A stretch of DNA of 64,000 nucleotides, from assembly GCF_900172275.1 (NCBI RefSeq), contig NZ_FWFT01000003.1, positions 1 through 64,000 of the forward strand, read 5' to 3'. This DNA comes from Pseudooctadecabacter jejudonensis (GTDB taxonomy: Bacteria; Pseudomonadota; Alphaproteobacteria; Rhodobacterales; Rhodobacteraceae). Below the pieces are notes generated by a model that saw only the letters and a program-made list of their open reading frames with translations, was not told where the DNA came from and ran no database searches. Position numbers and translations under genes: made by a program. Shown piece after piece: positions 1-64,000 of the stretch (its first letter is position 1; each line of letters begins with the position of its first letter).

Positions 1-164
1 AGCATCACGTTGCCCTCGTAGCGGTCAAACTTGGCGGCATATTCCATCGCCTTGGCGTCCCCGCCCGCCTCAATATCATTGAGGATGCCAACCACCGTAT
101 CATGCACATCCGAGGCGCCAGAGGCGGATGTCAGGGTCGCTTTCTTAAGATAATCGCGGGTCAT
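1..164 (-). CDS. HisD-family (histidinol dehydrogenase-like) dehydrogenase, 5' part only
   Basis: The minus strand opens with an ATG at 164 and reads without a stop to the window edge (about 54 residues, MTRDYLKKATLTSASG...). The segment resembles the N-terminus of the histidinol dehydrogenase superfamily, including catabolic members such as sulfopropanediol dehydrogenase, with the early pattern of a short helix, 'DVHDTVVGILNDIEAGGD' and an AKFD segment. It is divergent from the ROK kinase gene and close to sugar catabolic genes, so a catabolic alcohol dehydrogenase is more likely than histidine biosynthesis (inference). The catalytic part lies outside the window. Confidence 0.65.
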   Translation of the reverse strand, partial: MTRDYLKKATLTSASGASDVHDTVVGILNDIEAGGDAKAMEYAAKFDRYEGNVM

Positions 165-227
165 GGCGTGTTGTCCTGTCACAAAGGCAATTGTAAAACT
201 GATGTGACGATTTAGGCCCTTACAGCA

Positions 228-242
228 AATTAATGCAAGCGC
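228..242 (+). promoter_or_regulatory. 15-bp motif shared with 5328-5342
   Basis: AATTAATGCAAGCGC differs at one base from AATTAATGCATGCGC at 5328-5342. Both lie in the same orientation, 64 and 75 bp upstream of the start of a minus-strand dehydrogenase gene. This suggests one regulator acting on both promoters (inference). Confidence 0.4.
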
Positions 243-247
243 TTACA
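234..247. promoter_or_regulatory. LacI-type operator-like palindrome
   Basis: TGCAAGCGCTTACA is palindromic except for one position pair and carries the AAGCGCTT core typical of LacI/GalR operators. It lies 70 bp upstream of the HisD-like gene, in the divergent space before the ROK gene. Which regulator binds is unknown; a LacI-family gene is present at 18658, far away. Confidence 0.45.
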
Positions 248-448
248 TTCACGCCCGATAATTTTTCAGAAAGGCTGAAAGAAAAAATCAGGAAGTCTAA
301 CGTGTGAGGCCAGCAAACCGAACCAAACCGCCCCCAAAGCGCATGCCGACCGGGATCAAACGTCTCTGCCCCATGCCGCGCATGGAAAGGCCGCGCCAAC
401 CGGCATAAACCCACTGGCCGTGCCCGTGCATTTCGCTAGTGTAGCGCC

Positions 449-1357
449 ATGACTGCGATTGGCATTGATCTGGGGGGTTCAAAAATCGAAGCCCAAGTGT
501 TTGATAACACATGGGATCTGATCGCACGCGACCGGTGCGCCACCCCCGACACCTATGATGGCCTTTTGGCGGCCTTGGCCCAACACATCAGATGGGCGCA
601 GGGACATGCGGGGGCGGACGCCCCCATCGGGATCAGTGCTGCGGGTCTTTTGAACCCCGCAAGCGGTCTGGTCTTTGCGGCCAATCTGCCCGCCTCAGGT
701 CATGCTTTGCCTGCCGATATTGCAGCGGCCATCAGCCGTCCGGTCGCCTATATCAATGACGCCCGTGCACTGACAGTGTCCGAGGCTGTTTTTGGCGCGG
801 GCCGCGGATTGCGCTGCGTGGCCAGTCTGGTGTTGGGGACGGGCATAGGCGGCGGTGTGGCCATCAACGGCGTGACCCTAGCAGGGCCCTCCGGCACAGG
901 CGGGGAGGTCGGGCACACCAGCGCCCCCGCGCATCTGATACAGCGGCACGCCCTGCCCCTTTGGCCTTGCGGATGTGGCCGCGCGGGCTGCGTTGAAACC
1001 TACGTGTCAGGCCCCGGCCTGGTGCGATTGGCAGGGCATTTGACGGGCCAAACCCTGTCCACTGAAGAGATCGCTGCACGCAGACATGGCGACATGGCGC
1101 AGGTCTGGGCGGTCTGGAGTGCCCTTGCGGGCGATCTGGTTCACACCCTCACCGCGACCCTGGACCCTGATGTCATCGTGCTTGCAGGCGGACTTAGCCG
1201 GATCGAAGGCATCATCGACGATGTAACGGACGCGGCACGCACCGCACAAATCGGCGGCCTGCCCGTGGCCCCGATTGTGCTGGCTCAAGGAGGAGATGCA
1301 AGCGGCGCAAAGGGGGCGGCCTTTACCGCATACCAACAGGGCGACCGCTATGACTGA
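449..1357 (+). CDS. ROK-family sugar kinase, probably N-acetylglucosamine kinase
   Basis: This 302-residue protein has the ROK layout: an N-terminal phosphate-binding segment GIDLGGSK (5-12), the probable catalytic Asp104 in YINDARAL, the glycine-rich ATP loop LGTGIGGG (129-136), and the ROK zinc motif with His156 and Cys174, Cys176 and Cys181 (CGCGRAGC). It ends inside the start of nagA (8-bp overlap), so the two are co-translated. Pairing with a GlcNAc-6-phosphate deacetylase suggests phosphorylation of GlcNAc or a related amino sugar. ROK substrates cannot be assigned by motif alone; glucokinase or ManNAc kinase remain possible. Confidence 0.85.
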   Translation: MTAIGIDLGGSKIEAQVFDNTWDLIARDRCATPDTYDGLLAALAQHIRWAQGHAGADAPIGISAAGLLNPASGLVFAANLPASGHALPADIAAAISRPVAYINDARALTVSEAVFGAGRGLRCVASLVLGTGIGGGVAINGVTLAGPSGTGGEVGHTSAPAHLIQRHALPLWPCGCGRAGCVETYVSGPGLVRLAGHLTGQTLSTEEIAARRHGDMAQVWAVWSALAGDLVHTLTATLDPDVIVLAGGLSRIEGIIDDVTDAARTAQIGGLPVAPIVLAQGGDASGAKGAAFTAYQQGDRYD

Positions 1358-2465
1358 GCCCTATTGGATCACCGCAGATCACGTGTTTGACGGAGAGACT
1401 TTGCGCCCCGGCCTCGGCCTGCGCATCGACAAGGGCCAGGGGGTTGAGGTTGGACCGCCTCCCGCAGATGCGCAAGCCATACCGGGCGTCATTGCGCCCG
1501 GCTTTATCGACCTGCAGGTCAATGGCGGCGGCGGTGTGATGGTCAACACCACCCCCACGCGCGACGGTCTTGCGACCATCGCCGACGCCCATGCAAAGCT
1601 TGGCACGTCGGCCATTTTGCCCACCGTCATCACCGATGGGCCAGACGTGCTGGACCGCGCGGCAGATGCGGTGCGGACGGCCAAAACCGACCGACGTATT
1701 CTTGGGCTTCACATCGAAGGTCCGCATATCGCAACGGCCAAACGTGGCACGCACCATGCGGCGTTCATCCGGCCCCTTGATGCGCGCACGATTGAGGTGG
1801 TGTCCGCGCTGCGGGCGGATGGGATCGCGGTGATGATTACCCTCGCCCCCGAGGCCGCGACCACAGCACAGATCGCAGAATTGGCCGCCATGGGGGCCGT
1901 GGTGTCCATCGGCCACACGGATGCAAGTGCGTCACAGGTCAACGCCGCGATTGAGGCCGGCGCCACCTGCGCCACGCACCTTTACAATGCCATGTCACAA
2001 ATGAGCGGGCGTGCGCCAGGCGCGGTGGGGGCCGTGCTGAATTCACACATCGCGGCTGGCATCATTTGCGACGGCCACCACGTAGACGATGGGATGATCG
2101 CGCTGGCCCTGCGGGCGCGTCCTGTCCCCGATCGGATGTTTCTGGTGAGCGATGCCATGGCCACCGTTGGCGGGCCGAACACCTTTGCGCTTTATGGACA
2201 GACCATAACGGTGGACGGCGGGCGGCTGATCAATGCCGAGGGCAATCTGGCGGGTGCGCACACAACCATGGCTGAAGGGGTCGCACGTCTGGTTCAGTCG
2301 GTCGGGGTATCGCTTGAACAGGCTTTGCGGATGGCCATCACCACCCCGGCCCGTTTGATCAACCAGCCCGACCGCAGGCACCTTGTGGGGCAGTGCATCC
2401 AAGACCTGCAGGTGATCCATGCGGATATGACGATAAGCCCCCTACCCCATACCAAGACGGGCTAA
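1350..2465 (+). CDS. nagA: N-acetylglucosamine-6-phosphate deacetylase
   Basis: The ATG at 1350 overlaps the ROK stop and gives 371 residues, normal for NagA. It is an amidohydrolase-fold enzyme that converts GlcNAc-6-P to glucosamine-6-P plus acetate in the cytoplasm. Visible signatures are GFIDLQVNGGGG (51-62), the metal-ligand region HIEGPH (121-126, Glu123), SIGHTDA, ATHLYNAM and the catalytic-Asp segment LVSDAMA. Together with the ROK kinase it forms a two-gene amino-sugar operon. No glucosamine-6-P deaminase or transporter is next to it here, so those must lie elsewhere. Its last four bases overlap the end of the converging GntR gene. Confidence 0.93.
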   Translation: MTEPYWITADHVFDGETLRPGLGLRIDKGQGVEVGPPPADAQAIPGVIAPGFIDLQVNGGGGVMVNTTPTRDGLATIADAHAKLGTSAILPTVITDGPDVLDRAADAVRTAKTDRRILGLHIEGPHIATAKRGTHHAAFIRPLDARTIEVVSALRADGIAVMITLAPEAATTAQIAELAAMGAVVSIGHTDASASQVNAAIEAGATCATHLYNAMSQMSGRAPGAVGAVLNSHIAAGIICDGHHVDDGMIALALRARPVPDRMFLVSDAMATVGGPNTFALYGQTITVDGGRLINAEGNLAGAHTTMAEGVARLVQSVGVSLEQALRMAITTPARLINQPDRRHLVGQCIQDLQVIHADMTISPLPHTKTG

Positions 2466-3130
2466 AGAAACCGCAACCGGTGTTTGCCCAGCAGTTCAAC
2501 CAGGATCGACTTTGCATGCTGGCGGTGTTGGCGATGTGTTTCGCGCGCCGTGGCCGCATCCCCCTCGCGGATCGCCTGATACACGGTGCGGTGGTCTTCG
2601 TTGGACTTGGTCGGCAAGGGCCGCATGAACAGGGTCGTTGTGCGCGCACGGCGGACCTGATCACTCATCATGGCGACGATCGCCTCAATGCGGCTGTTGC
2701 CGCCCAAACGGACCAACTCGGTGTGAAACCGGTCATCGGCGTCGGCCCATGCATCCAGATCATTGCCCGTGATCGCCGCATCCATATCGCGGATCGCGCG
2801 GGCCAAATCGGCCAGATCGTCGTCGTCATGATCCAGTTGGGCCGCCCGTTCTGCGGCATGGCTTTCCAGTTCGGTCAGCACGTCATAAATCTCGGCCATA
2901 TCATCCGGCGACAGCGGCAAAATTCGTACGCCTTTGCGCGGGCGCAGTTCCAGCAAGCCCTGACCTTCGAGGGTCAGAACGGCCTCACGTACCGGGGTGC
3001 GAGACATCTCAAGCAGGTTGGCCAGTTCCGATTCCAGATGATCAGACCCCGCTGCCAAATCCCCCGAAAAGATGCGGGCGCGCAATTCCTGCACCGCACG
3101 CTGCACGTTTGAGGGGCCTTTGTCTGGCAT
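2462..3130 (-). CDS. GntR/FadR-subfamily (FCD) transcriptional regulator
   Basis: This 222-residue protein has an N-terminal winged HTH (about 8-72; LEMSRTPVREAVLTLEGQG is the recognition helix region) followed by an all-helical FCD ligand-binding domain with the acidic/histidine pattern DDRFHTEL and a later HRTVYQAI. FCD regulators commonly sense sugar acids or carboxylates. It is transcribed toward nagA and lies just downstream of the two dehydrogenase genes (12 bp after the Gfo/Idh/MocA stop), so it is probably the last gene of that operon and its likely regulator (inference). Confidence 0.88.
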   Translation of the reverse strand: MPDKGPSNVQRAVQELRARIFSGDLAAGSDHLESELANLLEMSRTPVREAVLTLEGQGLLELRPRKGVRILPLSPDDMAEIYDVLTELESHAAERAAQLDHDDDDLADLARAIRDMDAAITGNDLDAWADADDRFHTELVRLGGNSRIEAIVAMMSDQVRRARTTTLFMRPLPTKSNEDHRTVYQAIREGDAATARETHRQHRQHAKSILVELLGKHRLRFL

Positions 3131-3142
3131 GAACGGCTTCTC

Positions 3143-4165
3143 CTACAGGGGGATTTTCTGCCCTGACTGGGCCGAAGCGTAAATCGCCGCTTCGATGCGT
3201 TCAACCGTCAGGTAATCCCGGGCGGTGTTCTCAGGCGTGCGGGCGTGACGAATGGCATCGACCACATGGGACTGCAGGGCGTGAACACAATCGCCGCCAA
3301 AGCCGTCAAAGCTGTCGGGGGGGACCACCATATCATTCGTCAGCTCTCCGAAGGGACGCAGATGCACGGCGCCATCCCCTGTCAGGGTCAGTGTGCCTGC
3401 CGTGCCTTCGAACGCCGCCTCGCCCATGGTGCGGCGGTGGTTGTCGGCGGCGTGATCCAGATGGCGATTGCCATCAAAAAGCGCACGAACGCCGTGCGGG
3501 TGATCAAACAGGATATAGCCCGCGTCCTCCCCTGCGATTGCAGGGTTCATGCGGCGCAGATCGGCGTAAACCGCCTGCGGATCGCCCAGAAGGTATCGGA
3601 AGGTGTCGACCCAATGCACAGCCGTTTCGTGCACCAAGAAGCGGTCCATGGTCTGAAAATAGGGCTGACGGTCCAGATAGGCGCGCGGGCCCTGCCCGTC
3701 GCCGGGCCGCAGACGGAAGGTGACCTGATGCAGATCGCCCAAAACGCCGTCCTCCAAAAGACGTTTGATGGCCCGGTACCACGGCTGAAACCGGAAGTTT
3801 TCGTGCACGACGATCGTGGCACCTGCGGCCTCGGCCTCAGCTGTCATCGCCTCGGCCTCGGCCAGATCAACACAGAACGGTTTCTGGCAGATGATCCAAC
3901 GCACGCCGTGGGCCAAGGCTGCGCGAATGGCATTGGCCTGGGCCACGGGGGGCAGGATGATATCCAACACATCAGGCTGCGCCTCAGCCAACATCTGCCC
4001 CAGATCAGCAAAGGCAGCCAGACCGGTCGCGCGGGCGCGGGTGATATCGGAGTCGCACGACGCCACAAGGTGCACACCGTCCATCCGCGCCCAACTGCCG
4101 TAATGAAACTGCGCAAAATATCCCGCGCCGACGCAGGCAACCTTTAGGTCAGCGTTGGCTGTCAT
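3143..4165 (-). CDS. Gfo/Idh/MocA-family oxidoreductase
   Basis: This 340-residue NAD(P)-dependent dehydrogenase has a Rossmann motif VACVGAGYFAQFHYG near the N-terminus and a C-terminal alpha/beta substrate domain. The family's EKP motif reads QKP here (IICQKPF); the lysine is kept. Such enzymes oxidise sugars, inositols or their acids. The start codon overlaps the stop of the upstream isopropylmalate-type dehydrogenase (ATGA), and the GntR gene follows, so these three form one minus-strand catabolic operon. The exact substrate is not readable from the sequence. Confidence 0.85.
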   Translation of the reverse strand: MTANADLKVACVGAGYFAQFHYGSWARMDGVHLVASCDSDITRARATGLAAFADLGQMLAEAQPDVLDIILPPVAQANAIRAALAHGVRWIICQKPFCVDLAEAEAMTAEAEAAGATIVVHENFRFQPWYRAIKRLLEDGVLGDLHQVTFRLRPGDGQGPRAYLDRQPYFQTMDRFLVHETAVHWVDTFRYLLGDPQAVYADLRRMNPAIAGEDAGYILFDHPHGVRALFDGNRHLDHAADNHRRTMGEAAFEGTAGTLTLTGDGAVHLRPFGELTNDMVVPPDSFDGFGGDCVHALQSHVVDAIRHARTPENTARDYLTVERIEAAIYASAQSGQKIPL

Positions 4166-5253
4166 GCGACAAACAAGGCGTCCAGAACCGCGTCTGCCGC
4201 GCGGGCCGTGCCCACCGTTCCGCCCAAATCGCGGGTCAGGGCGGTGCCACGGGCCACAACGTCCTCGACCGCTTCGCGCAGGCGGGTGCCATCGGCCACC
4301 ATCGCTGCGTTGTCATGTTTGACGCCCAACCAGTCCAACATCATGGCCGCTGACAGGATCATGGCGTGGGGGTTGGCCAGCCCACGGCCTGCAATATCAG
4401 GGGCGGATCCGTGGCAGGGCTGGAACACCGCGTGATCCAAGCCAATGTCGGCGGACGGTGCCAAGCCGAGCCCCCCCATCAGTCCAGCGCCCAGATCAGA
4501 CAGGATGTCGCCGAACATGTTTTCGGTCACCATGACATCAAAATCCCATGGTTTCTGGATCATCCACAGGGCCGTCGCATCAACATAGGCATGATCGGCC
4601 TGCAGGTCGGGATGCTGCGCGGCTTCGGCATCGAACATCGCACGGAAGAAGGCGAAGGCGCGGAAGACATTGGCCTTGTCCACGCAGGTCACACGCCCCG
4701 GCCCGCGCCCCGCGGCTTTGCGTTGCTTGGCCAGACCAAAGGCAAATTTGAACAGCTTTTCGGAAATATCGCGGGTGATCAAAAGGGTTTCGCGGGCCTC
4801 GTTTTCGGTCATTTCCCCGCAGCCTTGGGTGTGAAACAGCCCTTCGGTGCTTTCGCGGATGAGAACGAAGTCAATCTCACGGCCTGCGGGCATGTTCAGC
4901 GGCGTGCGCTGTCCGGCCTTGACCCTTACGGGGCGCACACCGGCAAAAAGGGTCAGGGCTTTGCGCAGATCGATCTGGGGCGAAATCTCTGTCCCGTCTG
5001 CGTAGCGCACGTCGGGCAAACCCATGGCGGACAGCAAGATAGCATCTGCATTGCGCGCCCTGTCCATCGACGCCACGGGCAGCGCTTCGCCCGTTTCGAC
5101 ATAATGGGCGGCGCCCGCAGGCGCGTCGGTGAATGTCAGGCCGTAGCTGTCTGACGCCTTCGCCATCCGGTCAAGGATCGCAAGGGTTGGCGCCATAATT
5201 TCAGGGCCAATCCCGTCCCCATGAAACACCGCAATGTCGAAGTTCTTTTTCAT
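4162..5253 (-). CDS. Isocitrate/isopropylmalate dehydrogenase-family protein (tartrate dehydrogenase-like)
   Basis: This 363-residue beta-decarboxylating dehydrogenase starts with FHGDGIGPEIMAPTL (NAD pocket) and carries RESTEGLF, the lysine segment VDKANVFRAF and the family signature with metal-binding aspartates in ENMFGDILSDLGAGLMGG. It lacks neighbouring leuCD genes and sits with sugar-acid genes, which argues for a catabolic role on a hydroxy-acid such as tartrate, malate or an erythronate derivative rather than leucine biosynthesis (inference). It is the first gene of a minus-strand operon; the shared motif at 5328-5342 lies 75 bp upstream. Confidence 0.8.
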   Translation of the reverse strand: MKKNFDIAVFHGDGIGPEIMAPTLAILDRMAKASDSYGLTFTDAPAGAAHYVETGEALPVASMDRARNADAILLSAMGLPDVRYADGTEISPQIDLRKALTLFAGVRPVRVKAGQRTPLNMPAGREIDFVLIRESTEGLFHTQGCGEMTENEARETLLITRDISEKLFKFAFGLAKQRKAAGRGPGRVTCVDKANVFRAFAFFRAMFDAEAAQHPDLQADHAYVDATALWMIQKPWDFDVMVTENMFGDILSDLGAGLMGGLGLAPSADIGLDHAVFQPCHGSAPDIAGRGLANPHAMILSAAMMLDWLGVKHDNAAMVADGTRLREAVEDVVARGTALTRDLGGTVGTARAADAVLDALFVA

Positions 5254-5327
5254 CTCTGGCCCCTTTTTACCGGTTTTGGTTTGAACGAATTTTCCAACTT
5301 CTCCAATCGAAAAGTCGACAGGGCATT

Positions 5328-5342
5328 AATTAATGCATGCGC
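5328..5342 (+). promoter_or_regulatory. Second copy of the shared 15-bp motif
   Basis: AATTAATGCATGCGC matches 228-242 at 14 of 15 bases. It is followed by two more AATGCA words (5348 and 5360), giving three in 34 bp, which may mark repeated half-sites for a regulator between the minus-strand dehydrogenase operon and the plus-strand transporter remnant. Confidence 0.4.
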
Positions 5343-5389
5343 AAATAAATGCAATACAGAATGCAAAACCCTGAGAGGACCATCAACAG

Positions 5390-5488
5390 GCGATCTTTAC
5401 GATCCTTGAAAGCAACTTTGCCTACACGTTGCAGGACCTGGGTGCGACAACCGTCGATCCGGCAAGCCTCGGCATTGAAAAGCCGTAG
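5390..5488 (+). pseudogene. Possible 3' remnant of a tctC-like solute-binding protein gene
   Basis: The plus-strand frame ending at TAG 5486-5488 reads ...TILESNFAYTLQDLGATTV... and ends in LGIEKP. This looks like the C-terminal helix and 'LGAT' tail of a tripartite tricarboxylate transporter binding protein, and it lies where tctC belongs, just upstream of tctB-like sequence. Only about 30 residues remain and there is no start. A GC-rich stem-loop (5507-5531) follows. The rest of 5254-5390 is the promoter space of the minus-strand operon. Confidence 0.4.
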
Positions 5489-5565
5489 TCGTGGATCAAT
5501 CCCGTTCGGGCGCGGCCCCACCCTGCGCCCGGACACCCCTTTTCTCTTTGTGACATTGGGTATCG

Positions 5566-6531
5566 GTGATGGAGGACGATACGGATATTTTGCGCGCCCG
5601 CGATTTTTGGGGCGCTTGTGTGCTGATGGCGCTGTCGCTGTTCTTTTTGTGGCGCACGTTTGACATTCCCCTTTGGGGCGGCAACCGCGCAGGTGTCAGC
5701 GGCGCAGACTGGTGCACTTCCGCCGCCATCGTGCCGCTTGGCATTTTCACCGCCCTTTTTGTGCTGTCCATCGTGTTGATGATCATTGCCATCCGCGCAG
5801 GCGGTGCGGCGCGCGCCCTGTCGGCTGTGGGCATCGGTTGGAACACGGATGAGGCGATCCGGTTTACCACCATCGGCATCATCTTGTTTTTCTATATCGC
5901 GGGCCTCGTGCCGTGCGTGGGTTTCGTGCTGTGCAGCGGGTTGCTGATCACCGCGCGGATCTATGGGTTCTACTTGAGCCAACCGCGCCGCATGGTGCTG
6001 GCCGCCGCGGCTGTCGGCTTGTGTGGCACCTATGCCCTGATCCGGCAATTCCCCCAATCGGACTGGGCCGCGCCGGACGACGATTGGGTCACGCTGGCCG
6101 TCTGGGCCGCGCTGCCCGGCGTGGGTGAGGACGTGGCCGATTGGGTCAGCGACGGCGTTGGCAAAACCGTCAGCACAGAGGGTGATACGTTCGGCAAAGG
6201 GTCCCTCGAAGGTCTGCTGTCCCCGGAGACGGCCAACACCGCCTGCCTTGGCCGCGCGCTGATCCCCCTGTCGGTGCCGAGCGTGAGGTTCGTGGCCTAT
6301 TTCATGAACCTGCTGCAATATCCCATCGCACCCTTGGTCATCGGCGTCATCTTGGGCGGGCTTTTTGACGAAACCTTCCGCCGGTCGCTGTTGATTTCAG
6401 GCGGTGATCTTGCGGTCTTTGCGTCGCGCCCTGTTGCTGGCATTCTACTTGCGCTGAGCCTTGCGCTGATCGCCGCGCAAATCCCAGCCATCAAAAGGGC
6501 GTTTCGGCGTCTCACCAGAAGGAGCGTTTGA
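5566..6531 (+). pseudogene. Fused remnant of tctB and tctA (tripartite tricarboxylate transporter)
   Basis: A single open frame of 321 codons joins parts of two proteins. Residues 1 to about 183 match a TctB small membrane subunit (RARDFWGACVL at 10-20, IPLWGGNRAGVSGADW, four hydrophobic segments). From about 184 the text switches to TctA: GVGEDVADWVS (185-195), FGKGSLEG, PETANTACLGRALIP, then directly YPIAPLVIGVILG (252-264) and the TctA C-terminus. TctA is normally about 500 residues; its N-terminal half and the central block are missing, so this cannot be a working transporter. Deletions that left the frame open explain the fusion. The stop overlaps the start of the next gene. Confidence 0.8.
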
Positions 6532-6821
6532 TGTTTGTCGTTGTTGTGACCTTTCAGATCAGGGCGGGCCAAATGGCGGATTTTCTGCCAACCATGACGC
6601 AGAACGCGCAGACGTCCTTGGCGATTGAGGCCGGGTGCCACCGCTTTGATGTCTGCACGGACCCCGATCGCCCCAATGAGGTGTTTCTATATGAACTCTA
6701 TACAGACAGAGCGGCCTTTGAGGCCCATCTGCACAGCCCCCATTTCGAAGCCTTCGACCACGACGTGGCGAACATGATTATCGACAAAACGGTCGCCACC
6801 TACGCGCAGGTGTCTTCATGA
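6531..6821 (+). CDS. ABM-domain putative monooxygenase (YgiN-like)
   Basis: I take the ATG at 6531, preceded by GGAG at 6521-6524, giving 96 residues. It is a compact antibiotic-biosynthesis-monooxygenase (ABM) fold protein with the usual pattern VVVTFQIRAGQ, EAGCHRFDV, NEVFLYELYTDRAAFEAH and SPHFEAF. Family members are dimeric quinol monooxygenases or unknown small enzymes; the same fold often appears in sugar-acid and aromatic operons. It overlaps the tct remnant stop and the next gene start (ATGA), so it belongs to the same transcription unit. The substrate is unknown. Confidence 0.8.
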   Translation: MFVVVVTFQIRAGQMADFLPTMTQNAQTSLAIEAGCHRFDVCTDPDRPNEVFLYELYTDRAAFEAHLHSPHFEAFDHDVANMIIDKTVATYAQVSS

Positions 6822-7615
6822 GCCCGTGGGAAGTCTTCGCCGTCAAATACGCGGATCGCAACGCCCGCACCCGCGCCGACAGTTTTATCTTTGACGACAA
6901 TCATGACGCGCCCCACGCCATGGATTATTTCATGTGGCTGCTGCGCGCAGGCACCCGCACGATCCTTGTGGACACCGGATATGACGACGCCGAGGCCGCG
7001 GCCCGCAACCGCCCCATTCGCCTTGATCCTGCAGCGGCACTGGCGCCCTTTGGTCTGACACCCGATGACATCACGGACATCATCGTCACGCATCTGCACT
7101 ACGATCACGCAGGCGGGCTGGCCCTGTTTCCCAACGCCCATTTGCACCTGCAGGCCGCGGAAATGGCCTATGCCACGGGCCCGTGCATGTGCCATGACAC
7201 CCTGCGGATGCCCTTTACGGCCTCCCATGTGTGTGAGGCTGTTCAACGTCTCTATTCCGGCAAACTGACGTTTTACGATGGCTCCGCTGACATTGCAGAG
7301 GGCGTCAGCGTGCACTGCATTGGCGGCCACAGTCGCGGCCTGCAATGCGTGCGGGTGCACACGCAAGCGGGGTGGATGGTGCTGGCCTCGGATGCGGCGC
7401 ATTTTTACGAAAACCTGCAGGCACGCAAACCGTTTCCCATCGTCGTCGATCTGCAAAACATGTTGGACGGGTTTGATAGGTTGGAACGTCTCGCCTCCCA
7501 CCCCAGCCTGATCATCCCCGGCCATGACCCGCTGGTGCGCCAGTATTTCCCACAGGACCTGGCCGATCATATCCACCGGTTGGATGCGGGCCCCACACAG
7601 GACGTCACCTTATGA
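6818..7615 (+). CDS. Metallo-beta-lactamase-fold hydrolase (N-acyl homoserine lactonase-like)
   Basis: This 265-residue protein has the dinuclear-zinc motif THLHYDHAGG (about 91-100) and further ligands in GGHSRGLQ, ASDAAHFYEN and IPGHDPLV. The arrangement matches the AHL-lactonase-like subgroup, which hydrolyses lactones and related esters. In this operon a sugar-acid lactone is a more natural substrate than a quorum signal (inference). It overlaps both neighbours by four bases. Confidence 0.82.
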   Translation: MSPWEVFAVKYADRNARTRADSFIFDDNHDAPHAMDYFMWLLRAGTRTILVDTGYDDAEAAARNRPIRLDPAAALAPFGLTPDDITDIIVTHLHYDHAGGLALFPNAHLHLQAAEMAYATGPCMCHDTLRMPFTASHVCEAVQRLYSGKLTFYDGSADIAEGVSVHCIGGHSRGLQCVRVHTQAGWMVLASDAAHFYENLQARKPFPIVVDLQNMLDGFDRLERLASHPSLIIPGHDPLVRQYFPQDLADHIHRLDAGPTQDVTL

Positions 7616-8525
7616 AAATCGGCGTGATCGCGGATGATTTCACTGGCGCATCCGACAAAGCCCTGACCTTGGCTGAGGCAGGCATGTCCACGGCGCAGTT
7701 CATCGGTGTACCACCCCACCTTGCGGACGCCGCGCTGGAGGCGGGGGGTGTCGCCCTGAAATCGCGCACTGCCCCGGTGGAGGACGCGGTCACCTTATCC
7801 TTGGCGGCCTGTGAATGGCTGTTGCCGCAGGGCCAGAGGTCATCCGCAGCGCGCTGCCCGAGGCGGGCCACGTCATCGTAGACGCGATCATCGACGCAGA
7901 CCTGATCGAAATTGGCAAGGCGGCCCGTAACATGCCTTTGCTGTCTGGTGGATCGGGCATCGCCTTGGGCTTGCCAGCCAATGACAACGCCACACCCGCA
8001 ACGCCCGCATGGGACGGCATTCAAGGGCCTGGCGTCGTGATTTCAGGATCGTGCAGCCGCGCGACACGAACGCAAGTTGCAACATTGCTCGCCCAGGTCG
8101 CGGGGTTCCAGATAAAGGCCGAGACTGCCGTGGCGGGCGGATATGATGTGGAGGCCATGGCCGATTGGGTGCTGATGCAAAACACCCCGCCCCTCGTCTA
8201 ATCCTCCGCCGATCCGCAGGTGGTGCGGGCGGCGCAAGACGCCTTCGGCTCACAGGCAGCAGCTGACGCGATTGAGGGGCTGTTTGCCACCCTTTCGGCC
8301 ACCCTGGCCGCACGTGGGGTGCGCCGCTTTGTGGTGGCGGGGGGCGAAACCTCAGGCGCGGTGGTCAAGGGACTTCAGGCGGTTGTTCTCAACATCGGGC
8401 CACGGGCGGCGGCGGGCGTGCCGCTGGTCCAGACGCGCGGTCTGGCCCTTGCACTCAAATCCGGCACCTTCGGCGGCCCGGCCTTTTTCAGGGAGACGTT
8501 AAAAAAGACGGAGACCGCAGGATGA
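7612..8525 (+). pseudogene. otnK: Broken four-carbon acid sugar kinase gene (DUF1537, otnK-like)
   Basis: The start is intact: MKIGVIADDFTGASDKALTLAE is the kinase N-terminus, and it reads to ACEWLLPQG near 7836. The frame then shifts; the family continues in another frame with GPEVIRSALPEAGHVIVDAI, so about 100 residues of the middle are gone. A TAA at 8199-8201 interrupts a segment that reads PLV-stop-SSADPQVVRA, where the family has a tyrosine (PLxYSSADP), so one base change made the stop. The tail RFVVAGGETSGAVV and SGTFGG is still clear. Family length is about 420; only about 304 codons remain. Confidence 0.88.
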
Positions 8526-9166
8526 GCGAGCACGCAAAGCTGCGTGAGGACATCTGCATGTTGGGCAAATCCATGTTCGATCGCGGGCTGGCCTGTGGGT
8601 CCACGGGCAACATCTCTGCGCGATTGTCCGACGGCTCCATTCTGGTGACGCCAACGGGGCGTGCCATGGGCTTTCTGGACCGCGCGCAGATCAGCCATCT
8701 GGATGCCAAATCCCAGCATCTGTCGGGCGACAAATCCACCAAACAGGTGCCGCTGCATACCGCCTTCTATCATACGCGCACCAATACCGGGGCGGTGGTG
8801 CATCTGCATTCCACCCATTCCGTTGCCCTGTCCATGATGCCCGACATTGACCCCGACAACGTCCTGCCCACACTGACCCCTTATGCGATCATGCAGGTGG
8901 GCAAGGTCAAACTGCTGCCCTTTTTTGTGCCAGGCGATCCTGCGATGGGCGCGGCCGTGCGCGGGCTGGCGGGCAAACGATCAGCGATGCTTTTGGCCAG
9001 CCACGGGCCTGTTGTGGCGGGCAAAGACCTCTTCGCCGCCACCTTCGCCATGGAAGAGCTTGAGGAGACTGCAAAGCTCGCGGTGTTGACCCGTGGGCTG
9101 GAACCGCGCGGACTGACGCCTGATCAGGTCGGTGCCGTGGTCCGCAAGTTTGATGTCGATTGGTGA
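8522..9166 (+). CDS. otnC: Class II aldolase/adducin-family protein (3-oxo-tetronate 4-phosphate decarboxylase-like)
   Basis: This 214-residue enzyme has the class II aldolase pattern: GSTGNISARL (28-37), VTPTGRAMG, the zinc histidines in VHLHSTHSVAL and the later histidine in LASHGPVVAG. The family partner of DUF1537 kinases is OtnC, which decarboxylates 3-oxo-tetronate 4-phosphate to dihydroxyacetone phosphate. It overlaps the broken kinase by four bases and is itself uninterrupted. With the kinase lost its pathway substrate should no longer be made here, unless another kinase supplies it. Confidence 0.8.
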   Translation: MSEHAKLREDICMLGKSMFDRGLACGSTGNISARLSDGSILVTPTGRAMGFLDRAQISHLDAKSQHLSGDKSTKQVPLHTAFYHTRTNTGAVVHLHSTHSVALSMMPDIDPDNVLPTLTPYAIMQVGKVKLLPFFVPGDPAMGAAVRGLAGKRSAMLLASHGPVVAGKDLFAATFAMEELEETAKLAVLTRGLEPRGLTPDQVGAVVRKFDVDW

Positions 9167-9724
9167 GTTCTGCGGTGCGGTGCTGGATTTAATGATCGCC
9201 GCGCGGGGACTGACCCAGTCGCGGCGGTCCCGCCACAAGCAGGGAGCAGACCGCTGCGTCTGCGCGATTGCACAGTTGCGCGAAACATCAAACACCACCT
9301 GCACGGCGTGCCATCACTGAACCGCGCGACGACTCAGCGGCATCCGCCGCCCCTTGACTACAGATGCCCTGTGTTGAACCGACCAAAACATCCCATTTGC
9401 CGCGCGTCTTGCGCGAAAATCGGGCACCTTGCGCCATACGAATGATACTGATGTCGCCTAATTCTCACACAAGAGGGAAACCGCCGCACAAAAAATGGGC
9501 GTAAGGTGCTGGCCCTCATGGGGCACGCCTGTCTGGGGGTTGTTTGATGACACGCGTAAAGAAACGGTGACGGCGCTCCGTATCGGGGCGCCACGGACGG
9601 GCCAATCTTGCAGGATCCAAACCCGCCCGCGGCTACAGCAACAGCTGTGCAGATTGATCTGGGGGTTGGACGGCGCGCCGTCAAGATATTCGGGTTGGTT
9701 TGCACGCCCAAAAGGGACACTACC
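9167..9724 (+). other. Intergenic region before urtA
   Basis: 558 bases without a convincing gene on either strand. It is probably the promoter and leader of the urea transporter operon. I saw no clear sigma-54 element, riboswitch or strong hairpin. Confidence 0.5.
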
Positions 9725-11008
9725 ATGAAAATTTCTGCTCGTTCGTCACTGTTTGCGACCGCGGCCCTGCTTTGCGCGGGCACCGCTGCTTCGGCCTGTG
9801 ACGACCCGATTAAGGTTGGCGTACTGCATTCGCTGTCCGGCACGATGGCCATTTCAGAAACCACCCTCAAAGACACGATGGAGCTGCTGATCGCGCAACA
9901 AAACGACGCGGGCGGTCTGCTGGGCTGTGAGATCGAGGCCGTCGTCGTCGACCCCGCCTCTGACTGGCCGCTCTTTGCCGAAAAAGCGCGAGAGCTGCTG
10001 ACGGTGTCCGAAGTTGACGTGATCTTCGGGTCGTGGACGTCGGTGTCGCGCAAATCTGCCCTGCCTGTTTTGGAAGAACTCAACGGATTGATGTTCTACC
10101 CTGTGCAGTATGAGGGCGAGGAATCCTCGCGCAATGTGTTCTACACCGGTGCGGCCCCCAACCAGCAGGCCATCCCCGCGACGGATTACTTCCTTGAGGA
10201 GCTGGGCGTCGAGAAATTCGCGCTTTTGGGCACCGACTATGTCTACCCGCGCACGACCAACAACATCCTTGAACAATACCTGATCGACGCAGGCATTCCC
10301 GCAGAGAACATCTTCGTCAACTACACGCCCTTTGGCCATTCTGATTGGTCCACGATCGTGGCGGATGTTGTTGAACTGGGCGCGGATGGCAGCCAGGTCG
10401 GCGTGATTTCCACCATCAACGGCGACGCCAACATCGGGTTTTACAAAGAACTGGCGGCGGCTGGCATTTCCGCCGACGATATCCCTGTGGTGGCGTTCTC
10501 GGTGGGGGAAGAAGAACTCTCCGGTCTTGATACGTCCGATCTGGTCGGCCACCTCGCTGCTTGGAATTACTTCCAATCCGCCGACACCGAGGCCAACGCC
10601 GATTGGGTCGCGTCATGGAAAGCGGCCATGGGCGAAGAGCGCGTGACCAACGACCCCATGGAGGCCCACTACATCGGGTTCAACATGTGGGTGAACGCCG
10701 TGACAGAGGCCGGCACCACGGATGTCGACGCGGTGCGCACGGCCATGTACGGGCAGGAATTTCCGAACCTGACCGGCGGCACGGCTGTCATGCTGCCCAA
10801 CCACCACTTGGCCAAACCAGTGCTGATCGGTGAGATCACAGCAGACGGCCAGTTCGACATCATCAGCCAGACATCCGAAGTTCCAGGAGATGCTTGGACA
10901 GACTTTCTGCCTGCCAGTGCTGTCCTGGTGTCCGACTGGAAAGACCTTGGGTGCGGGATGTTCAACACTGAGACAGAGACCTGTGTTCAGCTGACATCCA
11001 ACTACTAA
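9725..11008 (+). CDS. urtA: Urea ABC transporter, periplasmic substrate-binding protein
   Basis: Starting at the ATG 9725 gives 427 residues with a signal peptide (MKISARSSLFATAALLCAG, cleavage near ASA-CDD). The mature N-terminus DDPIKVGVLHSLSGTMAIS is the characteristic UrtA opening, followed by ETTLKDTMELLIAQQNDAGG and FGSWTSVSRKSALPV. UrtA binds urea (or short amides) in the periplasm and delivers it to UrtBC. It is the first gene of urtABCDE. A short GC stem-loop at 11024-11040 follows, a common way to raise binding-protein mRNA above the permease genes. Confidence 0.93.
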   Translation: MKISARSSLFATAALLCAGTAASACDDPIKVGVLHSLSGTMAISETTLKDTMELLIAQQNDAGGLLGCEIEAVVVDPASDWPLFAEKARELLTVSEVDVIFGSWTSVSRKSALPVLEELNGLMFYPVQYEGEESSRNVFYTGAAPNQQAIPATDYFLEELGVEKFALLGTDYVYPRTTNNILEQYLIDAGIPAENIFVNYTPFGHSDWSTIVADVVELGADGSQVGVISTINGDANIGFYKELAAAGISADDIPVVAFSVGEEELSGLDTSDLVGHLAAWNYFQSADTEANADWVASWKAAMGEERVTNDPMEAHYIGFNMWVNAVTEAGTTDVDAVRTAMYGQEFPNLTGGTAVMLPNHHLAKPVLIGEITADGQFDIISQTSEVPGDAWTDFLPASAVLVSDWKDLGCGMFNTETETCVQLTSNY

Positions 11009-11023
11009 AGCACCCTTCGCATC

Positions 11024-11040
11024 GGGCGCATGTGGCGCCC
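11024..11040 (+). promoter_or_regulatory. Intercistronic stem-loop between urtA and urtB
   Basis: GGGCGC (11024-11029) pairs with GCGCCC (11035-11040) across a five-base loop. There is no following T run, so it is more likely an mRNA-stabilising or attenuating hairpin than a full terminator. Confidence 0.4.
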
Positions 11041-11095
11041 GGTGCCCTTCCCCAAGACCTGCCCTTTCTTTGGGCCTGACCGAAAGCACCCACCT

Positions 11096-13024
11096 ATGGT
11101 TCGTCTTTTCCTCAGCATGCTTGGCCTGCTGGTGTCCGTTGGCACCGCGACTGCGCAAGATCTGCAGTCCGTTTTGCAAACCCACGCCGATGAGATCGCC
11201 AAACCCTCTCGCGGGTCGGTCAGCGTCGCGCTGGATGACATGCAGGCGTTGGGTCTGCCCCAGGTGCCTGTTTTCCTTGAGGCCTGGTCAGACCGCAGCG
11301 TCTGGCAAGCCGAAGACAACGGGCTGTTTTTCATCGGTGAGAAAGACGGCGACACCCTTGCCCTGCGCGATGTGGACACTGGCGCGCAAAGCACCGCCGA
11401 CGCTGGCGGCTTCACCCAAATCCGGCCCAACGGCGGCGTGCGTCGGGTGATCGGGGCGGCCTTGGTACAGTTCCAACTGTCCGATCCTGACCCCGCGCGG
11501 CGACAGGCGGCCCTCGATACCATCGCGCGGCGGGGCGACGCCAGCCAGTTGGCACCGCTGGCGGCCTCGCTGACGGGCGAAGAGGACCCCGCCCTTTATG
11601 CGCGCAAACAACAGCTGATCACCTTTCTGACCGCGCGGTTTGGTGACACGCCAGAGGCCCGCATCGCCGCTATCGAAAGCCTCGCCAAGGATACGTCCGT
11701 TGAGGCGCGCGCGGTTCTCAGCCAAGTTCTTGCCACGACATCCGGCGTCAGCACGCAAGCCCCCGAGGCCAACATTGCCGCCATTCTGGACCCGATGGAG
11801 GACCGCGCGGCGTTCTATGCCGAACTGGTGGACGCAGGCCTTGCCCCTGCCATTGTCCCCGCAGGCGACATCCGCGCAGCCCTTGCCGCCAACATCGAAG
11901 AGGGCCGTGTCGCAGGCATTCCCGTCGCGCAACTGAGTGATCCTGCCATCCGCGCCGAAGCCTACCGCACACTGGCGCAGGACGGCATCGTGCCGCCGCT
12001 GGTGACCGATGACGACATCGACGTCGCGCTGAGGAGCGTGGTGTTTTTTGACGCCTATGTCGAAGACGATACCGCCATCACACAGGCCGCCCGTGCCACG
12101 CTGGACGCGGTGGAAACCCGTGTGGGGATCGCGCAAACCGTTGATCTGTCACTCGATGCGCTGTCACTGGCATCGATCTATTTTCTGGCGGCCATCGGCT
12201 TGGCGATCACCTTTGGGCAGATGGGCGTCATCAACATGGCCCATGGCGAATTCATCATGATGGGGGCCTATACGGGCTATGTCGTGCAACTGGTCGTGCC
12301 CGACTATACCGTGTCGCTGATTATCGCCTTGCCGCTGGCCTTTGCGGTGACGTTTGGCGCAGGCGTGGCGATGGAACGGCTGGTCATCCGGCACCTTTAT
12401 CATCGCCCGCTTGAGACGCTTTTGGCGACCTTCGGGATTTCCATTGCCCTGCAACAGATTGCCAAGAACATTTTTGGCACGCAGGCCCGCCCGCTGACCT
12501 CGCCCGATTGGCTCAGCGGGGCGTTGGTGATCTCGGACAACATCCAGATCAGCTATATCCGGATTGCGATTTTCGTGTTGGCCTTGGTGTTTCTGGCGCT
12601 GTTGATGTTCATCCTCAAACGTACCCGACTGGGGCTTGAGGTGCGCGCGGTGACGCAAAACCCCGGCATGGCGGCCTCCATGGGGATCAACCCCGACCGC
12701 GTGAACATGATGACCTTCGGTCTTGGATCCGGCATCGCCGGTGTGGCCGGTGTGGGCATCGGACTTTATGCGCAAGTCACGTCTGAGATGGGCGCCAATT
12801 ACATCGTGCAAAGCTTCATGACCGTAGTTGTGGGCGGTGTCGGGTCTGTCTTTGGCACCTTGGCGGGGGCAGGCCTTATCGGGTTCCTGCAAAAGGGGAT
12901 CGAGTGGTTGAACCCATCCAACACGCTGGCCGCACAGACCTACATGATCCTGTTCATCATCCTGTTCATTCAATTCCGACCCAAGGGCATCGTCGCCCCC
13001 AAGGGTCGCGCAGCAGCGGACTAA
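11096..13024 (+). CDS. urtB: Urea ABC transporter permease with long N-terminal periplasmic extension
   Basis: From the ATG at 11096 the protein has 642 residues. Residues 1-20 form a signal-like helix, then about 330 residues of soluble, alpha-helical repeat-like sequence precede the membrane domain that starts near SLDALSLASIYFLAAIGLAITFGQMGVINMAHGE. The permease half carries the branched-chain-type loop TRLGLEVRAVTQNPGMAASMGI. The extended N-terminus is typical of proteobacterial UrtB. It pairs with UrtC in the inner membrane. Confidence 0.92.
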   Translation: MVRLFLSMLGLLVSVGTATAQDLQSVLQTHADEIAKPSRGSVSVALDDMQALGLPQVPVFLEAWSDRSVWQAEDNGLFFIGEKDGDTLALRDVDTGAQSTADAGGFTQIRPNGGVRRVIGAALVQFQLSDPDPARRQAALDTIARRGDASQLAPLAASLTGEEDPALYARKQQLITFLTARFGDTPEARIAAIESLAKDTSVEARAVLSQVLATTSGVSTQAPEANIAAILDPMEDRAAFYAELVDAGLAPAIVPAGDIRAALAANIEEGRVAGIPVAQLSDPAIRAEAYRTLAQDGIVPPLVTDDDIDVALRSVVFFDAYVEDDTAITQAARATLDAVETRVGIAQTVDLSLDALSLASIYFLAAIGLAITFGQMGVINMAHGEFIMMGAYTGYVVQLVVPDYTVSLIIALPLAFAVTFGAGVAMERLVIRHLYHRPLETLLATFGISIALQQIAKNIFGTQARPLTSPDWLSGALVISDNIQISYIRIAIFVLALVFLALLMFILKRTRLGLEVRAVTQNPGMAASMGINPDRVNMMTFGLGSGIAGVAGVGIGLYAQVTSEMGANYIVQSFMTVVVGGVGSVFGTLAGAGLIGFLQKGIEWLNPSNTLAAQTYMILFIILFIQFRPKGIVAPKGRAAAD

Positions 13025-13027
13025 GCA

Positions 13028-14197
13028 ATGGAAAAACGCACTACCTTTATCGGGCGCAATCCGTCTGTGCTGTACTTTTTGGTAGCCCTTGGACTGTTCA
13101 CCGCCCTTGTCACTGTGATGTCAGAGGCCACGGGCGCGGGCCTGATCTCAACCTCTTTCGTCAAGACATTGGGCAAGACACTGTGTCTGTGTCTGATTGC
13201 CATCGCGATGGACGTGGTCTGGGGATATTGCGGGATCCTATCGCTTGGGCATTTCGCCTTTTTCGGGATCGGCGGCTATGCCATCGGCATGTGGCTGATG
13301 TATGCGCGCACTGAAATCATCGTGGCCGACAGCCTTGCAGGGCAAGTCATCCCCCCCACCCCGCAAGAAATCTCGGACGCGATTGGCAACCAGATTTTCG
13401 GCGTCGTGGGATCGTCAGACTTTCCACTGCTGTGGGCCTTTGCCGATCATCTGTGGATCCAGCTGGCGATGGTGGTTTTGGTGCCGGGCCTGCTGGCGCT
13501 GGTCTTTGGTTGGCTGGCGTTCCGCAGCCGCGTCACCGGCGTTTATCTGTCGATCCTGACGCAGGCGATGACCCTCGCCCTGTCGCTTTATCTGTTTCAA
13601 AACGACAGCGGCTTGCGCGGCAACAACGGGCTGTCGGGCCTGCAAAATATCCCCGGTTTCGAAGACAGCGGCCAGGACGTGGTGTCTGTCGCGTTCTTTC
13701 TGGCCTCAGCCGCGGCCCTTGCGCTCGGCTATCTACTGTTTGCATGGATCACCGACAGCAAGTTGGGCAACATCATCGAGGCCATCCGCGATGATGAGGC
13801 CCGCGTGCGGTTCCTTGGCTACCACGTCGAAAGCTATAAGCTGTTCGTTTTCACCATCACCGCCATCGTCGCAGGCATCGCGGGCGCGCTGTATTATCCG
13901 CAGGCGGGCATCATCAACCCCGCCGAAATCGCGCCCATTGCGTCCATATATCTGGCGGTTTGGGTCGCTATCGGGGGGCGCGGGCGGCTTTATGGCGCGG
14001 TCATCGGCGCGGCCTTGGTGTCGCTGCTGTCCAGCTGGTTCACAGGCGGTGGCGCGCCCAACATCGACCTTGGGGTGTACACCATCCAATGGGTCGACTG
14101 GTGGCTTGTGCTGCTGGGCCTGACCTTTGTTCTGGTTACGTTGTTTGCGCCGAAAGGCATCGGCGGTCTCTTTGATAAATTGGTGCGCAAATCATGA
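13028..14197 (+). CDS. urtC: Urea ABC transporter permease
   Basis: 389 residues with about ten hydrophobic segments. The second permease of the complex shows WGYCGILSLGHFAFFGIGGYAIG and the coupling-loop sequence IIEAIRDDEARVRFLGYH that contacts the ATPases. It begins three bases after urtB and overlaps urtD by four bases (ATGA), so expression is coupled. Confidence 0.93.
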   Translation: MEKRTTFIGRNPSVLYFLVALGLFTALVTVMSEATGAGLISTSFVKTLGKTLCLCLIAIAMDVVWGYCGILSLGHFAFFGIGGYAIGMWLMYARTEIIVADSLAGQVIPPTPQEISDAIGNQIFGVVGSSDFPLLWAFADHLWIQLAMVVLVPGLLALVFGWLAFRSRVTGVYLSILTQAMTLALSLYLFQNDSGLRGNNGLSGLQNIPGFEDSGQDVVSVAFFLASAAALALGYLLFAWITDSKLGNIIEAIRDDEARVRFLGYHVESYKLFVFTITAIVAGIAGALYYPQAGIINPAEIAPIASIYLAVWVAIGGRGRLYGAVIGAALVSLLSSWFTGGGAPNIDLGVYTIQWVDWWLVLLGLTFVLVTLFAPKGIGGLFDKLVRKS

Positions 14198-14949
14198 CGT
14201 CTCTTCTTGAACTTTCCGGCATTTCAAAATCCTTCGACGGCTTTCAGGCGATCAACAACCTGTCGCTACAGATTGGTGAACCTGAACTGCGCGCCGTGAT
14301 CGGCCCCAACGGGGCGGGCAAAACGACGTTCATGGACATCATCACCGGCAAGACGAAGCCCGACACGGGGACGATCCTGTTTGGCGACGACAATCGGTCG
14401 CTCATCGGCATGTCTGAGAGTGACATTGCCAGCCTTGGGATCGGGCGGAAATTCCAGAAACCCACGGTGTTTGAGGCCCAGACGGTCCGCGAAAATCTGG
14501 CCATGGCCCTGAAAAATCCGCGCGGTCCGTTCTCTGTTCTGTTTTACCGCAAAACTAAGGACGGGGCCGCGCGGCTGGACAGTATTGCTGAAGAAATCAA
14601 CCTGACGGATCATCTGCAACGCCCTGCGGGGGAGCTCAGCCACGGGCAAAAGCAGTGGCTGGAAATCGGGATGCTCCTGGCCCAATCCCCGCGTCTGTTG
14701 CTGGTCGATGAACCCGCCGCGGGCATGACCGCCCATGAACGCGAACACACCACCGACATCCTCAAAAGGGCCGCACAAACCTGCGCTGTAATCGTGGTGG
14801 AACATGACATGGAGTTCGTGCGGCGGCTGAACTGCAAAGTGACCGTGCTGCATGAAGGGTCGGTTCTGGCCGAAGGCAGCCTTGATCATGTGACCAAAAA
14901 CCCAACCGTCATTGACGTTTATCTGGGACGCACCGATGCTGGACATTAA
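14194..14949 (+). CDS. urtD: Urea ABC transporter ATP-binding protein
   Basis: 251 residues of LivG type. The Walker A is GPNGAGKTT, the signature is LSHGQKQWLEIGM, the Walker B is LLLVDEPAAGM and the switch histidine is in VVEHDMEFVR. It drives urea import together with UrtE. It overlaps urtE by 14 bases. Confidence 0.94.
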   Translation: MTSLLELSGISKSFDGFQAINNLSLQIGEPELRAVIGPNGAGKTTFMDIITGKTKPDTGTILFGDDNRSLIGMSESDIASLGIGRKFQKPTVFEAQTVRENLAMALKNPRGPFSVLFYRKTKDGAARLDSIAEEINLTDHLQRPAGELSHGQKQWLEIGMLLAQSPRLLLVDEPAAGMTAHEREHTTDILKRAAQTCAVIVVEHDMEFVRRLNCKVTVLHEGSVLAEGSLDHVTKNPTVIDVYLGRTDAGH

Positions 14950-15631
14950 CACCCTCAATCTCAAATACGGCCAATCGCAAATCCTGCACGACGTCAGCTT
15001 GTCTGCCCCCGCTGGGCAAATCACCTGCGTGACGGGCACCAATGGCGTGGGCAAAACCAGCCTGCTGAAAGCCATCGCAGGGCGGCATCCGTTCAGCGCC
15101 GGTACTCTCAGCGTTGACGGCAAAGATCTGCCGCCCGGAAAACCCGCGATCATGGCGCAATCGGGTATCGGTTATGTCCCCCAGGGGCGCGAGGTTTTCC
15201 CGTTGATGAGTGTTGAGGAAAACCTTCAAACGGGTTTCGCCTGCCTGCCCAAATCCGATCGCCGCATCCCCGATGACATCTACGATCTGTTCCCCGTGCT
15301 GGCCGATATGAAAGCACGGCGGGGGGGCGATTTGTCGGGTGGACAACAACAGCAGTTGTCGATCGCCCGCGCGCTGGTCACGCGGCCATCGGTGTTGTTG
15401 CTGGATGAGCCGACCGAAGGCATCCAGCCCAATATCATTCAAATGATCGGGCGCACCATCCAGCTTTTGCGGGACCGTGGGGATATGGCTATCGTCTTGG
15501 TCGAACAGAATTTCGAATTCGCCTATGGCAACGCCGATCATTTCCACGTCATGCAACGGGGCCGCATCACTGAGGCGTTCTCAAAACAGGACGCGACCAA
15601 AGACAGGCTTTTGGCCAGCTTGGCGTTGTAG
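14936..15631 (+). CDS. urtE: Urea ABC transporter ATP-binding protein
   Basis: The ATG at 14936 (MLDINTLNLKYGQSQ) gives 231 residues of LivF type. Walker A GTNGVGKTS, signature LSGGQQQQLSIARAL, Walker B VLLLDEPTEGIQP and VLVEQNFEFA are present. It closes a complete urtABCDE operon; no urease or urease-accessory gene follows in this window, so nickel urease must lie elsewhere or the system imports a related amide. Confidence 0.94.
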   Translation: MLDINTLNLKYGQSQILHDVSLSAPAGQITCVTGTNGVGKTSLLKAIAGRHPFSAGTLSVDGKDLPPGKPAIMAQSGIGYVPQGREVFPLMSVEENLQTGFACLPKSDRRIPDDIYDLFPVLADMKARRGGDLSGGQQQQLSIARALVTRPSVLLLDEPTEGIQPNIIQMIGRTIQLLRDRGDMAIVLVEQNFEFAYGNADHFHVMQRGRITEAFSKQDATKDRLLASLAL

Positions 15632-15648
15632 CGGCCCGCCCGGGGCAA

Positions 15649-15664
15649 GCCGTTGATCAACGGC
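15649..15664. promoter_or_regulatory. Perfect 16-bp palindrome after urtE
   Basis: GCCGTTGATCAACGGC is self-complementary over its whole length and lies 18 bases after the urtE stop. It lacks a T run, so it may be a weak transcript end or an operator for the following oxygenase gene. Confidence 0.35.
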
Positions 15665-15803
15665 GTATTCCCGCATAGCGTCGGCCCATGACGCCCGTTT
15701 TGCATCTTGTCATCCTTGAACGCCAGGGCGCGTTCCGCCCGAAAGGGTTTGAGGGCGATCGGGGGGATCCGCCCCCGTCCCAAACCGTTTTCAAAGGACG
15801 GAC

Positions 15804-16751
15804 ATGACTGAATTCACACAGATCCCCGTGCTTGATCTGGCCCCGCTTGTCGCAGGGACCGACACCACGGCCCTGACCCGCGATTTTGCCGATGCCTATG
15901 GCAACACAGGGTTTGCATATGTGATCAACCACGGCATTGATGCGGCCCTTTTGCGCGATGTGTTCGACGCCTCCCAAAGGTTTCATGCCCTGCCCGAGGC
16001 CAAAAAGCAGGCCATTGCGCTGGATAAAACCCACCGCGGCTATATCGCGATCAACACATCGACCGATGTGACGACCGATTTGGCAGAGGTGACCAAACCC
16101 AACCAATCGGCCTCTTTCATGATGATGCGCGAAGATGCGGTGGCGGATCCCGACATCTATCTGTCCGGCCCCAATCAGTGGCCCGACCTCGGCGACTTTC
16201 GCTCGGTCTGTGAGGCTTATGTGGCTGCCATGTCCGACCTGGGGCGAAAGCTTATGGGGCTGGCGCTGGCGGCGGCGGGGGTAACGGACCTCGCGATCCT
16301 GCGGGCTTTTGATAACCCGACCATTTGGCTGCGGTTGCTGCATTATCCGCCCCAACCGCCGCAATCACCCGATGATCTTTACGGCTCTGCTCCGCACAAG
16401 GATTTCGGATGCCTGACCCTTTTGGCGCAGGATGATGTGGGCGGGCTTCAGGTGCAGACACCCGCCGGACACTGGGTCGATGTGCCCCTGCGCGAGGGTG
16501 CTTTCGTCGTCAACGTCGGGGATATGCTGCACCGCTTGACCAACGGGCGGCTTCTGTCGACACCCCACCGCGTGATCAACACCTCAGGCAAGGCACGCTA
16601 TTCGGTGCCGTTCTTTTTTGACCCGCATGTGTCCACCACAATCGCGCCGCTGGCGGGGGCCGGCCCCGCACGGTTCACCCCCATCCAATTTGGCGCCTTC
16701 CTGAAATCAGAGCTTGAGGCGGGCTACGACGCCCATCAAAGCGACGATTGA
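15804..16751 (+). CDS. 2-oxoglutarate/Fe(II)-dependent oxygenase (isopenicillin N synthase family)
   Basis: The ATG at 15804 follows AAAGGA. The 315-residue protein has the DIOX_N domain (PVLDLAPLV ... GFAYVINHGID) and a C-terminal 2OG-FeII domain with the iron triad His-x-Asp in APHKDFGCLTL and the distal His in STPHRVIN, with the 2-oxoglutarate Arg in GKARYSVPFF. Plant-like IPNS-family enzymes in bacteria hydroxylate diverse small molecules. Its place after a urea transporter suggests action on a nitrogenous compound, such as a guanidine or ureide, but that is inference only. Confidence 0.82.
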   Translation: MTEFTQIPVLDLAPLVAGTDTTALTRDFADAYGNTGFAYVINHGIDAALLRDVFDASQRFHALPEAKKQAIALDKTHRGYIAINTSTDVTTDLAEVTKPNQSASFMMMREDAVADPDIYLSGPNQWPDLGDFRSVCEAYVAAMSDLGRKLMGLALAAAGVTDLAILRAFDNPTIWLRLLHYPPQPPQSPDDLYGSAPHKDFGCLTLLAQDDVGGLQVQTPAGHWVDVPLREGAFVVNVGDMLHRLTNGRLLSTPHRVINTSGKARYSVPFFFDPHVSTTIAPLAGAGPARFTPIQFGAFLKSELEAGYDAHQSDD

Positions 16752-16849
16752 TCCCCCCAGCATGGCGGGACGCGGACCGCTGCAAACCTATTGCGGCACA
16801 CCGCCATCTGTCTAAGGTGACCAGAGACATCAGGGGACGCAGGTGGACC

Positions 16850-18409
16850 ATGGGCAAAGCAGAGGGTGAAGGCCGCCCAAGCGGCAGACGCAGACGTGGG
16901 CGCGCAGGCGGTGACGCGGCCAACGCCTCACCAAAGCGGCACACGAACTACCGCCAGCTGCGCACCCCCTTTCCCACCATGAACGCCTTTTCCGAGGACG
17001 AGGCGCACAACATCCACGACGCCGCGCTTCAAATTCTGCAGGATATGGGCCTGCGCGTGCTGTTGCCCGAAGCCCGTCAGATTTTTGCCAAGGGCGGTGC
17101 GCGGGTTGACGACGACATGGTCTTTATCGGGCGCGATATGGTTGAGGCCGCTTTGGACAGCGCCCCAAAATCCATCCAATGTCGTGCGGGTGCGCGTGAC
17201 CGCGACATCGAACTGGCCCTTGGGACACTGGCCTTTCAGGCAGGTGCAGGCGCGCCCCATGCCACAGATCTGGAACGGGGGCGCAGGCCTGGATCAGCGT
17301 CGGATTACATCGAATATCTGCAGCTGACACAGCACTACGATGTCTTTCATATGATCTCTCCTCAGGTGGAACCGCAGGATGTGCCCACCCACCTGCGCCA
17401 CTATTTCACGACCGAGGCGCAGTTGATCTGGTCGGACAAATTTCCCTTCACGTTCTCACGCGGAACCCCGCAGGTGATGGATTGTTTTGAGATGATCCGC
17501 GACTACCGCGGGCTGTCCGACGACGCCTTTCAAGCCGCGCCGCATACCTACACGATCATCAACACCAACAGTCCGCGCACGTTGGATATCCCCATGGCAC
17601 GCGGGGTCATTGATTTCGCCCGTCTGGGCCAGTTGTCGATTGTCACGCCCTTTACGCTGATGGGGGCCATGGCGCCCATCACCGTCGCGGGCGCTGTGAC
17701 CCTCAGCCATGCGGAGGCCTTGGCGACCATCACCCTCAGCCAGCTTGTCCGCGCGGGCGCGCCCATCTGCTACGGCACGTTCACATCGAACGTCGATATG
17801 AAATCCGGCGCGCCGGCATTCGGCACGCCCGCGCATTTTCAGGCCTCTCTGGCAGCAGGCCAGATGGCACGGTTGACGGGGCTGCCTTGGCGCTGTGCTG
17901 CGGGGTCGGCCTCAAACAGCAACGACGTTCAGGCGGCCAACGAAAACCAGATGGGCCTGTGGGGCTGCCTGATGGCCGGATCGACCGTCATCATCCATGC
18001 CGCCGGTTGGCTGGAGGGCGGATTGACTGTGTCTTATGAAAAACTGATCACCGATGCCGAAGTGCTGAACATGGTGGCTGAACTGTGCGCCGGGGCCAAG
18101 GCGGGGCCGGACGAAATCGGCCTGTCGGGCGCGATCAACGAGGTGGAGCCCCAGGGCCATTTCTTCGCCACGTCCCAGACCATGGCGCGCTACAACACCG
18201 AATTTTACGAGCCAATCGTGCACGACTACGCCAATTTCGGCACATGGACCGAACGTGGTGCCCAGGATGCAAACCAACGGGCCACGGCCGTCTGGAAAGG
18301 GATCGTTGCCGACCAAAAACAGCCCGGCCTCGATATGGAACGTTGGGGCGATCTTAAGGCGTTTGTGGCCAAACGCACCAAAGACGGTGGCGCGCCTCCC
18401 GAAAGCTAA
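16850..18409 (+). CDS. MttB-family (trimethylamine/betaine-type) methyltransferase
   Basis: I start at ATG 16850, which gives 519 residues; the first 35 are Arg/Gly-rich (GRRRRGRAGGDAA) and then the MttB domain begins (HTNYRQLRTPFPTMNAFSEDE). The frame contains no internal amber codon, so it is a non-pyrrolysine member like the glycine betaine methyltransferase MtgB. Such enzymes move a methyl group from a quaternary amine to a corrinoid protein; roseobacters carry several copies. No corrinoid protein is adjacent, so the substrate and partner are uncertain. Confidence 0.85.
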   Translation: MGKAEGEGRPSGRRRRGRAGGDAANASPKRHTNYRQLRTPFPTMNAFSEDEAHNIHDAALQILQDMGLRVLLPEARQIFAKGGARVDDDMVFIGRDMVEAALDSAPKSIQCRAGARDRDIELALGTLAFQAGAGAPHATDLERGRRPGSASDYIEYLQLTQHYDVFHMISPQVEPQDVPTHLRHYFTTEAQLIWSDKFPFTFSRGTPQVMDCFEMIRDYRGLSDDAFQAAPHTYTIINTNSPRTLDIPMARGVIDFARLGQLSIVTPFTLMGAMAPITVAGAVTLSHAEALATITLSQLVRAGAPICYGTFTSNVDMKSGAPAFGTPAHFQASLAAGQMARLTGLPWRCAAGSASNSNDVQAANENQMGLWGCLMAGSTVIIHAAGWLEGGLTVSYEKLITDAEVLNMVAELCAGAKAGPDEIGLSGAINEVEPQGHFFATSQTMARYNTEFYEPIVHDYANFGTWTERGAQDANQRATAVWKGIVADQKQPGLDMERWGDLKAFVAKRTKDGGAPPES

Positions 18410-18657
18410 CGAACCTATATCGCCTAACAGAATCACAACATGCGGCGGTGCAGGATCAGACCGTCACAGATATCGGGCCGCTGCAGCGCGTCGGTTTTGC
18501 GGCCATATCCGTGCAGACGGCGAACCTGCAAAGGTTATGTCTTGAGGCCACCTTGGCCGTCGCCCCGCGTCATGCACGCCCTACAGTTTTCACTTTGTGC
18601 CATGATCTCGGGCGCTATATAAATCATCAGGAACACAATCACAGGGTCGTCTGCGTG

Positions 18658-19674
18658 ATGTCGAACTCTCCAAACATTCCAACTTTGTTCGACGTTGCAC
18701 GAGAGGCCGGGGTGTCCACTGCAACGGTCTCTCGCTGCTTGAATGAAAAGCAGAAGGTTTCGCAAAAGACGCTGGACCACGTCATGAAAACCATTGAGGC
18801 GCTGGGATATACACCAAACTTCAACGCCCGCGCGATGGCTGCAAAGAGGACGAACACCATAGGCGCCATCATCCCGACAATGGAAAACGCAATCTTTGCG
18901 CGCGGTCTGCAGGCGTTTCAGGAAACGCTGCTGACGCACGGCTATACGCTTTTGGTGTCCAGCAACGCCTATAAACCCCAACTGGAAGAAGAACAGATCC
19001 GCACCCTTGTGGCCCGTGGCGTCGATGGTCTTTTGCTGATCGGCTACGAACGCCCCCCGGAAATCTACAGCTACCTTGAACGCCGCGGCATTCCGTTCAT
19101 TCTGGCATGGATCACGCTGGCCGACCAAGATCACCCATCGGTCGGCTTCGACAACTGCGCGGCGATGCGCATGCTGGCCGACAAAGTGCTGTCCATGGGG
19201 CATCGCAAGATCGGCTATATTTCCGGCATCATCGAAGGCAATGATCGCGCGAGGGGGCGCCTTGAGGGTGTCCGTGAAAGTCTGGCGGCCCACGGCCTTG
19301 ATCCCGACAATCTGCCCGTGATCGAGACCGCCTATGAGGTCGAAACGGGTGCGCAGGCCTTCGAGGCGATGATGCAGGCGGATCCAAAACCCACCGTCGT
19401 CATGTGCGGCAACGACGTGCTTGCAGCGGGCGCGATCGGCAAGGCCAAACAGATGGGGCTGCGCATTCCGGACGATGTCTCAATCACGGGATTTGACGAT
19501 ATCGAACTGGCAAGCATTCTGGACCCGTCGCTTACGACAATTCATGTGCCGCATCGCCTTATGGGCGGGACAGCAGCGCAGGAACTGATCACAATGATCG
19601 AAGAGCAAAGCAGCGGTGTTAGGCGGACGCTGGATGTTCGGCTTGAACTGCGCGAGTCGTTGCAGGCGGTGTAA
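18658..19674 (+). CDS. LacI-family transcriptional regulator
   Basis: Starting at ATG 18658 the protein has 338 residues. The N-terminal HTH and hinge are textbook (TLFDVAREAGVSTATVSRCL, then NARAMAAKRTNTIGAIIPTM), followed by a periplasmic-binding-type sugar domain (DGLLLIGYE, SVGFDNCAAM, GHRKIGYISG). It closely resembles GntR/IdnR-type regulators of gluconate and other sugar acids. It stands alone after the MttB gene; a LacI-type palindrome occurs at 234-247, but no link is shown. Confidence 0.9.
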   Translation: MSNSPNIPTLFDVAREAGVSTATVSRCLNEKQKVSQKTLDHVMKTIEALGYTPNFNARAMAAKRTNTIGAIIPTMENAIFARGLQAFQETLLTHGYTLLVSSNAYKPQLEEEQIRTLVARGVDGLLLIGYERPPEIYSYLERRGIPFILAWITLADQDHPSVGFDNCAAMRMLADKVLSMGHRKIGYISGIIEGNDRARGRLEGVRESLAAHGLDPDNLPVIETAYEVETGAQAFEAMMQADPKPTVVMCGNDVLAAGAIGKAKQMGLRIPDDVSITGFDDIELASILDPSLTTIHVPHRLMGGTAAQELITMIEEQSSGVRRTLDVRLELRESLQAV

Positions 19675-19813
19675 CGTCATCGCCCCATATGCGCCCTTCA
19701 GTCCACCTTACAGAATTGTAAATCTGGTGTTGAGGCAATGTGATCTAACCCCCCCATTTCTATGTCATAGGACGGCACAACGCCGCCAGAAACACATGAA
19801 ATGGAGAAACAAA

Positions 19814-20158
19814 ATGAACATCAACACCCTTAAAATCGGCGCCCTGTCTGGCCTTATCGCAGTCGGCGGCATCGCAACAATGGTATCGGCCCAAACAACG
19901 GCAGAACAAACCAACCTGACCGTCGAACAGGTCATCGAAATCGCACTTATCGAAGTGCCCGGCGAAATCACCGAAGTCGAATTGGAAGAGCGTCGGGGGA
20001 GCACCTTTTACGAAGTTGAAATCACCGCCGAAGATGGCAGCGAGATGGAATTGAAGATCGCCGCCGACGACGGAGAGATCTTGCGCGTCAAGGAAGATGA
20101 CCGGGGCTGCGACGACGACCATGATGATGATGACGAGGATGAAGGCGAAGACGCGTAA
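19814..20158 (+). CDS. PepSY-domain periplasmic protein with acidic tail
   Basis: The ATG at 19814 has a GGAG eight bases upstream and gives 114 residues: a signal peptide (INTLKIGALSGLIAVGGIA ... VSAQ), one PepSY domain (LTVEQVIEIALIEVPGEITEVELEE, FYEVEITAEDGSEMELKIAADDGEIL) and a tail of about 16 residues made almost only of Asp and Glu. PepSY proteins of this size are usually periplasmic and often controlled by a neighbouring two-component system; the tail could bind metal cations (inference). Confidence 0.85.
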   Translation: MNINTLKIGALSGLIAVGGIATMVSAQTTAEQTNLTVEQVIEIALIEVPGEITEVELEERRGSTFYEVEITAEDGSEMELKIAADDGEILRVKEDDRGCDDDHDDDDEDEGEDA

Positions 20159-20191
20159 CGCAGTTCACGTTTGAATTCTCTTTTAGGCCCT

Positions 20192-20220
20192 GTAGGTTGC
20201 CCGTCACGGCAACCTACTTT
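20192..20220 (+). terminator. Terminator between the PepSY gene and the response regulator
   Basis: A perfect 10-bp stem GTAGGTTGCC (20192-20201) with GGCAACCTAC (20208-20217), loop of six, then TTT. It likely ends the PepSY transcript 34 bases after its stop. Confidence 0.75.
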
Positions 20221-20243
20221 GCCTTGCGACCCGAAGGATCATC

Positions 20244-20924
20244 ATGCGCATTTTACTGTTGGAAGATGACAAGCAGCTTGGCCCATGGATTGCGGGCGGA
20301 TTGCGCGAAGAAGGTCATGTCATCGACCATTTTGAGGATGGAAAGGACGCCCTGATCGCGGCCATGGGGCAAGAGTTTGATCTTTTGATCCTTGACCGAA
20401 TGGTGCCCGGGCTTGACGGTCTGGCGGTTTTGAAGTCGCTGCGCGCCTCAAAGAACACGACGCCCGCCCTTTTTCTCACGGCCCTTGGTGAGGTGGACGC
20501 GCGCGTGGAAGGGTTTGAAGCCGGTGGCGATGACTACCTGACGAAACCTTTCGCGTTTGCCGAATTGTCGGCACGGGTCAGTGCCTTGGGCCGCCGCCGC
20601 GACGGGACGGCGCAGGACGCTGAGCAGACCGTGCTGCGATATGGCGACCTGACGCTTGATTTGCTCTCGCGGCAATGCGACCGGCAAGGTACGGCGATTG
20701 ACCTGATGGCGAAGGAATTCAAGCTGTTGGAGTATTTCATGCGCCGACCGGGGCGGTTGGTGACGCGCACCATGTTGCTGGAACAGGTCTGGGACATGAG
20801 TTTTGACCCCACAACGAGCGTTGTGGAAACCCACATCAGCCGGCTGCGTTCAAAGATCGACAAACCCTTTGAGGTCCAACTTCTCCGGACGCGCCGCGGT
20901 GAGGGGTATGTCTTTGGTGCTTAG
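20244..20924 (+). CDS. OmpR/PhoB-family response regulator (QseB/PmrA-like)
   Basis: 226 residues. The receiver domain has acidic pocket residues Asp8 and Asp9, phosphoacceptor Asp51 (LILDRMVPG) and Lys101 (YLTKPF); a winged-helix DNA-binding domain fills the rest (LLEYFMRRPGRLVTR, VVETHISRLRSKI, RTRRGEGYVF). It overlaps the sensor kinase gene by 17 bases. Its position between a PepSY gene and a cytochrome b561 gene matches two-component systems that control PepSY and b561 genes (inference). Confidence 0.92.
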   Translation: MRILLLEDDKQLGPWIAGGLREEGHVIDHFEDGKDALIAAMGQEFDLLILDRMVPGLDGLAVLKSLRASKNTTPALFLTALGEVDARVEGFEAGGDDYLTKPFAFAELSARVSALGRRRDGTAQDAEQTVLRYGDLTLDLLSRQCDRQGTAIDLMAKEFKLLEYFMRRPGRLVTRTMLLEQVWDMSFDPTTSVVETHISRLRSKIDKPFEVQLLRTRRGEGYVFGA

Positions 20925-22191
20925 GGTCCTTGGCAAGTTGCGCTGGCTCCTGCGGTCATCGACCCTGCGGCTGGCTTTGATGTTGTCTGTCATCTTTGCA
21001 ATCGGCTTTGCCATCGCGATTTTCGTGGCCCTAACCCTGGGCAGGGACGCAAATGAACGGCGCGTGGATGCATCCCTGTTGGCCTTGGCGGGTGCTGCGG
21101 ATGTGGACGACCGTGCCGAAGACGGACAGGACATGATTTTGCGTGCCCTTGATGATCTTCAAGGATTGCCATCGCCGTTCCGACGGGCAGTTGAACGGGG
21201 CGGCGGCACGGTGGAATTGAACAGAGATTTGCGTGGCTCAGACGTCTGGCGGGTCTTGGTTGCGCAAGACAGCGAAGGCACGCCGGTCATGGTTGCCGTC
21301 TCGTTGGAGGCAACAGAAGACACGCAAGAGCTTCTTGCGGGCGTTCTTTGGGCCACGGCGGCCATTGTCGTCGTCCTGACTGTTGGTGTCGGTTTGATCA
21401 GCGGGCTTTTGGCACAACGGCGGCTTTCGCGCATCGACCAGACCTTGGGTCTTCTGGCGGCGGGGGTTTTGTCGGCCCGCACAGGGCATACCCGATCTCG
21501 TGACGATCTGGACGACATGGCCCGTCAATTGGATGTGACCGCCGCAGAGCTGGAACGCCTTGTGACCCAGACGCGCCATCTCAGCGCAAGCATCGCCCAT
21601 GATTTGCGGACGCCATTGGCCCGGTTGCGGGCCCAACTTGAGATGCTGCCCGACGGGGACGCACGCGGCGCAGCCCTTGAAGAAGCAAGCCGTTTGTCGG
21701 ATATCTTCGACACCATCATGCGCGTGGCCCGCATTGAGGCCGCGCAAGGCAACGACGGGTTTGAAACCGTCGAAATTTCCGACCTGTTGCAAGACATCGC
21801 AGAGACGTTCGGCCCCGTGGTTGAGGATGAGGGCAAGACCCTTTCTCTTGATTTGGAGGCCGCAGGTCAGGTGCAGGCCGACCGGAACATGCTGATCCAG
21901 GCCCTGGCCAATTTGATACAGAACGCCATCGTCCACGGCGGCGAAGTGATCACCTTGTTTGCTGCCGGTCGGTCCTTCGGGGTGGCGGACAACGGGCTTG
22001 GTGTGGATCCGGCGGACTACGCGGACATCATCAAGCCGATGGTACGTCTTGATGCGGCGCGGACGCGGGATGGCTCTGGCCTTGGTCTGGCCCTCGTGCG
22101 GGCGGTCGCAGACCGGCACACAGCCCGGCTTGAGTTGTCGCAAAACCTGCCAAGCGGGTTAAAGGTCACGTTGAACTTTGCAGATTTGTAA
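20908..22191 (+). CDS. Sensor histidine kinase (QseC-like)
   Basis: From the ATG at 20908 the protein has 427 residues: a transmembrane helix near 20-44, a periplasmic loop of about 100 residues, a second helix near 145-168, a HAMP-like linker, the H-box SASIAHDLRTPLARL with His231, and a HATPase domain with an N-box (ALANLIQNAIVHGG) and G-boxes (VADNGLGVD, DGSGLGLALVRAV). It should phosphorylate the preceding regulator. The signal is unknown. Confidence 0.9.
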   Translation: MSLVLRVLGKLRWLLRSSTLRLALMLSVIFAIGFAIAIFVALTLGRDANERRVDASLLALAGAADVDDRAEDGQDMILRALDDLQGLPSPFRRAVERGGGTVELNRDLRGSDVWRVLVAQDSEGTPVMVAVSLEATEDTQELLAGVLWATAAIVVVLTVGVGLISGLLAQRRLSRIDQTLGLLAAGVLSARTGHTRSRDDLDDMARQLDVTAAELERLVTQTRHLSASIAHDLRTPLARLRAQLEMLPDGDARGAALEEASRLSDIFDTIMRVARIEAAQGNDGFETVEISDLLQDIAETFGPVVEDEGKTLSLDLEAAGQVQADRNMLIQALANLIQNAIVHGGEVITLFAAGRSFGVADNGLGVDPADYADIIKPMVRLDAARTRDGSGLGLALVRAVADRHTARLELSQNLPSGLKVTLNFADL

Positions 22192-22229
22192 GGTTGCCGT
22201 CAGGCGCCCGTGAAGTCGAGGCGCCATAT

Positions 22230-22258
22230 CAGTTTCATCGAAACAACAGATGAAACTG
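22230..22258 (+). promoter_or_regulatory. Stem-loop ending at the ribosome binding site of the 63-residue gene
   Basis: CAGTTTCATC (22230-22239) is perfectly complementary to GATGAAACTG (22249-22258), with a nine-base loop. The stem ends at the first G of GGAG (22258-22261), the ribosome site for the ATG at 22269, so the hairpin could influence translation or serve as an operator. Confidence 0.5.
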
Positions 22259-22268
22259 GAGACCTCAA

Positions 22269-22460
22269 ATGAAAAACCTCATCACCAAAGCAACATCCGC
22301 ACTTTCTGGCGCGGTCCTGTTTGCTGCTGCAGTTGCCATGGCAGGCGTCGGCTTTGCGGCCATCGCGACCCTTGCGTTTTTCGCCCTGCTGGCCGTGGGC
22401 ATCGCCTGTCTGACCGCGCCGTTCGTCTCCGTGGCCAGCGACGACGACACCGCAGTTTAA
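22269..22460 (+). CDS. Small membrane protein, 63 residues
   Basis: A GGAG eight bases before the ATG supports a real gene. After a short basic start (MKNLITKATSA) nearly all of residues 12-54 are hydrophobic and small (Ala, Gly, Leu), enough for two membrane helices, then an acidic end (ASDDDTAV). I do not recognise a family. It lies between a two-component system and cytochrome b561, 28 bases before the latter, so it may be a small regulator or subunit of that membrane complex (inference). Confidence 0.6.
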   Translation: MKNLITKATSALSGAVLFAAAVAMAGVGFAAIATLAFFALLAVGIACLTAPFVSVASDDDTAV

Positions 22461-22488
22461 GCAGCGTAAGGGAACAGGGATCACAGCA

Positions 22489-22989
22489 ATGACATCGCAA
22501 GCAAAACCACATGGGTTCGTCACAAAAAGCATTCATTGGCTGTCCGCCGGTCTGATCGGCTTTGGCTATCTCAAAGGGCTCGACACTGTTCGCCAATTGG
22601 CCGATCCGACCCTTTTCCTGACGGAGATTGTCTTTGCGCTGTCGATCGGCGCGCTGTTCTTGTTCCGCCTGTTCTGGACCAAGCAGATCGCCGGGGCGAC
22701 ACGTCTGCCAGACGATGCGCCAAGGTGGGAACAACGGGCGTCGCGAGCGGTGCATGTCGGACTCTATGCCTCGGTTTTCGGAATCGTTCTGTCCGGTCTC
22801 GGGATTGCGCTGGCATATGCGACGCCGTGGCTGGGCGGGCTTTTCATGAGCGCGATGATTGGCCTGCATGAGATCACACTGGCGGCCCTGCCCCTCCTTT
22901 TGATTGCGCATGTCGCAGGGGCGATCTGGCACAAAGTAATCCGCCGTGACGGTGTGATGGAAAGCATGACGGGCCAGCTGCCGGTCTAG
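22489..22989 (+). CDS. Cytochrome b561-family protein
   Basis: 166 residues with four hydrophobic segments and histidines at the usual heme b places: SIHWLSAG (first helix), RAVHVGLYA, MIGLHEIT and AHVAGAIWHK. Members shuttle electrons in the inner membrane, often with quinols or superoxide. It ends the group PepSY, two-component system, small protein, b561, a common arrangement in which b561 and PepSY are the regulated genes. Confidence 0.85.
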   Translation: MTSQAKPHGFVTKSIHWLSAGLIGFGYLKGLDTVRQLADPTLFLTEIVFALSIGALFLFRLFWTKQIAGATRLPDDAPRWEQRASRAVHVGLYASVFGIVLSGLGIALAYATPWLGGLFMSAMIGLHEITLAALPLLLIAHVAGAIWHKVIRRDGVMESMTGQLPV

Positions 22990-23786
22990 GACAACGTCGC
23001 TCTCGGCCCCAAAGACGGCCCAAATCGACCTTGCCCCGTACTTTCAGATTGCCACCGCTCTCACGATCAACAGTCCGCCGGTGGCGTCTGATGCGGGCCA
23101 GGGTCAAAGGCTGTTACGCAACTTATGGCAGCGTCGCACAACCTTGGACACACTGATGTTTTGACCAACCTGCGCAGTTACGGACAAATAAGTCGAGAAG
23201 ACCAACGGAAAAAGATGACCGGAAACACGACAGATTTAGATTGAAACGGCGCAGTCTTAGCGAATGGAAGATGTGGGACAGGCGTGGGAACACACTCAAC
23301 AGAAAGTCGAAATTTGAACGGCTTGAGCGATTCTAGCGGCGGAGGCTCAGCCCTTTGCCGCGTGTGAAGGTACTATATAAGTTTGTTATTTATCAAATAG
23401 ATAGAGAGAAACATGATATTCCGTGCGGAGCAGAATGTGTAGCAAGCGTTCAGGAAAAACCCTATCAAATCGTCAATAATACGGCAATATGCTCACCCGT
23501 ATTGACTGGGAATGAAAGTAACGCCCCCCGACAGAAAACGTTATACGCGAACGGCCCAAAGGAGACATCCATACTCCGATCACTATGCCGCGGGCGCAGC
23601 CCGCATTGCCGGCATTCGTGCATCCCGCAGCATTCTCGGTGCGTGGATGGCCGGATCGCGGACAAAACTGCCGTCAGTGATTTTAATGCGAATGGCCGCT
23701 GTTAGCACATTGCGACCGCAATCCAGCCAAAGATGCAATGCTGCTGAGCCCAGATTTCAGGTCGTGGGAAATATGCGCTTTCAAAT
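22990..23786. other. Gene-poor, AT-richer stretch containing a possible island end
   Basis: About 800 bases without a convincing gene. Base composition drops clearly after 23150, with runs such as ACTATATAAGTTTGTTATTT near 23371. It contains the 13-bp tRNA-Ser 3'-end copy at 23338-23350. A 116-codon open frame at 23355-23705 lacks any recognisable family or ribosome site and I do not call it a gene. Confidence 0.5.
23338..23350 (-). repeat. Copy of the tRNA-Ser 3' end (candidate att site)
   Basis: GGCGGAGGCTCAG is identical, on the same strand, to 31789-31801, the last bases of tRNA-Ser(TGA) before the final A. This is the kind of sequence left at the far end of an island inserted into a tRNA gene. 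The two copies bracket 8.4 kb that includes a tRNA-adjacent integrase remnant. Confidence 0.55.
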
Positions 23787-25433
23787 TCACCTCTTCCCGG
23801 AAGGCGCCAAGTCACCAAAGGCCTGGCCTGTCGCGCTGAGATATTCCTCCTCGTCCCAAAATCCGATGAGAATTCCGTCCTTCGCGGCCGTTTTCTGGCG
23901 TGCCAGTACCGAAGGCGTCGCGGTGACCCTGGTATGATGGCGTGTTGCCCACCGCAGAAGGGCCGCATCCATGCGCGCGCGCGCTTCGACATGCTCTGGC
24001 CCGTCTGAGCGGCCGAGATCGTTAAGTTCGTTTGGGTCGTTCTGCAGGTCGAACAGGACAGGCGCGAAGCCTTCACAGATGATGTATTTCCACCGCCCGT
24101 CGAAGATCATGGTTGTATGCGCGTCTTCTTGTGACACCCCCAGTGATGCCGCCATTTCGGACCAGTGGTAGTCATGTTCGCTGATGACGTACTGGCGCGA
24201 AAACCCAGCCCTGTCATGCAGAATCGGGGTCAGGTCCCGGCCTTCGATGATGTGGGGTTTAGGCGTGCAGCCAAGTGCATTCATAATCGTCGGCGCGAGG
24301 TCGATCATCTCTACAAGCGCGTCTGATACGGTCCCACGGGTCGCATCTGCGGCGGGCCTTGGATCTGCGATGATCAGCGGCACCTTGACCGCCATATCGT
24401 GGTAAAAATCCTTATCGCCCATCCAGTGGTCGCCCATGTAATCCCCATGATCCGAGGTAAAGGCGATGATCGTGTTCTCGCTCAGCCCCTTTTCATCCAT
24501 CCATGCGAACAGCCGGCCCAAATTGTCGTCCAGCTGTTTGATCAGGCCCATGTAGGCGGGGATGACATGTTCGCGCACATGATCGCGCGAAAAGCTGCGA
24601 CAGACGCGGGCGTCGAGATAGGCGCCCATGAGGGGGTGGTCGGTCTTGCGCTCAGCGTCTGACCGGATTGGATCCACGATGTGGGTCTCGTTATACATGT
24701 CGTGATAGGGGGCCGGCACGATGTAGGGCCAGTGCGGTTTGATATAGCTCAGATGGCACATCCACGGGCGGCCGTCCTGCATCGCGTCTTCCATGAACTC
24801 CATGGCGCGGTCCGTCATATAGGCGGTTTCGGAGTGTTCTTCTGGCACATTGGCCGGCAAACGGGAATTCTTGAGCAGCCACGCGGACAAAAGCTCCCCC
24901 GTCTCGTCCACGCCGGAGTTGGCAAAATCTTCCCACGGGTTGTCGCTGTCATACCCATGGGCCAACAGATAATCGTCATAGGCGGACCAGTTTTGGCGCG
25001 CGCTGTCGGGATGCAATCCGTCGTCCCGCTCAAAGGGTTCAAACCCGCATTCCGACCGGTGCACGCCAATCTCGCTTTCGGGATCAATGCCAAGCCAGGC
25101 CATGCCTTCCTTGTCGGCGATCATGTGGGTCTTGCCCACCAGCACCGCACGTGCCCCCGCCTCGCGCAGGTGATCGCCCAACGTGGGCTCCCCGATTCGC
25201 AAGGGCATGCCGTTCCATGTTGACCCATGGCTGCGCACATAACGACCGGTGTAGGCCGACATGCGCGACGGGCCACAGACGGGCGATTGCACATAAGCGT
25301 GATCGAACTGCACTCCGCGCTTGGCCAGCGCGTCAATGTGGGGCGTGTGCAGATGCGGGTGGCCGTAGCAGCTGAGGTAGTCGAACCGCAGCTGATCCGC
25401 CATGATCCACAGGACGTTGGGTGTATCGGTCAT
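23787..25433 (-). CDS. Sulfatase-family hydrolase (arylsulfatase / phosphonate monoester hydrolase-like)
   Basis: 548 residues of the alkaline phosphatase superfamily. The metal-site start is LWIMADQLRFDYLSCYGH (Asp13), the formylglycine signature is C-x-P-S-R at Cys53 to Arg57 (VCGPSRMSAYTGRY), and the second metal site is AFTSDHGDYMGDH. There is no signal peptide, so the enzyme is cytoplasmic and needs a formylglycine-generating enzyme encoded elsewhere. Asp-Gln instead of Asp-Asp after 'MA' recalls phosphonate monoester hydrolases. Its start overlaps the MarR stop (ATGA), and a TRAP importer diverges from the pair, suggesting import and hydrolysis of an organosulfate or related ester. Confidence 0.85.
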   Translation of the reverse strand: MTDTPNVLWIMADQLRFDYLSCYGHPHLHTPHIDALAKRGVQFDHAYVQSPVCGPSRMSAYTGRYVRSHGSTWNGMPLRIGEPTLGDHLREAGARAVLVGKTHMIADKEGMAWLGIDPESEIGVHRSECGFEPFERDDGLHPDSARQNWSAYDDYLLAHGYDSDNPWEDFANSGVDETGELLSAWLLKNSRLPANVPEEHSETAYMTDRAMEFMEDAMQDGRPWMCHLSYIKPHWPYIVPAPYHDMYNETHIVDPIRSDAERKTDHPLMGAYLDARVCRSFSRDHVREHVIPAYMGLIKQLDDNLGRLFAWMDEKGLSENTIIAFTSDHGDYMGDHWMGDKDFYHDMAVKVPLIIADPRPAADATRGTVSDALVEMIDLAPTIMNALGCTPKPHIIEGRDLTPILHDRAGFSRQYVISEHDYHWSEMAASLGVSQEDAHTTMIFDGRWKYIICEGFAPVLFDLQNDPNELNDLGRSDGPEHVEARARMDAALLRWATRHHTRVTATPSVLARQKTAAKDGILIGFWDEEEYLSATGQAFGDLAPSGKR

Positions 25434-25939
25434 GCGACATCTTCCGTTTGTGATACAGCTGGCATGGGGCCTTCGACGATGCGTTCAAAGCGGTCAATCA
25501 GGGCAAGGAACGTGTCCAGTTCCGCCTCAGTGAAGGCGTCTTTGATCGCCGTGCGACGTTGCGCCATGGTGGCCGAGGTTTCGTCAAAGACCGTGTGCCC
25601 CGACGGGGTAATGGCAACCAATGAGGTCCTGCGGTCCTCGGCACCTGTCGTGGTGACGACATAGCCCTTTTCGATCATGGGCGGAATAGTCCGGCTGATC
25701 AGGGCATGATCGGTGCGTTGAATCGTGGCCATCTCTGTCACGGTCAATGGACCGGCCTCGACCAAGTCCCAAAGCACACGCCATTCCGTGATCGAGAGCG
25801 TCCCAACACTGCGCAGCAACCGCTTTGCCTGCGACCGCGACGACAGGGCTGCGCCTGATATCCGTCCAAACAGATTGCGGTCTTGAGCGGTCTGTCGTGC
25901 GCGAAACCGGTCCAAGCGTTCTTGCTGTGATGTGGTCAT
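25430..25939 (-). CDS. MarR-family transcriptional regulator
   Basis: I choose the ATG at 25939, which has GGAGGCC just upstream, giving 169 residues. The winged HTH reads LSITEWRVLWDLVEAGPLTVTEMA, QRTDHALISRTIPPMIEKGYV and the wing GAEDRRTSLVAITPSG. It is the first gene of a two-gene unit with the sulfatase and is divergent from the TAXI-TRAP genes; the palindrome at 25975-25994 between them is a natural operator. MarR proteins usually repress and release DNA on binding a small aromatic or acidic ligand. Confidence 0.9.
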   Translation of the reverse strand: MTTSQQERLDRFRARQTAQDRNLFGRISGAALSSRSQAKRLLRSVGTLSITEWRVLWDLVEAGPLTVTEMATIQRTDHALISRTIPPMIEKGYVVTTTGAEDRRTSLVAITPSGHTVFDETSATMAQRRTAIKDAFTEAELDTFLALIDRFERIVEGPMPAVSQTEDVA

Positions 25940-25974
25940 GTGGCCTCCATCCCCTGAATATGATCTGTAATTTT

Positions 25975-25994
25975 TTACGTGACAAGTCACATAA
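25975..25994. promoter_or_regulatory. Palindromic operator candidate for the MarR regulator
   Basis: TTACGTGACAAGTCACATAA has half-sites GTGAC and GTCAC around a central AA and stays nearly symmetric over 20 bases, with flanking T runs. It sits 36 bp upstream of the MarR start and about 80 bp upstream of the binding-protein gene, so one site could control both directions. Confidence 0.6.
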
Positions 25995-26073
25995 TTTTTG
26001 CAAACCTTTCCTCGGAGGCCCGCCACAAACGGGATTGTTGTGCGCGCAATGCGCGCCGTAAAGGGAGGAAAAA

Positions 26074-27129
26074 ATGTTCAAGACATCCATCGCGGGCGCG
26101 GTGCTGGCCCTGTTGCCTGCCGCAATTTTCGCACAAACAACACTGACGGCGGAGACGACCTCACCAGGATCGACACCGCATTACATCGACACAACGCTTG
26201 CCGCCATTTTGGACGCAGACGGTGTTGCAACCCTGCAGATCACCGAAGGCGCGACGCTGACCAATTCGGTTCAGGCTGTGGCCGAGGGGCAGCTTGATAT
26301 GGCGCCGGCGCCGCTCATCCTGCCGTTTTTGTTGTCGCGTGGCGTTGGCCCGTATTCGGGTGTGGGTGCCGAACAGGGCGCAGAGCTTGCGGGTAACCTG
26401 CGCGCCTTGTTCTTTTCGGCTTCGGCCGCACAGCTTTTTGGGCATTACAACAGCGGCGCCATTCAGGGGCCGGACGATATTGAAGGCAAACGCATCTACA
26501 ACGGCCCGCCTCGCGGTGCAGCCCTGACCACCGGTCGGGCGGCGATCCAGCTTTTGTCCGGTCTGCAAGATGGCGAAGGCTATGAAGGCGTCCAGACCCC
26601 GTGGCCTGACACAGTCTCAACGATCACAGGCGGTGCTGTCGATGGCTGGACATTGCCCGAAGGACTGCCATCCGGTCGCCAGATCGCGATTGCCGCGGCA
26701 GGCGGCACAACGCTGTATGATATGCCGTCCGAAGTGCTGAACAGCGAATTGGGGCAACAGATCGTGGCTGCACCGGGCAATGCGCCATATTCGATCCCGG
26801 TTGAGGAATATCGCGCGGCTTATGCGGGCAATGACATCACCATCGTGACCGATGATGACACCTTCGACACCTTTGCCTTGGCCTTTGCGCAGATCGTGCC
26901 CGCCACGATGGACGAAGAACTCGCCTATCAGATCACCAAATCCTACCTCGCAGGACAGGAACGGTTCGAGACGGGCTCCCCCCGTGGTCCGTACCTGTTC
27001 CTCAGCTTCGGGGACATCGATGGCACGTCACAGGGTGTCTGCGGTGCGGTGACGATGAAGCTGCACGCCGGTGCCGTGCGCGCCTATGAAGAGGCGGGAC
27101 ACACCATCGCCGATTGCGTCAAGCCGTAA
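26074..27129 (+). CDS. TAXI-family TRAP transporter solute-binding protein
   Basis: 351 residues with a signal peptide (MFKTSIAGAVLALLPAAIFAQ). The mature part shows the TAXI pattern SPGSTPHYIDTTLAAIL, EGATLTNSVQAVAEGQLDMA, GPDDIEGKRIYNGPPRGAA and YDMPSEVL. It captures an organic anion in the periplasm for the fused permease that follows 16 bases later. Divergence from the MarR/sulfatase pair suggests the cargo is a sulfate ester or sulfonate (inference). Confidence 0.87.
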   Translation: MFKTSIAGAVLALLPAAIFAQTTLTAETTSPGSTPHYIDTTLAAILDADGVATLQITEGATLTNSVQAVAEGQLDMAPAPLILPFLLSRGVGPYSGVGAEQGAELAGNLRALFFSASAAQLFGHYNSGAIQGPDDIEGKRIYNGPPRGAALTTGRAAIQLLSGLQDGEGYEGVQTPWPDTVSTITGGAVDGWTLPEGLPSGRQIAIAAAGGTTLYDMPSEVLNSELGQQIVAAPGNAPYSIPVEEYRAAYAGNDITIVTDDDTFDTFALAFAQIVPATMDEELAYQITKSYLAGQERFETGSPRGPYLFLSFGDIDGTSQGVCGAVTMKLHAGAVRAYEEAGHTIADCVKP

Positions 27130-27145
27130 CGCGCGGGGCTTTGCG

Positions 27146-29452
27146 ATGACCAATACAGCCACCACCAGATCACAGGGGCAGCGCATCGCGCTGCTCCTCG
27201 CCTTTGTGCTTGTATTGGTGGGCATGGTGAACACCCTGCCCGAAATTCCAGGTCTTCAAAATTGGGCGCGTGACCTGACGGGTGTCGCGTTTTTCCGGAT
27301 CTCCGGCTTTCCGACCGAATACCTGTTCCCGCCGCTTTTCATTCTGATGATGGTGGTCGTGGCCCTTGACGCGAGCCTGTATCGAAGCTGGCGCGACACC
27401 CGCCCCAAACGGGCGTGGCTGGGGGCCGCGCTGGATGTGGGCCTTGTTGCGGCGGCGATTCTGGGCGCATTGGGTTATTGGATCGAAAGCGATTCCGTCT
27501 GCCTGATCGACCAGATCACCGGCGAACGCGCGCGCCTGATCGAAGACGCCATGGCGCGGTCAGAAGGCCTGATCCCAGGCCTCACGCTGGAGGCGGAGGT
27601 GCCCGCCTGTCAGGCACGCCTTGGGGTCTGGGCCTTGCCGCTCCTGTTCAGCATCATCGTGCTGTTTTTCCTCTACAACATTCGGGTTTGGGGCCTGCCG
27701 CTCGTCATCGTGGCCAGTGTGGTCGTGTTCTACACCGTGGCAACGGCGCTGGTCTGGGTGTTTGGGCTAAGCGACAATAATTTCCTTCTGACAAAGCTGG
27801 GCGCAGACGGCGGTGATGCCCTGTCGGCAGCTGTGCAAAAAGCCACGAATGTCTTCATCACACCCGATGGGTTCATGGGCCGCTTCATGGACATCATCAT
27901 CAACCAAGTCTTTCCGTATGTGGTGTTGGGGGCGCTCTTTGGCTCCTCTGCGGGGGGCACCTCGCTGATCAAACTGGCCGTGCGGGCGACCCGCAACCTA
28001 CGCGGGGGGCCTGCCCATGCGGCCATTGTCTCATCCGCGATGTTCGGGACCATCACGGGCGGGCCTGTCACGAACGTGTTGTCCACCGGTCGGCTGACCA
28101 TTCCGATGATGCGGCGCAACGGATTTTCGCCGCAATTTGCTGGCGGGGTCGAGGCGGCGGCGTCCTCAGGCGGGCAGATCATGCCGCCGGTGATGGGCAT
28201 CGCGGCCTTCGTCCTCGTGGCGCTGACCGCTGTGCCCTATACCAAAGTGATCACGGCGGCCTTCATTCCGGCCATGGCGTTCTTCTTTTCTATCTTCCTT
28301 GCGGTGATGTTTCAGGCCCGCCGTGAAAAGGTCGAACCTATGCGGGACATCCCCGAAGACCTGATCATGGGACGTCAGGATTGGCGCAACCTGTGGATCA
28401 TCTTCCTGCCCATCCTGACCATCTTGTTCCTGCTTTTGGGCAACAAGGATGCCATCAGCCAAAGCTGGTTTGCGGCGCTGCTCCCGCAGTTCGTTGTGCA
28501 AACAATCGTCAACGCGGCGGGCGATGCGGTCTCGGCGGGCTGGTGGGCCGTCGCGGTGCTTTTGCCGCTGATGTTTCTTGATCCAGAGACCCGCGCAAAG
28601 CCTGCCAAACTTTTTGTCGCCCTCGGCGAAGGCGGCATCCTGATCTCACGCCTCTTCCTGCTGCTCTTTGCGGTGTCGATCATCGCGGCCTTCCTCAACG
28701 AAAGTGGTCTGACGGGCGAGCTGACACGGGCGGTGACGACATGGTTGGCGCAGGTGACGTCGATCACGATGCTTGGCTTTGAAATCCCGATCGTGGGCGG
28801 CGTCTACCTGATGCTGGCGCTGGTCTGCGCGATGCTCTGCGCAATCCTGTTGGGTATGGGGATGCCCACGGTTCCGGCCTATGTGAACGTGGCGCTTTTG
28901 CTGGGCCCGCTTTTGTCCCAGCTTGGCGTCAGTTTCTTCACCGCCAATATGTTTGTGTTTTATTTCGCTGTCGCCTCGGCCATCACCCCGCCCGTCGCTG
29001 TGGCGGCGTTTGCCGCCGCCTCAATCACCCGAAGCGAGCCGATGCGCACTGCCGTGTCCGCCGTGCGGGTGGGCATCGTGATGTTCACCATCCCCTTCGT
29101 TTTCGCCTGGTACCCCGAGCTGTTGTTGATTCCAGAGGCCGTGACAATCACCGATGAAAACGGGCGGCGTGTCTTTATGGACGGATACTCGGAAGACACC
29201 GATTTCGTCTCGCTCTCACTCTTGCTGTGCCGCCTCCTAGCCGCGCTCTATCTCATCGCCTCGGCATTGGCTGGTTTTGATCGCGCGTCTCTGAAGCAAT
29301 GGGAAGTGTTCCTACGCATTGTCGCGGCCCTACTCATCCTTTGGAAAGCACCTGTGGTAATTGGGGTGGGTGTGGCGCTCACTATTCTGTTGATCTCAAA
29401 ACATTATATTATGACCTCCAAAGCCGACAGGGGGTCGCGGAACAGCGCTTAG
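27146..29452 (+). CDS. TRAP transporter fused permease (4TM plus 12TM)
   Basis: From ATG 27146 the protein has 768 residues with roughly 18 hydrophobic segments. The N-terminal part corresponds to the small DctQ-like subunit; the rest is the DctM-type channel with GGPAHAAIVSSAMFGTITGG, GGVEAAASSGGQIMPPVMG and GMGMPTVPAYVNVALLLGP, signatures of TAXI-linked fused permeases. It uses the sodium or proton gradient. It is the last gene before the low-GC integrase scar. Confidence 0.9.
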   Translation: MTNTATTRSQGQRIALLLAFVLVLVGMVNTLPEIPGLQNWARDLTGVAFFRISGFPTEYLFPPLFILMMVVVALDASLYRSWRDTRPKRAWLGAALDVGLVAAAILGALGYWIESDSVCLIDQITGERARLIEDAMARSEGLIPGLTLEAEVPACQARLGVWALPLLFSIIVLFFLYNIRVWGLPLVIVASVVVFYTVATALVWVFGLSDNNFLLTKLGADGGDALSAAVQKATNVFITPDGFMGRFMDIIINQVFPYVVLGALFGSSAGGTSLIKLAVRATRNLRGGPAHAAIVSSAMFGTITGGPVTNVLSTGRLTIPMMRRNGFSPQFAGGVEAAASSGGQIMPPVMGIAAFVLVALTAVPYTKVITAAFIPAMAFFFSIFLAVMFQARREKVEPMRDIPEDLIMGRQDWRNLWIIFLPILTILFLLLGNKDAISQSWFAALLPQFVVQTIVNAAGDAVSAGWWAVAVLLPLMFLDPETRAKPAKLFVALGEGGILISRLFLLLFAVSIIAAFLNESGLTGELTRAVTTWLAQVTSITMLGFEIPIVGGVYLMLALVCAMLCAILLGMGMPTVPAYVNVALLLGPLLSQLGVSFFTANMFVFYFAVASAITPPVAVAAFAAASITRSEPMRTAVSAVRVGIVMFTIPFVFAWYPELLLIPEAVTITDENGRRVFMDGYSEDTDFVSLSLLLCRLLAALYLIASALAGFDRASLKQWEVFLRIVAALLILWKAPVVIGVGVALTILLISKHYIMTSKADRGSRNSA

Positions 29453-29659
29453 CAGACAATCGTGCAACTTGCAGCATCTGGTAAAATGGGCTCACAACTG
29501 CCTTCCGATGCATCGCAGCATTAGATCCGATGTAGGATCAAACGGCGACGGGAACGGCCCAAACCAGTCGTCCACCTTCTGGTCTGGATGCTGCACTCGC
29601 AGCTCGAATACCGGACATTCGCTGCATCACTGAATCTTCAGAATGTCTCCGGCCGCTGA

Positions 29660-30481
29660 TCACACCGCGCGGGTCGATTGATGATCTACTAGGACAGACG
29701 GACGCATAGGAACCAAGTCGCTCTGATTGCTGACAACAACTCTGCCATTCTCGCCTATGCCCAGCGTAATTCTTTTGGCTACTCCTGAACCTGAAACAGG
29801 GACCTTTCTACTAATCAAGTCTGCCAAGGCTGGGTCTTCAACAGCGCAGATCACTTGTTTGCCTTCTGAAACTAGTTTTCCAAGCAACTCTGCGAGATGT
29901 ACGCTTCTAAAGTCATCAATATGTTGTACGGGGTCGTCCAGCAGAATTGACGACCATCGGCTCCAAGCCATCGAAAAGTTGACTGCGATCAGGAAGGCGA
30001 GTCCAGTTGCTCGTCGCTGTCCGCTCGAATATACGAATCGCGAATTTATATCATCTCCAACACTAAAACTTAGATGGCGCCTAAGTTCTCCCCGAATCTT
30101 GTACTTGATATCTTGAAAGTTTGGGTGTGGTCGCAAGCGTGCATAAAGCTCTGTAATTAGGGGTAGAATCCTATCAAGTCTCTGATTCAGTGCGTCGTTA
30201 GATGCTTTCCGAACCGAGTCATGCAGTTCTTTTGCGTCAGCTTCCTTCTGCCGCGTTCGTGACAACGTACGCTCTGCCTCACGATCCCGTTCGTGTTCTT
30301 TTGCGTAGGCGTTCGAAGCGCGCTCCAAAGAAGTCGCAAGACGGCTCATGTCCAATTCAGGAAGCACAGTTCTCAGTCTCTCAACCTGACTGCTGAGCTG
30401 TTCCAATTCGGTCTGTAGAACCATTCGATCAGTATCAGAAGAGAAACCGAGTTCTTCAATTGCTTTGGTCGAGGCGGCTAC
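29660..30481 (-). pseudogene. C-terminal fragment of an SMC/RecN-like ATPase, fused in frame to an integrase fragment
   Basis: The open frame 29660-30730 changes identity near 30481. The downstream part (about 270 residues) has a coiled-coil stretch rich in Glu/Arg (LQTELEQLSSQVERLRTVL to DAKELHDSVRKASND), then an ABC-type signature SSGQRRATGLAFLIAVNF and a Walker B SILLDDPVQHIDDF followed by ICAVEDPALADLI. This is the C-terminal half of an SMC-like ATPase of the kind found in island-borne defence or repair modules. The Walker A half is absent, so it is a remnant. Base composition is lower in GC than the flanks. Confidence 0.65.
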
Positions 30482-31642
30482 ACCGGCCGGCAACAGCCTG
30501 TCTTCAAAGCTGTGGCGCAGGGAATACATCACATGTCTGTCGCTTTCCATCAGACCATTCGCCCGCAGGTATTTGTTTACGGTCGCGGACAAGGTGGCGT
30601 CACTGTCTCGGTACGTCGGGAAACCGTTCGGAAAGGCGCGCATCGCATCAAAGCTCACCCCAACCAGCGGAATGACCCGTGTCGAGTTCTTGTTCTTGAT
30701 AGCACGCCCCTCGCGGGGCTTGATGATCATGTGGGGGATGTCGGCCTCTAGTCAGAATTGATCCGGTGCTGCACAGGCCGCCTCGGACGGGCGATAGCCG
30801 GTGTTGATCATCCCCAACAGAATGGCCCGCGCCTCTGCGTTCAGCGACATCAATGCGTCTGGCGCCAGTAGCTTTTTGCGGATCCAGTCATCGCTAAACG
30901 GCGGGCGTTCCGACTTTTCGCCGTCTTTGAAAGCCAGGCCATCCAGCGGAAGATCCTGCCCCAACCGCTTCATCTTGTTCACGGTTTTCAGAACCTCACC
31001 CAGATGAATCAGATCCTTGTTCGCGCTGTTCGCGGTCAGCCCGCCCGTCTCGATCCGCTCTTGCCAGTAGCTTCGGAACTCCAGCATGTCGTCAGCGGTG
31101 ATCTCATTCATCGGCTTGTCGCCGACGATGCTCACAAAATTCCGGACAGCCTTCTTGCGTGGGTTCTCCCACCGCCGTTTCTGGTCGTCGCTTTTGCCGA
31201 ACGTCCTGTCCTTGGCCAGTGTCCAATAGGCCTCCAGTGCCTGTGTCACGGTCAATGCCGGAGGTTTCTTGGTCCCCAGAACAGCTGCGGCGTCCACCGG
31301 GTCGGGCGTCTGATTGCGATTGGCGATCGCCTCAATCCGCTCCAGCAGACTGTTGATCGGCAGCTTCACCACCTGATCCAGCGGCATGTACCGCACGCCC
31401 TAGGCGGCCGCCAAATCCTGGACGGCTTCATAATGCTTCACCGCATCGGGATCATTTCCGGACAAACGCGCCGTCCATGCGGCCACCTGTTCGGCCCACA
31501 CCGCAGATGCTTTCTGATCAGCCAACCTGCGAGAATCCGTTTTCAGACTGATCCAGATCTCATTCCGGGATTCGACCTGCTGAAATTCCACAGGCACACG
31601 GCGGCGCAGACACCACTGATTTCCTCTCTTGATCACAGACAT
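30482..31642 (-). pseudogene. Tyrosine-recombinase (phage/island integrase) remnant with two in-frame stops
   Basis: The gene would start at ATG 31642 (MSVIKRGNQWCLRRRVPVEF, a DUF6538-type N-terminus), 146 bases from the tRNA-Ser 3' end. It is stopped by TAG at 31400-31402, resumes in the same frame (GVRYMPLDQVVKLPINSLLER ... INTGYRPSEAACAAPDQF), is stopped again by TGA at 30752-30754, and continues with LEADIPH, IKPREGRAIKNKNSTRVIPL and YSLRHSFEDRLL near 30490. The final catalytic tyrosine block is replaced by the ATPase fragment. Two nonsense codons plus a 3' truncation make it inactive. Confidence 0.88.
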
Positions 31643-31787
31643 AACGCACCCCGCTTTGGCCCTGCTGTGTAGCAGTTTGTGTGGCAATTTGAGGGTGTTC
31701 GATTGGCCCATACACTATACAAAACACCCCCTCGAGGGCTAAGTACTCGTAAAATATGGGCATTCAAGGTTTGGTCGAGTTTGATCA

Positions 31788-31877
31788 TGGCGGAGGCTCA
31801 GGGATTCGAACCCTGGGAGGACTTTCACCCTCGTCGGTTTTCAAGACCGGTGCATTCGACCACTCTGCCAAGCCTCC
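31788..31877 (-). tRNA. tRNA-Ser(TGA)
   Basis: On the minus strand the acceptor GGAGGCT pairs with AGCCTCC, followed by discriminator G and an encoded CCA. The anticodon loop CTTGAAA gives TGA, and a long variable arm (ACGAGGGTGAAAGTCCTC) is as expected for serine. The T arm reads CAGGGTTCGAATCCCTG. Length is 90. Its 3' side adjoins an integrase remnant, the standard picture of an island insertion target. Confidence 0.96.
31789..31801 (-). repeat. tRNA-Ser 3'-end att copy
   Basis: GGCGGAGGCTCAG, identical to 23338-23350. It covers the acceptor 3' strand, the discriminator and CC of the tRNA. Confidence 0.55.
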
Positions 31878-32108
31878 GCTGCGGGTAGCTTTACGCGGGC
31901 GAAATTGATTCTGAAAGGTCCTAGCGCGCGGTTTGTCACACCATTGTGCTGTGGGGTTTTCCGCCGAAACGCCGTGCAAACCCTTTCAAACGAACGACTG
32001 TGGCGCTAGTGTTCCACAAAAGCCCCGCGATGACGGGGTGTTGAGATATTGAAAAACCCGCAAAGGGCAGCGTGACCGGACAAACCGGCACAAAAGTGAG
32101 GGCGAATT

Positions 32109-33005
32109 ATGTCGGGCAAGACATTAGGATCATTCAGAAAATTTGGCGTGCCACTGGCAGTGACGTCTATGCTGGTTCTGACCGCATGTGATGAAAACGG
32201 GGAATTTGCTTTCCCCACCTTGGGCCAGGCGGCCGCAAATGACACTGGCGTCACCACGTCACAAAGCGTCGAATTGGTGGAACGCGACGTCGAAGCGCCT
32301 GACGCGTTTCAAGTGACCGAAGCGGGGTTGTGGGACGGGCGGCCGTCCTTGGGCGGTGTCTGGGTGGCCCATCCGGATGTGTCCGAACCCGAACGCGTGA
32401 TCATCCGCAATCAGGCCAACGGCACCTTCGTCATCGGGGCCTTGTTCCGACGTGAACGTGAGAATCCGGGCCCATCGCTGCAGGTGTCGTCTGACGCGGC
32501 TGCGGCGCTGGAGATGCTGGCCGGCGCGCCGGCCACGTTGCAGGTCACAGCCTTGCGCCGCGAAGAGGTCGCCCCTGCGCCCGAGGCACAGCCGACGTCG
32601 AGTTTTGAGGCCCCAACAGACATCACCGCGACCCCCATCGAAAGTGCGCCGCTTGATGCACCCGACGCCTTGGCCGGGGCGGCCGCCGCGATCGACGCGG
32701 CAGAAGCCGCAGTACCCGCAGTTGCCCCGACATCTGCACCAGCCCCTGCCCCTGCAGCGACACCCGCCACCCTTGCAAAGCCGTTCATCCAGCTTGGCAT
32801 CTTCTCGGTTGAGGCCAACGCCACAGGCACCGCAGACCGGATGCGCGCAAACGGCATCGTGCCAACCGTTCTTGAACAAACCAGTCAGGGCCGTACCTTC
32901 TTTCGTGTGATCGTAGGCCCTGCCACGTCCGAGGCCGAGCGCGCTGAATTGCTCCGTCAAGTCAAGGCGCAGGGGTTTGAGGACGCCTATTTCGTAACCA
33001 ACTAG
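32109..33005 (+). CDS. SPOR-domain lipoprotein
   Basis: 298 residues. The N-terminus ends in a lipobox LTAC with Cys27. The middle is rich in Ala and Pro (about 150-220, a flexible linker), and the C-terminus is a SPOR domain (PFIQLGIFSVEANATGTADRM, TFFRVIVGPATSEAERAELL), which binds denuded septal peptidoglycan. It sits 19 bases before a D,D-carboxypeptidase gene, an arrangement seen in Rhodobacterales, so both likely act in cell-wall maturation. It may be a diverged RlpA relative, but I see no RlpA catalytic domain. Confidence 0.8.
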   Translation: MSGKTLGSFRKFGVPLAVTSMLVLTACDENGEFAFPTLGQAAANDTGVTTSQSVELVERDVEAPDAFQVTEAGLWDGRPSLGGVWVAHPDVSEPERVIIRNQANGTFVIGALFRRERENPGPSLQVSSDAAAALEMLAGAPATLQVTALRREEVAPAPEAQPTSSFEAPTDITATPIESAPLDAPDALAGAAAAIDAAEAAVPAVAPTSAPAPAPAATPATLAKPFIQLGIFSVEANATGTADRMRANGIVPTVLEQTSQGRTFFRVIVGPATSEAERAELLRQVKAQGFEDAYFVTN

Positions 33006-33024
33006 ACCTGAACGCGAGGTTTGA

Positions 33025-34209
33025 ATGCTCCGCCATCTAGCTGCCCCCATTGCTGCCCTTGCCCTGTCTTTGGGCGCGGCCACATCCCCTCTGGCCCAAG
33101 GGTTCGACACCCGCGCAACGGCCGCCTACGTCATTGATCAGACAACGGGCACCGTCTTGTTGTCCAAAAACGCGGATGAGCCTTTGCCGCCCGCGTCCAT
33201 GTCCAAGTTGATGACCGTCTATATGGCCTTCGATGCAATCGCCACGGGGCGGCTGTCGGTGGATGAAGAATTGCCCGTGTCGCAGCACTGCTTTGAATAC
33301 ACCGGCTCCACCATGTTTTTGAACGTCAACGACCGCGTGCGCGTCGAAGACCTGTTGCGCGGGATCATCGTGTTGTCGGGCAACGACGCATCCTGTGTGA
33401 TCGCAGAGGGTCTTGCGGGCACCGAAACGGCTTTCGCCAATCAGATGACGGTCAAGGCGCGTGACCTAGGAATGATGAATTCCACCTTCGCCAATTCCAA
33501 CGGCTGGCCTGCGGTGGGGCACCGGATGTCCATGCGTGACATCGGGATCCTGTCGGATCGTTTGATCACGGATTTCCCGACGTTTTATCCGCTCTTTGCG
33601 GAACAGCAATTCGACTATGATGGCGAACATCCCGCCAACGTGCGCAACCGTAATCCGCTGTTGGGTTTGGGCATCGGTGCCGACGGTCTGAAAACGGGCC
33701 ACACGCAAGAGGCGGGCTACGGCCTCGCGGGGTCGGCCAAACAGGGCGACCGGCGCGTGATCTTTGTGATCACCGGCCTCGACAGCGCACAGGCGCGGGC
33801 CGAAGAAAGCCAACGCATCGTAAACTGGGCGTTCCGCCAATTCGCCCAGCGTGATCTGGGCACCAGCGGCACCCAAATCGCGGAAGCCGACGTCTGGATG
33901 GGCGAACAGATGACCGTGGGTCTGACATTGGCCGAAGACCTGTCCTTGCTCGTGCCCAACACGGGCAGCACCGAAATTGACGCGGAAGCCGTGTTCAACG
34001 CCCCGATTGAAGCCCCGATTGCCGCGGGCGATGAGTTGGGTGAGCTTGTGATCCGTTTGGAAAACCTGCCTGAGACGCGCGTGCCCCTGATTGCGGCGGC
34101 AGACGTGGCGCGTGGTGGGTTCAACACCCGTCTGCGCACCACGGCTGAGATTTTGGCCGCCCGCATCATGGCCGATGACGCCCCTCAAGCCCAGGCCGCG
34201 GCGGAGTAG
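33025..34209 (+). CDS. dacC: D-alanyl-D-alanine carboxypeptidase (class C low-mass PBP)
   Basis: 394 residues with a signal peptide and all three penicillin-binding motifs: Ser58-x-x-Lys61 (PPASMSKLM), Ser118-Gly-Asn120 (VLSGNDAS) and Lys223-Thr-Gly (GLKTGHTQEAG). The C-terminal PBP5-type domain follows (MTVGLTLAEDLSLLVPN). It trims the terminal D-Ala from peptidoglycan in the periplasm. It follows the SPOR lipoprotein gene and precedes tmk by three bases. The exact paralogue name is not certain. Confidence 0.9.
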   Translation: MLRHLAAPIAALALSLGAATSPLAQGFDTRATAAYVIDQTTGTVLLSKNADEPLPPASMSKLMTVYMAFDAIATGRLSVDEELPVSQHCFEYTGSTMFLNVNDRVRVEDLLRGIIVLSGNDASCVIAEGLAGTETAFANQMTVKARDLGMMNSTFANSNGWPAVGHRMSMRDIGILSDRLITDFPTFYPLFAEQQFDYDGEHPANVRNRNPLLGLGIGADGLKTGHTQEAGYGLAGSAKQGDRRVIFVITGLDSAQARAEESQRIVNWAFRQFAQRDLGTSGTQIAEADVWMGEQMTVGLTLAEDLSLLVPNTGSTEIDAEAVFNAPIEAPIAAGDELGELVIRLENLPETRVPLIAAADVARGGFNTRLRTTAEILAARIMADDAPQAQAAAE

Positions 34210-34212
34210 ACC

Positions 34213-34863
34213 GTGACACCCGGCGCAGGCAATGGCCCCTCCGGCCTTTTCATTTCGTTCGAAGGGATCGACGGGTCGGGCAAATCCACCCAATCGCGCC
34301 TTTTGGCTGAAAAATACGACGGCGCCTTGCACACCCGAGAACCAGGCGGCAGTGCCGGGGCCGAAGAAATTCGGGCGCTTTTGTTAACGGGCGATCCAGA
34401 CCGGTGGTCGGCCGAGACGGAAATTCTACTTTTCACCGCGGCCCGTCGCGATCATCTGGAAAAGACGATCCAACCGGCGTTGGACGCCGGACGCATCGTC
34501 ATTTGCGACCGCTTTGCCGACAGCACCCGTGTCTATCAGGGCGCCACACGCGGCGATCTGCGGGCCACCGTGGACACCCTGCACGGTTTGATGATCGGCC
34601 GCGAACCGGATCTGACATTCATCATCGACATGGACCCTGAAACAGCCCTGACCCGTGGACTGGCCCGTAAATCTGGCGAAGATCGGTTTGAGGACATGGG
34701 GCTCGCGTTTCAGGAAACCCTGCGCCACGGGTTCCTCAGCCTCGCCCACGCGCACCCCGATCGCTGCATCCTGATCGACGGCAACCGCGACACCGCCGCG
34801 ATCGCCGCCGAAATCGCAGCCCATGTGGCCGACCGCGCACGCCATCTTGCGGACGCCTTCTGA
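34213..34863 (+). CDS. tmk: Thymidylate kinase
   Basis: The start is GTG at 34213. The 216-residue enzyme has the P-loop FEGIDGSGKST (16-26), the substrate DRx motif ICDRFADSTRVYQG and EPGGS. It phosphorylates dTMP to dTDP. It overlaps holB by one base; tmk-holB-tatD is a widely conserved gene order. Confidence 0.95.
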   Translation: MTPGAGNGPSGLFISFEGIDGSGKSTQSRLLAEKYDGALHTREPGGSAGAEEIRALLLTGDPDRWSAETEILLFTAARRDHLEKTIQPALDAGRIVICDRFADSTRVYQGATRGDLRATVDTLHGLMIGREPDLTFIIDMDPETALTRGLARKSGEDRFEDMGLAFQETLRHGFLSLAHAHPDRCILIDGNRDTAAIAAEIAAHVADRARHLADAF

Positions 34864-35993
34864 TGGCGACGCCCCCCGAAGACCGCCCCCTGCCCGACCA
34901 GATCGAGGGCGCACCGCATCCGTCAGAAACCCAGGCCCTGATCGGTCAATCACGGGCCGAAGCCGATTTTCTCGAAGCCTTCGCCACAGGTCGCCTGCAT
35001 TCCGGCTGGCTGATCACGGGGCCCAAGGGCGTGGGCAAAGCCACCCTGGCATGGCGAATGGCCGCCTTTTTGCTGTCCCAACCCCTCACGCCAGAGGACG
35101 ATATGTTCGGTGCCCCGCCCCCACCGACGTCTTTGGAAGTGGACAATGAACACCCCGATATGCGCCTGATCCGGTCTGGCGCACACCCGCGTTTGTTCAC
35201 GCTGCGACGATCGTGGAATGAAAAGGCAGACAAGTTGAACACCGTCATTACTGTCGATGATGTGCGCAAGCTGAAGAGTTTCTTTGGCATGTCTGCGACC
35301 GACGGTGGCCGTCGCATCGTGATCGTGGACCCCGCCGATGAGATGAACGTCAACGCTGCCAACGCGATCCTAAAACTGCTGGAAGAACCGCCAGCCGATG
35401 CAGTGATCTTGCTGATATCGCACGCGCCCTCACGTCTTTTGCCCACCATCCGGTCCCGCTGCCGCGAGTTGCGCTGCGGGCTGCTGTCAGCCCCTGAGAT
35501 GGCCACGGCCATGGCGCAGGCAGGCGTTCAGACGGACGCGAGCGAGGCGTTGGCTGCCCTTTCAGGTGGGTCCGTGGGCGAGGCAATCCGCCTGACCAAC
35601 CTTGATGGCATCACGCTCTACTCGGATCTCGTATCGCTCATGTCTGGCCTGCCCATGATCGACCGCCCCCGCGCGCTGGCCATGGCCGACAAATGCGTCG
35701 GCAAAGCAGGGGCCACGCGGTTTGAACTCACCCTCGACCTGATCGACCAATTCCTCGCCCGCGCCGCCCGTGCAGGCCTGCAGGGCCCACCAGCGGTGCA
35801 AGCGGCGCAAGGCGAGGCGCTGCTGCTGACCAAACTCAGCCCCGATGACCGCGCCGCGCGCCGATGGGCACAGCTCGCCCAATTGGTATCGGACCGCACC
35901 CGCCACGGTCGGGCCGTCAATCTTGACCCTGCTGCATTGGTCCTAGATACGCTATTTAAGATCGAAGAGGCCGCGCTTGAGGTGGCCGCCTGA
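34863..35993 (+). CDS. holB: DNA polymerase III delta-prime subunit
   Basis: 376 residues of the clamp-loader AAA+ family. It shows LITGPKGVGKATLAWRMA near the N-terminus, the segment VIVDPADEMNVNAANAILKLLEEPP and the SRC-like sensor TIRSRCRELRCG. It is a non-motor subunit of the sliding-clamp loader. It starts on the last base of the tmk stop. Confidence 0.93.
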   Translation: MATPPEDRPLPDQIEGAPHPSETQALIGQSRAEADFLEAFATGRLHSGWLITGPKGVGKATLAWRMAAFLLSQPLTPEDDMFGAPPPPTSLEVDNEHPDMRLIRSGAHPRLFTLRRSWNEKADKLNTVITVDDVRKLKSFFGMSATDGGRRIVIVDPADEMNVNAANAILKLLEEPPADAVILLISHAPSRLLPTIRSRCRELRCGLLSAPEMATAMAQAGVQTDASEALAALSGGSVGEAIRLTNLDGITLYSDLVSLMSGLPMIDRPRALAMADKCVGKAGATRFELTLDLIDQFLARAARAGLQGPPAVQAAQGEALLLTKLSPDDRAARRWAQLAQLVSDRTRHGRAVNLDPAALVLDTLFKIEEAALEVAA

Positions 35994-36006
35994 ACCAGAG
36001 GCTGAA

Positions 36007-36804
36007 ATGACCACGCCACAGATTGTCGACAGCCACTGTCACCTCGATTTTCCCGACTTTGACGCTGAACGCAGCGATGTGATTGACCGCGCCGTCGCCG
36101 CAGGGGTAACGCGCATGGTCACCATCTGCACCAAACTGCGGCTTGAGCCTCAGGTCCGCGCCATCGCCGAAGCCCATGATCCGGTGTTCTATGCCGCAGG
36201 CACCCATCCCATGTCCGCCGCCGATGAACCCCTCGCCACGGCCGAGGACCTCATCGCGCTGTCTGGCCATCCCAAATTCGTTGGCATCGGCGAAAGCGGG
36301 CTGGATTACCACTACACCGCCGAGACTGCGGAGGTACAAAAAACCTCCCTCAAGGTGCATATCGAGGCCGCACAAGAAACCGGCCTGCCACTTATCATCC
36401 ACAACCGCGCATCAGACGAGGACATGATCAACATCCTCAGCGCAGGCATGAAGGCTCAGCCGTTTTCGTGTGTCATGCACTGCTTTTCCAGCAGCGCCAA
36501 ACTGGCAAATGCAGCAATCGAAATGGGGTTCTACCTAAGCATGTCGGGCATTGCTGCCTTCCCCAAAAGCACCGACCTGCGGGACATCTTCGCACGTGCG
36601 CCGGTGGACCGGATTCTAGTTGAAACCGACAGCCCCTATCTGGCCCCGCCGCCACACCGCGGCAAACGCAATGAACCGGCCTACACGGCCCATACCGCCC
36701 AAGTGGGCGCAGACACGTTTGGGATGTCTTATGCCGACTTCGCCGCCCAAACGACCGCAAACTTTGACCGCCTTTTTACCAAAGCTGCGAGGTGGGGCGC
36801 ATGA
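36007..36804 (+). CDS. TatD-family metal-dependent hydrolase
   Basis: From ATG 36007 the protein has 265 residues. The metal ligands appear in VDSHCHLDFPDFD, the catalytic Glu in IGESGLDYHY, the histidines in LPLIIHNRASDED and CVMHCFS, and the Asp in VETDSPYLAP. TatD enzymes are Mg-dependent 3'-5' DNA exonucleases or deoxyribonucleases. It overlaps the next gene by four bases (ATGA). Confidence 0.92.
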   Translation: MTTPQIVDSHCHLDFPDFDAERSDVIDRAVAAGVTRMVTICTKLRLEPQVRAIAEAHDPVFYAAGTHPMSAADEPLATAEDLIALSGHPKFVGIGESGLDYHYTAETAEVQKTSLKVHIEAAQETGLPLIIHNRASDEDMINILSAGMKAQPFSCVMHCFSSSAKLANAAIEMGFYLSMSGIAAFPKSTDLRDIFARAPVDRILVETDSPYLAPPPHRGKRNEPAYTAHTAQVGADTFGMSYADFAAQTTANFDRLFTKAARWGA

Positions 36805-37595
36805 CGCTTTCTTTGCGCATTTTGGGCTGCGGCTCCTCTGGCGGCGTGCCCCGTCTGGGCGGCAATTGGGGCGCCTGTGATCCGACCAATCCCAAAAACA
36901 GTCGCAAACGATGTTCCCTGCTGGTCACACGCGAAGGCCCCGACGGCACCACCCGTGTGCTGATCGACACCTCACCGGATCTGCGCCAACAGCTGTTGGA
37001 CGCCGACGTCGGTGAACTGGACGCACTGGTCTACACCCATGCCCATGCCGATCATGTCCATGGCCTCGATGACATCCGCATGATCGTCTACAACATGCGT
37101 CAACGCCTGCCCGTTTGGGCCGACGGCGACACCGGCAATCAACTGCTGGCCCGCTTCGGCTACGCCTTTGTGCAACCCGCAGGCTCCAGCTACCCGCCCA
37201 TCTGCGACCTCAACACACTTAAAGAGGATGTCACAATCGACGGTGCAGGCGGCCCCATCACCCTCACCCCGTTTGAGGTTGAACACGGGTCCATTGACGC
37301 CTTGGGCTTTCGCATCGGGAACGCAGCCTACTTGCCCGATGTGTCCGACATCCCCGACCCCGCTTGGGCCCAATTGCAAAACCTAGACCTGTGGATCGTC
37401 GACGCCTTGCGCCGCGACCCTCACCCAACCCACGCGCACCTCGATAAAACCCTGGGCTGGATTGACCGCGCCAAACCCAAATCCGCCGTGCTCACCAACA
37501 TGCACATCGACCTCGATTATCAGACCATCTTGGACGAAACACCGGACCACATCCAACCGGCCTACGACGGTCTGACATTAACCCTTGCAGACTAG
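36801..37595 (+). CDS. MBL-fold metallohydrolase (PhnP-like phosphodiesterase)
   Basis: 264 residues from ATG 36801. N-terminus LRILGCGSSGGVPRLGGNWGACD and the zinc motif YTHAHADHVHGLDD are typical of the PhnP/RNase Z-like phosphodiesterase subgroup, with further ligands in EVEHGSIDALGFRI, LPDVSDIPD and LTNMHIDLDY. It follows tatD directly, an association kept in many alphaproteobacteria. The physiological substrate is probably a cyclic phosphodiester (family knowledge). Confidence 0.87.
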   Translation: MTLSLRILGCGSSGGVPRLGGNWGACDPTNPKNSRKRCSLLVTREGPDGTTRVLIDTSPDLRQQLLDADVGELDALVYTHAHADHVHGLDDIRMIVYNMRQRLPVWADGDTGNQLLARFGYAFVQPAGSSYPPICDLNTLKEDVTIDGAGGPITLTPFEVEHGSIDALGFRIGNAAYLPDVSDIPDPAWAQLQNLDLWIVDALRRDPHPTHAHLDKTLGWIDRAKPKSAVLTNMHIDLDYQTILDETPDHIQPAYDGLTLTLAD

Positions 37596-37679
37596 CGCAC
37601 CCTCCCCTTCATCTGACCCAAAAAACTCCCCCCGGAGGGTCGGCCCGCGTCCCATGCACCACACCCCCGGCTGTCGCCG

Positions 37680-37700
37680 CCAAAATTCGCAGAATTTTGG
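37680..37700. repeat. Short REP-like palindrome
   Basis: CCAAAATTC and GAATTTTGG form a nine-base inverted repeat with a three-base spacer, 85 bases after the MBL gene. I recall the same sequence type as a recurrent intergenic palindrome in roseobacters. It may act as a bidirectional terminator or repeat element. Confidence 0.55.
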
Positions 37701-37747
37701 CCCCCGCCCGCCGCAGGCGCAAATCTGGTCGTCAGGTGGTCTACACC

Positions 37748-38677
37748 ATGACTGATATCCTTACGGTCATCCTTCCGGTCTTTATCGTGCTGGCATTTGG
37801 CTACGGCGCCGTATGGCGCGGCCTTTTCAGCGACGATCATGTCGATGGGCTTATGAAATTCACCCAAACCTTCGCAATCCCGTGCCTGTTGTTCCGTGCG
37901 ATATCGACCCTTGATCTGGGCCAGAACTTCAATGGCCCCCTCTTGCTGAGCTTCTACACAGGCGCCACGGTCGCGTTCGGGCTGGGCCTTTTGGCCGCGC
38001 GCCTCCTGTTTCGTCGCAACTGGCAGGACAGCGTGGCCATCGCCTTTTGTTGCCTTTTCTCCAATTCATTGCTGCTGGGCCTGCCCATCACCGAACGCGC
38101 CTTCGGGCCTGATGCACTGTCGGGCAACTATGCGATCATCGCAATTCATGCGCCATTTTGCTACCTGTTGGGCATCACAGCGATGGAGCTGGCCCGCGCG
38201 CAGGGGACCGCGCTGTCCCATGTGCCCGCCAAGGTTGGGCGTGCGATGTTTTCCAACGCGCTTGTCATCGGCATCTGCACCGGTTTGGTCGTGAACCTCG
38301 GCCAAATCCCCCTGCCCGTGGTGTTGACAGATGCGATCGATCTGATGGTCCGCGCAGCCCTTCCGGCAGCCCTCTTTGGTTTGGGCGGGGTCCTTTACCG
38401 ATACCGCCCCGAGGGCGACATCCGCACCATTTTGTTTGTCTGCGCCGTTTCCTTACTGGTCCATCCCACGTTGACCTACACGCTGGGCACCGCAGGCGAT
38501 CTTGGCCGAGACGCGTTGCGGTCTGCGGTGGTGACGGCCTCGGCCGCGCCTGGCATCAATGCCTATGTGTTTGCCAATATGTATGGGGCGGCCCGCCGGG
38601 TGGCAGCCTCGGCGGTGCTGATTGGCACGGCCCTGTCCATTTTAACGACCAGCCTTTGGATCACTCTGCTGCCCTGA
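37748..38677 (+). CDS. AEC-family transporter
   Basis: I start at ATG 37748 (309 residues). About ten hydrophobic segments and the auxin-efflux-carrier layout are visible: ILTVILPVFIVLAFGYGAVW, FTQTFAIPCLLFRAI, SNSLLLGLPITERAFG and a C-terminal half ending SAVLIGTALSILTTS. Bacterial relatives move malonate, malate or similar organic acids. It is isolated between a housekeeping group and the glycogen region, so its cargo is open. Confidence 0.82.
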   Translation: MTDILTVILPVFIVLAFGYGAVWRGLFSDDHVDGLMKFTQTFAIPCLLFRAISTLDLGQNFNGPLLLSFYTGATVAFGLGLLAARLLFRRNWQDSVAIAFCCLFSNSLLLGLPITERAFGPDALSGNYAIIAIHAPFCYLLGITAMELARAQGTALSHVPAKVGRAMFSNALVIGICTGLVVNLGQIPLPVVLTDAIDLMVRAALPAALFGLGGVLYRYRPEGDIRTILFVCAVSLLVHPTLTYTLGTAGDLGRDALRSAVVTASAAPGINAYVFANMYGAARRVAASAVLIGTALSILTTSLWITLLP

Positions 38678-38731
38678 CGTGGGCCGCGTCAATGGCCGCC
38701 TGAACGCACCACAGAGCCGCAAGGTTTCGCG

Positions 38732-38764
38732 CAGGTGATCCACAGGTGATCCACAGGTGATCCA
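38732..38764 (+). repeat. Three tandem 11-bp repeats forming DnaA G-box sequences
   Basis: CAGGTGATCCA occurs three times head to tail (38732, 38743, 38754) and is followed by CAGG, so the 9-mer TGATCCACA appears at 38736, 38747 and 38758. TGATCCACA is the moderate-affinity DnaA 'G-box' of the Caulobacter origin and differs from the classic TTATCCACA at one base. The 11-bp spacing puts all boxes on one face of the helix. They lie 74 bp upstream of the alpha-glucosidase start. Confidence 0.6.
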
Positions 38765-38839
38765 CAGGGGCCAGAAAACCCCTTTATGTTACCGCAAACA
38801 TCACTATGAAGCGGACAACCCAAACACAGGAGCATCCCC

Positions 38840-44165
<5,326 letters not shown>

Positions 44166-44167
44166 AT

Positions 44168-45592
44168 TCAGCCTTTCAGGGCAGAGTGATAAAGCGCGGC
44201 ATAGGCTTTGGCCGACGTTTCCCAGCCCACGGGCTGCGCCATTCCATTGGCCTGCAGCCGCGCCCATGCGGTTTTGTCTTTGAACAGATCACAGGTCCGC
44301 GTCAATGCATTGGCGAAGGCGTCCGCCGTAATGGGGCTGAACTGCACGCCTGTCGCCACGCGCGACGCCATGGCCGCGGGGTTCGCGTTGATCACAGTAT
44401 CGGCCAACCCTCCGGTCAGCGCGACCACGGGCACCGTGCCGTATCGCAGGCCATAAAGCTGCGTCAGCCCGCAGGGTTCGAACCGCGAGGGCACCAAAAT
44501 TGCATCCCCCCCCGCCATCATCCGGTGCGACAGCGCCTCATCATAGCCGATCTTGACGGCAACATTGTCGTCATGGGCCGCGCGTTCCAGCAAAGCAACC
44601 TGAAGGGAGGTGTCCCCCGATCCCAGCAATGCAAGTTGTCCGCCCTGCCCCGTTAACGTCGGCAGAGCCTGAAGAACCAGATCAATGCCCTTTTGATCAG
44701 TCAGACGAGAGACCAAAACGCAAAGGGGGCCATCTGACTTGGGCAACCCAAACTCCGTTCGCAGCGCGACCTTTGCTTTGGCCTTGCCTTTCGGCGTTTT
44801 GTAGTTGGCCACATGGACGTCTGTCGCGGGGTTCCACACTTGCGTGTCGATGCCATTCACGATCCCCACCAGATCAGCTTTGCGGGCCTGCAGAATGCCG
44901 TCCATCCCCATGCCAAAATGTGGGGTCATCAATTCCTCGGCGTAGGTTTGGGACACGGTGTTGATCTTGGTGGCACTGGCCAGCCCCGCCTTCAGGGCCG
45001 AGATCTGCCCCCAAAATTCAAAGGCGTCCGCATGAAACCGCGCGGGATCAAGACGCAACGCCTCAAGCCTGTCCGCAGCGGTGTTCCCGTGGAAGGCGAT
45101 GTTGTGGATGGTGAACACGAAAGGCGTATCCGCCCCCATGGCGTGCAGATATTCCGGCACAAGGCCAGCTTGCCAATCGTGCCCGTGCACCAGATCTGGC
45201 ATCCAGCCGTCCGCGCCCGTCTTGGCCAAATGGGCGGCCACGAAACTCAGCGCGGCGAACCGGACGTCATTGTCCGGGTGATCGCGCCCTTCGTCGGTCA
45301 CGTAGGGCCCGCCAGCGCGGTCATACAGATGCGGGGCGTCAAGCACCAACAGATCAAGGCCACCGTGATCCACCGCCCGCACCTGTGCCGTGCCACCAAA
45401 CAGATCAGCAAACTGTGCCACGACCGTGCCGCCTGTCACCTGCGCCAGAACCGACGGATAGCCGGGCAACACGGTCCGCATTTGAACATCCAGCCCTGCC
45501 ATCGCGGCAGGTAAGGCACCGGCCACATCCGCCAGTCCGCCTGTTTTGATCAGCGGCGCCACTTCGGACGCCACGGACAACACTTTGATCAT
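44168..45592 (-). CDS. glgA: Glycogen synthase (ADP-glucose)
   Basis: The ATG at 45592 ([22 protein letters not shown]) places the ADP-glucose motif KTGGL at 16-20 and gives 474 residues, normal for GlgA (GT5). Other signatures are [25 protein letters not shown] and the C-terminal [16 protein letters not shown]. It overlaps glgC by four bases (ATGA). Confidence 0.95.
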
Positions 45593-46845
45593 AGCGCCGC
45601 AGCCCTCGCATCCAGCATGGCTTGGGTGATCAACGTCACCCCTTTGTCCGACACGCGGAACCATTTGGCGTCTTCTTGCGGGTCTTCCCCCACCACGAGG
45701 CCTTCGGGAATCGTCACGTCACTGTCGATCACCACCTTACGCAGCCGCGCATGGCGGCTGACGACCACGTTGGGCAGCACCACCGCGTGATCCAGCACCG
45801 CATAGGAATTGGTGTGCACATTGGTGAACAGGCACGAATTGCGCACCTCGGTCCCTGAAATAATGCAGCCGCCCGAGATCATCGACGAAATCGCCATGCC
45901 GCGCCGGTCCTTTTCATTGTGAATGAATTTCGCGGGCGGCACGCTTTCGGAATAGGTCCAGATGGGCCAGTTCTTGTCCCAAAGGTTCAAGTCAGGCGTG
46001 AAATCCGTCAGGTCGATATGCGCTTCCCAAAAGGCGTCGACCGTGCCGACGTCCTTCCAATAGACCGGCGCACCCTCGGCCCGAACGCAGCTTTTGTCAT
46101 AGCGGTGCGCCATCGCTTTGCCGGTTTTCACGATCTCAGGGATCAGATCATTCCCAAAATCATGGGAGCTTTCGACATTGCTGTCATCATCCGTCAACAG
46201 CTTACGCAAGTAATCCCAGTTGAAGACGTAGATCCCCATGGAGGCCAGCGCCTTGTCGGGGTCTTCGGGCGTGCTGGGCGGATCGGCGGGTTTTTCCAGA
46301 AACGACGTGATCTGGCCGCTGTCATCCGTGGCCATGACGCCAAAGGCCGTGGCCTCCATCCGTGGAACGGTCAGACAGCCGACGGTAACATCGGCCTTCG
46401 TTTCCACATGCTGGCGCAACATGATCTCGTAATCCATTTTGTAGATGTGGTCGCCCGCAAGGATGATCACATAATCCACGTCATAGCTGTCGATGATGTC
46501 GATGTTTTGGGTGACCGCGTCCGCCGTGCCCTGATACCAGTTTTCGTTGTTGCCCCGTTGGGACGCAGGCAGGATATCCAGAAATTCGTTGCGTTCGGCG
46601 CGAAAGAACGTCCAGCCCCGTTGCAAATGCCGGATCAGGCTGTGAGCCTTGTATTGCGTGGCAATCGCCATTTTTCGGATGCCGGAGTTCAGCGCGTTCG
46701 ACAGTGCGAAATCAATGATTCGTGCCTTTCCGCCAAAAGGCACCGCCGGTTTGACCCGTCTGTCCGTAAGCTCCTTTAGGCGACTGCCGCGCCCGCCTGC
46801 CAGCACGAACACCATAGACCGCTGTGTAAGTCTCTTTTGTTCCAT
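45589..46845 (-). CDS. glgC: Glucose-1-phosphate adenylyltransferase
   Basis: 418 residues. The nucleotide site [23 protein letters not shown] is at the start, with [14 protein letters not shown] and a C-terminal left-handed beta-helix ([21 protein letters not shown]). It makes ADP-glucose, the committed step of glycogen synthesis, normally allosterically controlled. It starts 18 bases after glgB. Confidence 0.95.
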
Positions 46846-46863
46846 ATCTTCCCCCTTCCAAGG

Positions 46864-49119
46864 TCAGTCGGCGGCGTGGCGCAAAACCACGACGCTCAAG
46901 GGCGGCAAAACGATCGAGACAGAAGTGTCGTGACCATCGCGCGGCTCGGGCGTGCTGTGCACACCGCCCATGTTGCCACGATTTCCGCCGCCATAAATTT
47001 CAGAATCTGTATTGAGGACTTCGTCCCACCGGCCTGCCTTTGGCACGCCCAGCGCGAAATCCTGTCGCAACACAGGTGTAAAGTTGCACATGATCACGAC
47101 AGGCGCATCGCCATCATGGCCGTACCGAACATACCCCAAGGTTGACTGGCCCGCGTCGCCATTGAGCCATGCAAACCCGTCCGGATCACAATCCTTCACA
47201 TGCAACGCCGCCGTGTCGGAATAAAGTGCGTTCAGATCACGGATCAGGGTGCGCACCCCGTCATGGGCGGGGTCTGCTGCGGCTGACCAGTTTAATTCAC
47301 CGTCGTGTTTCCACTCCTCCGGCTGGGCAAATTCACAGCCCATAAACAACAGCTTTTTGCCCGGATGGGTCCACATATAGGCGTAATATGCCCGCAAATT
47401 CGCAAACTTTTCGCCCCGATCGCCCGGCATCTTTTCCAGCATGGACCCTTTGCCGTGCACGACCTCATCGTGGCTGATGGGCAGGATGAAATTCTCGGAA
47501 TACTGCCACATCAAGGGCCGCGTCAGATCGTCTTGATGATACCGACGATAGATCGGGTCGCGTTCGATATAGGCCAGCGTGTCATTCATCCAGCCCATGT
47601 TCCATTTGTATCCGAACCCGAGCCCGCCCGCGTCCACGGGCCGCGAAACGCCAGGAAATGACGTGCTTTCCTCAGCCACGGTCATCACGTCGGGATGTGC
47701 GCCGTAGACTGCTGTGTTCATCTCTTGCAGAAAGGCGATCGCCTCATAATTCTCATGGCCGCCATCTTTGTTGGGCACCCATTCGCCTTCATTGCGTGAA
47801 TAATTGCGGTAGAGCATCGACGCCACCGCATCCACGCGCAGCCCGTCCAGATGATATTCCTCCATCCAATACAGCGCATTGGCCACAAGGTAATTCTTCA
47901 CCTCCGTGCGGCCGTAATTATAAATCAGCGTGTTCCAGTCCTGGTGGAACCCTTCGCGCGGGTCCGCATGTTCATAAAGATGGGTGCCATCGAAATGCGC
48001 CAAGCCGTGGGCGTCCGTTGGAAAATGCCCCGGCACCCAGTCAAGCAAAACGCCAAGCCCCGCCGCATGGGCCGCATCGACAAAATCGCGAAACTCATGC
48101 GGGGGTCCAAAGCGGATGGTGGGCGCATAAAGACCCACGGGCTGATAGCCCCATGAGCCGTCAAACGGAAATTCCGAAATCGGAAGCAATTCAATGTGCG
48201 TAAAGCCGAGGTCTTTCACATAAGGGATCAAATCGCGGGCCAGTTCTTTGTACGACAAAGGCCGCCCGCCCTCGTCATAGCGCCTGCGCCAAGAGCCCAA
48301 GTGCGCCTCATAGATGGACACGGGTGCATCCAACGCCCCGCGCGCGCGGCGGGCCTGCATCCAAGCGGCATCGTCCCAACCATATCCCGTGATATCCCGC
48401 ACAACCGAGGCTTGTTCAGGGGGATGTTGCGACCCGTAGCCCACGGGATCGGCCTTTTGTACCAAAGACCCGTCCGCGCCGAGGACTTCAAATTTATAAA
48501 GGGTGCCGTCCCCAAGATCGGGCATGAAAATTTCCCAGACACCGGACGTGCCAAGCGCGCGCATCACATGGCGCCGCCCGTCCCACATGTTGAAATCACC
48601 CACCAAAGACACCCGTTGTGCATTGGGCGCCCAGACCGCAAAATGCGTACCTGCAACCTTTTCGTGCGTCGTGACATGGGCGCCCAGCGCCCGCCACAAC
48701 TCCTTGTGGGTGCCTTCACCCAGCAGATATTGATCAAAATCGCCCAAAACCGGGGCAAAGCTGTAAGGATCGCGCGTCTCAACCACCGATCCGTCCGCAT
48801 AGCGAACCACCAACGAATAGGTTTTGCCCGCCACCGGCCCCGCAAATGTGTCCCCCCGCAAACGAGGCAAAGGGGTGGTTTTGGCCCCGACCCGCACTGA
48901 CACCTCAAGGGCGTCAGGCTGAAACGTCGAAATCCAACGTCGGTTTTTGTATTTATGAGGGCCCAAATGCGCAAAGGGCTGGGCCATGCGACCTGCGCCC
49001 AAAGCGTCCACAGCCTCAGGTGTTAGAAAATCAGGCCAAGCGGGACCACCGTCTGGTGATCCAGTGGCCGCTTGATGTGATGTTGCATTGGTCGTGGCAG
49101 GTTTTGAACCTGGCGCCAT
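46864..49119 (-). CDS. glgB: 1,4-alpha-glucan branching enzyme
   Basis: 751 residues, the long GlgB type with an extra N-terminal domain: first the segment LGPHKYKNRRWISTFQPDA, then CBM48 (GTHFAVWAPNAQRVSLVGDF), and the GH13 barrel with YEAHLGSWRR, GLRVDAVASMLYRNY, VMTVAEESTSFPG and PISHDEVVHGKGS. It introduces alpha-1,6 branches. It is the first gene of glgBCAX-pgm; the promoter should lie in 49120-49270. Confidence 0.94.
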   Translation of the reverse strand: MAPGSKPATTNATSHQAATGSPDGGPAWPDFLTPEAVDALGAGRMAQPFAHLGPHKYKNRRWISTFQPDALEVSVRVGAKTTPLPRLRGDTFAGPVAGKTYSLVVRYADGSVVETRDPYSFAPVLGDFDQYLLGEGTHKELWRALGAHVTTHEKVAGTHFAVWAPNAQRVSLVGDFNMWDGRRHVMRALGTSGVWEIFMPDLGDGTLYKFEVLGADGSLVQKADPVGYGSQHPPEQASVVRDITGYGWDDAAWMQARRARGALDAPVSIYEAHLGSWRRRYDEGGRPLSYKELARDLIPYVKDLGFTHIELLPISEFPFDGSWGYQPVGLYAPTIRFGPPHEFRDFVDAAHAAGLGVLLDWVPGHFPTDAHGLAHFDGTHLYEHADPREGFHQDWNTLIYNYGRTEVKNYLVANALYWMEEYHLDGLRVDAVASMLYRNYSRNEGEWVPNKDGGHENYEAIAFLQEMNTAVYGAHPDVMTVAEESTSFPGVSRPVDAGGLGFGYKWNMGWMNDTLAYIERDPIYRRYHQDDLTRPLMWQYSENFILPISHDEVVHGKGSMLEKMPGDRGEKFANLRAYYAYMWTHPGKKLLFMGCEFAQPEEWKHDGELNWSAAADPAHDGVRTLIRDLNALYSDTAALHVKDCDPDGFAWLNGDAGQSTLGYVRYGHDGDAPVVIMCNFTPVLRQDFALGVPKAGRWDEVLNTDSEIYGGGNRGNMGGVHSTPEPRDGHDTSVSIVLPPLSVVVLRHAAD

Positions 49120-49270
49120 AGTGTCCCCGCGTGGTGTTTAGGTGATCAACGTCACGCTACACGGAAAAGTTCCATCTATCAAAAGACGACCATGCAAGCG
49201 CGTCATGCACGTGTGTCATAGCGATTGTCATTACGATGAATTCTGGGATCAGGCCGGTCCCCAGGGACCA

Positions 49271-49288
49271 AATGGTGCGGTTGAGAGG
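49271..49288 (-). repeat. Near-copy of the tRNA-Leu 3' end (candidate att site)
   Basis: AATGGTGCGGTTGAGAGG matches AATGGTGCGGTCGAGAAG at 53962-53979, the 3' end of tRNA-Leu(GAG), at 16 of 18 bases with the first 11 identical and on the same strand. It lies just downstream of the glgB promoter side and before the IS66 fragment, that is, at the left edge of the low-GC accessory block. 49120-49270 itself holds no gene. Confidence 0.5.
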
Positions 49289-49336
49289 CAGCTGAAAAGC
49301 GTCCATGGCTGTTGACTGACGTCCGGCCAAATGCAG

Positions 49337-50015
49337 TTACGCGCCCGGACGTTCCGGTCAGTATGCGGACAATATCTTGAAAGGCTTCAGCGGCACCCTG
49401 CAGGTAGACGGCTACGCAGGCTATAACCGCCTGCTCAAACGGCCTGCGCAGGACGTGACCTTGGCCTATTGCTGGGCCCATGCACGGCGTAAATTGCACG
49501 ATATCACCCAATCCGGCGCGGCTCCGATTGCACAGGAAGGCCTTGCTCAGATCCAGACGCTCTATCGCATCGAAAAAGACCTGCGCGGACAAAGTGCCGA
49601 TCAACGGCACGCTGCACGAATGGACCGCTCAAAACCCATCATCGAAGATTTTGAGCTTTGGCTTGCCCAAAGCCGCGCCCGCGTCTCAAGCAAATCTCCG
49701 ACTGGAGAAGCCCTAAAATACATCGCCAAATACTGGGACGGGTTGTGCCGGTTCCTCGACGACGGTCGCATCGAACTAGATCCCAACGCCGTCGAGCGCA
49801 CCATCCGTCCCATCGCCCTCAACCGCAAAAATGCGCTCTTCGCGGGTCATGATACCGGCGCACAAAACTTGGCCGTCATCGCCTCCCTGATCGAAACCTG
49901 CAAATTGAACAAGATCGAGCCGCACAGCGACCTAACAGGCGTCCTCACAGCCATCGTCAATGGGCATAAGCAGAGGGATATTGACCACCTGCTACCGTGG
50001 AACTGGGCGGGCTGA
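49337..50015 (+). mobile_element. IS66-family transposase, 3' fragment
   Basis: In frame with the 212-codon open frame that starts at 49377, readable homology begins around 49340 with YAPGRSGQYADNIL and continues KGFSGTLQVDGYAGYNRLL, AYCWAHARRKLHD, and PNAVERTIRPIALNRKNALF to the natural end LLPWNWAG. This is the C-terminal part of the large IS66 TnpC; the N-terminal half and tnpA/tnpB are missing, and I see no terminal inverted repeats. It is a dead remnant marking the accessory block. Confidence 0.88.
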
Positions 50016-50234
50016 TAAACCGGTTACAAAGCTTCTTCAAGATCGGCATCTGAACCATAGCGGCGTGTCCGAAACCGCAAAAAGCCGGGCAAAGAACACG
50101 CCCCCGACGATGCCCGAGGCGATCAGTGTTTATGCGACCGACAGCTCATACCTCGCGTCCAGGGCCCGTCTCTTAGTCGCTAAACCTTGCCAGTACCCCG
50201 CGCTGAGGGTGGTCCGCTGCGCGCCTTTGACCCA
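50016..50234. other. Spacer after the IS66 fragment
   Basis: No gene or repeat recognised in this stretch between the IS66 fragment and the converging small gene. Confidence 0.4.
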
Positions 50235-50588
50235 TCAGAAGAGTGGATATACGAAATCAGAGACTTCGCCGTCGTCCTGGCTTGTTTCTATCTTTGATAG
50301 TTGGCGTGCGACATCTGCAAGATTCGATCCCATATCCGCCAACAGCGATGACGTCGACCTCCAGCGGAACAAGAGTTCCGTTGCAACCGCTTCAGGCGAC
50401 ATCGGACAGATTTCCGTTGTGCGATCGGATCTACTGGGCTTGGTAAAATAGCTTTCCAAATCGCCAGTTGTTTTCGTGAAGTCAGCATAGGTCCCGTCCT
50501 TGATCGCCATCATGCGATAAGGAAGTAAGCGATAGTGAAAAAAGCCGTCTGGCGTTTCTTGTGAGATAAGAGGCTCGTCTTCAGTCAA
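50235..50588 (-). CDS. Hypothetical protein, 117 residues, partner of carbamoyltransferase
   Basis: The ATG at 50588 overlaps the carbamoyltransferase stop by eight bases, so the gene is probably co-translated with it. The protein is hydrophilic and acidic, with an N-terminal half like an unrecognised domain (FFHYRLLPYRMMAIKDGTYAD) and a C-terminal helix (LADMGSNLADVARQLSKIETS). No signal peptide or membrane segment is seen and I recognise no family. Base composition is lower in GC than the host. Confidence 0.65.
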   Translation of the reverse strand: MTEDEPLISQETPDGFFHYRLLPYRMMAIKDGTYADFTKTTGDLESYFTKPSRSDRTTEICPMSPEAVATELLFRWRSTSSLLADMGSNLADVARQLSKIETSQDDGEVSDFVYPLF

Positions 50589-52401
50589 GTTCGAACTCCG
50601 TTTTTCCGACCAGGTTCTGCAAGTCCTGAGGCTGTTCTTCTTTCAGCACAACAAAATCTTCTATCCAAAGGACATCAAGCCCTGTGTTCAGAAAGCATGC
50701 GATCGCATTTTCTGGCGAGTTGACCAACGGCTCTCCTCTGACATTGAACGAGGTGTTGATAAGCATCGGGCAACCTGTTTGCGCCTCAAACTCTGAAAGT
50801 ATGCGATGAAATGCTGGATTGCGAGATTTGTCCACTGTCTGGATCCGTGCACTATGATCCACGTGTGTCACACCTGGTACGAACGACGCAGGCTGTTTAA
50901 GCAAAGCCTGCATGTCCGCATCTGTGTTACGAAAGGTGTCCCAGTCCAATGGCCTACGCAATTCTTCTTTGACATGGGATACAACCAGCATGTAGGGACT
51001 TTCGTCCTCTAGCTCGAAAACATCTTGCAGACTTTCAGCGAGAATCGCCACGGCAAAGGGGCGCCAGCTTTCTCGGAACTTAATTCGCAGATTGACGTGT
51101 TTCTGCGCGTCTTGAACGCGCGGGTCCGCCAAAATAGAGCGGTTTCCTAAGGCGCGCGGTCCGAACTCGGTCCGAGACGTGAACCTGGCCACGATCTGAC
51201 CTTTCGCGAGCGCCGAGACAACGTCTTTGTGTTGTTCGTCTTCTGGAAGAGATCGGTAAACGAGGTTTTGGTCCTCAAGTGCATGTTGGATCTGCGCCTT
51301 GGAATAGCGCGGCCCTAGGAAACTGCCGCTCTGACTGTCATTGCTCTGTGCCTGACGTTCGGGATTTTCGGAATAATAATGCGCCAAAGCAGCCCCTAGC
51401 GCGCCGCCCGCGTCGCCAGCTGCGGGTTGAATCCACAGACCGTCAAGGTTCTCCAGCTTACGTCGAATGTGTCCGTTGGAGACGCAATTCAAAGCCAGTC
51501 CGCCAGAGAGACACAGATTGCGGCTTCCGGACGTTTCCAGGGCCGTGCGTGCCAATCGTAACATGATGTCCTCGATGACGGCTTGGATTGACGCTGCGAT
51601 ATCCATGTGGCGCAGTTTCAGTTGACCCCCAAGGGGGATCGGTTGGCAGGACACCAAATTCGCAAGCTGAGGTGCGAAACTGTTTTTGAGCTTGTTGAAC
51701 GCGAAGTAGTCCAGATTGAGTTGAAACGATCCGTCTGTCTTCACATCAATGAGTTCATCCAAAAACTTTTGGGCAAGTACAGGGCGCCCATACGGCGCAA
51801 GGCCCATCAGCTTGTACTCGCCGGAATTGACCTTCAACCCACAAAATTCTGTGAAGGCGGAGTACATTAACCCCAGCGAATGCGGGTACGAGATCTCTCG
51901 ATCCAGTCGAATCTCCGCTCCGTTGCCGTGGCCCAGGCTCGTGGTCGCCCACTCCCCAACACCATCGGCAACCACCAGAGCAGCTTCATTGAACGGAGAT
52001 GGGAAAAACGCCGACGCCGCATGCGATAAATGGTGTTTGCAAAAGAATACTTTGTCGTCCGAAGACACAAATGACCGTAGCTCTGAACCAATCGCCGCTT
52101 TTTTGCCAAGCGCCGAAGTGAGAGTTGCATTCCAAACGTCCCCGCCTTCGGGGGCAATGTGAAAGGCGTTCTGCATGACACGGTCTAGATTGAGTACAGG
52201 GTCTTCATAGAACACGATCGCATCAAGAGCTTCGTCTTCGCCGGCTTGCGATAGACAATACTGCAGCGCTTGTTTCGGGAAGCGCGCATCATGTTTCTTA
52301 CGGGAAAAAAGCTCTTCCTGCGCCGCGGCGATAATCCTGCCATCTCGGACCAAGGCCGCAGCCGCATCGTGATAAAGACCAGATACACCGGCAATGAGCA
52401 T
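50581..52401 (-). CDS. Carbamoyltransferase (NodU/CmcH/TobZ family)
   Basis: 606 residues. The N-terminal Kae1-like domain starts GVSGLYHDAAAALVRDGRI and has the metal histidines in CKHHLSHAASAFF; LCLSGGLALNC and the C-terminal YrdC-like domain follow (FTSRTEFGPRALGNRSIL, NTSFNVRGEPLVNSPENA). Family members carbamoylate hydroxyl groups of sugars or antibiotics using carbamoyl phosphate and ATP. Here it lies with an SGNH protein and an unknown protein in an island-like block without other biosynthetic genes, so the acceptor may be a cell-surface or secreted glycan (inference). Confidence 0.9.
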   Translation of the reverse strand: MLIAGVSGLYHDAAAALVRDGRIIAAAQEELFSRKKHDARFPKQALQYCLSQAGEDEALDAIVFYEDPVLNLDRVMQNAFHIAPEGGDVWNATLTSALGKKAAIGSELRSFVSSDDKVFFCKHHLSHAASAFFPSPFNEAALVVADGVGEWATTSLGHGNGAEIRLDREISYPHSLGLMYSAFTEFCGLKVNSGEYKLMGLAPYGRPVLAQKFLDELIDVKTDGSFQLNLDYFAFNKLKNSFAPQLANLVSCQPIPLGGQLKLRHMDIAASIQAVIEDIMLRLARTALETSGSRNLCLSGGLALNCVSNGHIRRKLENLDGLWIQPAAGDAGGALGAALAHYYSENPERQAQSNDSQSGSFLGPRYSKAQIQHALEDQNLVYRSLPEDEQHKDVVSALAKGQIVARFTSRTEFGPRALGNRSILADPRVQDAQKHVNLRIKFRESWRPFAVAILAESLQDVFELEDESPYMLVVSHVKEELRRPLDWDTFRNTDADMQALLKQPASFVPGVTHVDHSARIQTVDKSRNPAFHRILSEFEAQTGCPMLINTSFNVRGEPLVNSPENAIACFLNTGLDVLWIEDFVVLKEEQPQDLQNLVGKTEFELD

Positions 52402-52411
52402 GCTTACCTCT

Positions 52412-53386
52412 TCAGTTCAGCATCGTATCGAGTTTTTCGCCAATCACCGCCGCGAAATGCTTGTTCGCAGAGCTGTTAGGATGGATATCAGTCGGATAAA
52501 AACTGATGTCTTCGAACGGCTTATTTGGATCGGCATCAACGACATCGAAACCACGTTCCAACAATTGCTTGACGAACATGGTTTCCATTGGTGGTGTCTT
52601 ATCCACCTCTTTCGCCTCGATTGAATCACCACTTCTCAAGACCGCGACAACAAACTTCGCACCCGCAGCTTCTGTCAAAGCGCGTGCCTCTTCAAACACG
52701 CGACAAGAAATCTGGTGACGTGTAAACCTATCTGGCGCGTATGCCATCATGCCCTCGTACTCTTGCTCGGAAAGCGGCATGTTGACTTTACGAAAATTCA
52801 GTTTGCCGAACTCATTAATGAAGGCGGCCGGCCTGAATATCTCGGTGCTCCGGCTTCCAACCTTTTGAAGTCTTCCAAAAGCGGGGTGAGAATGTCGATT
52901 CTTCCAAAGGATCGGGTGAGCCACATTGCGAATAAGATGAAAGTGAAAGTAACCGAACACAACAACATCCGGTTTGGATGTCATCAGGTTGGCTTGCAGT
53001 TGAAGAAGATTCTGAAATGACGAATAACCAGCTATGGCATAAGGTTGTATCTCTGCCCCACCAAAGCGGTCTTGAAGCAAATAACAATAGGTCTGTTCTA
53101 TCGGCAAGCACTGACCTTCAGTAAACGAACACCCGAAAACCCAGACTTTCTTTTGCCCCTTGCCTGGCCGAGCGTTTGGCAAACGGCGAAATCCTGTGGG
53201 ATCAATATCCCACTCCCAGGTAATGCTGTCTCCTATAGCGGCGCGTGCGCGGCCTGGCGCTCTGCGCCACCCTAGAACTGGGTCAAAAATAATGTTTGCC
53301 AAGGGCGATTTTCCCAGCACGTCACTCAGCTGGGACACTAGCCTTCGCGCCCAGGTAGGTCTAGTCGCATTCGAACCTTTGGCCAC
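52412..53386 (-). CDS. SGNH/GDSL-fold hydrolase-like protein
   Basis: 324 residues ending 10 bases before the carbamoyltransferase start. Block I reads VWVFGCSFTEGQ (Ser in place of the GDSL serine), then YAIAGYSSFQNLLQL (the glycine/asparagine region) and the C-terminal Asp-x-x-His in YPTDIHPNSSANKHFA. SGNH enzymes add or remove acyl groups on glycans; no signal peptide is visible. It appears to be the first gene of the trio. GC is lower than in the glycogen operon next door. Confidence 0.78.
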   Translation of the reverse strand: MAKGSNATRPTWARRLVSQLSDVLGKSPLANIIFDPVLGWRRAPGRARAAIGDSITWEWDIDPTGFRRLPNARPGKGQKKVWVFGCSFTEGQCLPIEQTYCYLLQDRFGGAEIQPYAIAGYSSFQNLLQLQANLMTSKPDVVVFGYFHFHLIRNVAHPILWKNRHSHPAFGRLQKVGSRSTEIFRPAAFINEFGKLNFRKVNMPLSEQEYEGMMAYAPDRFTRHQISCRVFEEARALTEAAGAKFVVAVLRSGDSIEAKEVDKTPPMETMFVKQLLERGFDVVDADPNKPFEDISFYPTDIHPNSSANKHFAAVIGEKLDTMLN

Positions 53387-53398
53387 CGCTGTCCAGCT

Positions 53399-53428
53399 CC
53401 ATTTTTACGGGCCCCATTTTTACGGGCC
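53399..53428. repeat. Perfect tandem 15-bp duplication
   Basis: CCATTTTTACGGGCC occurs twice without a gap (53399-53413 and 53414-53428), just upstream of the SGNH gene start. It may alter promoter spacing or be a replication-slippage product. Confidence 0.7.
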
Positions 53429-53499
53429 ACTTTTGAGCAAGGTTTCTGGCACGGGCGGGCTCGTGTTTAGGGCCTGATGGGGTCGGATCTGATTGTTCC

Positions 53500-53592
53500 C
53501 TCCGGACCATTATCGGAGCGACTGTATTCGGGCGTCCCGTGCCGCAGTCGCAATGGATAGAGCGCATCCAGAACGTCTGCGTCTTTCATCTT
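53500..53592 (-). mobile_element. IS3-family transposase (rve domain) fragment
   Basis: The minus strand reads KMKDADVLDALYPLRLRHG then TPEYSRSDNGPE, which matches the integrase-core segment of IS3-family OrfB proteins (the 'SDNGPE' block holds the second catalytic Asp). Only about 30 residues are left and neither end of an insertion sequence is seen. Confidence 0.65.
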
Positions 53593-53664
53593 CGGTTTGA
53601 CCGCTCCGCAGAGCGCTTCGCGGGGGTACTCCTCCCGCGCCGCCCGGACGCAGGGAGGAGATGA

Positions 53665-53859
53665 ATGACCGTTTCAACTGCATATTTCCGTCCAGTGGAT
53701 GCCAAGCACGCCATAGGCGTGTCACGATAAACGACCCACAACTGGTCGAAAAAGGGTCTGATCACCCTGCGAAAGCATGGCGGCATCACATTCGTCAGCG
53801 TGTCCGAGGTCGAGAAGCTTATGATCAGCTTGGGGGACCAGTTGGGGGACCAGAAATGA
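53665..53859 (+). pseudogene. Excisionase/AlpA-like HTH gene broken by one stop codon
   Basis: A strong ribosome site (AGGGAGGAG) precedes ATG 53665. The frame reads MTVSTAYFRPVDAKHAIGVSR, then TAA at 53728-53730, then TTHNWSKKGLITLRKHGG, ITFVSVSEVEKLMISLGDQ and stops at 53857-53859. The text on both sides is one MerR/excisionase-type HTH (GVSRxTxxxWxKKGLIT); a single codon interrupts the recognition helix. It sits 100 bases from tRNA-Leu, where island excisionase genes are common. The terminator at 53859-53895 follows directly. Confidence 0.65.
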
Positions 53860-53895
53860 AAAATCCCAATCCAGATATATTTTATTGGGATTTTT
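53859..53895. terminator. Strong bidirectional terminator
   Basis: A perfect 12-bp inverted repeat AAAAATCCCAAT (53859-53870) and ATTGGGATTTTT (53884-53895) with A and T tracts on both sides works in either direction, ending the HTH remnant from the left and readthrough from tRNA-Leu on the right. Confidence 0.8.
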
Positions 53896-53961
53896 GGTGC
53901 GCCCGTTCGAGCAAAGTTCGAACTCATACAAAAGTACGGCCGCACCGTTCGAATTTATGAG

Positions 53962-53979
53962 AATGGTGCGGTCGAGAAG
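53962..53979 (-). repeat. tRNA-Leu 3'-end att copy
   Basis: AATGGTGCGGTCGAGAAG covers the last 16 bases of tRNA-Leu(GAG), including CCA, plus two flanking bases, and is nearly repeated at 49271-49288. Confidence 0.5.
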
Positions 53980-54050
53980 ACTCGAACTTCCACGGGTGTT
54001 ACCCCACAGCGACCTCAACGCTGCGCGTCTACCAATTCCGCCACGACCGC
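53964..54050 (-). tRNA. tRNA-Leu(GAG)
   Basis: The minus strand starts GCGGTCG and ends CGACCGC-A-CCA (encoded CCA). The anticodon stem-loop CAGCGTTGAGGTCGCTG gives GAG, the long variable arm TGGGGTAACACCCGT is present, and the T arm reads GAAGTTCGAGTCTTC. Length is 87. Its 3' side faces the low-GC accessory block. Confidence 0.96.
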
Positions 54051-54126
54051 ACTGTCTAGGCTTGGTGGAGGTGCTTTAGACAAAGCGGCCCCACACCTCA
54101 AGGGCAAAAAGCATGCGTCCCCCGAT

Positions 54127-54615
54127 TTAAGGCAGCGTCCTGTCACGCTGCATCCGCCACAGCGCCCAAAGCCCCAAAAGGCCCATGGCAATCACGACAT
54201 ATCCGGCGGCCGACGGCTCACCAAACAGGGCGCGGTTCAGGGTCCGTCCGGGCAGCAACGTGAACAGTCCCGCCACACCCAACGCGCCAAACCACGTCGA
54301 TTGCATCGACCTGCGGTGGCGCGCGATGTCACCGATGCGAATGGCCCAGATCGCCTCCGCCATGCCCCAGGTCGCCAAGATGCTGAACACATGGATTGGG
54401 CCGAAATGTGCAAGGACCGCGATGTTGCTTTTGATGCCAAGACCCGTGAGTGCGAGGCCCAGCATCCCCACCACCCCAACGTAGCCCGCGATTTTGTGCA
54501 GCCGGTCGCGTTTGCGCCGAAACATCGCGATAGGACCGGACAAAAGCGCAAGACAGGCAAAAAGCACATGCAGTTGCACGATGGGCGCAGATGACAGGAT
54601 CGGATCAAGCGACAT
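54127..54615 (-). CDS. DUF2306-like integral membrane protein (first copy)
   Basis: I start at ATG 54615 (MSLDPILSSAPIVQLHVLFA), 162 residues with four to five hydrophobic segments. Histidines in the first helix (QLHVLFACLALLSGPIAM), LHKIAGY and IARHRRSM are placed like those of DUF2306 proteins, an uncharacterised heme-b-like membrane family. It overlaps the upstream paralogue by 11 bases; they form a two-gene operon. Confidence 0.7.
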   Translation of the reverse strand: MSLDPILSSAPIVQLHVLFACLALLSGPIAMFRRKRDRLHKIAGYVGVVGMLGLALTGLGIKSNIAVLAHFGPIHVFSILATWGMAEAIWAIRIGDIARHRRSMQSTWFGALGVAGLFTLLPGRTLNRALFGEPSAAGYVVIAMGLLGLWALWRMQRDRTLP

Positions 54616-55108
54616 GAGGCATCCCCCCTTGGATCTGACGTTGGCGCAAGACGGCACGCAGGATGACGCAGAACACCCCTGCACCAATCACCCACCACCC
54701 CAGATGATCGGCCCCGTCAAAGGCCGCTTGGTTCGAAGTTCGGCCCGGCATGAAATTGGCCAGCCCCGCCAGCACCAGCCCGAACCGATACAGATTGCCG
54801 AACACCGCGCGGTGCGCAGTGATATCGCCGCGCCGTGCGTGCCCGATGCCCAGCCACAGGGACACCAACGTCACAACAGCAAACCCATGCAGCGGGCTGA
54901 ACGGCCCTATGACCGCAAACGAATGGATGAAAAACGCCGATAGGGACACCGATGCCATCGCCAACACCCAAACATATCCCACCGTCTTATGCAGGCCCGC
55001 CCTGCGCTGACCGTACAAAGCCACGGGGCCCAGCACCAAAGCCACAAGGGCAGAGGCTGCGTGGATCTGGATGTGAACGGGGGCATTCAGACATGGGTCA
55101 AGGGTCAT
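54605..55108 (-). CDS. DUF2306-like integral membrane protein (second copy)
   Basis: The ATG at 55108 has AAAGGA upstream; 167 residues, four to five helices. It repeats the pattern of the next gene: VHIQIHAASALVALVLGPVA, LHKTVGYVWVLAM, FSPLHGFAVV and ITAHRAVFGNLY, FMPGRTSNQAAF versus LLPGRTLNRALF in its partner, so the two are tandem paralogues. It is divergent from a membrane LytTR regulator, 102 bases apart, which probably controls it (inference). Confidence 0.72.
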   Translation of the reverse strand: MTLDPCLNAPVHIQIHAASALVALVLGPVALYGQRRAGLHKTVGYVWVLAMASVSLSAFFIHSFAVIGPFSPLHGFAVVTLVSLWLGIGHARRGDITAHRAVFGNLYRFGLVLAGLANFMPGRTSNQAAFDGADHLGWWVIGAGVFCVILRAVLRQRQIQGGMPHVA

Positions 55109-55210
55109 GTCGTGTCCTTTCGAATTGGCAATTGGTTTAGCGATAGCGTACCCTTGACCCAGCGGCCGTTCGCGCCCCAGACCCTTTGTGCCAAACGACG
55201 AGACCCTTTC

Positions 55211-56002
55211 GTGAACGACACCCCACCGCAGTCTGCGCTTCGTGAATGGCGGGCCCATATGGGCCACCCGCCTCGGGCGGCGGCCTTGATCGGGGCGGCG
55301 GTGATCCTCACTGTCATGGCCCCGTTTGAAACCGATCGCACCATGCGCGCAGCGCCCCGACTGGCCTATTGGGTGATCCTTGTAGCCACCACCTATTCCA
55401 CCGGTTTTTTTGCCAACATGTTTGCGACCCTATTGGCGGGGCCAGACGCGCCTGTCTGGAAAAAGGCCGCACTTGGCGCGACGTTGACGTCTCTGGGCGT
55501 CTTTGCAGTGGTCTATGTTCTGAATGGCCTCGCCTTTGACTTTTGGGCCAGCGGGGCAATCGCGGTCGAGGGGTTTATCAACGTGGCCGTCATTGCCTCC
55601 ATCATCAGTGTCATCTTTCACATGATCGACGCAGGCACCGGCCCTGCACCGGACAGCCCTGCACTTTCCACCGATCACGCCCGCCCCGCCCTTCTTGACC
55701 GCGTGCCTTTGGACAAACGCGGCACCCTTGTGTCGATCAGCGTCGAAGACCACTACGTGCGTGTACGCACCACCAAGGGCGAGGAGATGTTGCTGCTGCG
55801 TCTTGGTGATGCCCTGCGCGAGGTGCCGCAGGACGCAGGATTGCATGTTCACCGCTCCCACTGGATCGCGACGGATCAGGTGACGGCGGCGGTTCGCAAG
55901 GGGGATGGTGCCCTCTTGTCGATGACCCACGGCCCCGATATTCCCGTCAGCCGGGCCAATGTGGCCAAACTGAAGGAGGCGGGGCTTTTGCCGCGATCAT
56001 AG
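55211..56002 (+). CDS. Membrane-anchored LytTR-domain transcription regulator
   Basis: 263 residues from GTG 55211; ATG 55259 is an alternative start. Four hydrophobic helices (AALIGAAVILTVMAP, LAYWVILVATTYSTGF, ALGATLTSLGVFAVVYVL, INVAVIASIISVIFHMI) precede a C-terminal LytTR DNA-binding domain (LVSISVEDHYVRVRTTKGEE, LHVHRSHWIATDQV, PVSRANVAKLKEAGLL). Such proteins bind DNA while in the membrane. It ends one base before lipB and faces the DUF2306 pair. Confidence 0.87.
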   Translation: MNDTPPQSALREWRAHMGHPPRAAALIGAAVILTVMAPFETDRTMRAAPRLAYWVILVATTYSTGFFANMFATLLAGPDAPVWKKAALGATLTSLGVFAVVYVLNGLAFDFWASGAIAVEGFINVAVIASIISVIFHMIDAGTGPAPDSPALSTDHARPALLDRVPLDKRGTLVSISVEDHYVRVRTTKGEEMLLLRLGDALREVPQDAGLHVHRSHWIATDQVTAAVRKGDGALLSMTHGPDIPVSRANVAKLKEAGLLPRS

Positions 56003-56671
56003 ATGGTTGAATGGATCACAACAGACGGTTTGACAGACTACGACGCCGCCGTGACGTTCATGGAAGACCGCGCCGATGCGATTGCACGCGGGGCGGCGGA
56101 GGAATGTGTCTGGCTGGTTGAACATCCGCCGCTGTATACCGCTGGAACCTCGGCCAAGCCTGCGGACCTGACAGACCCGGACCGTTTTCCGGTCCACATC
56201 ACCAAACGGGGCGGTCAATACACCTACCACGGGCCCGGCCAACGGGTCGCCTATGTCATGCTTGATGTTGGCAAGCGCGGCCATGATGTGCGCCGCTTTG
56301 TGCAAGACCTTGAACATTGGGTCATCGCCACGTTGGACCGCTTTAACGTCAAGGGCGAAATCCGCGAGGGCCGCGTGGGCGTCTGGGTCACGCGGGATGA
56401 CAAACCGCTGACACTCACGGGTGCCAAAGCCGAAGACAAAATCGCAGCCATCGGCATTCGGTTGCGCAAGTGGATCAGCTTTCACGGCCTGTCAATCAAC
56501 GTGGAACCAGATCTGGACCATTTCGGGGGCATCGTGCCCTGCGGGATCGCCGAACACGGGGTGACATCTTTGGTGGATCTGGGGTTGCCCGTCACCATGG
56601 CCGACGTTGATGTTGCCCTGCGCCAAACCTTTGATGCGGCCATAACCCCCCGCACCGACACCCCCCAATAG
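56003..56671 (+). CDS. lipB: Octanoyltransferase (lipoyl synthesis)
   Basis: 222 residues. It carries the family loop [18 protein letters not shown], the catalytic Lys in [16 protein letters not shown] and the Cys in [15 protein letters not shown]. It moves octanoyl groups from acyl carrier protein to lipoyl domains. It follows the LytTR gene without a gap. Confidence 0.96.
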
Positions 56672-56743
56672 CCCCGTACGCGGGAACGGATCGGCATACG
56701 TGCGGGTTAGGCTTTCGCCCCTTTGTCCAAGCCAGGCCTGAAA

Positions 56744-57844
56744 ATGACGCCCCTCCTCTACATCATCGTCACCAGCGTAAGCGCCGCCCTTTTGGGGCTG
56801 ACCCTGATCCCGTTCCTGCGGGTACATCATGGAGCGTTACGTGGGCCGGAATTTGTGCGGTTACAGCTTTTGATCAGCGCTGTGGGTCTTATGGGGTTTG
56901 TGCTTATTTGGGATGCAGCATGGTCCCCTGTCGCTTTGGTGTTGCTGCTCGCAACCGTCGTGATCAACGCGGTCTTCATGCTGAAATTCACGCCGCTGTG
57001 GGCCAAACAATCGCAAACGGCGGGCGCGGATTTGCAAGCGAGAACAAACCGTCACCTGACCCTTCTGACCGCCAATGTCAAAATGTCGAACCGGTCCTAT
57101 GATGCTGTGCTGGAGATGGCTGCGAATGAACCTGCCGATATCCTCGCACTCATTGAACCGGACGCCGACTGGATCGCCGCCATGGGTCCCCTGCGGGACC
57201 GGTTCGCCCATTACATCGAACATCCGCTCGACACCGGTTACGGCATGGCGATCTACTCCGACCTGCCGCTGTCCGACACCGAACTGACAGACCTTGTGGT
57301 CAAGGGCGTGCCGTCCATCCAGACCACCGCCACCCTGAAATCCGGCGATCAGGTGCGGCTGTTCTTTATTCATCCCGAACCGCCCACGGCGACGGACCCC
57401 ACGAAAGGCCGCGACAGTGAAATTATGCTGGCTGGGCTAAAGGCCAAAGACCACCCCCTGCCAAGCATCATCGCAGGGGACCTCAACGATGTTGCATGGT
57501 CGCACACCACCCGCAAATTCCAGCGGATCACTGGCCTGCTGGACCCACGCGTGGGGCGCGGGTTTTTCAACACGTTCAACGCCTTCTACCCCATTTTTCG
57601 CTGGCCACTGGACCATCTGTTTCACGACGACAGGTTTCGATTTGTCGCCATGCAGCGGTTGCGCAAAATCAATTCGGACCATTTCCCGCTGACCGTCACA
57701 CTCGCGCTGGCCGACACCCCCGCAGGCGTCACCCCCGACGCCGTCATGGGCGAGGAAACAATGGCGCAGGATATGATCCGAAAAGAACAGGCCAAAGACC
57801 GCACAGCCATCGGATCGGATTGGGAAAAAGACGCCGAGACGTGA
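56744..57844 (+). CDS. Membrane-anchored endonuclease/exonuclease/phosphatase-family protein
   Basis: From ATG 56744 the protein has 366 residues: three hydrophobic helices in the first 85 residues, then an EEP domain with LLTANVKMSNRSYDAVLEM, ADILALIEPD, SIIAGDLNDVAWS (metal-binding Asp/Asn) and NSDHFPLTVTLAL (catalytic Asp-His). The active site probably faces the periplasm. The substrate could be a phosphodiester or phospholipid; it resembles the YafD-like group. Confidence 0.85.
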   Translation: MTPLLYIIVTSVSAALLGLTLIPFLRVHHGALRGPEFVRLQLLISAVGLMGFVLIWDAAWSPVALVLLLATVVINAVFMLKFTPLWAKQSQTAGADLQARTNRHLTLLTANVKMSNRSYDAVLEMAANEPADILALIEPDADWIAAMGPLRDRFAHYIEHPLDTGYGMAIYSDLPLSDTELTDLVVKGVPSIQTTATLKSGDQVRLFFIHPEPPTATDPTKGRDSEIMLAGLKAKDHPLPSIIAGDLNDVAWSHTTRKFQRITGLLDPRVGRGFFNTFNAFYPIFRWPLDHLFHDDRFRFVAMQRLRKINSDHFPLTVTLALADTPAGVTPDAVMGEETMAQDMIRKEQAKDRTAIGSDWEKDAET

Positions 57845-57952
57845 ACAAACGGCCCAATTTTGCCCCATTGTTCACCAAATACCGCCCCACCGCAGGTCTA
57901 AAAGTCAGTCACTTCAGCCGCACAAAGTGCGACAGTCAGGCAGGCCGCGCGT

Positions 57953-59290
57953 ATGACAAATTCAGATCAGACAAAACGATCCCTTGTCTTTGTTGTGTCG
58001 ATCCTCATCATGGCCTACGGGCTGTGGGTGTCGACCATTGGCGCGATGGCCGTTCAATCTGCTGATCTGTTCGCCACGTGGCTGGCCGCCGAGTTTTATC
58101 ACGCGGGGCAGATGGACCAGATCTATCCTGCGGCCGGGCGCTTTTTCACCATGACCACCCCGTCTGAGTGGTGGGACAGGGCTGTGCAAACCGATCCTGA
58201 GGGGCGGATTTTTCCGTATATCTACCCGCCTTTATGGGTGGCGCTCTTTAGCGGTCTCACACCACTCACCGATTTTGCCACCTTCGATCTGGCCTTTCTG
58301 ATTGTCCATCAAATCGCCCTGTTCGGCACCGTGGTCTGCGCCAGTCGACTTTTGAATTTGCATGGACAGGCTCAACTGGTTTTTGTCGCCCTGACCTATG
58401 TGGCCCTGACCAATACAATGCCCGCCCTTTTGGCTTTGTCTGAAAACCAGCCCCAAATCCTTGTCAGCTTTCTTATCGTTCTGGCATTTGAACGGATGCA
58501 CACAGGGCACGCGCGGCAGGCTGGCGCGGTTCTGGCCTTGGCTGCGGCGATCAAGCTTTATCCTGTGTTGTTTGTCGTGATCTTCATCGGACGCCGCCAA
58601 TGGCGCGCGCTGGCCAGCTTTGCGATCGTAGGCGGCGGCTTGGGCCTGGCCTCTATCGCTCTGGCAGGCTGGCCGCTGCATGCGGAATACTTGCAGCTGA
58701 TCAAGACAATGACGCGGTCGGTGGTCATCACCAACAATTCCTATTCCATCGATGCGCTGATCTCTGGTGTGGTCTGGACAGACCATATCACCTATGTCCG
58801 GTCCTCCAGCTTGGCGGACGGCGATCTGGGGTGGTACGCGATCGCCAAATCGCCCCTTTGGGCGACGATATCTGCGATCCTCACCCTTGCCGCGTTGGCC
58901 GGTGCGGCCACCTTGGCTGCGCGCAACCCCAACGACCCGTTCGTTCTGCCCACACTTGCCGTGGCCCTGGCCCTTCTGAGCCCGCTGACGTGGTCCTACA
59001 CGTATCTGACCGCATTTGTCTTTGTGGGCGCGCTGCCCGCACGGTTGGGAAAGGTCGGTTGGGGCGTCGCCATCGGCATCGCGGTCGTGTTTTTCCGATC
59101 AACGCCGCTGCATCAACTGGGCCTTGTTTATCCTTTCTTGTCGTATGGTTGGGTGGTGTGCGGGCTGGTGATCATGGTGTTTTTCCTCTCCCTTTTGGCC
59201 GCACTCTGGCGCAGTCACCAAAGCGAGGGGGAAGGCGCCGATGCCTCTCGTCCCCCTGCGCCATTTTTACCCATGCCAAATCGCGGATGA
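57953..59290 (+). CDS. GT87-like (DUF2029) membrane glycosyltransferase
   Basis: 445 residues with about ten hydrophobic segments. The N-terminal region LFATWLAAEFYHAGQMDQIYPAAGRFF and the loop FPYIYPPLWVALFSGL are typical of the DUF2029/GT87 polyprenyl-phosphate mannosyltransferase group, as is AIKLYPVLFVVIFIGRRQW. It would use a lipid-linked sugar at the periplasmic face. No glycan genes are adjacent. Confidence 0.75.
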   Translation: MTNSDQTKRSLVFVVSILIMAYGLWVSTIGAMAVQSADLFATWLAAEFYHAGQMDQIYPAAGRFFTMTTPSEWWDRAVQTDPEGRIFPYIYPPLWVALFSGLTPLTDFATFDLAFLIVHQIALFGTVVCASRLLNLHGQAQLVFVALTYVALTNTMPALLALSENQPQILVSFLIVLAFERMHTGHARQAGAVLALAAAIKLYPVLFVVIFIGRRQWRALASFAIVGGGLGLASIALAGWPLHAEYLQLIKTMTRSVVITNNSYSIDALISGVVWTDHITYVRSSSLADGDLGWYAIAKSPLWATISAILTLAALAGAATLAARNPNDPFVLPTLAVALALLSPLTWSYTYLTAFVFVGALPARLGKVGWGVAIGIAVVFFRSTPLHQLGLVYPFLSYGWVVCGLVIMVFFLSLLAALWRSHQSEGEGADASRPPAPFLPMPNRG

Positions 59291-59387
59291 AGTCTTGCTC
59301 TGATGGACGCTGGCCCCTAGAACGCTTCCAAAGCCATTGGGCTGAGTCTGTCAGCCCACAAGATTAGCCACGAAGAGGGAGCGCCAC

Positions 59388-61061
59388 ATGGTAGACGCAG
59401 CCGTCCACGACCATGAGCATGAAGACAACCGCGGGTTCTTCACCCGTTGGTTCATGTCCACCAACCACAAAGATATCGGGATCCTGTACCTGTTTGTTTC
59501 AGGTTTTGTCGGGTTCCTGTCCGTCGCCTTCACCATCTACATGCGGATGGAACTGATGCACCCCGGTGTGCAGTACATGTGCATGGAAGGCGCACGTCTG
59601 TTCCCAGCCGCATTGGACGAATGTACGCCAAACGGCCACCTGTGGAACGTGATGATCACGTACCATGGTGTCCTGATGATGTTCTTCGTGGTGATCCCTG
59701 CCCTGTTTGGCGGCTTCGGTAACTATTTCATGCCACTGCAGATCGGCGCGCCCGACATGGCCTTCCCTCGTCTGAACAACCTGTCGTTCTGGCTGTTCTG
59801 TACCGGTGTGGCCCTCGGCGTGGCCTCAATCCTCGCGCCTGGCGGCAATGGCCAACTGGGCTCGGGCGTTGGCTGGGTTCTCTATCCGCCGCTGTCCACG
59901 AATGAGGCCGGCATCTCCATGGACCTCGCGATTTTTGCGGTCCACGTGTCCGGTGCCTCGTCCATTCTGGGCGCGATCAACATGATCACGACCTTCCTGA
60001 ACATGCGCGCCCCTGGCATGACACTGCACAAGGTGCCGCTGTTCGCCTGGTCGATCTTTGTCACCGCGTGGCTGATCCTTCTGGCCCTGCCTGTGCTGGC
60101 TGGTGCGATCACCATGTTGCTGATGGATCGTAACTTCGGCACGACCTTCTTCGATCCTGCCGGTGGCGGTGATCCCGTGTTGTACCAGCACATCCTGTGG
60201 TTCTTCGGTCACCCAGAGGTCTACATTATCATCGTGCCAGCCTTCGGCATCATCAGCCACATCATTGCAACTTTCTCGCGCAAGCCGATCTTTGGCTACC
60301 TGCCGATGGTCTATGCAATGGTCGCAATTGGTGCGCTGGGCTTCGTTGTCTGGGCACACCACATGTACACCGTCGGCATGTCTCTGACCCAGCAGTCCTA
60401 TTTCATGTTGGCCACCATGGTTATCGCGGTGCCCACAGGGGTTAAGATCTTCTCGTGGATCGCGACAATGTGGGGCGGATCCGTGGAATTCAAAACACCT
60501 ATGATGTGGGCGTTTGGGTTCCTGTTCCTGTTCACTGTGGGTGGTGTCACCGGCATCGTCCTGTCGCAGGCGGGCGTGGACCGCGCCTATCACGACACCT
60601 ACTATGTTGTGGCGCACTTCCACTACGTGATGTCGCTGGGTGCTGTGTTTGGTATCTTTGCAGGGATCTATTTCTACCTGCCCAAGATGTCCGGGCGCAT
60701 GATGCCTGAATGGGTCGGCCACACACACTTCTGGCTGATGTTCATCGGCGCCAACATCACCTTCTTCCCCCAGCACTTCCTGGGCCGGAACGGGATGCCA
60801 CGCCGCTACATCGACTACAACGAAGCCTTCGCGCTGTGGAACTATGTTTCCTCCATCGGTGCCTTCATCGCCTTCGGCAGCTTCTTGTTCTTCATTGTCA
60901 TGCTCTTCAAGACACTGCTGTCCCCGAAGAACGCGACCGAGAACAACCCATGGAACGAATATGCAGACACGCTGGAATGGACCCTGCCGTCCCCTCCACC
61001 AGAGCATACGTTCGAAATCCTGCCCAAGCAGGAAGACTGGGACAAGCAGCCGTCGCACTAA
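59388..61061 (+). CDS. ctaD: Cytochrome c oxidase subunit I (aa3 type)
   Basis: 557 residues, twelve helices. Diagnostic text: [12 protein letters not shown], heme ligand in [11 protein letters not shown], the His-Tyr cross-link motif [29 protein letters not shown], the heme a/a3 histidines in [16 protein letters not shown] and [14 protein letters not shown]. It is the catalytic subunit of terminal oxidase; no other cta gene follows here, as is usual for roseobacters where coxII-ctaB-ctaG-coxIII are elsewhere. Confidence 0.97.
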
Positions 61062-61084
61062 CCGCTGGCTGATGTGACTTCAAT

Positions 61085-61114
61085 GGCCCCGGCAGGAACG
61101 TCGGGGCCGTTTTT
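61085..61114 (+). terminator. Rho-independent terminator after ctaD
   Basis: GGCCCCG (61085-61091) pairs with CGGGGCC (61102-61108) and is followed by G and five T. It ends the ctaD transcript 24 bases after its stop. Confidence 0.85.
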
Positions 61115-61170
61115 ATGCCAACAGTGCCTGCAAGGCCAAACCTGCGGGTGTGTAACAAAGGGATCCTTAT

Positions 61171-61716
61171 TTGCTGTTTCTTTGGCCCGCAGCCCTGTTG
61201 TTCGCGCCCCTGTGTGTCACCCTTGCGGGCGGGCGCAGCGTGTTTCTCTGGGGAAGCCTCTTTCTGGGGGCGGCAGCCCTCTATGGTATGGCGGTGCTCT
61301 CGTCTTACTCTCTGGCCTCTGGCGGACCCGGTCGTCCCCTCGGCCCGCTGTTTGCCAACACCGATGATCCTACGGATATAAGCCTGGTCTTTCACTTTGC
61401 AGAACTCCGCAGATTGACCTTGACCTATGCGGTCACCCTTTTGCCGACGGTGGCGCTGTTGTGGCCGTCCCATCCAGTTCGGGCACCATGGGATGTGGCG
61501 CTCTTTTGGGGGTTCGCCACGCTGGCGCTGGCTCACCTCTACCTTCCCACTTTGATGTTGGGGCGAGAGGGCATGCCACCAAACTATGTGGACTTCAGTG
61601 ACCGATTGGCATTTGCGACAGGGCTTGCGCGAACTGCAGGTGGATTGGCCGTGTTGACCCTCGTCCTTGCGGTCCTCCGCCCTATCTTTGTCGCCATACG
61701 CAAGAGGCTGACGTGA
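61171..61716 (+). CDS. Membrane protein resembling the CtaD C-terminus
   Basis: The start is probably TTG at 61171 (AAAGGGA upstream); 181 residues, four to five helices. By eye, residues 75 to about 147 align without a gap to the CtaD stretch from VAHFHYV to [11 protein letters not shown]: both have His-Phe, then exactly 62 residues to the end of LGR-x-GMP (LGRNGMP in CtaD, LGREGMP here), then Y, D and A at equal spacing (YVDFSDRLA). The second heme histidine is Ala here. It overlaps nothing and DUF2244 follows two bases later. Function unknown; it cannot be an oxidase by itself. Confidence 0.7.
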   Translation: MLFLWPAALLFAPLCVTLAGGRSVFLWGSLFLGAAALYGMAVLSSYSLASGGPGRPLGPLFANTDDPTDISLVFHFAELRRLTLTYAVTLLPTVALLWPSHPVRAPWDVALFWGFATLALAHLYLPTLMLGREGMPPNYVDFSDRLAFATGLARTAGGLAVLTLVLAVLRPIFVAIRKRLT

Positions 61717-61717
61717 C

Positions 61718-62221
61718 ATGCCCTATGAATGGATCGCCCCCGAAGACCCCGCACCAAAGTCGGCCCCCCTGGCCGAATTGCACCTATGGCCCTACAGGTC
61801 CCTGCTGCGCCGTGATTTCGTGACTTTCTTCGCCGCTACCTCGGCAATGATCCTTCTGCCGTTGCTGGCCGTCATGGGCTCACCCGTGCTGTGGGGGCTG
61901 CTTCCTTTCTTTATCATCACAGTCGGCGGCATCTGGTACGCCCTTCAACGCAATCAACGTGACGGTGAAATCCTCGAAGAATTGCGCATTTGGCCCGATC
62001 GGATCACCCTGGATCACATCCATCCTCGGCGGGGACACCACAGCTGGGAGGCCAACCCCTATTGGGTGCAAATCAAGATCGACCCGCATCATGAAAAGAT
62101 CCCAAACTACCTAACTCTCAAAGGGAACGATCGCGTGGTCGAACTCGGCACTTTTTTGTCGGACGAGGAACGCGCCGCCCTCTACGACGAGGTTGACTTC
62201 GCCATTCGCGCAGCCCTCTGA
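61718..62221 (+). CDS. DUF2244 membrane protein
   Basis: 167 residues with two central hydrophobic helices (MILLPLLAVMGSPVLWGLLPF, FIITVGGIWYAL) and a basic cytoplasmic C-terminal half (LRIWPDRITLDHIHPR, SWEANPYWVQIKI). DUF2244 proteins often lie close to cytochrome oxidase genes in alphaproteobacteria; a role in oxidase assembly has been supposed but is not established. Confidence 0.8.
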   Translation: MPYEWIAPEDPAPKSAPLAELHLWPYRSLLRRDFVTFFAATSAMILLPLLAVMGSPVLWGLLPFFIITVGGIWYALQRNQRDGEILEELRIWPDRITLDHIHPRRGHHSWEANPYWVQIKIDPHHEKIPNYLTLKGNDRVVELGTFLSDEERAALYDEVDFAIRAAL

Positions 62222-62230
62222 ACCGGCGCC

Positions 62231-62276
62231 CAGACTTTCATTGAAAGTCTGCCACCAAATCCTTTTCAAAGGATTT
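62231..62276. repeat. Tandem palindrome pair (REP-like)
   Basis: CAGACTTTCATTGAAAGTCTG (21 bases, 62231-62251) and AAATCCTTTTCAAAGGATTT (62257-62276) are two separate hairpins, each followed by GCCACC or a near copy. The [hairpin + GCCACC] x 2 layout resembles repeat families of roseobacter intergenic regions and could be a terminator. Confidence 0.6.
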
Positions 62277-62333
62277 GCCACCAACCGCAACAAACGGGTC
62301 GCATAGGTAAATCGCCGTCCCTATGGTCACACC

Positions 62334-63230
62334 ATGACGACGCAACGCACCCTTACCACACAGACATGGGCAGAACTTTTTGTACTGGGCCTCATTTGGG
62401 GCGGCAGTTTTCTGGCCATCCGTCTTGCGTTGAACGAGGTGCCTTTTGTCACCTCTGTGGCGCACCGCGTGTTCTGGGCGGCCCTGATCCTGTGGGGCTA
62501 TGTGGCCTTGCGACGTCTGCCGCTGCCAAAAGGGCGCGATTGGGGCGTCTTGTTCGTGATGGGCGTTCTGAACAACGTGATCCCATTCAGCCTGATGGCG
62601 TGGGGGCAGCTCTATATCCCGACCGGTCTGACATCTGTGTTCAACGCAGGCACCGCAATTTTCGGCGTCCTCGTGGCGGCCCTTTTGCTGAGCGACGAAA
62701 GGATGACAACCCGCAAAGCCACCGGATCCCTGATCGGTTTTTTCGGCGTGGCAACCGCCATCGGGCTCGACAGTTTGCGCGACTTCGACATTACATCGCT
62801 GGCGCAATTGGCCGTCATCGGCGGAACGATTTCATACGCCTTCGCTGGGGTTTGGGCGCGGGTCCATATGGGGCACCTGACCCCGCAGGTGGCCGCGGCG
62901 GGCATGTTGACCGGATCCTCGCTGATCATGGTGCCGGCAGCGTTTATCATTGACGGTGTTCCGTCCGCCAACCTGAGCCTGACAGCCTTGGGCGCCATCG
63001 CCTATTACGTGGTTTTCGCCACGGCAGGGGCGTATCTGTTGTATTACCGGATCCTCAAGGCAGCAGGATCGGCCAACACAATGATCGTCACGTTACTGAT
63101 CCCGCCCGTGTCGATTGTACTGGGGGCATGGATGCTGGATGAAACCTTATCACCCAATGTCTATGTGGGTCTCGCCCTTCTTGCGGTCGGGCTTATCATC
63201 CTGGACGGACGGCTTTTGCGCCGACGTTAG
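62334..63230 (+). CDS. DMT-superfamily transporter (EamA type)
   Basis: 298 residues, ten helices in two EamA repeats (FVLGLIWGGSFLAIRLAL; then AYLLYYRILKAAGSANTMIV near the end of the second). It exports or imports small metabolites by proton exchange; the substrate is unknown. Its stop overlaps the end of the converging DUF3008-like gene by four bases. Confidence 0.87.
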   Translation: MTTQRTLTTQTWAELFVLGLIWGGSFLAIRLALNEVPFVTSVAHRVFWAALILWGYVALRRLPLPKGRDWGVLFVMGVLNNVIPFSLMAWGQLYIPTGLTSVFNAGTAIFGVLVAALLLSDERMTTRKATGSLIGFFGVATAIGLDSLRDFDITSLAQLAVIGGTISYAFAGVWARVHMGHLTPQVAAAGMLTGSSLIMVPAAFIIDGVPSANLSLTALGAIAYYVVFATAGAYLLYYRILKAAGSANTMIVTLLIPPVSIVLGAWMLDETLSPNVYVGLALLAVGLIILDGRLLRRR

Positions 63231-63409
63231 CCCTTGGTCTCGGGCAGGTCATCATGAGAGGTCGAGGCCATCTCCTCAAGCTCGTCCTCTGACATGCTGT
63301 CATACATCTCTTTTGATGCGCCCTGCAGGTCAGACACCTTGGTGTCGCCCCGCTTGGCCGACAACGCCGCACCCGCCGCTTTTTGCTGGGCTTCGGATTG
63401 GGCTTTCAC
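63227..63409 (-). CDS. DUF3008-like small protein (second of a tandem pair)
   Basis: 60 residues with a GTG start that overlaps the upstream stop (GTGA). The acidic, helical protein (AALSAKRGDTKVSDLQGA, EMYDSMSEDELEEMAST) matches the DUF3008 type. It is paralogous to the gene at 63406-63588: over 35 aligned residues about 13 are identical (AAL-A-RG...V..L...EM...EL.E). Function unknown. Confidence 0.75.
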   Translation of the reverse strand: MKAQSEAQQKAAGAALSAKRGDTKVSDLQGASKEMYDSMSEDELEEMASTSHDDLPETKG

Positions 63410-63588
63410 GACACGGCCATTTGGCGCGCACCCACGTCCCCCAAGGTCGACAATTCATGGAGTTCAGCCAAAGTCAGATAGGAGAACATTTCAGCCTGTG
63501 GCGGCGTCAACGCGGTCACAGGTTTTTCCCCACGGCGTGCCGTCAATGCAGCCTGTGCATTGGTCCGGTGATGTTGAAAATGATGCAT
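63406..63588 (-). CDS. Small protein paralogous to the DUF3008-like neighbour
   Basis: ATG 63588 with GAGGAT upstream; 60 residues, the same length as its neighbour. It keeps the shared core AALTARRGEKPVTALTPPQAEMFSYLTLAELHELS in line with the neighbour's AAL...EEMAS segment, but is more basic and His-rich at the N-terminus (MHHFQHHRTNAQ). It appears to be a tandem duplicate that diverged. Confidence 0.6.
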   Translation of the reverse strand: MHHFQHHRTNAQAALTARRGEKPVTALTPPQAEMFSYLTLAELHELSTLGDVGARQMAVS

Positions 63589-63654
63589 TGCCCTATCCTC
63601 CCAGCGTGGCGCACGAACATTCAACACTTGGACGCAAGAAAGGTTCCCAAAAAA

Positions 63655-64000
63655 TTAGCCCAACTTGGATTTAACCATTGGGCCCACTTTGCCGAAATCC
63701 ATCTGACCGGTGTATTTTCCTTTCAGAACGCCCATGACCTTTCCCATATCGCGGATGCTGTCTGCGCCCACTTCTGCGATGGCGGCCTCAACAGCGCTGT
63801 CGACTTCGGCGTCCGACAACTGGCGGGGCAGGAAGTCTTCGATGACCTTAATTTCGTCCAGTTCTTTTTCGGCCAGTTCCAATCGCCCCCCTTCTTCGTA
63901 GACCTTGGCACTTTCCTGGCGCTGTTTGACCATCTTGCCCAAGATGCCCAACACGGCATCATTGCCCACACCGTCCTCGCGCCCTTCGGCGCGGGCCTCG
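63655..64000 (-). CDS. GatB/YqeY-domain protein, 3' part only
   Basis: The frame runs from the right edge (EARAEGREDGVGNDAVLGI...) to TAA at 63655. It contains KMVKQRQESAKVYEEGGR, EDFLPRQLSDAEVDSAV and DMGKVMGVLKGKYTGQMDFG, the typical YqeY C-terminus. The 5' end lies outside the window. It is a small tRNA-amidotransferase-related protein whose exact role is not known. Confidence 0.9.
   Translation of the reverse strand, partial: EARAEGREDGVGNDAVLGILGKMVKQRQESAKVYEEGGRLELAEKELDEIKVIEDFLPRQLSDAEVDSAVEAAIAEVGADSIRDMGKVMGVLKGKYTGQMDFGKVGPMVKSKLG

Follow-up and report, generated by a model that had tools for sequence, protein, structure and literature searches.

We found that a short gene (X; 61,171 to 61,716, forward strand) directly downstream of ctaD in the window, the whole 64,000-nucleotide stretch of DNA analysed, is, as far as sequence comparison can tell, a true old partial copy of the tail of cytochrome c oxidase subunit I (COX1). 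The initial annotation had proposed an ancient partial duplicate of ctaD, and this descent held up in profile searches, in homologues from related genomes and in a phylogenetic tree. X is under purifying selection in two close pairs of genomes and has decayed repeatedly in others. Our preferred reading, which we hold with a little less than even confidence, is that it encodes a COX1-derived, heme-less accessory membrane protein that still works in some lineages while it decays in others, this one perhaps among them.

The parent gene, ctaD (59,388 to 61,061, forward strand), encodes subunit I of the aa3-type cytochrome c oxidase. Its product is full length at 557 residues, matches the Pfam COX1 model with an E-value of 4.6e-153 and scores 677 bits against TIGR02891 (CtaD_CoxA), above the cut-off of 670.75 bits. 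Between ctaD and X lies a hairpin with a T run (61,082 to 61,114, forward strand), a probable ctaD terminator whose predicted fold has an energy of -26.7 kcal/mol over positions 61,062 to 61,125 (z -2.22; 6 of 200 shuffled sequences were equally stable). GC hairpins of like kind follow ctaD in relatives; the hairpin at 61,082 was not among the calls of a consensus terminator scan. A consensus scan of positions 59,200 to 62,400 returned no promoter-like sites (1.1 in shuffled sequence). X starts with a TTG codon seven bases past AAAGGGA (61,157 to 61,163, forward strand), a likely ribosome-binding site judging from its letters, and its 181-codon open frame ends in TGA. A single base separates this stop from the ATG, at 61,718, of a gene for a DUF2244 membrane protein (61,718 to 62,221, forward strand; PF10003, E 1.9e-37). 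The coordinates initially given for the short frame are correct. The outer neighbours are a GT87 glycosyltransferase gene 5' of ctaD and an EamA transporter gene 3' of the DUF2244 gene. Elsewhere in the window, two adjacent reverse-strand frames (54,127 to 54,687 and 54,605 to 55,267) both match DUF2306, at E 6.4e-15 and 1.9e-13; from its listed start, the second overlaps with a forward-strand LytTR-domain frame (54,989 to 56,002).

Searched alone, the window's X had no match in Pfam or NCBIfam (limit E 10), no usable match in PHROGs (best E 0.069), only chance-level matches among PDB sequences (best E 0.44), and no match among plasmids or genome contigs; the X of genome G198 had one contig match, in Octadecabacter algicola D2-3, at 100% identity. 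We reproduced both counts given for the proposed likeness to CtaD: the stretch from HF to the end of LGREGMP is 62 residues long, the same number as in CtaD, and 16 of 73 positions are identical in an ungapped alignment. With the offset fixed, none of 2,000 shuffles of X reached 16 identities in 73. When the best offset is sought, the score is ordinary, since 86 of 300 shuffles reach at least 16 identities in some 73-residue stretch of CtaD (mean 15.0). That result speaks for a chance resemblance between hydrophobic proteins, as does the lack of any hit to Pfam or NCBIfam for the window's X. What goes beyond chance in X, by our alignments, is the concentration of identities in the stretch LGREGMP--Y-D. 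Both BLASTP and profile alignment place its best-kept COX1 motif, LGREGMPPNYVD (codons at 61,558 to 61,593, forward strand), on a 12-residue counterpart in CtaD. BLASTP of X against CtaD gave an E-value of 4e-5 as a single comparison. A profile built from 92 distinct CtaD tails in the fetched genomes gave the window's X 18.3 bits, a single-sequence E-value of 9e-8, where the best of 200 shuffles had 3.2 bits; the match is confined to residues 119 to 166. With the same profile, 10 of the 12 X proteins outscored all 200 of their own shuffles; those of G208 (-0.4 bits) and G258 (2.5 bits) did not.

Homologues tie X to COX1 more directly. Genome G145, of the same genus, carries in the same slot an X that is 28% identical to the window's (E 2.5e-15), contains GMPRRYIDY and matches Pfam COX1 above the cut-off (E 1.6e-10). 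Used as a query, this protein has matches at E <= 0.01 in 278 of 295 genomes of the family, and nearly all of the matches listed are open frames of CtaD length. Among ten relatives' X proteins compared with Pfam COX1, six match at E 2.9e-6 or better, five of those above the cut-off; those of G208, G198, G207 and G258 do not. With a limit of E <= 1, a profile restricted to Octadecabacter (six rows, window included) retrieved 25 distinct sequences from the PDB, all named as cytochrome c oxidase subunit 1, the best match being to residues 370 to 507 of the Rhodobacter sphaeroides protein (E 1.8e-10). A wider profile (seven rows, window excluded) had 38 hits at E <= 0.01 (best E 2.1e-31), and every one is a subunit I from a cytochrome or quinol oxidase. 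Because homologues in the same slot match COX1, the chance explanation is refuted; BLASTP and the profiles also speak against it, and we give it next to no probability. X is homologous to COX1 over R. sphaeroides residues 370 to 520 or so, a part that we take to be helices IX to XII. The initial description of a CtaD C-terminal half is right as to the C-terminal origin and too generous as to the extent, which is about the last quarter. The curated TIGR02891 model does not match the window's X, and the best of eight relatives' X proteins scores 68.7 bits, far under its cut-off.

The initial annotation had also read the heme a histidine of CtaD as replaced by alanine in X. Our alignments do not bear this out. 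The reading requires the HF of X to pair with that of AHFHY, and the constant count of 62 masks two offsetting shifts. The distance from the histidine to the FW pair is 37 residues in X as against 38 in CtaD, and the CtaD-tail profile alignments leave the HF stretch outside the part they cover. The family alignment places the window's FH instead on the FH or YH of FHDTYYVV, with DTYYV deleted in the window's X. The ligands to heme a3 and heme a are the two histidines of AHFHY in the tenth helix of CtaD, and the window's X contains no H-x-H at all. Among the 12 X proteins, both histidines are kept in two (AHIHY in G497, AHVHY in G411), one in three (AHYKY in G145, AYSHY in G317, AVNHY in G166) and neither in seven, including G049 (ANIGP), G198 and G207 (AGNAE), G258 (APPGT) and G301 (GQATY). 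The CuB region falls outside the 181-residue X of the window, as the COX1 match begins near R. sphaeroides residue 370 and the CuB histidines of that protein are given as H333 and H334 (PMC12901375). X cannot be an oxidase: it lacks helices I to VIII, with the CuB ligands, and most copies have lost the tenth helix's heme ligands.

Structural superposition, a check proposed at the outset, did not separate COX1 from unrelated helical proteins. With a 12-row alignment, AlphaFold predicted long helices for both the window's X (mean pLDDT 74.7, pTM 0.60) and that of G145 (pLDDT 70.2, pTM 0.56), and Foldseek with these two models found no match at E <= 0.001. In VIA-align, the window model aligned in register with R. 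sphaeroides COX1 residues 376 to 526 at Z 6.2 (125 residues aligned, rmsd 4.2), not above unrelated rows, and an out-of-register COX1 row (3om3_A, 19 to 221) scored higher, at Z 7.3. The G145 model behaved similarly: its in-register COX1 rows, from residue 376 to 521-526, had Z 4.9 and 4.6, not above unrelated helical proteins, and the out-of-register 1occ_A row (3 to 175) had Z 5.2.

X is patchily distributed. The 3' end of ctaD could be read in 158 genomes. X models had matches at E <= 1e-3 in 18 of them, from 11 genera, and 11 of these 18 had themselves supplied rows to the model; the other 140 genomes read had no match. The 158 loci, Octadecabacter included, were pooled from several searches, some of which chose loci by their likeness to X, so they are not a random sample. 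One of the 18, G144 (E 6e-5), was counted although it has no DTYYV. A DUF2244 gene lies 3' of ctaD in 138 of the 158 genomes. The distance from the ctaD stop to the start of the DUF2244 model is 554 to 724 bases in 17 of the 18 genomes with X and 1,607 in G072, and the stop of X abuts or overlaps the start of DUF2244 in several relatives. This constancy of position is partly by construction, because the survey was confined to the DNA 3' of ctaD, on one strand; whole-genome searches showed that the intact copies among the rows followed also sit downstream of ctaD. In the subset of loci fetched by place, a ctaD end was recognised in 75 of 80 (none in G060, G265, G355, G225 and G298), and four of the 75 match X: G349, G144, G273 and G072, the last two broken.

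Several weaker candidates were examined and not counted. The match in G130 has four internal stops and was set aside as chance. Slot frames in G127 and G234 do not match the X model, and that of G418 matched an earlier model (E 6e-5) and not the survey model. The frames in G127 (locus L019) and G418 (L112) are hydrophobic, about 160 to 185 codons long and situated between ctaD and DUF2244; each could be an X that has diverged too far to be recognised, or a gene of other descent. In G009 a frameshifted second ctaD was rejected as a candidate, being a broken ctaD copy (L093, about 2,541 to 4,462, with a frame change in mid-gene); this genome has an intact ctaD elsewhere. Among the matches listed in a class-wide search of 289 genomes, no short X outside the family rose above the CtaD background, and a few short frames, such as those in G821 and G865, were seen.

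Within Octadecabacter, where 18 of 19 genomes have DUF2244, the fate of the gene can be followed closely. It is complete and open in five (G000, G145, G198, G207 and G208), cut at a contig end in one (G205) and broken in three, by frameshifts in G206 and G199 and by a large deletion in G201 that leaves only the two ends. Five genomes lack it and have a gap of less than 190 bases (G202, G203, G209, G210 and G213), and two have a longer stretch of other sequence in the slot (G214 and G204). The remaining three were not scored: G212 and G200 have no ctaD beside DUF2244 in the fetched stretch, and G211 has no DUF2244. Outside the genus, X is broken by frameshifts in G591 and G273 and by an in-frame stop in G072. 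The latter is a single stop at bases 268 to 270 past the ctaD stop (L147), inside HDTY-V, and may reflect a sequencing error or early decay.

These breakages raise the possibility that the window's X is itself a relic, an unneeded ancient partial duplicate of ctaD that is drifting and has stayed open by chance or for want of time. Rates of change, computed by the Nei-Gojobori method with our own script, bear on this. The X proteins of G198 and G207 are 81.6% identical, with dN 0.098, dS 0.633 and dN/dS 0.155, compared with 0.034 for the CtaD tail and 0.055 for DUF2244. Those of G497 and G411 are 75.5% identical with dN/dS 0.34, compared with 0.067 and 0.147. Ratios of 0.155 and 0.34 indicate that X is a protein under constraint in those two lineages. 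For the window and G208, X is only 38.5% identical as against 97.6% for the CtaD tails, a likeness of tails comparable to that of G198 and G207; dN is 0.71, dS 1.64 and dN/dS 0.43, with dS near saturation. All pairs other than G198/G207 and G497/G411 are near saturation in this way, and their ratios carry low weight. On these comparisons X changes much faster in the window's lineage. The window's copy has acquired indels, DTYYV is gone, and GMPRRY has become GMPPNY, without the Arg pair. It shares COX1 motif losses with the X of G208, and by these signs it is among the most eroded copies.

This divergence far beyond the neighbouring genes, together with the frameshifts, the deletion and the in-frame stop, is what a drifting relic would produce. 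Speaking for a working gene are the uninterrupted 181-codon frame with its likely ribosome-binding site and its stop just short of DUF2244, by a single base; the ratio of 0.43, which is below one although dS is near saturation; and the constraint on X in the two close pairs. We regard the relic explanation of the window's copy as a serious possibility, if a rather doubtful one. For this strain, patchiness, repeated breakage and an eroded copy fit it at least as well as they fit an accessory role.

The one-base spacing in the window, the abutting or overlapping junctions in several relatives, and a protein that changes fast while its frame stays open also suggest a translated leader, a frame that delivers ribosomes to the DUF2244 start and is selected as a frame, with little selection on the protein. 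We consider this improbable: it leaves the ratios of 0.155 and 0.34 and the lasting DTYYV and GMPRRY motifs unexplained. Moreover, where X is missing, DUF2244 simply comes after ctaD; the gap is 300 bases or less in 86 of the 123 non-Octadecabacter genomes that have both genes.

A maximum-likelihood tree of ten X proteins (G208 and G258 excluded) and 41 of the 92 distinct CtaD tails separated the two groups with support 93/82, which is under the star level and carries a long-branch warning. No X falls beside the CtaD of its own genome. The tree favours, but does not prove, a single old duplication over several. Independent duplications of the ctaD tail, one per lineage, would account for the patchy presence, for the long branches and limited support, and for the N-terminus of X in G497, G411 and G144, which is unlike that of the other X proteins. 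We think such repeated origins quite improbable, given that no X groups with its own CtaD and that an N-terminal hydrophobic stretch and the slot are common to the X of several genera. In G497 and G411 (L121 and L113) the X frame begins eight bases past the ctaD stop and crosses the GC-rich hairpin, which lies within the first 75 or so bases past that stop and encodes GALLGGAYF of the first hydrophobic stretch. There the same DNA may be both terminator and coding sequence. An open frame likewise crosses the hairpin in G144, G349 and G273, with start codons that are provisional.

Which parts of COX1 have lasted in X offers a hint of what it might do. X keeps on average 34.6% of 75 columns that are invariant (at least 97%) in CtaD tails. 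By counts taken from the printed alignment, in GMPRRY the P is kept in 11 of 12 copies, the Y in 10, the G of GMP in nine and each Arg in eight. In DTYYV, Y and V are each kept in 10 of 11 and D and T each in nine of 11. Some well-kept positions lie outside these two motifs, namely the A of VVA (9 of 12), an N (9 of 11) and the FW pair (8 of 12). Out of 12 copies, six retain the HD turn's H, and three and four retain the one and the other heme histidine. The HD turn corresponds to H411 and D412 of R. sphaeroides subunit I and the Arg pair to R481 and R482, residues listed with a water cluster in PMC12901375, where the bovine equivalent of R481 is described as forming a salt bridge to a heme a3 propionate. 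In the main it is the P-side surface of COX1 that has lasted longest in X, namely the turn at HDTYYV and the loop at GMPRRY-D. Since X keeps much of this face and sheds the heme ligands, we infer that a partner-binding stand-in fits better than a heme protein.

Under the accessory-protein reading that we prefer, the 3' end of ctaD, coding for the last four helices (IX to XII), would have been duplicated, probably once, in an ancestor of the Rhodobacteraceae genera that carry X. The copy lies behind the probable ctaD terminator and beside the DUF2244 gene, and the two are probably translated together. Its product, a small membrane protein, would stand in for the CtaD tail without carrying heme. 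It would bind one of CtaD's P-side partners, which might be CtaC, some assembly factor or the product of the DUF2244 gene, and if expressed could help or tune biogenesis of the aa3 oxidase. Being dispensable, it would be lacking, broken or lost in many lineages, and the window's copy would be far along that road. The purifying selection in two pairs and the neighbourhood of ctaD and DUF2244 fit the role of assembly factor or accessory subunit suggested at the outset. Weighing against this reading are the absence of X from most genomes read, the broken remnants and the short X-less gaps in Octadecabacter, the divergence of the window's copy from that of G208, an HD-turn histidine kept in only half of the copies, the well-kept positions outside the two P-side motifs, the motif losses in the window, and a scan without promoter-like sites. 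A more specific proposal, unlikely in all its parts together, is that X represents an undescribed family of COX1-derived, heme-less four-helix proteins that mimic the P-side face of COX1 as biogenesis or regulatory partners of the aa3 oxidase. The mimicked face would be the Mg-site turn and the propionate-arginine loop. In some genera, because the hairpin writes the start of its first helix, X would be made only when transcription reads through the terminator.

X differs from each of the known systems that it resembles. The better-kept copies share DTYYV and GMP--Y-D with CtaD and COX1 (PF00115, TIGR02891), but X has 155 to 187 residues rather than about 557, has no CuB region and has mostly lost the heme ligands. 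In the split COX1 of some eukaryotes, a separate C-terminal piece completes the split enzyme; X is likewise a free-standing C-terminal part of COX1, but the ctaD beside it is full length. The neighbouring DUF2244 protein is also a small membrane protein of unknown function, but X has no match to PF10003. DUF983 and DUF2909 are described as COX4-like small proteins of alphaproteobacterial COX operons that resemble subunit IV (PMC4013037); these too are small membrane proteins beside COX genes, but X comes from subunit I. Among the open-access titles and abstract openings listed for DUF2244, for truncated or duplicated ctaD and its paralogues, for partial COX1 duplication, for assembly factors and for truncated heme-copper oxidase paralogues, we found no description of X.

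Few known membrane proteins are as highly conserved as COX1. If a free copy of its last four helices has been selected while shedding its heme ligands, that copy would show which surfaces matter apart from catalysis, and X could offer a natural means of probing CtaD recognition in the course of assembly. The copies grade from ones that retain both histidines into broken remnants, a series in which one can follow, inside a single bacterial family, how a duplicated core enzyme is recruited or lost.
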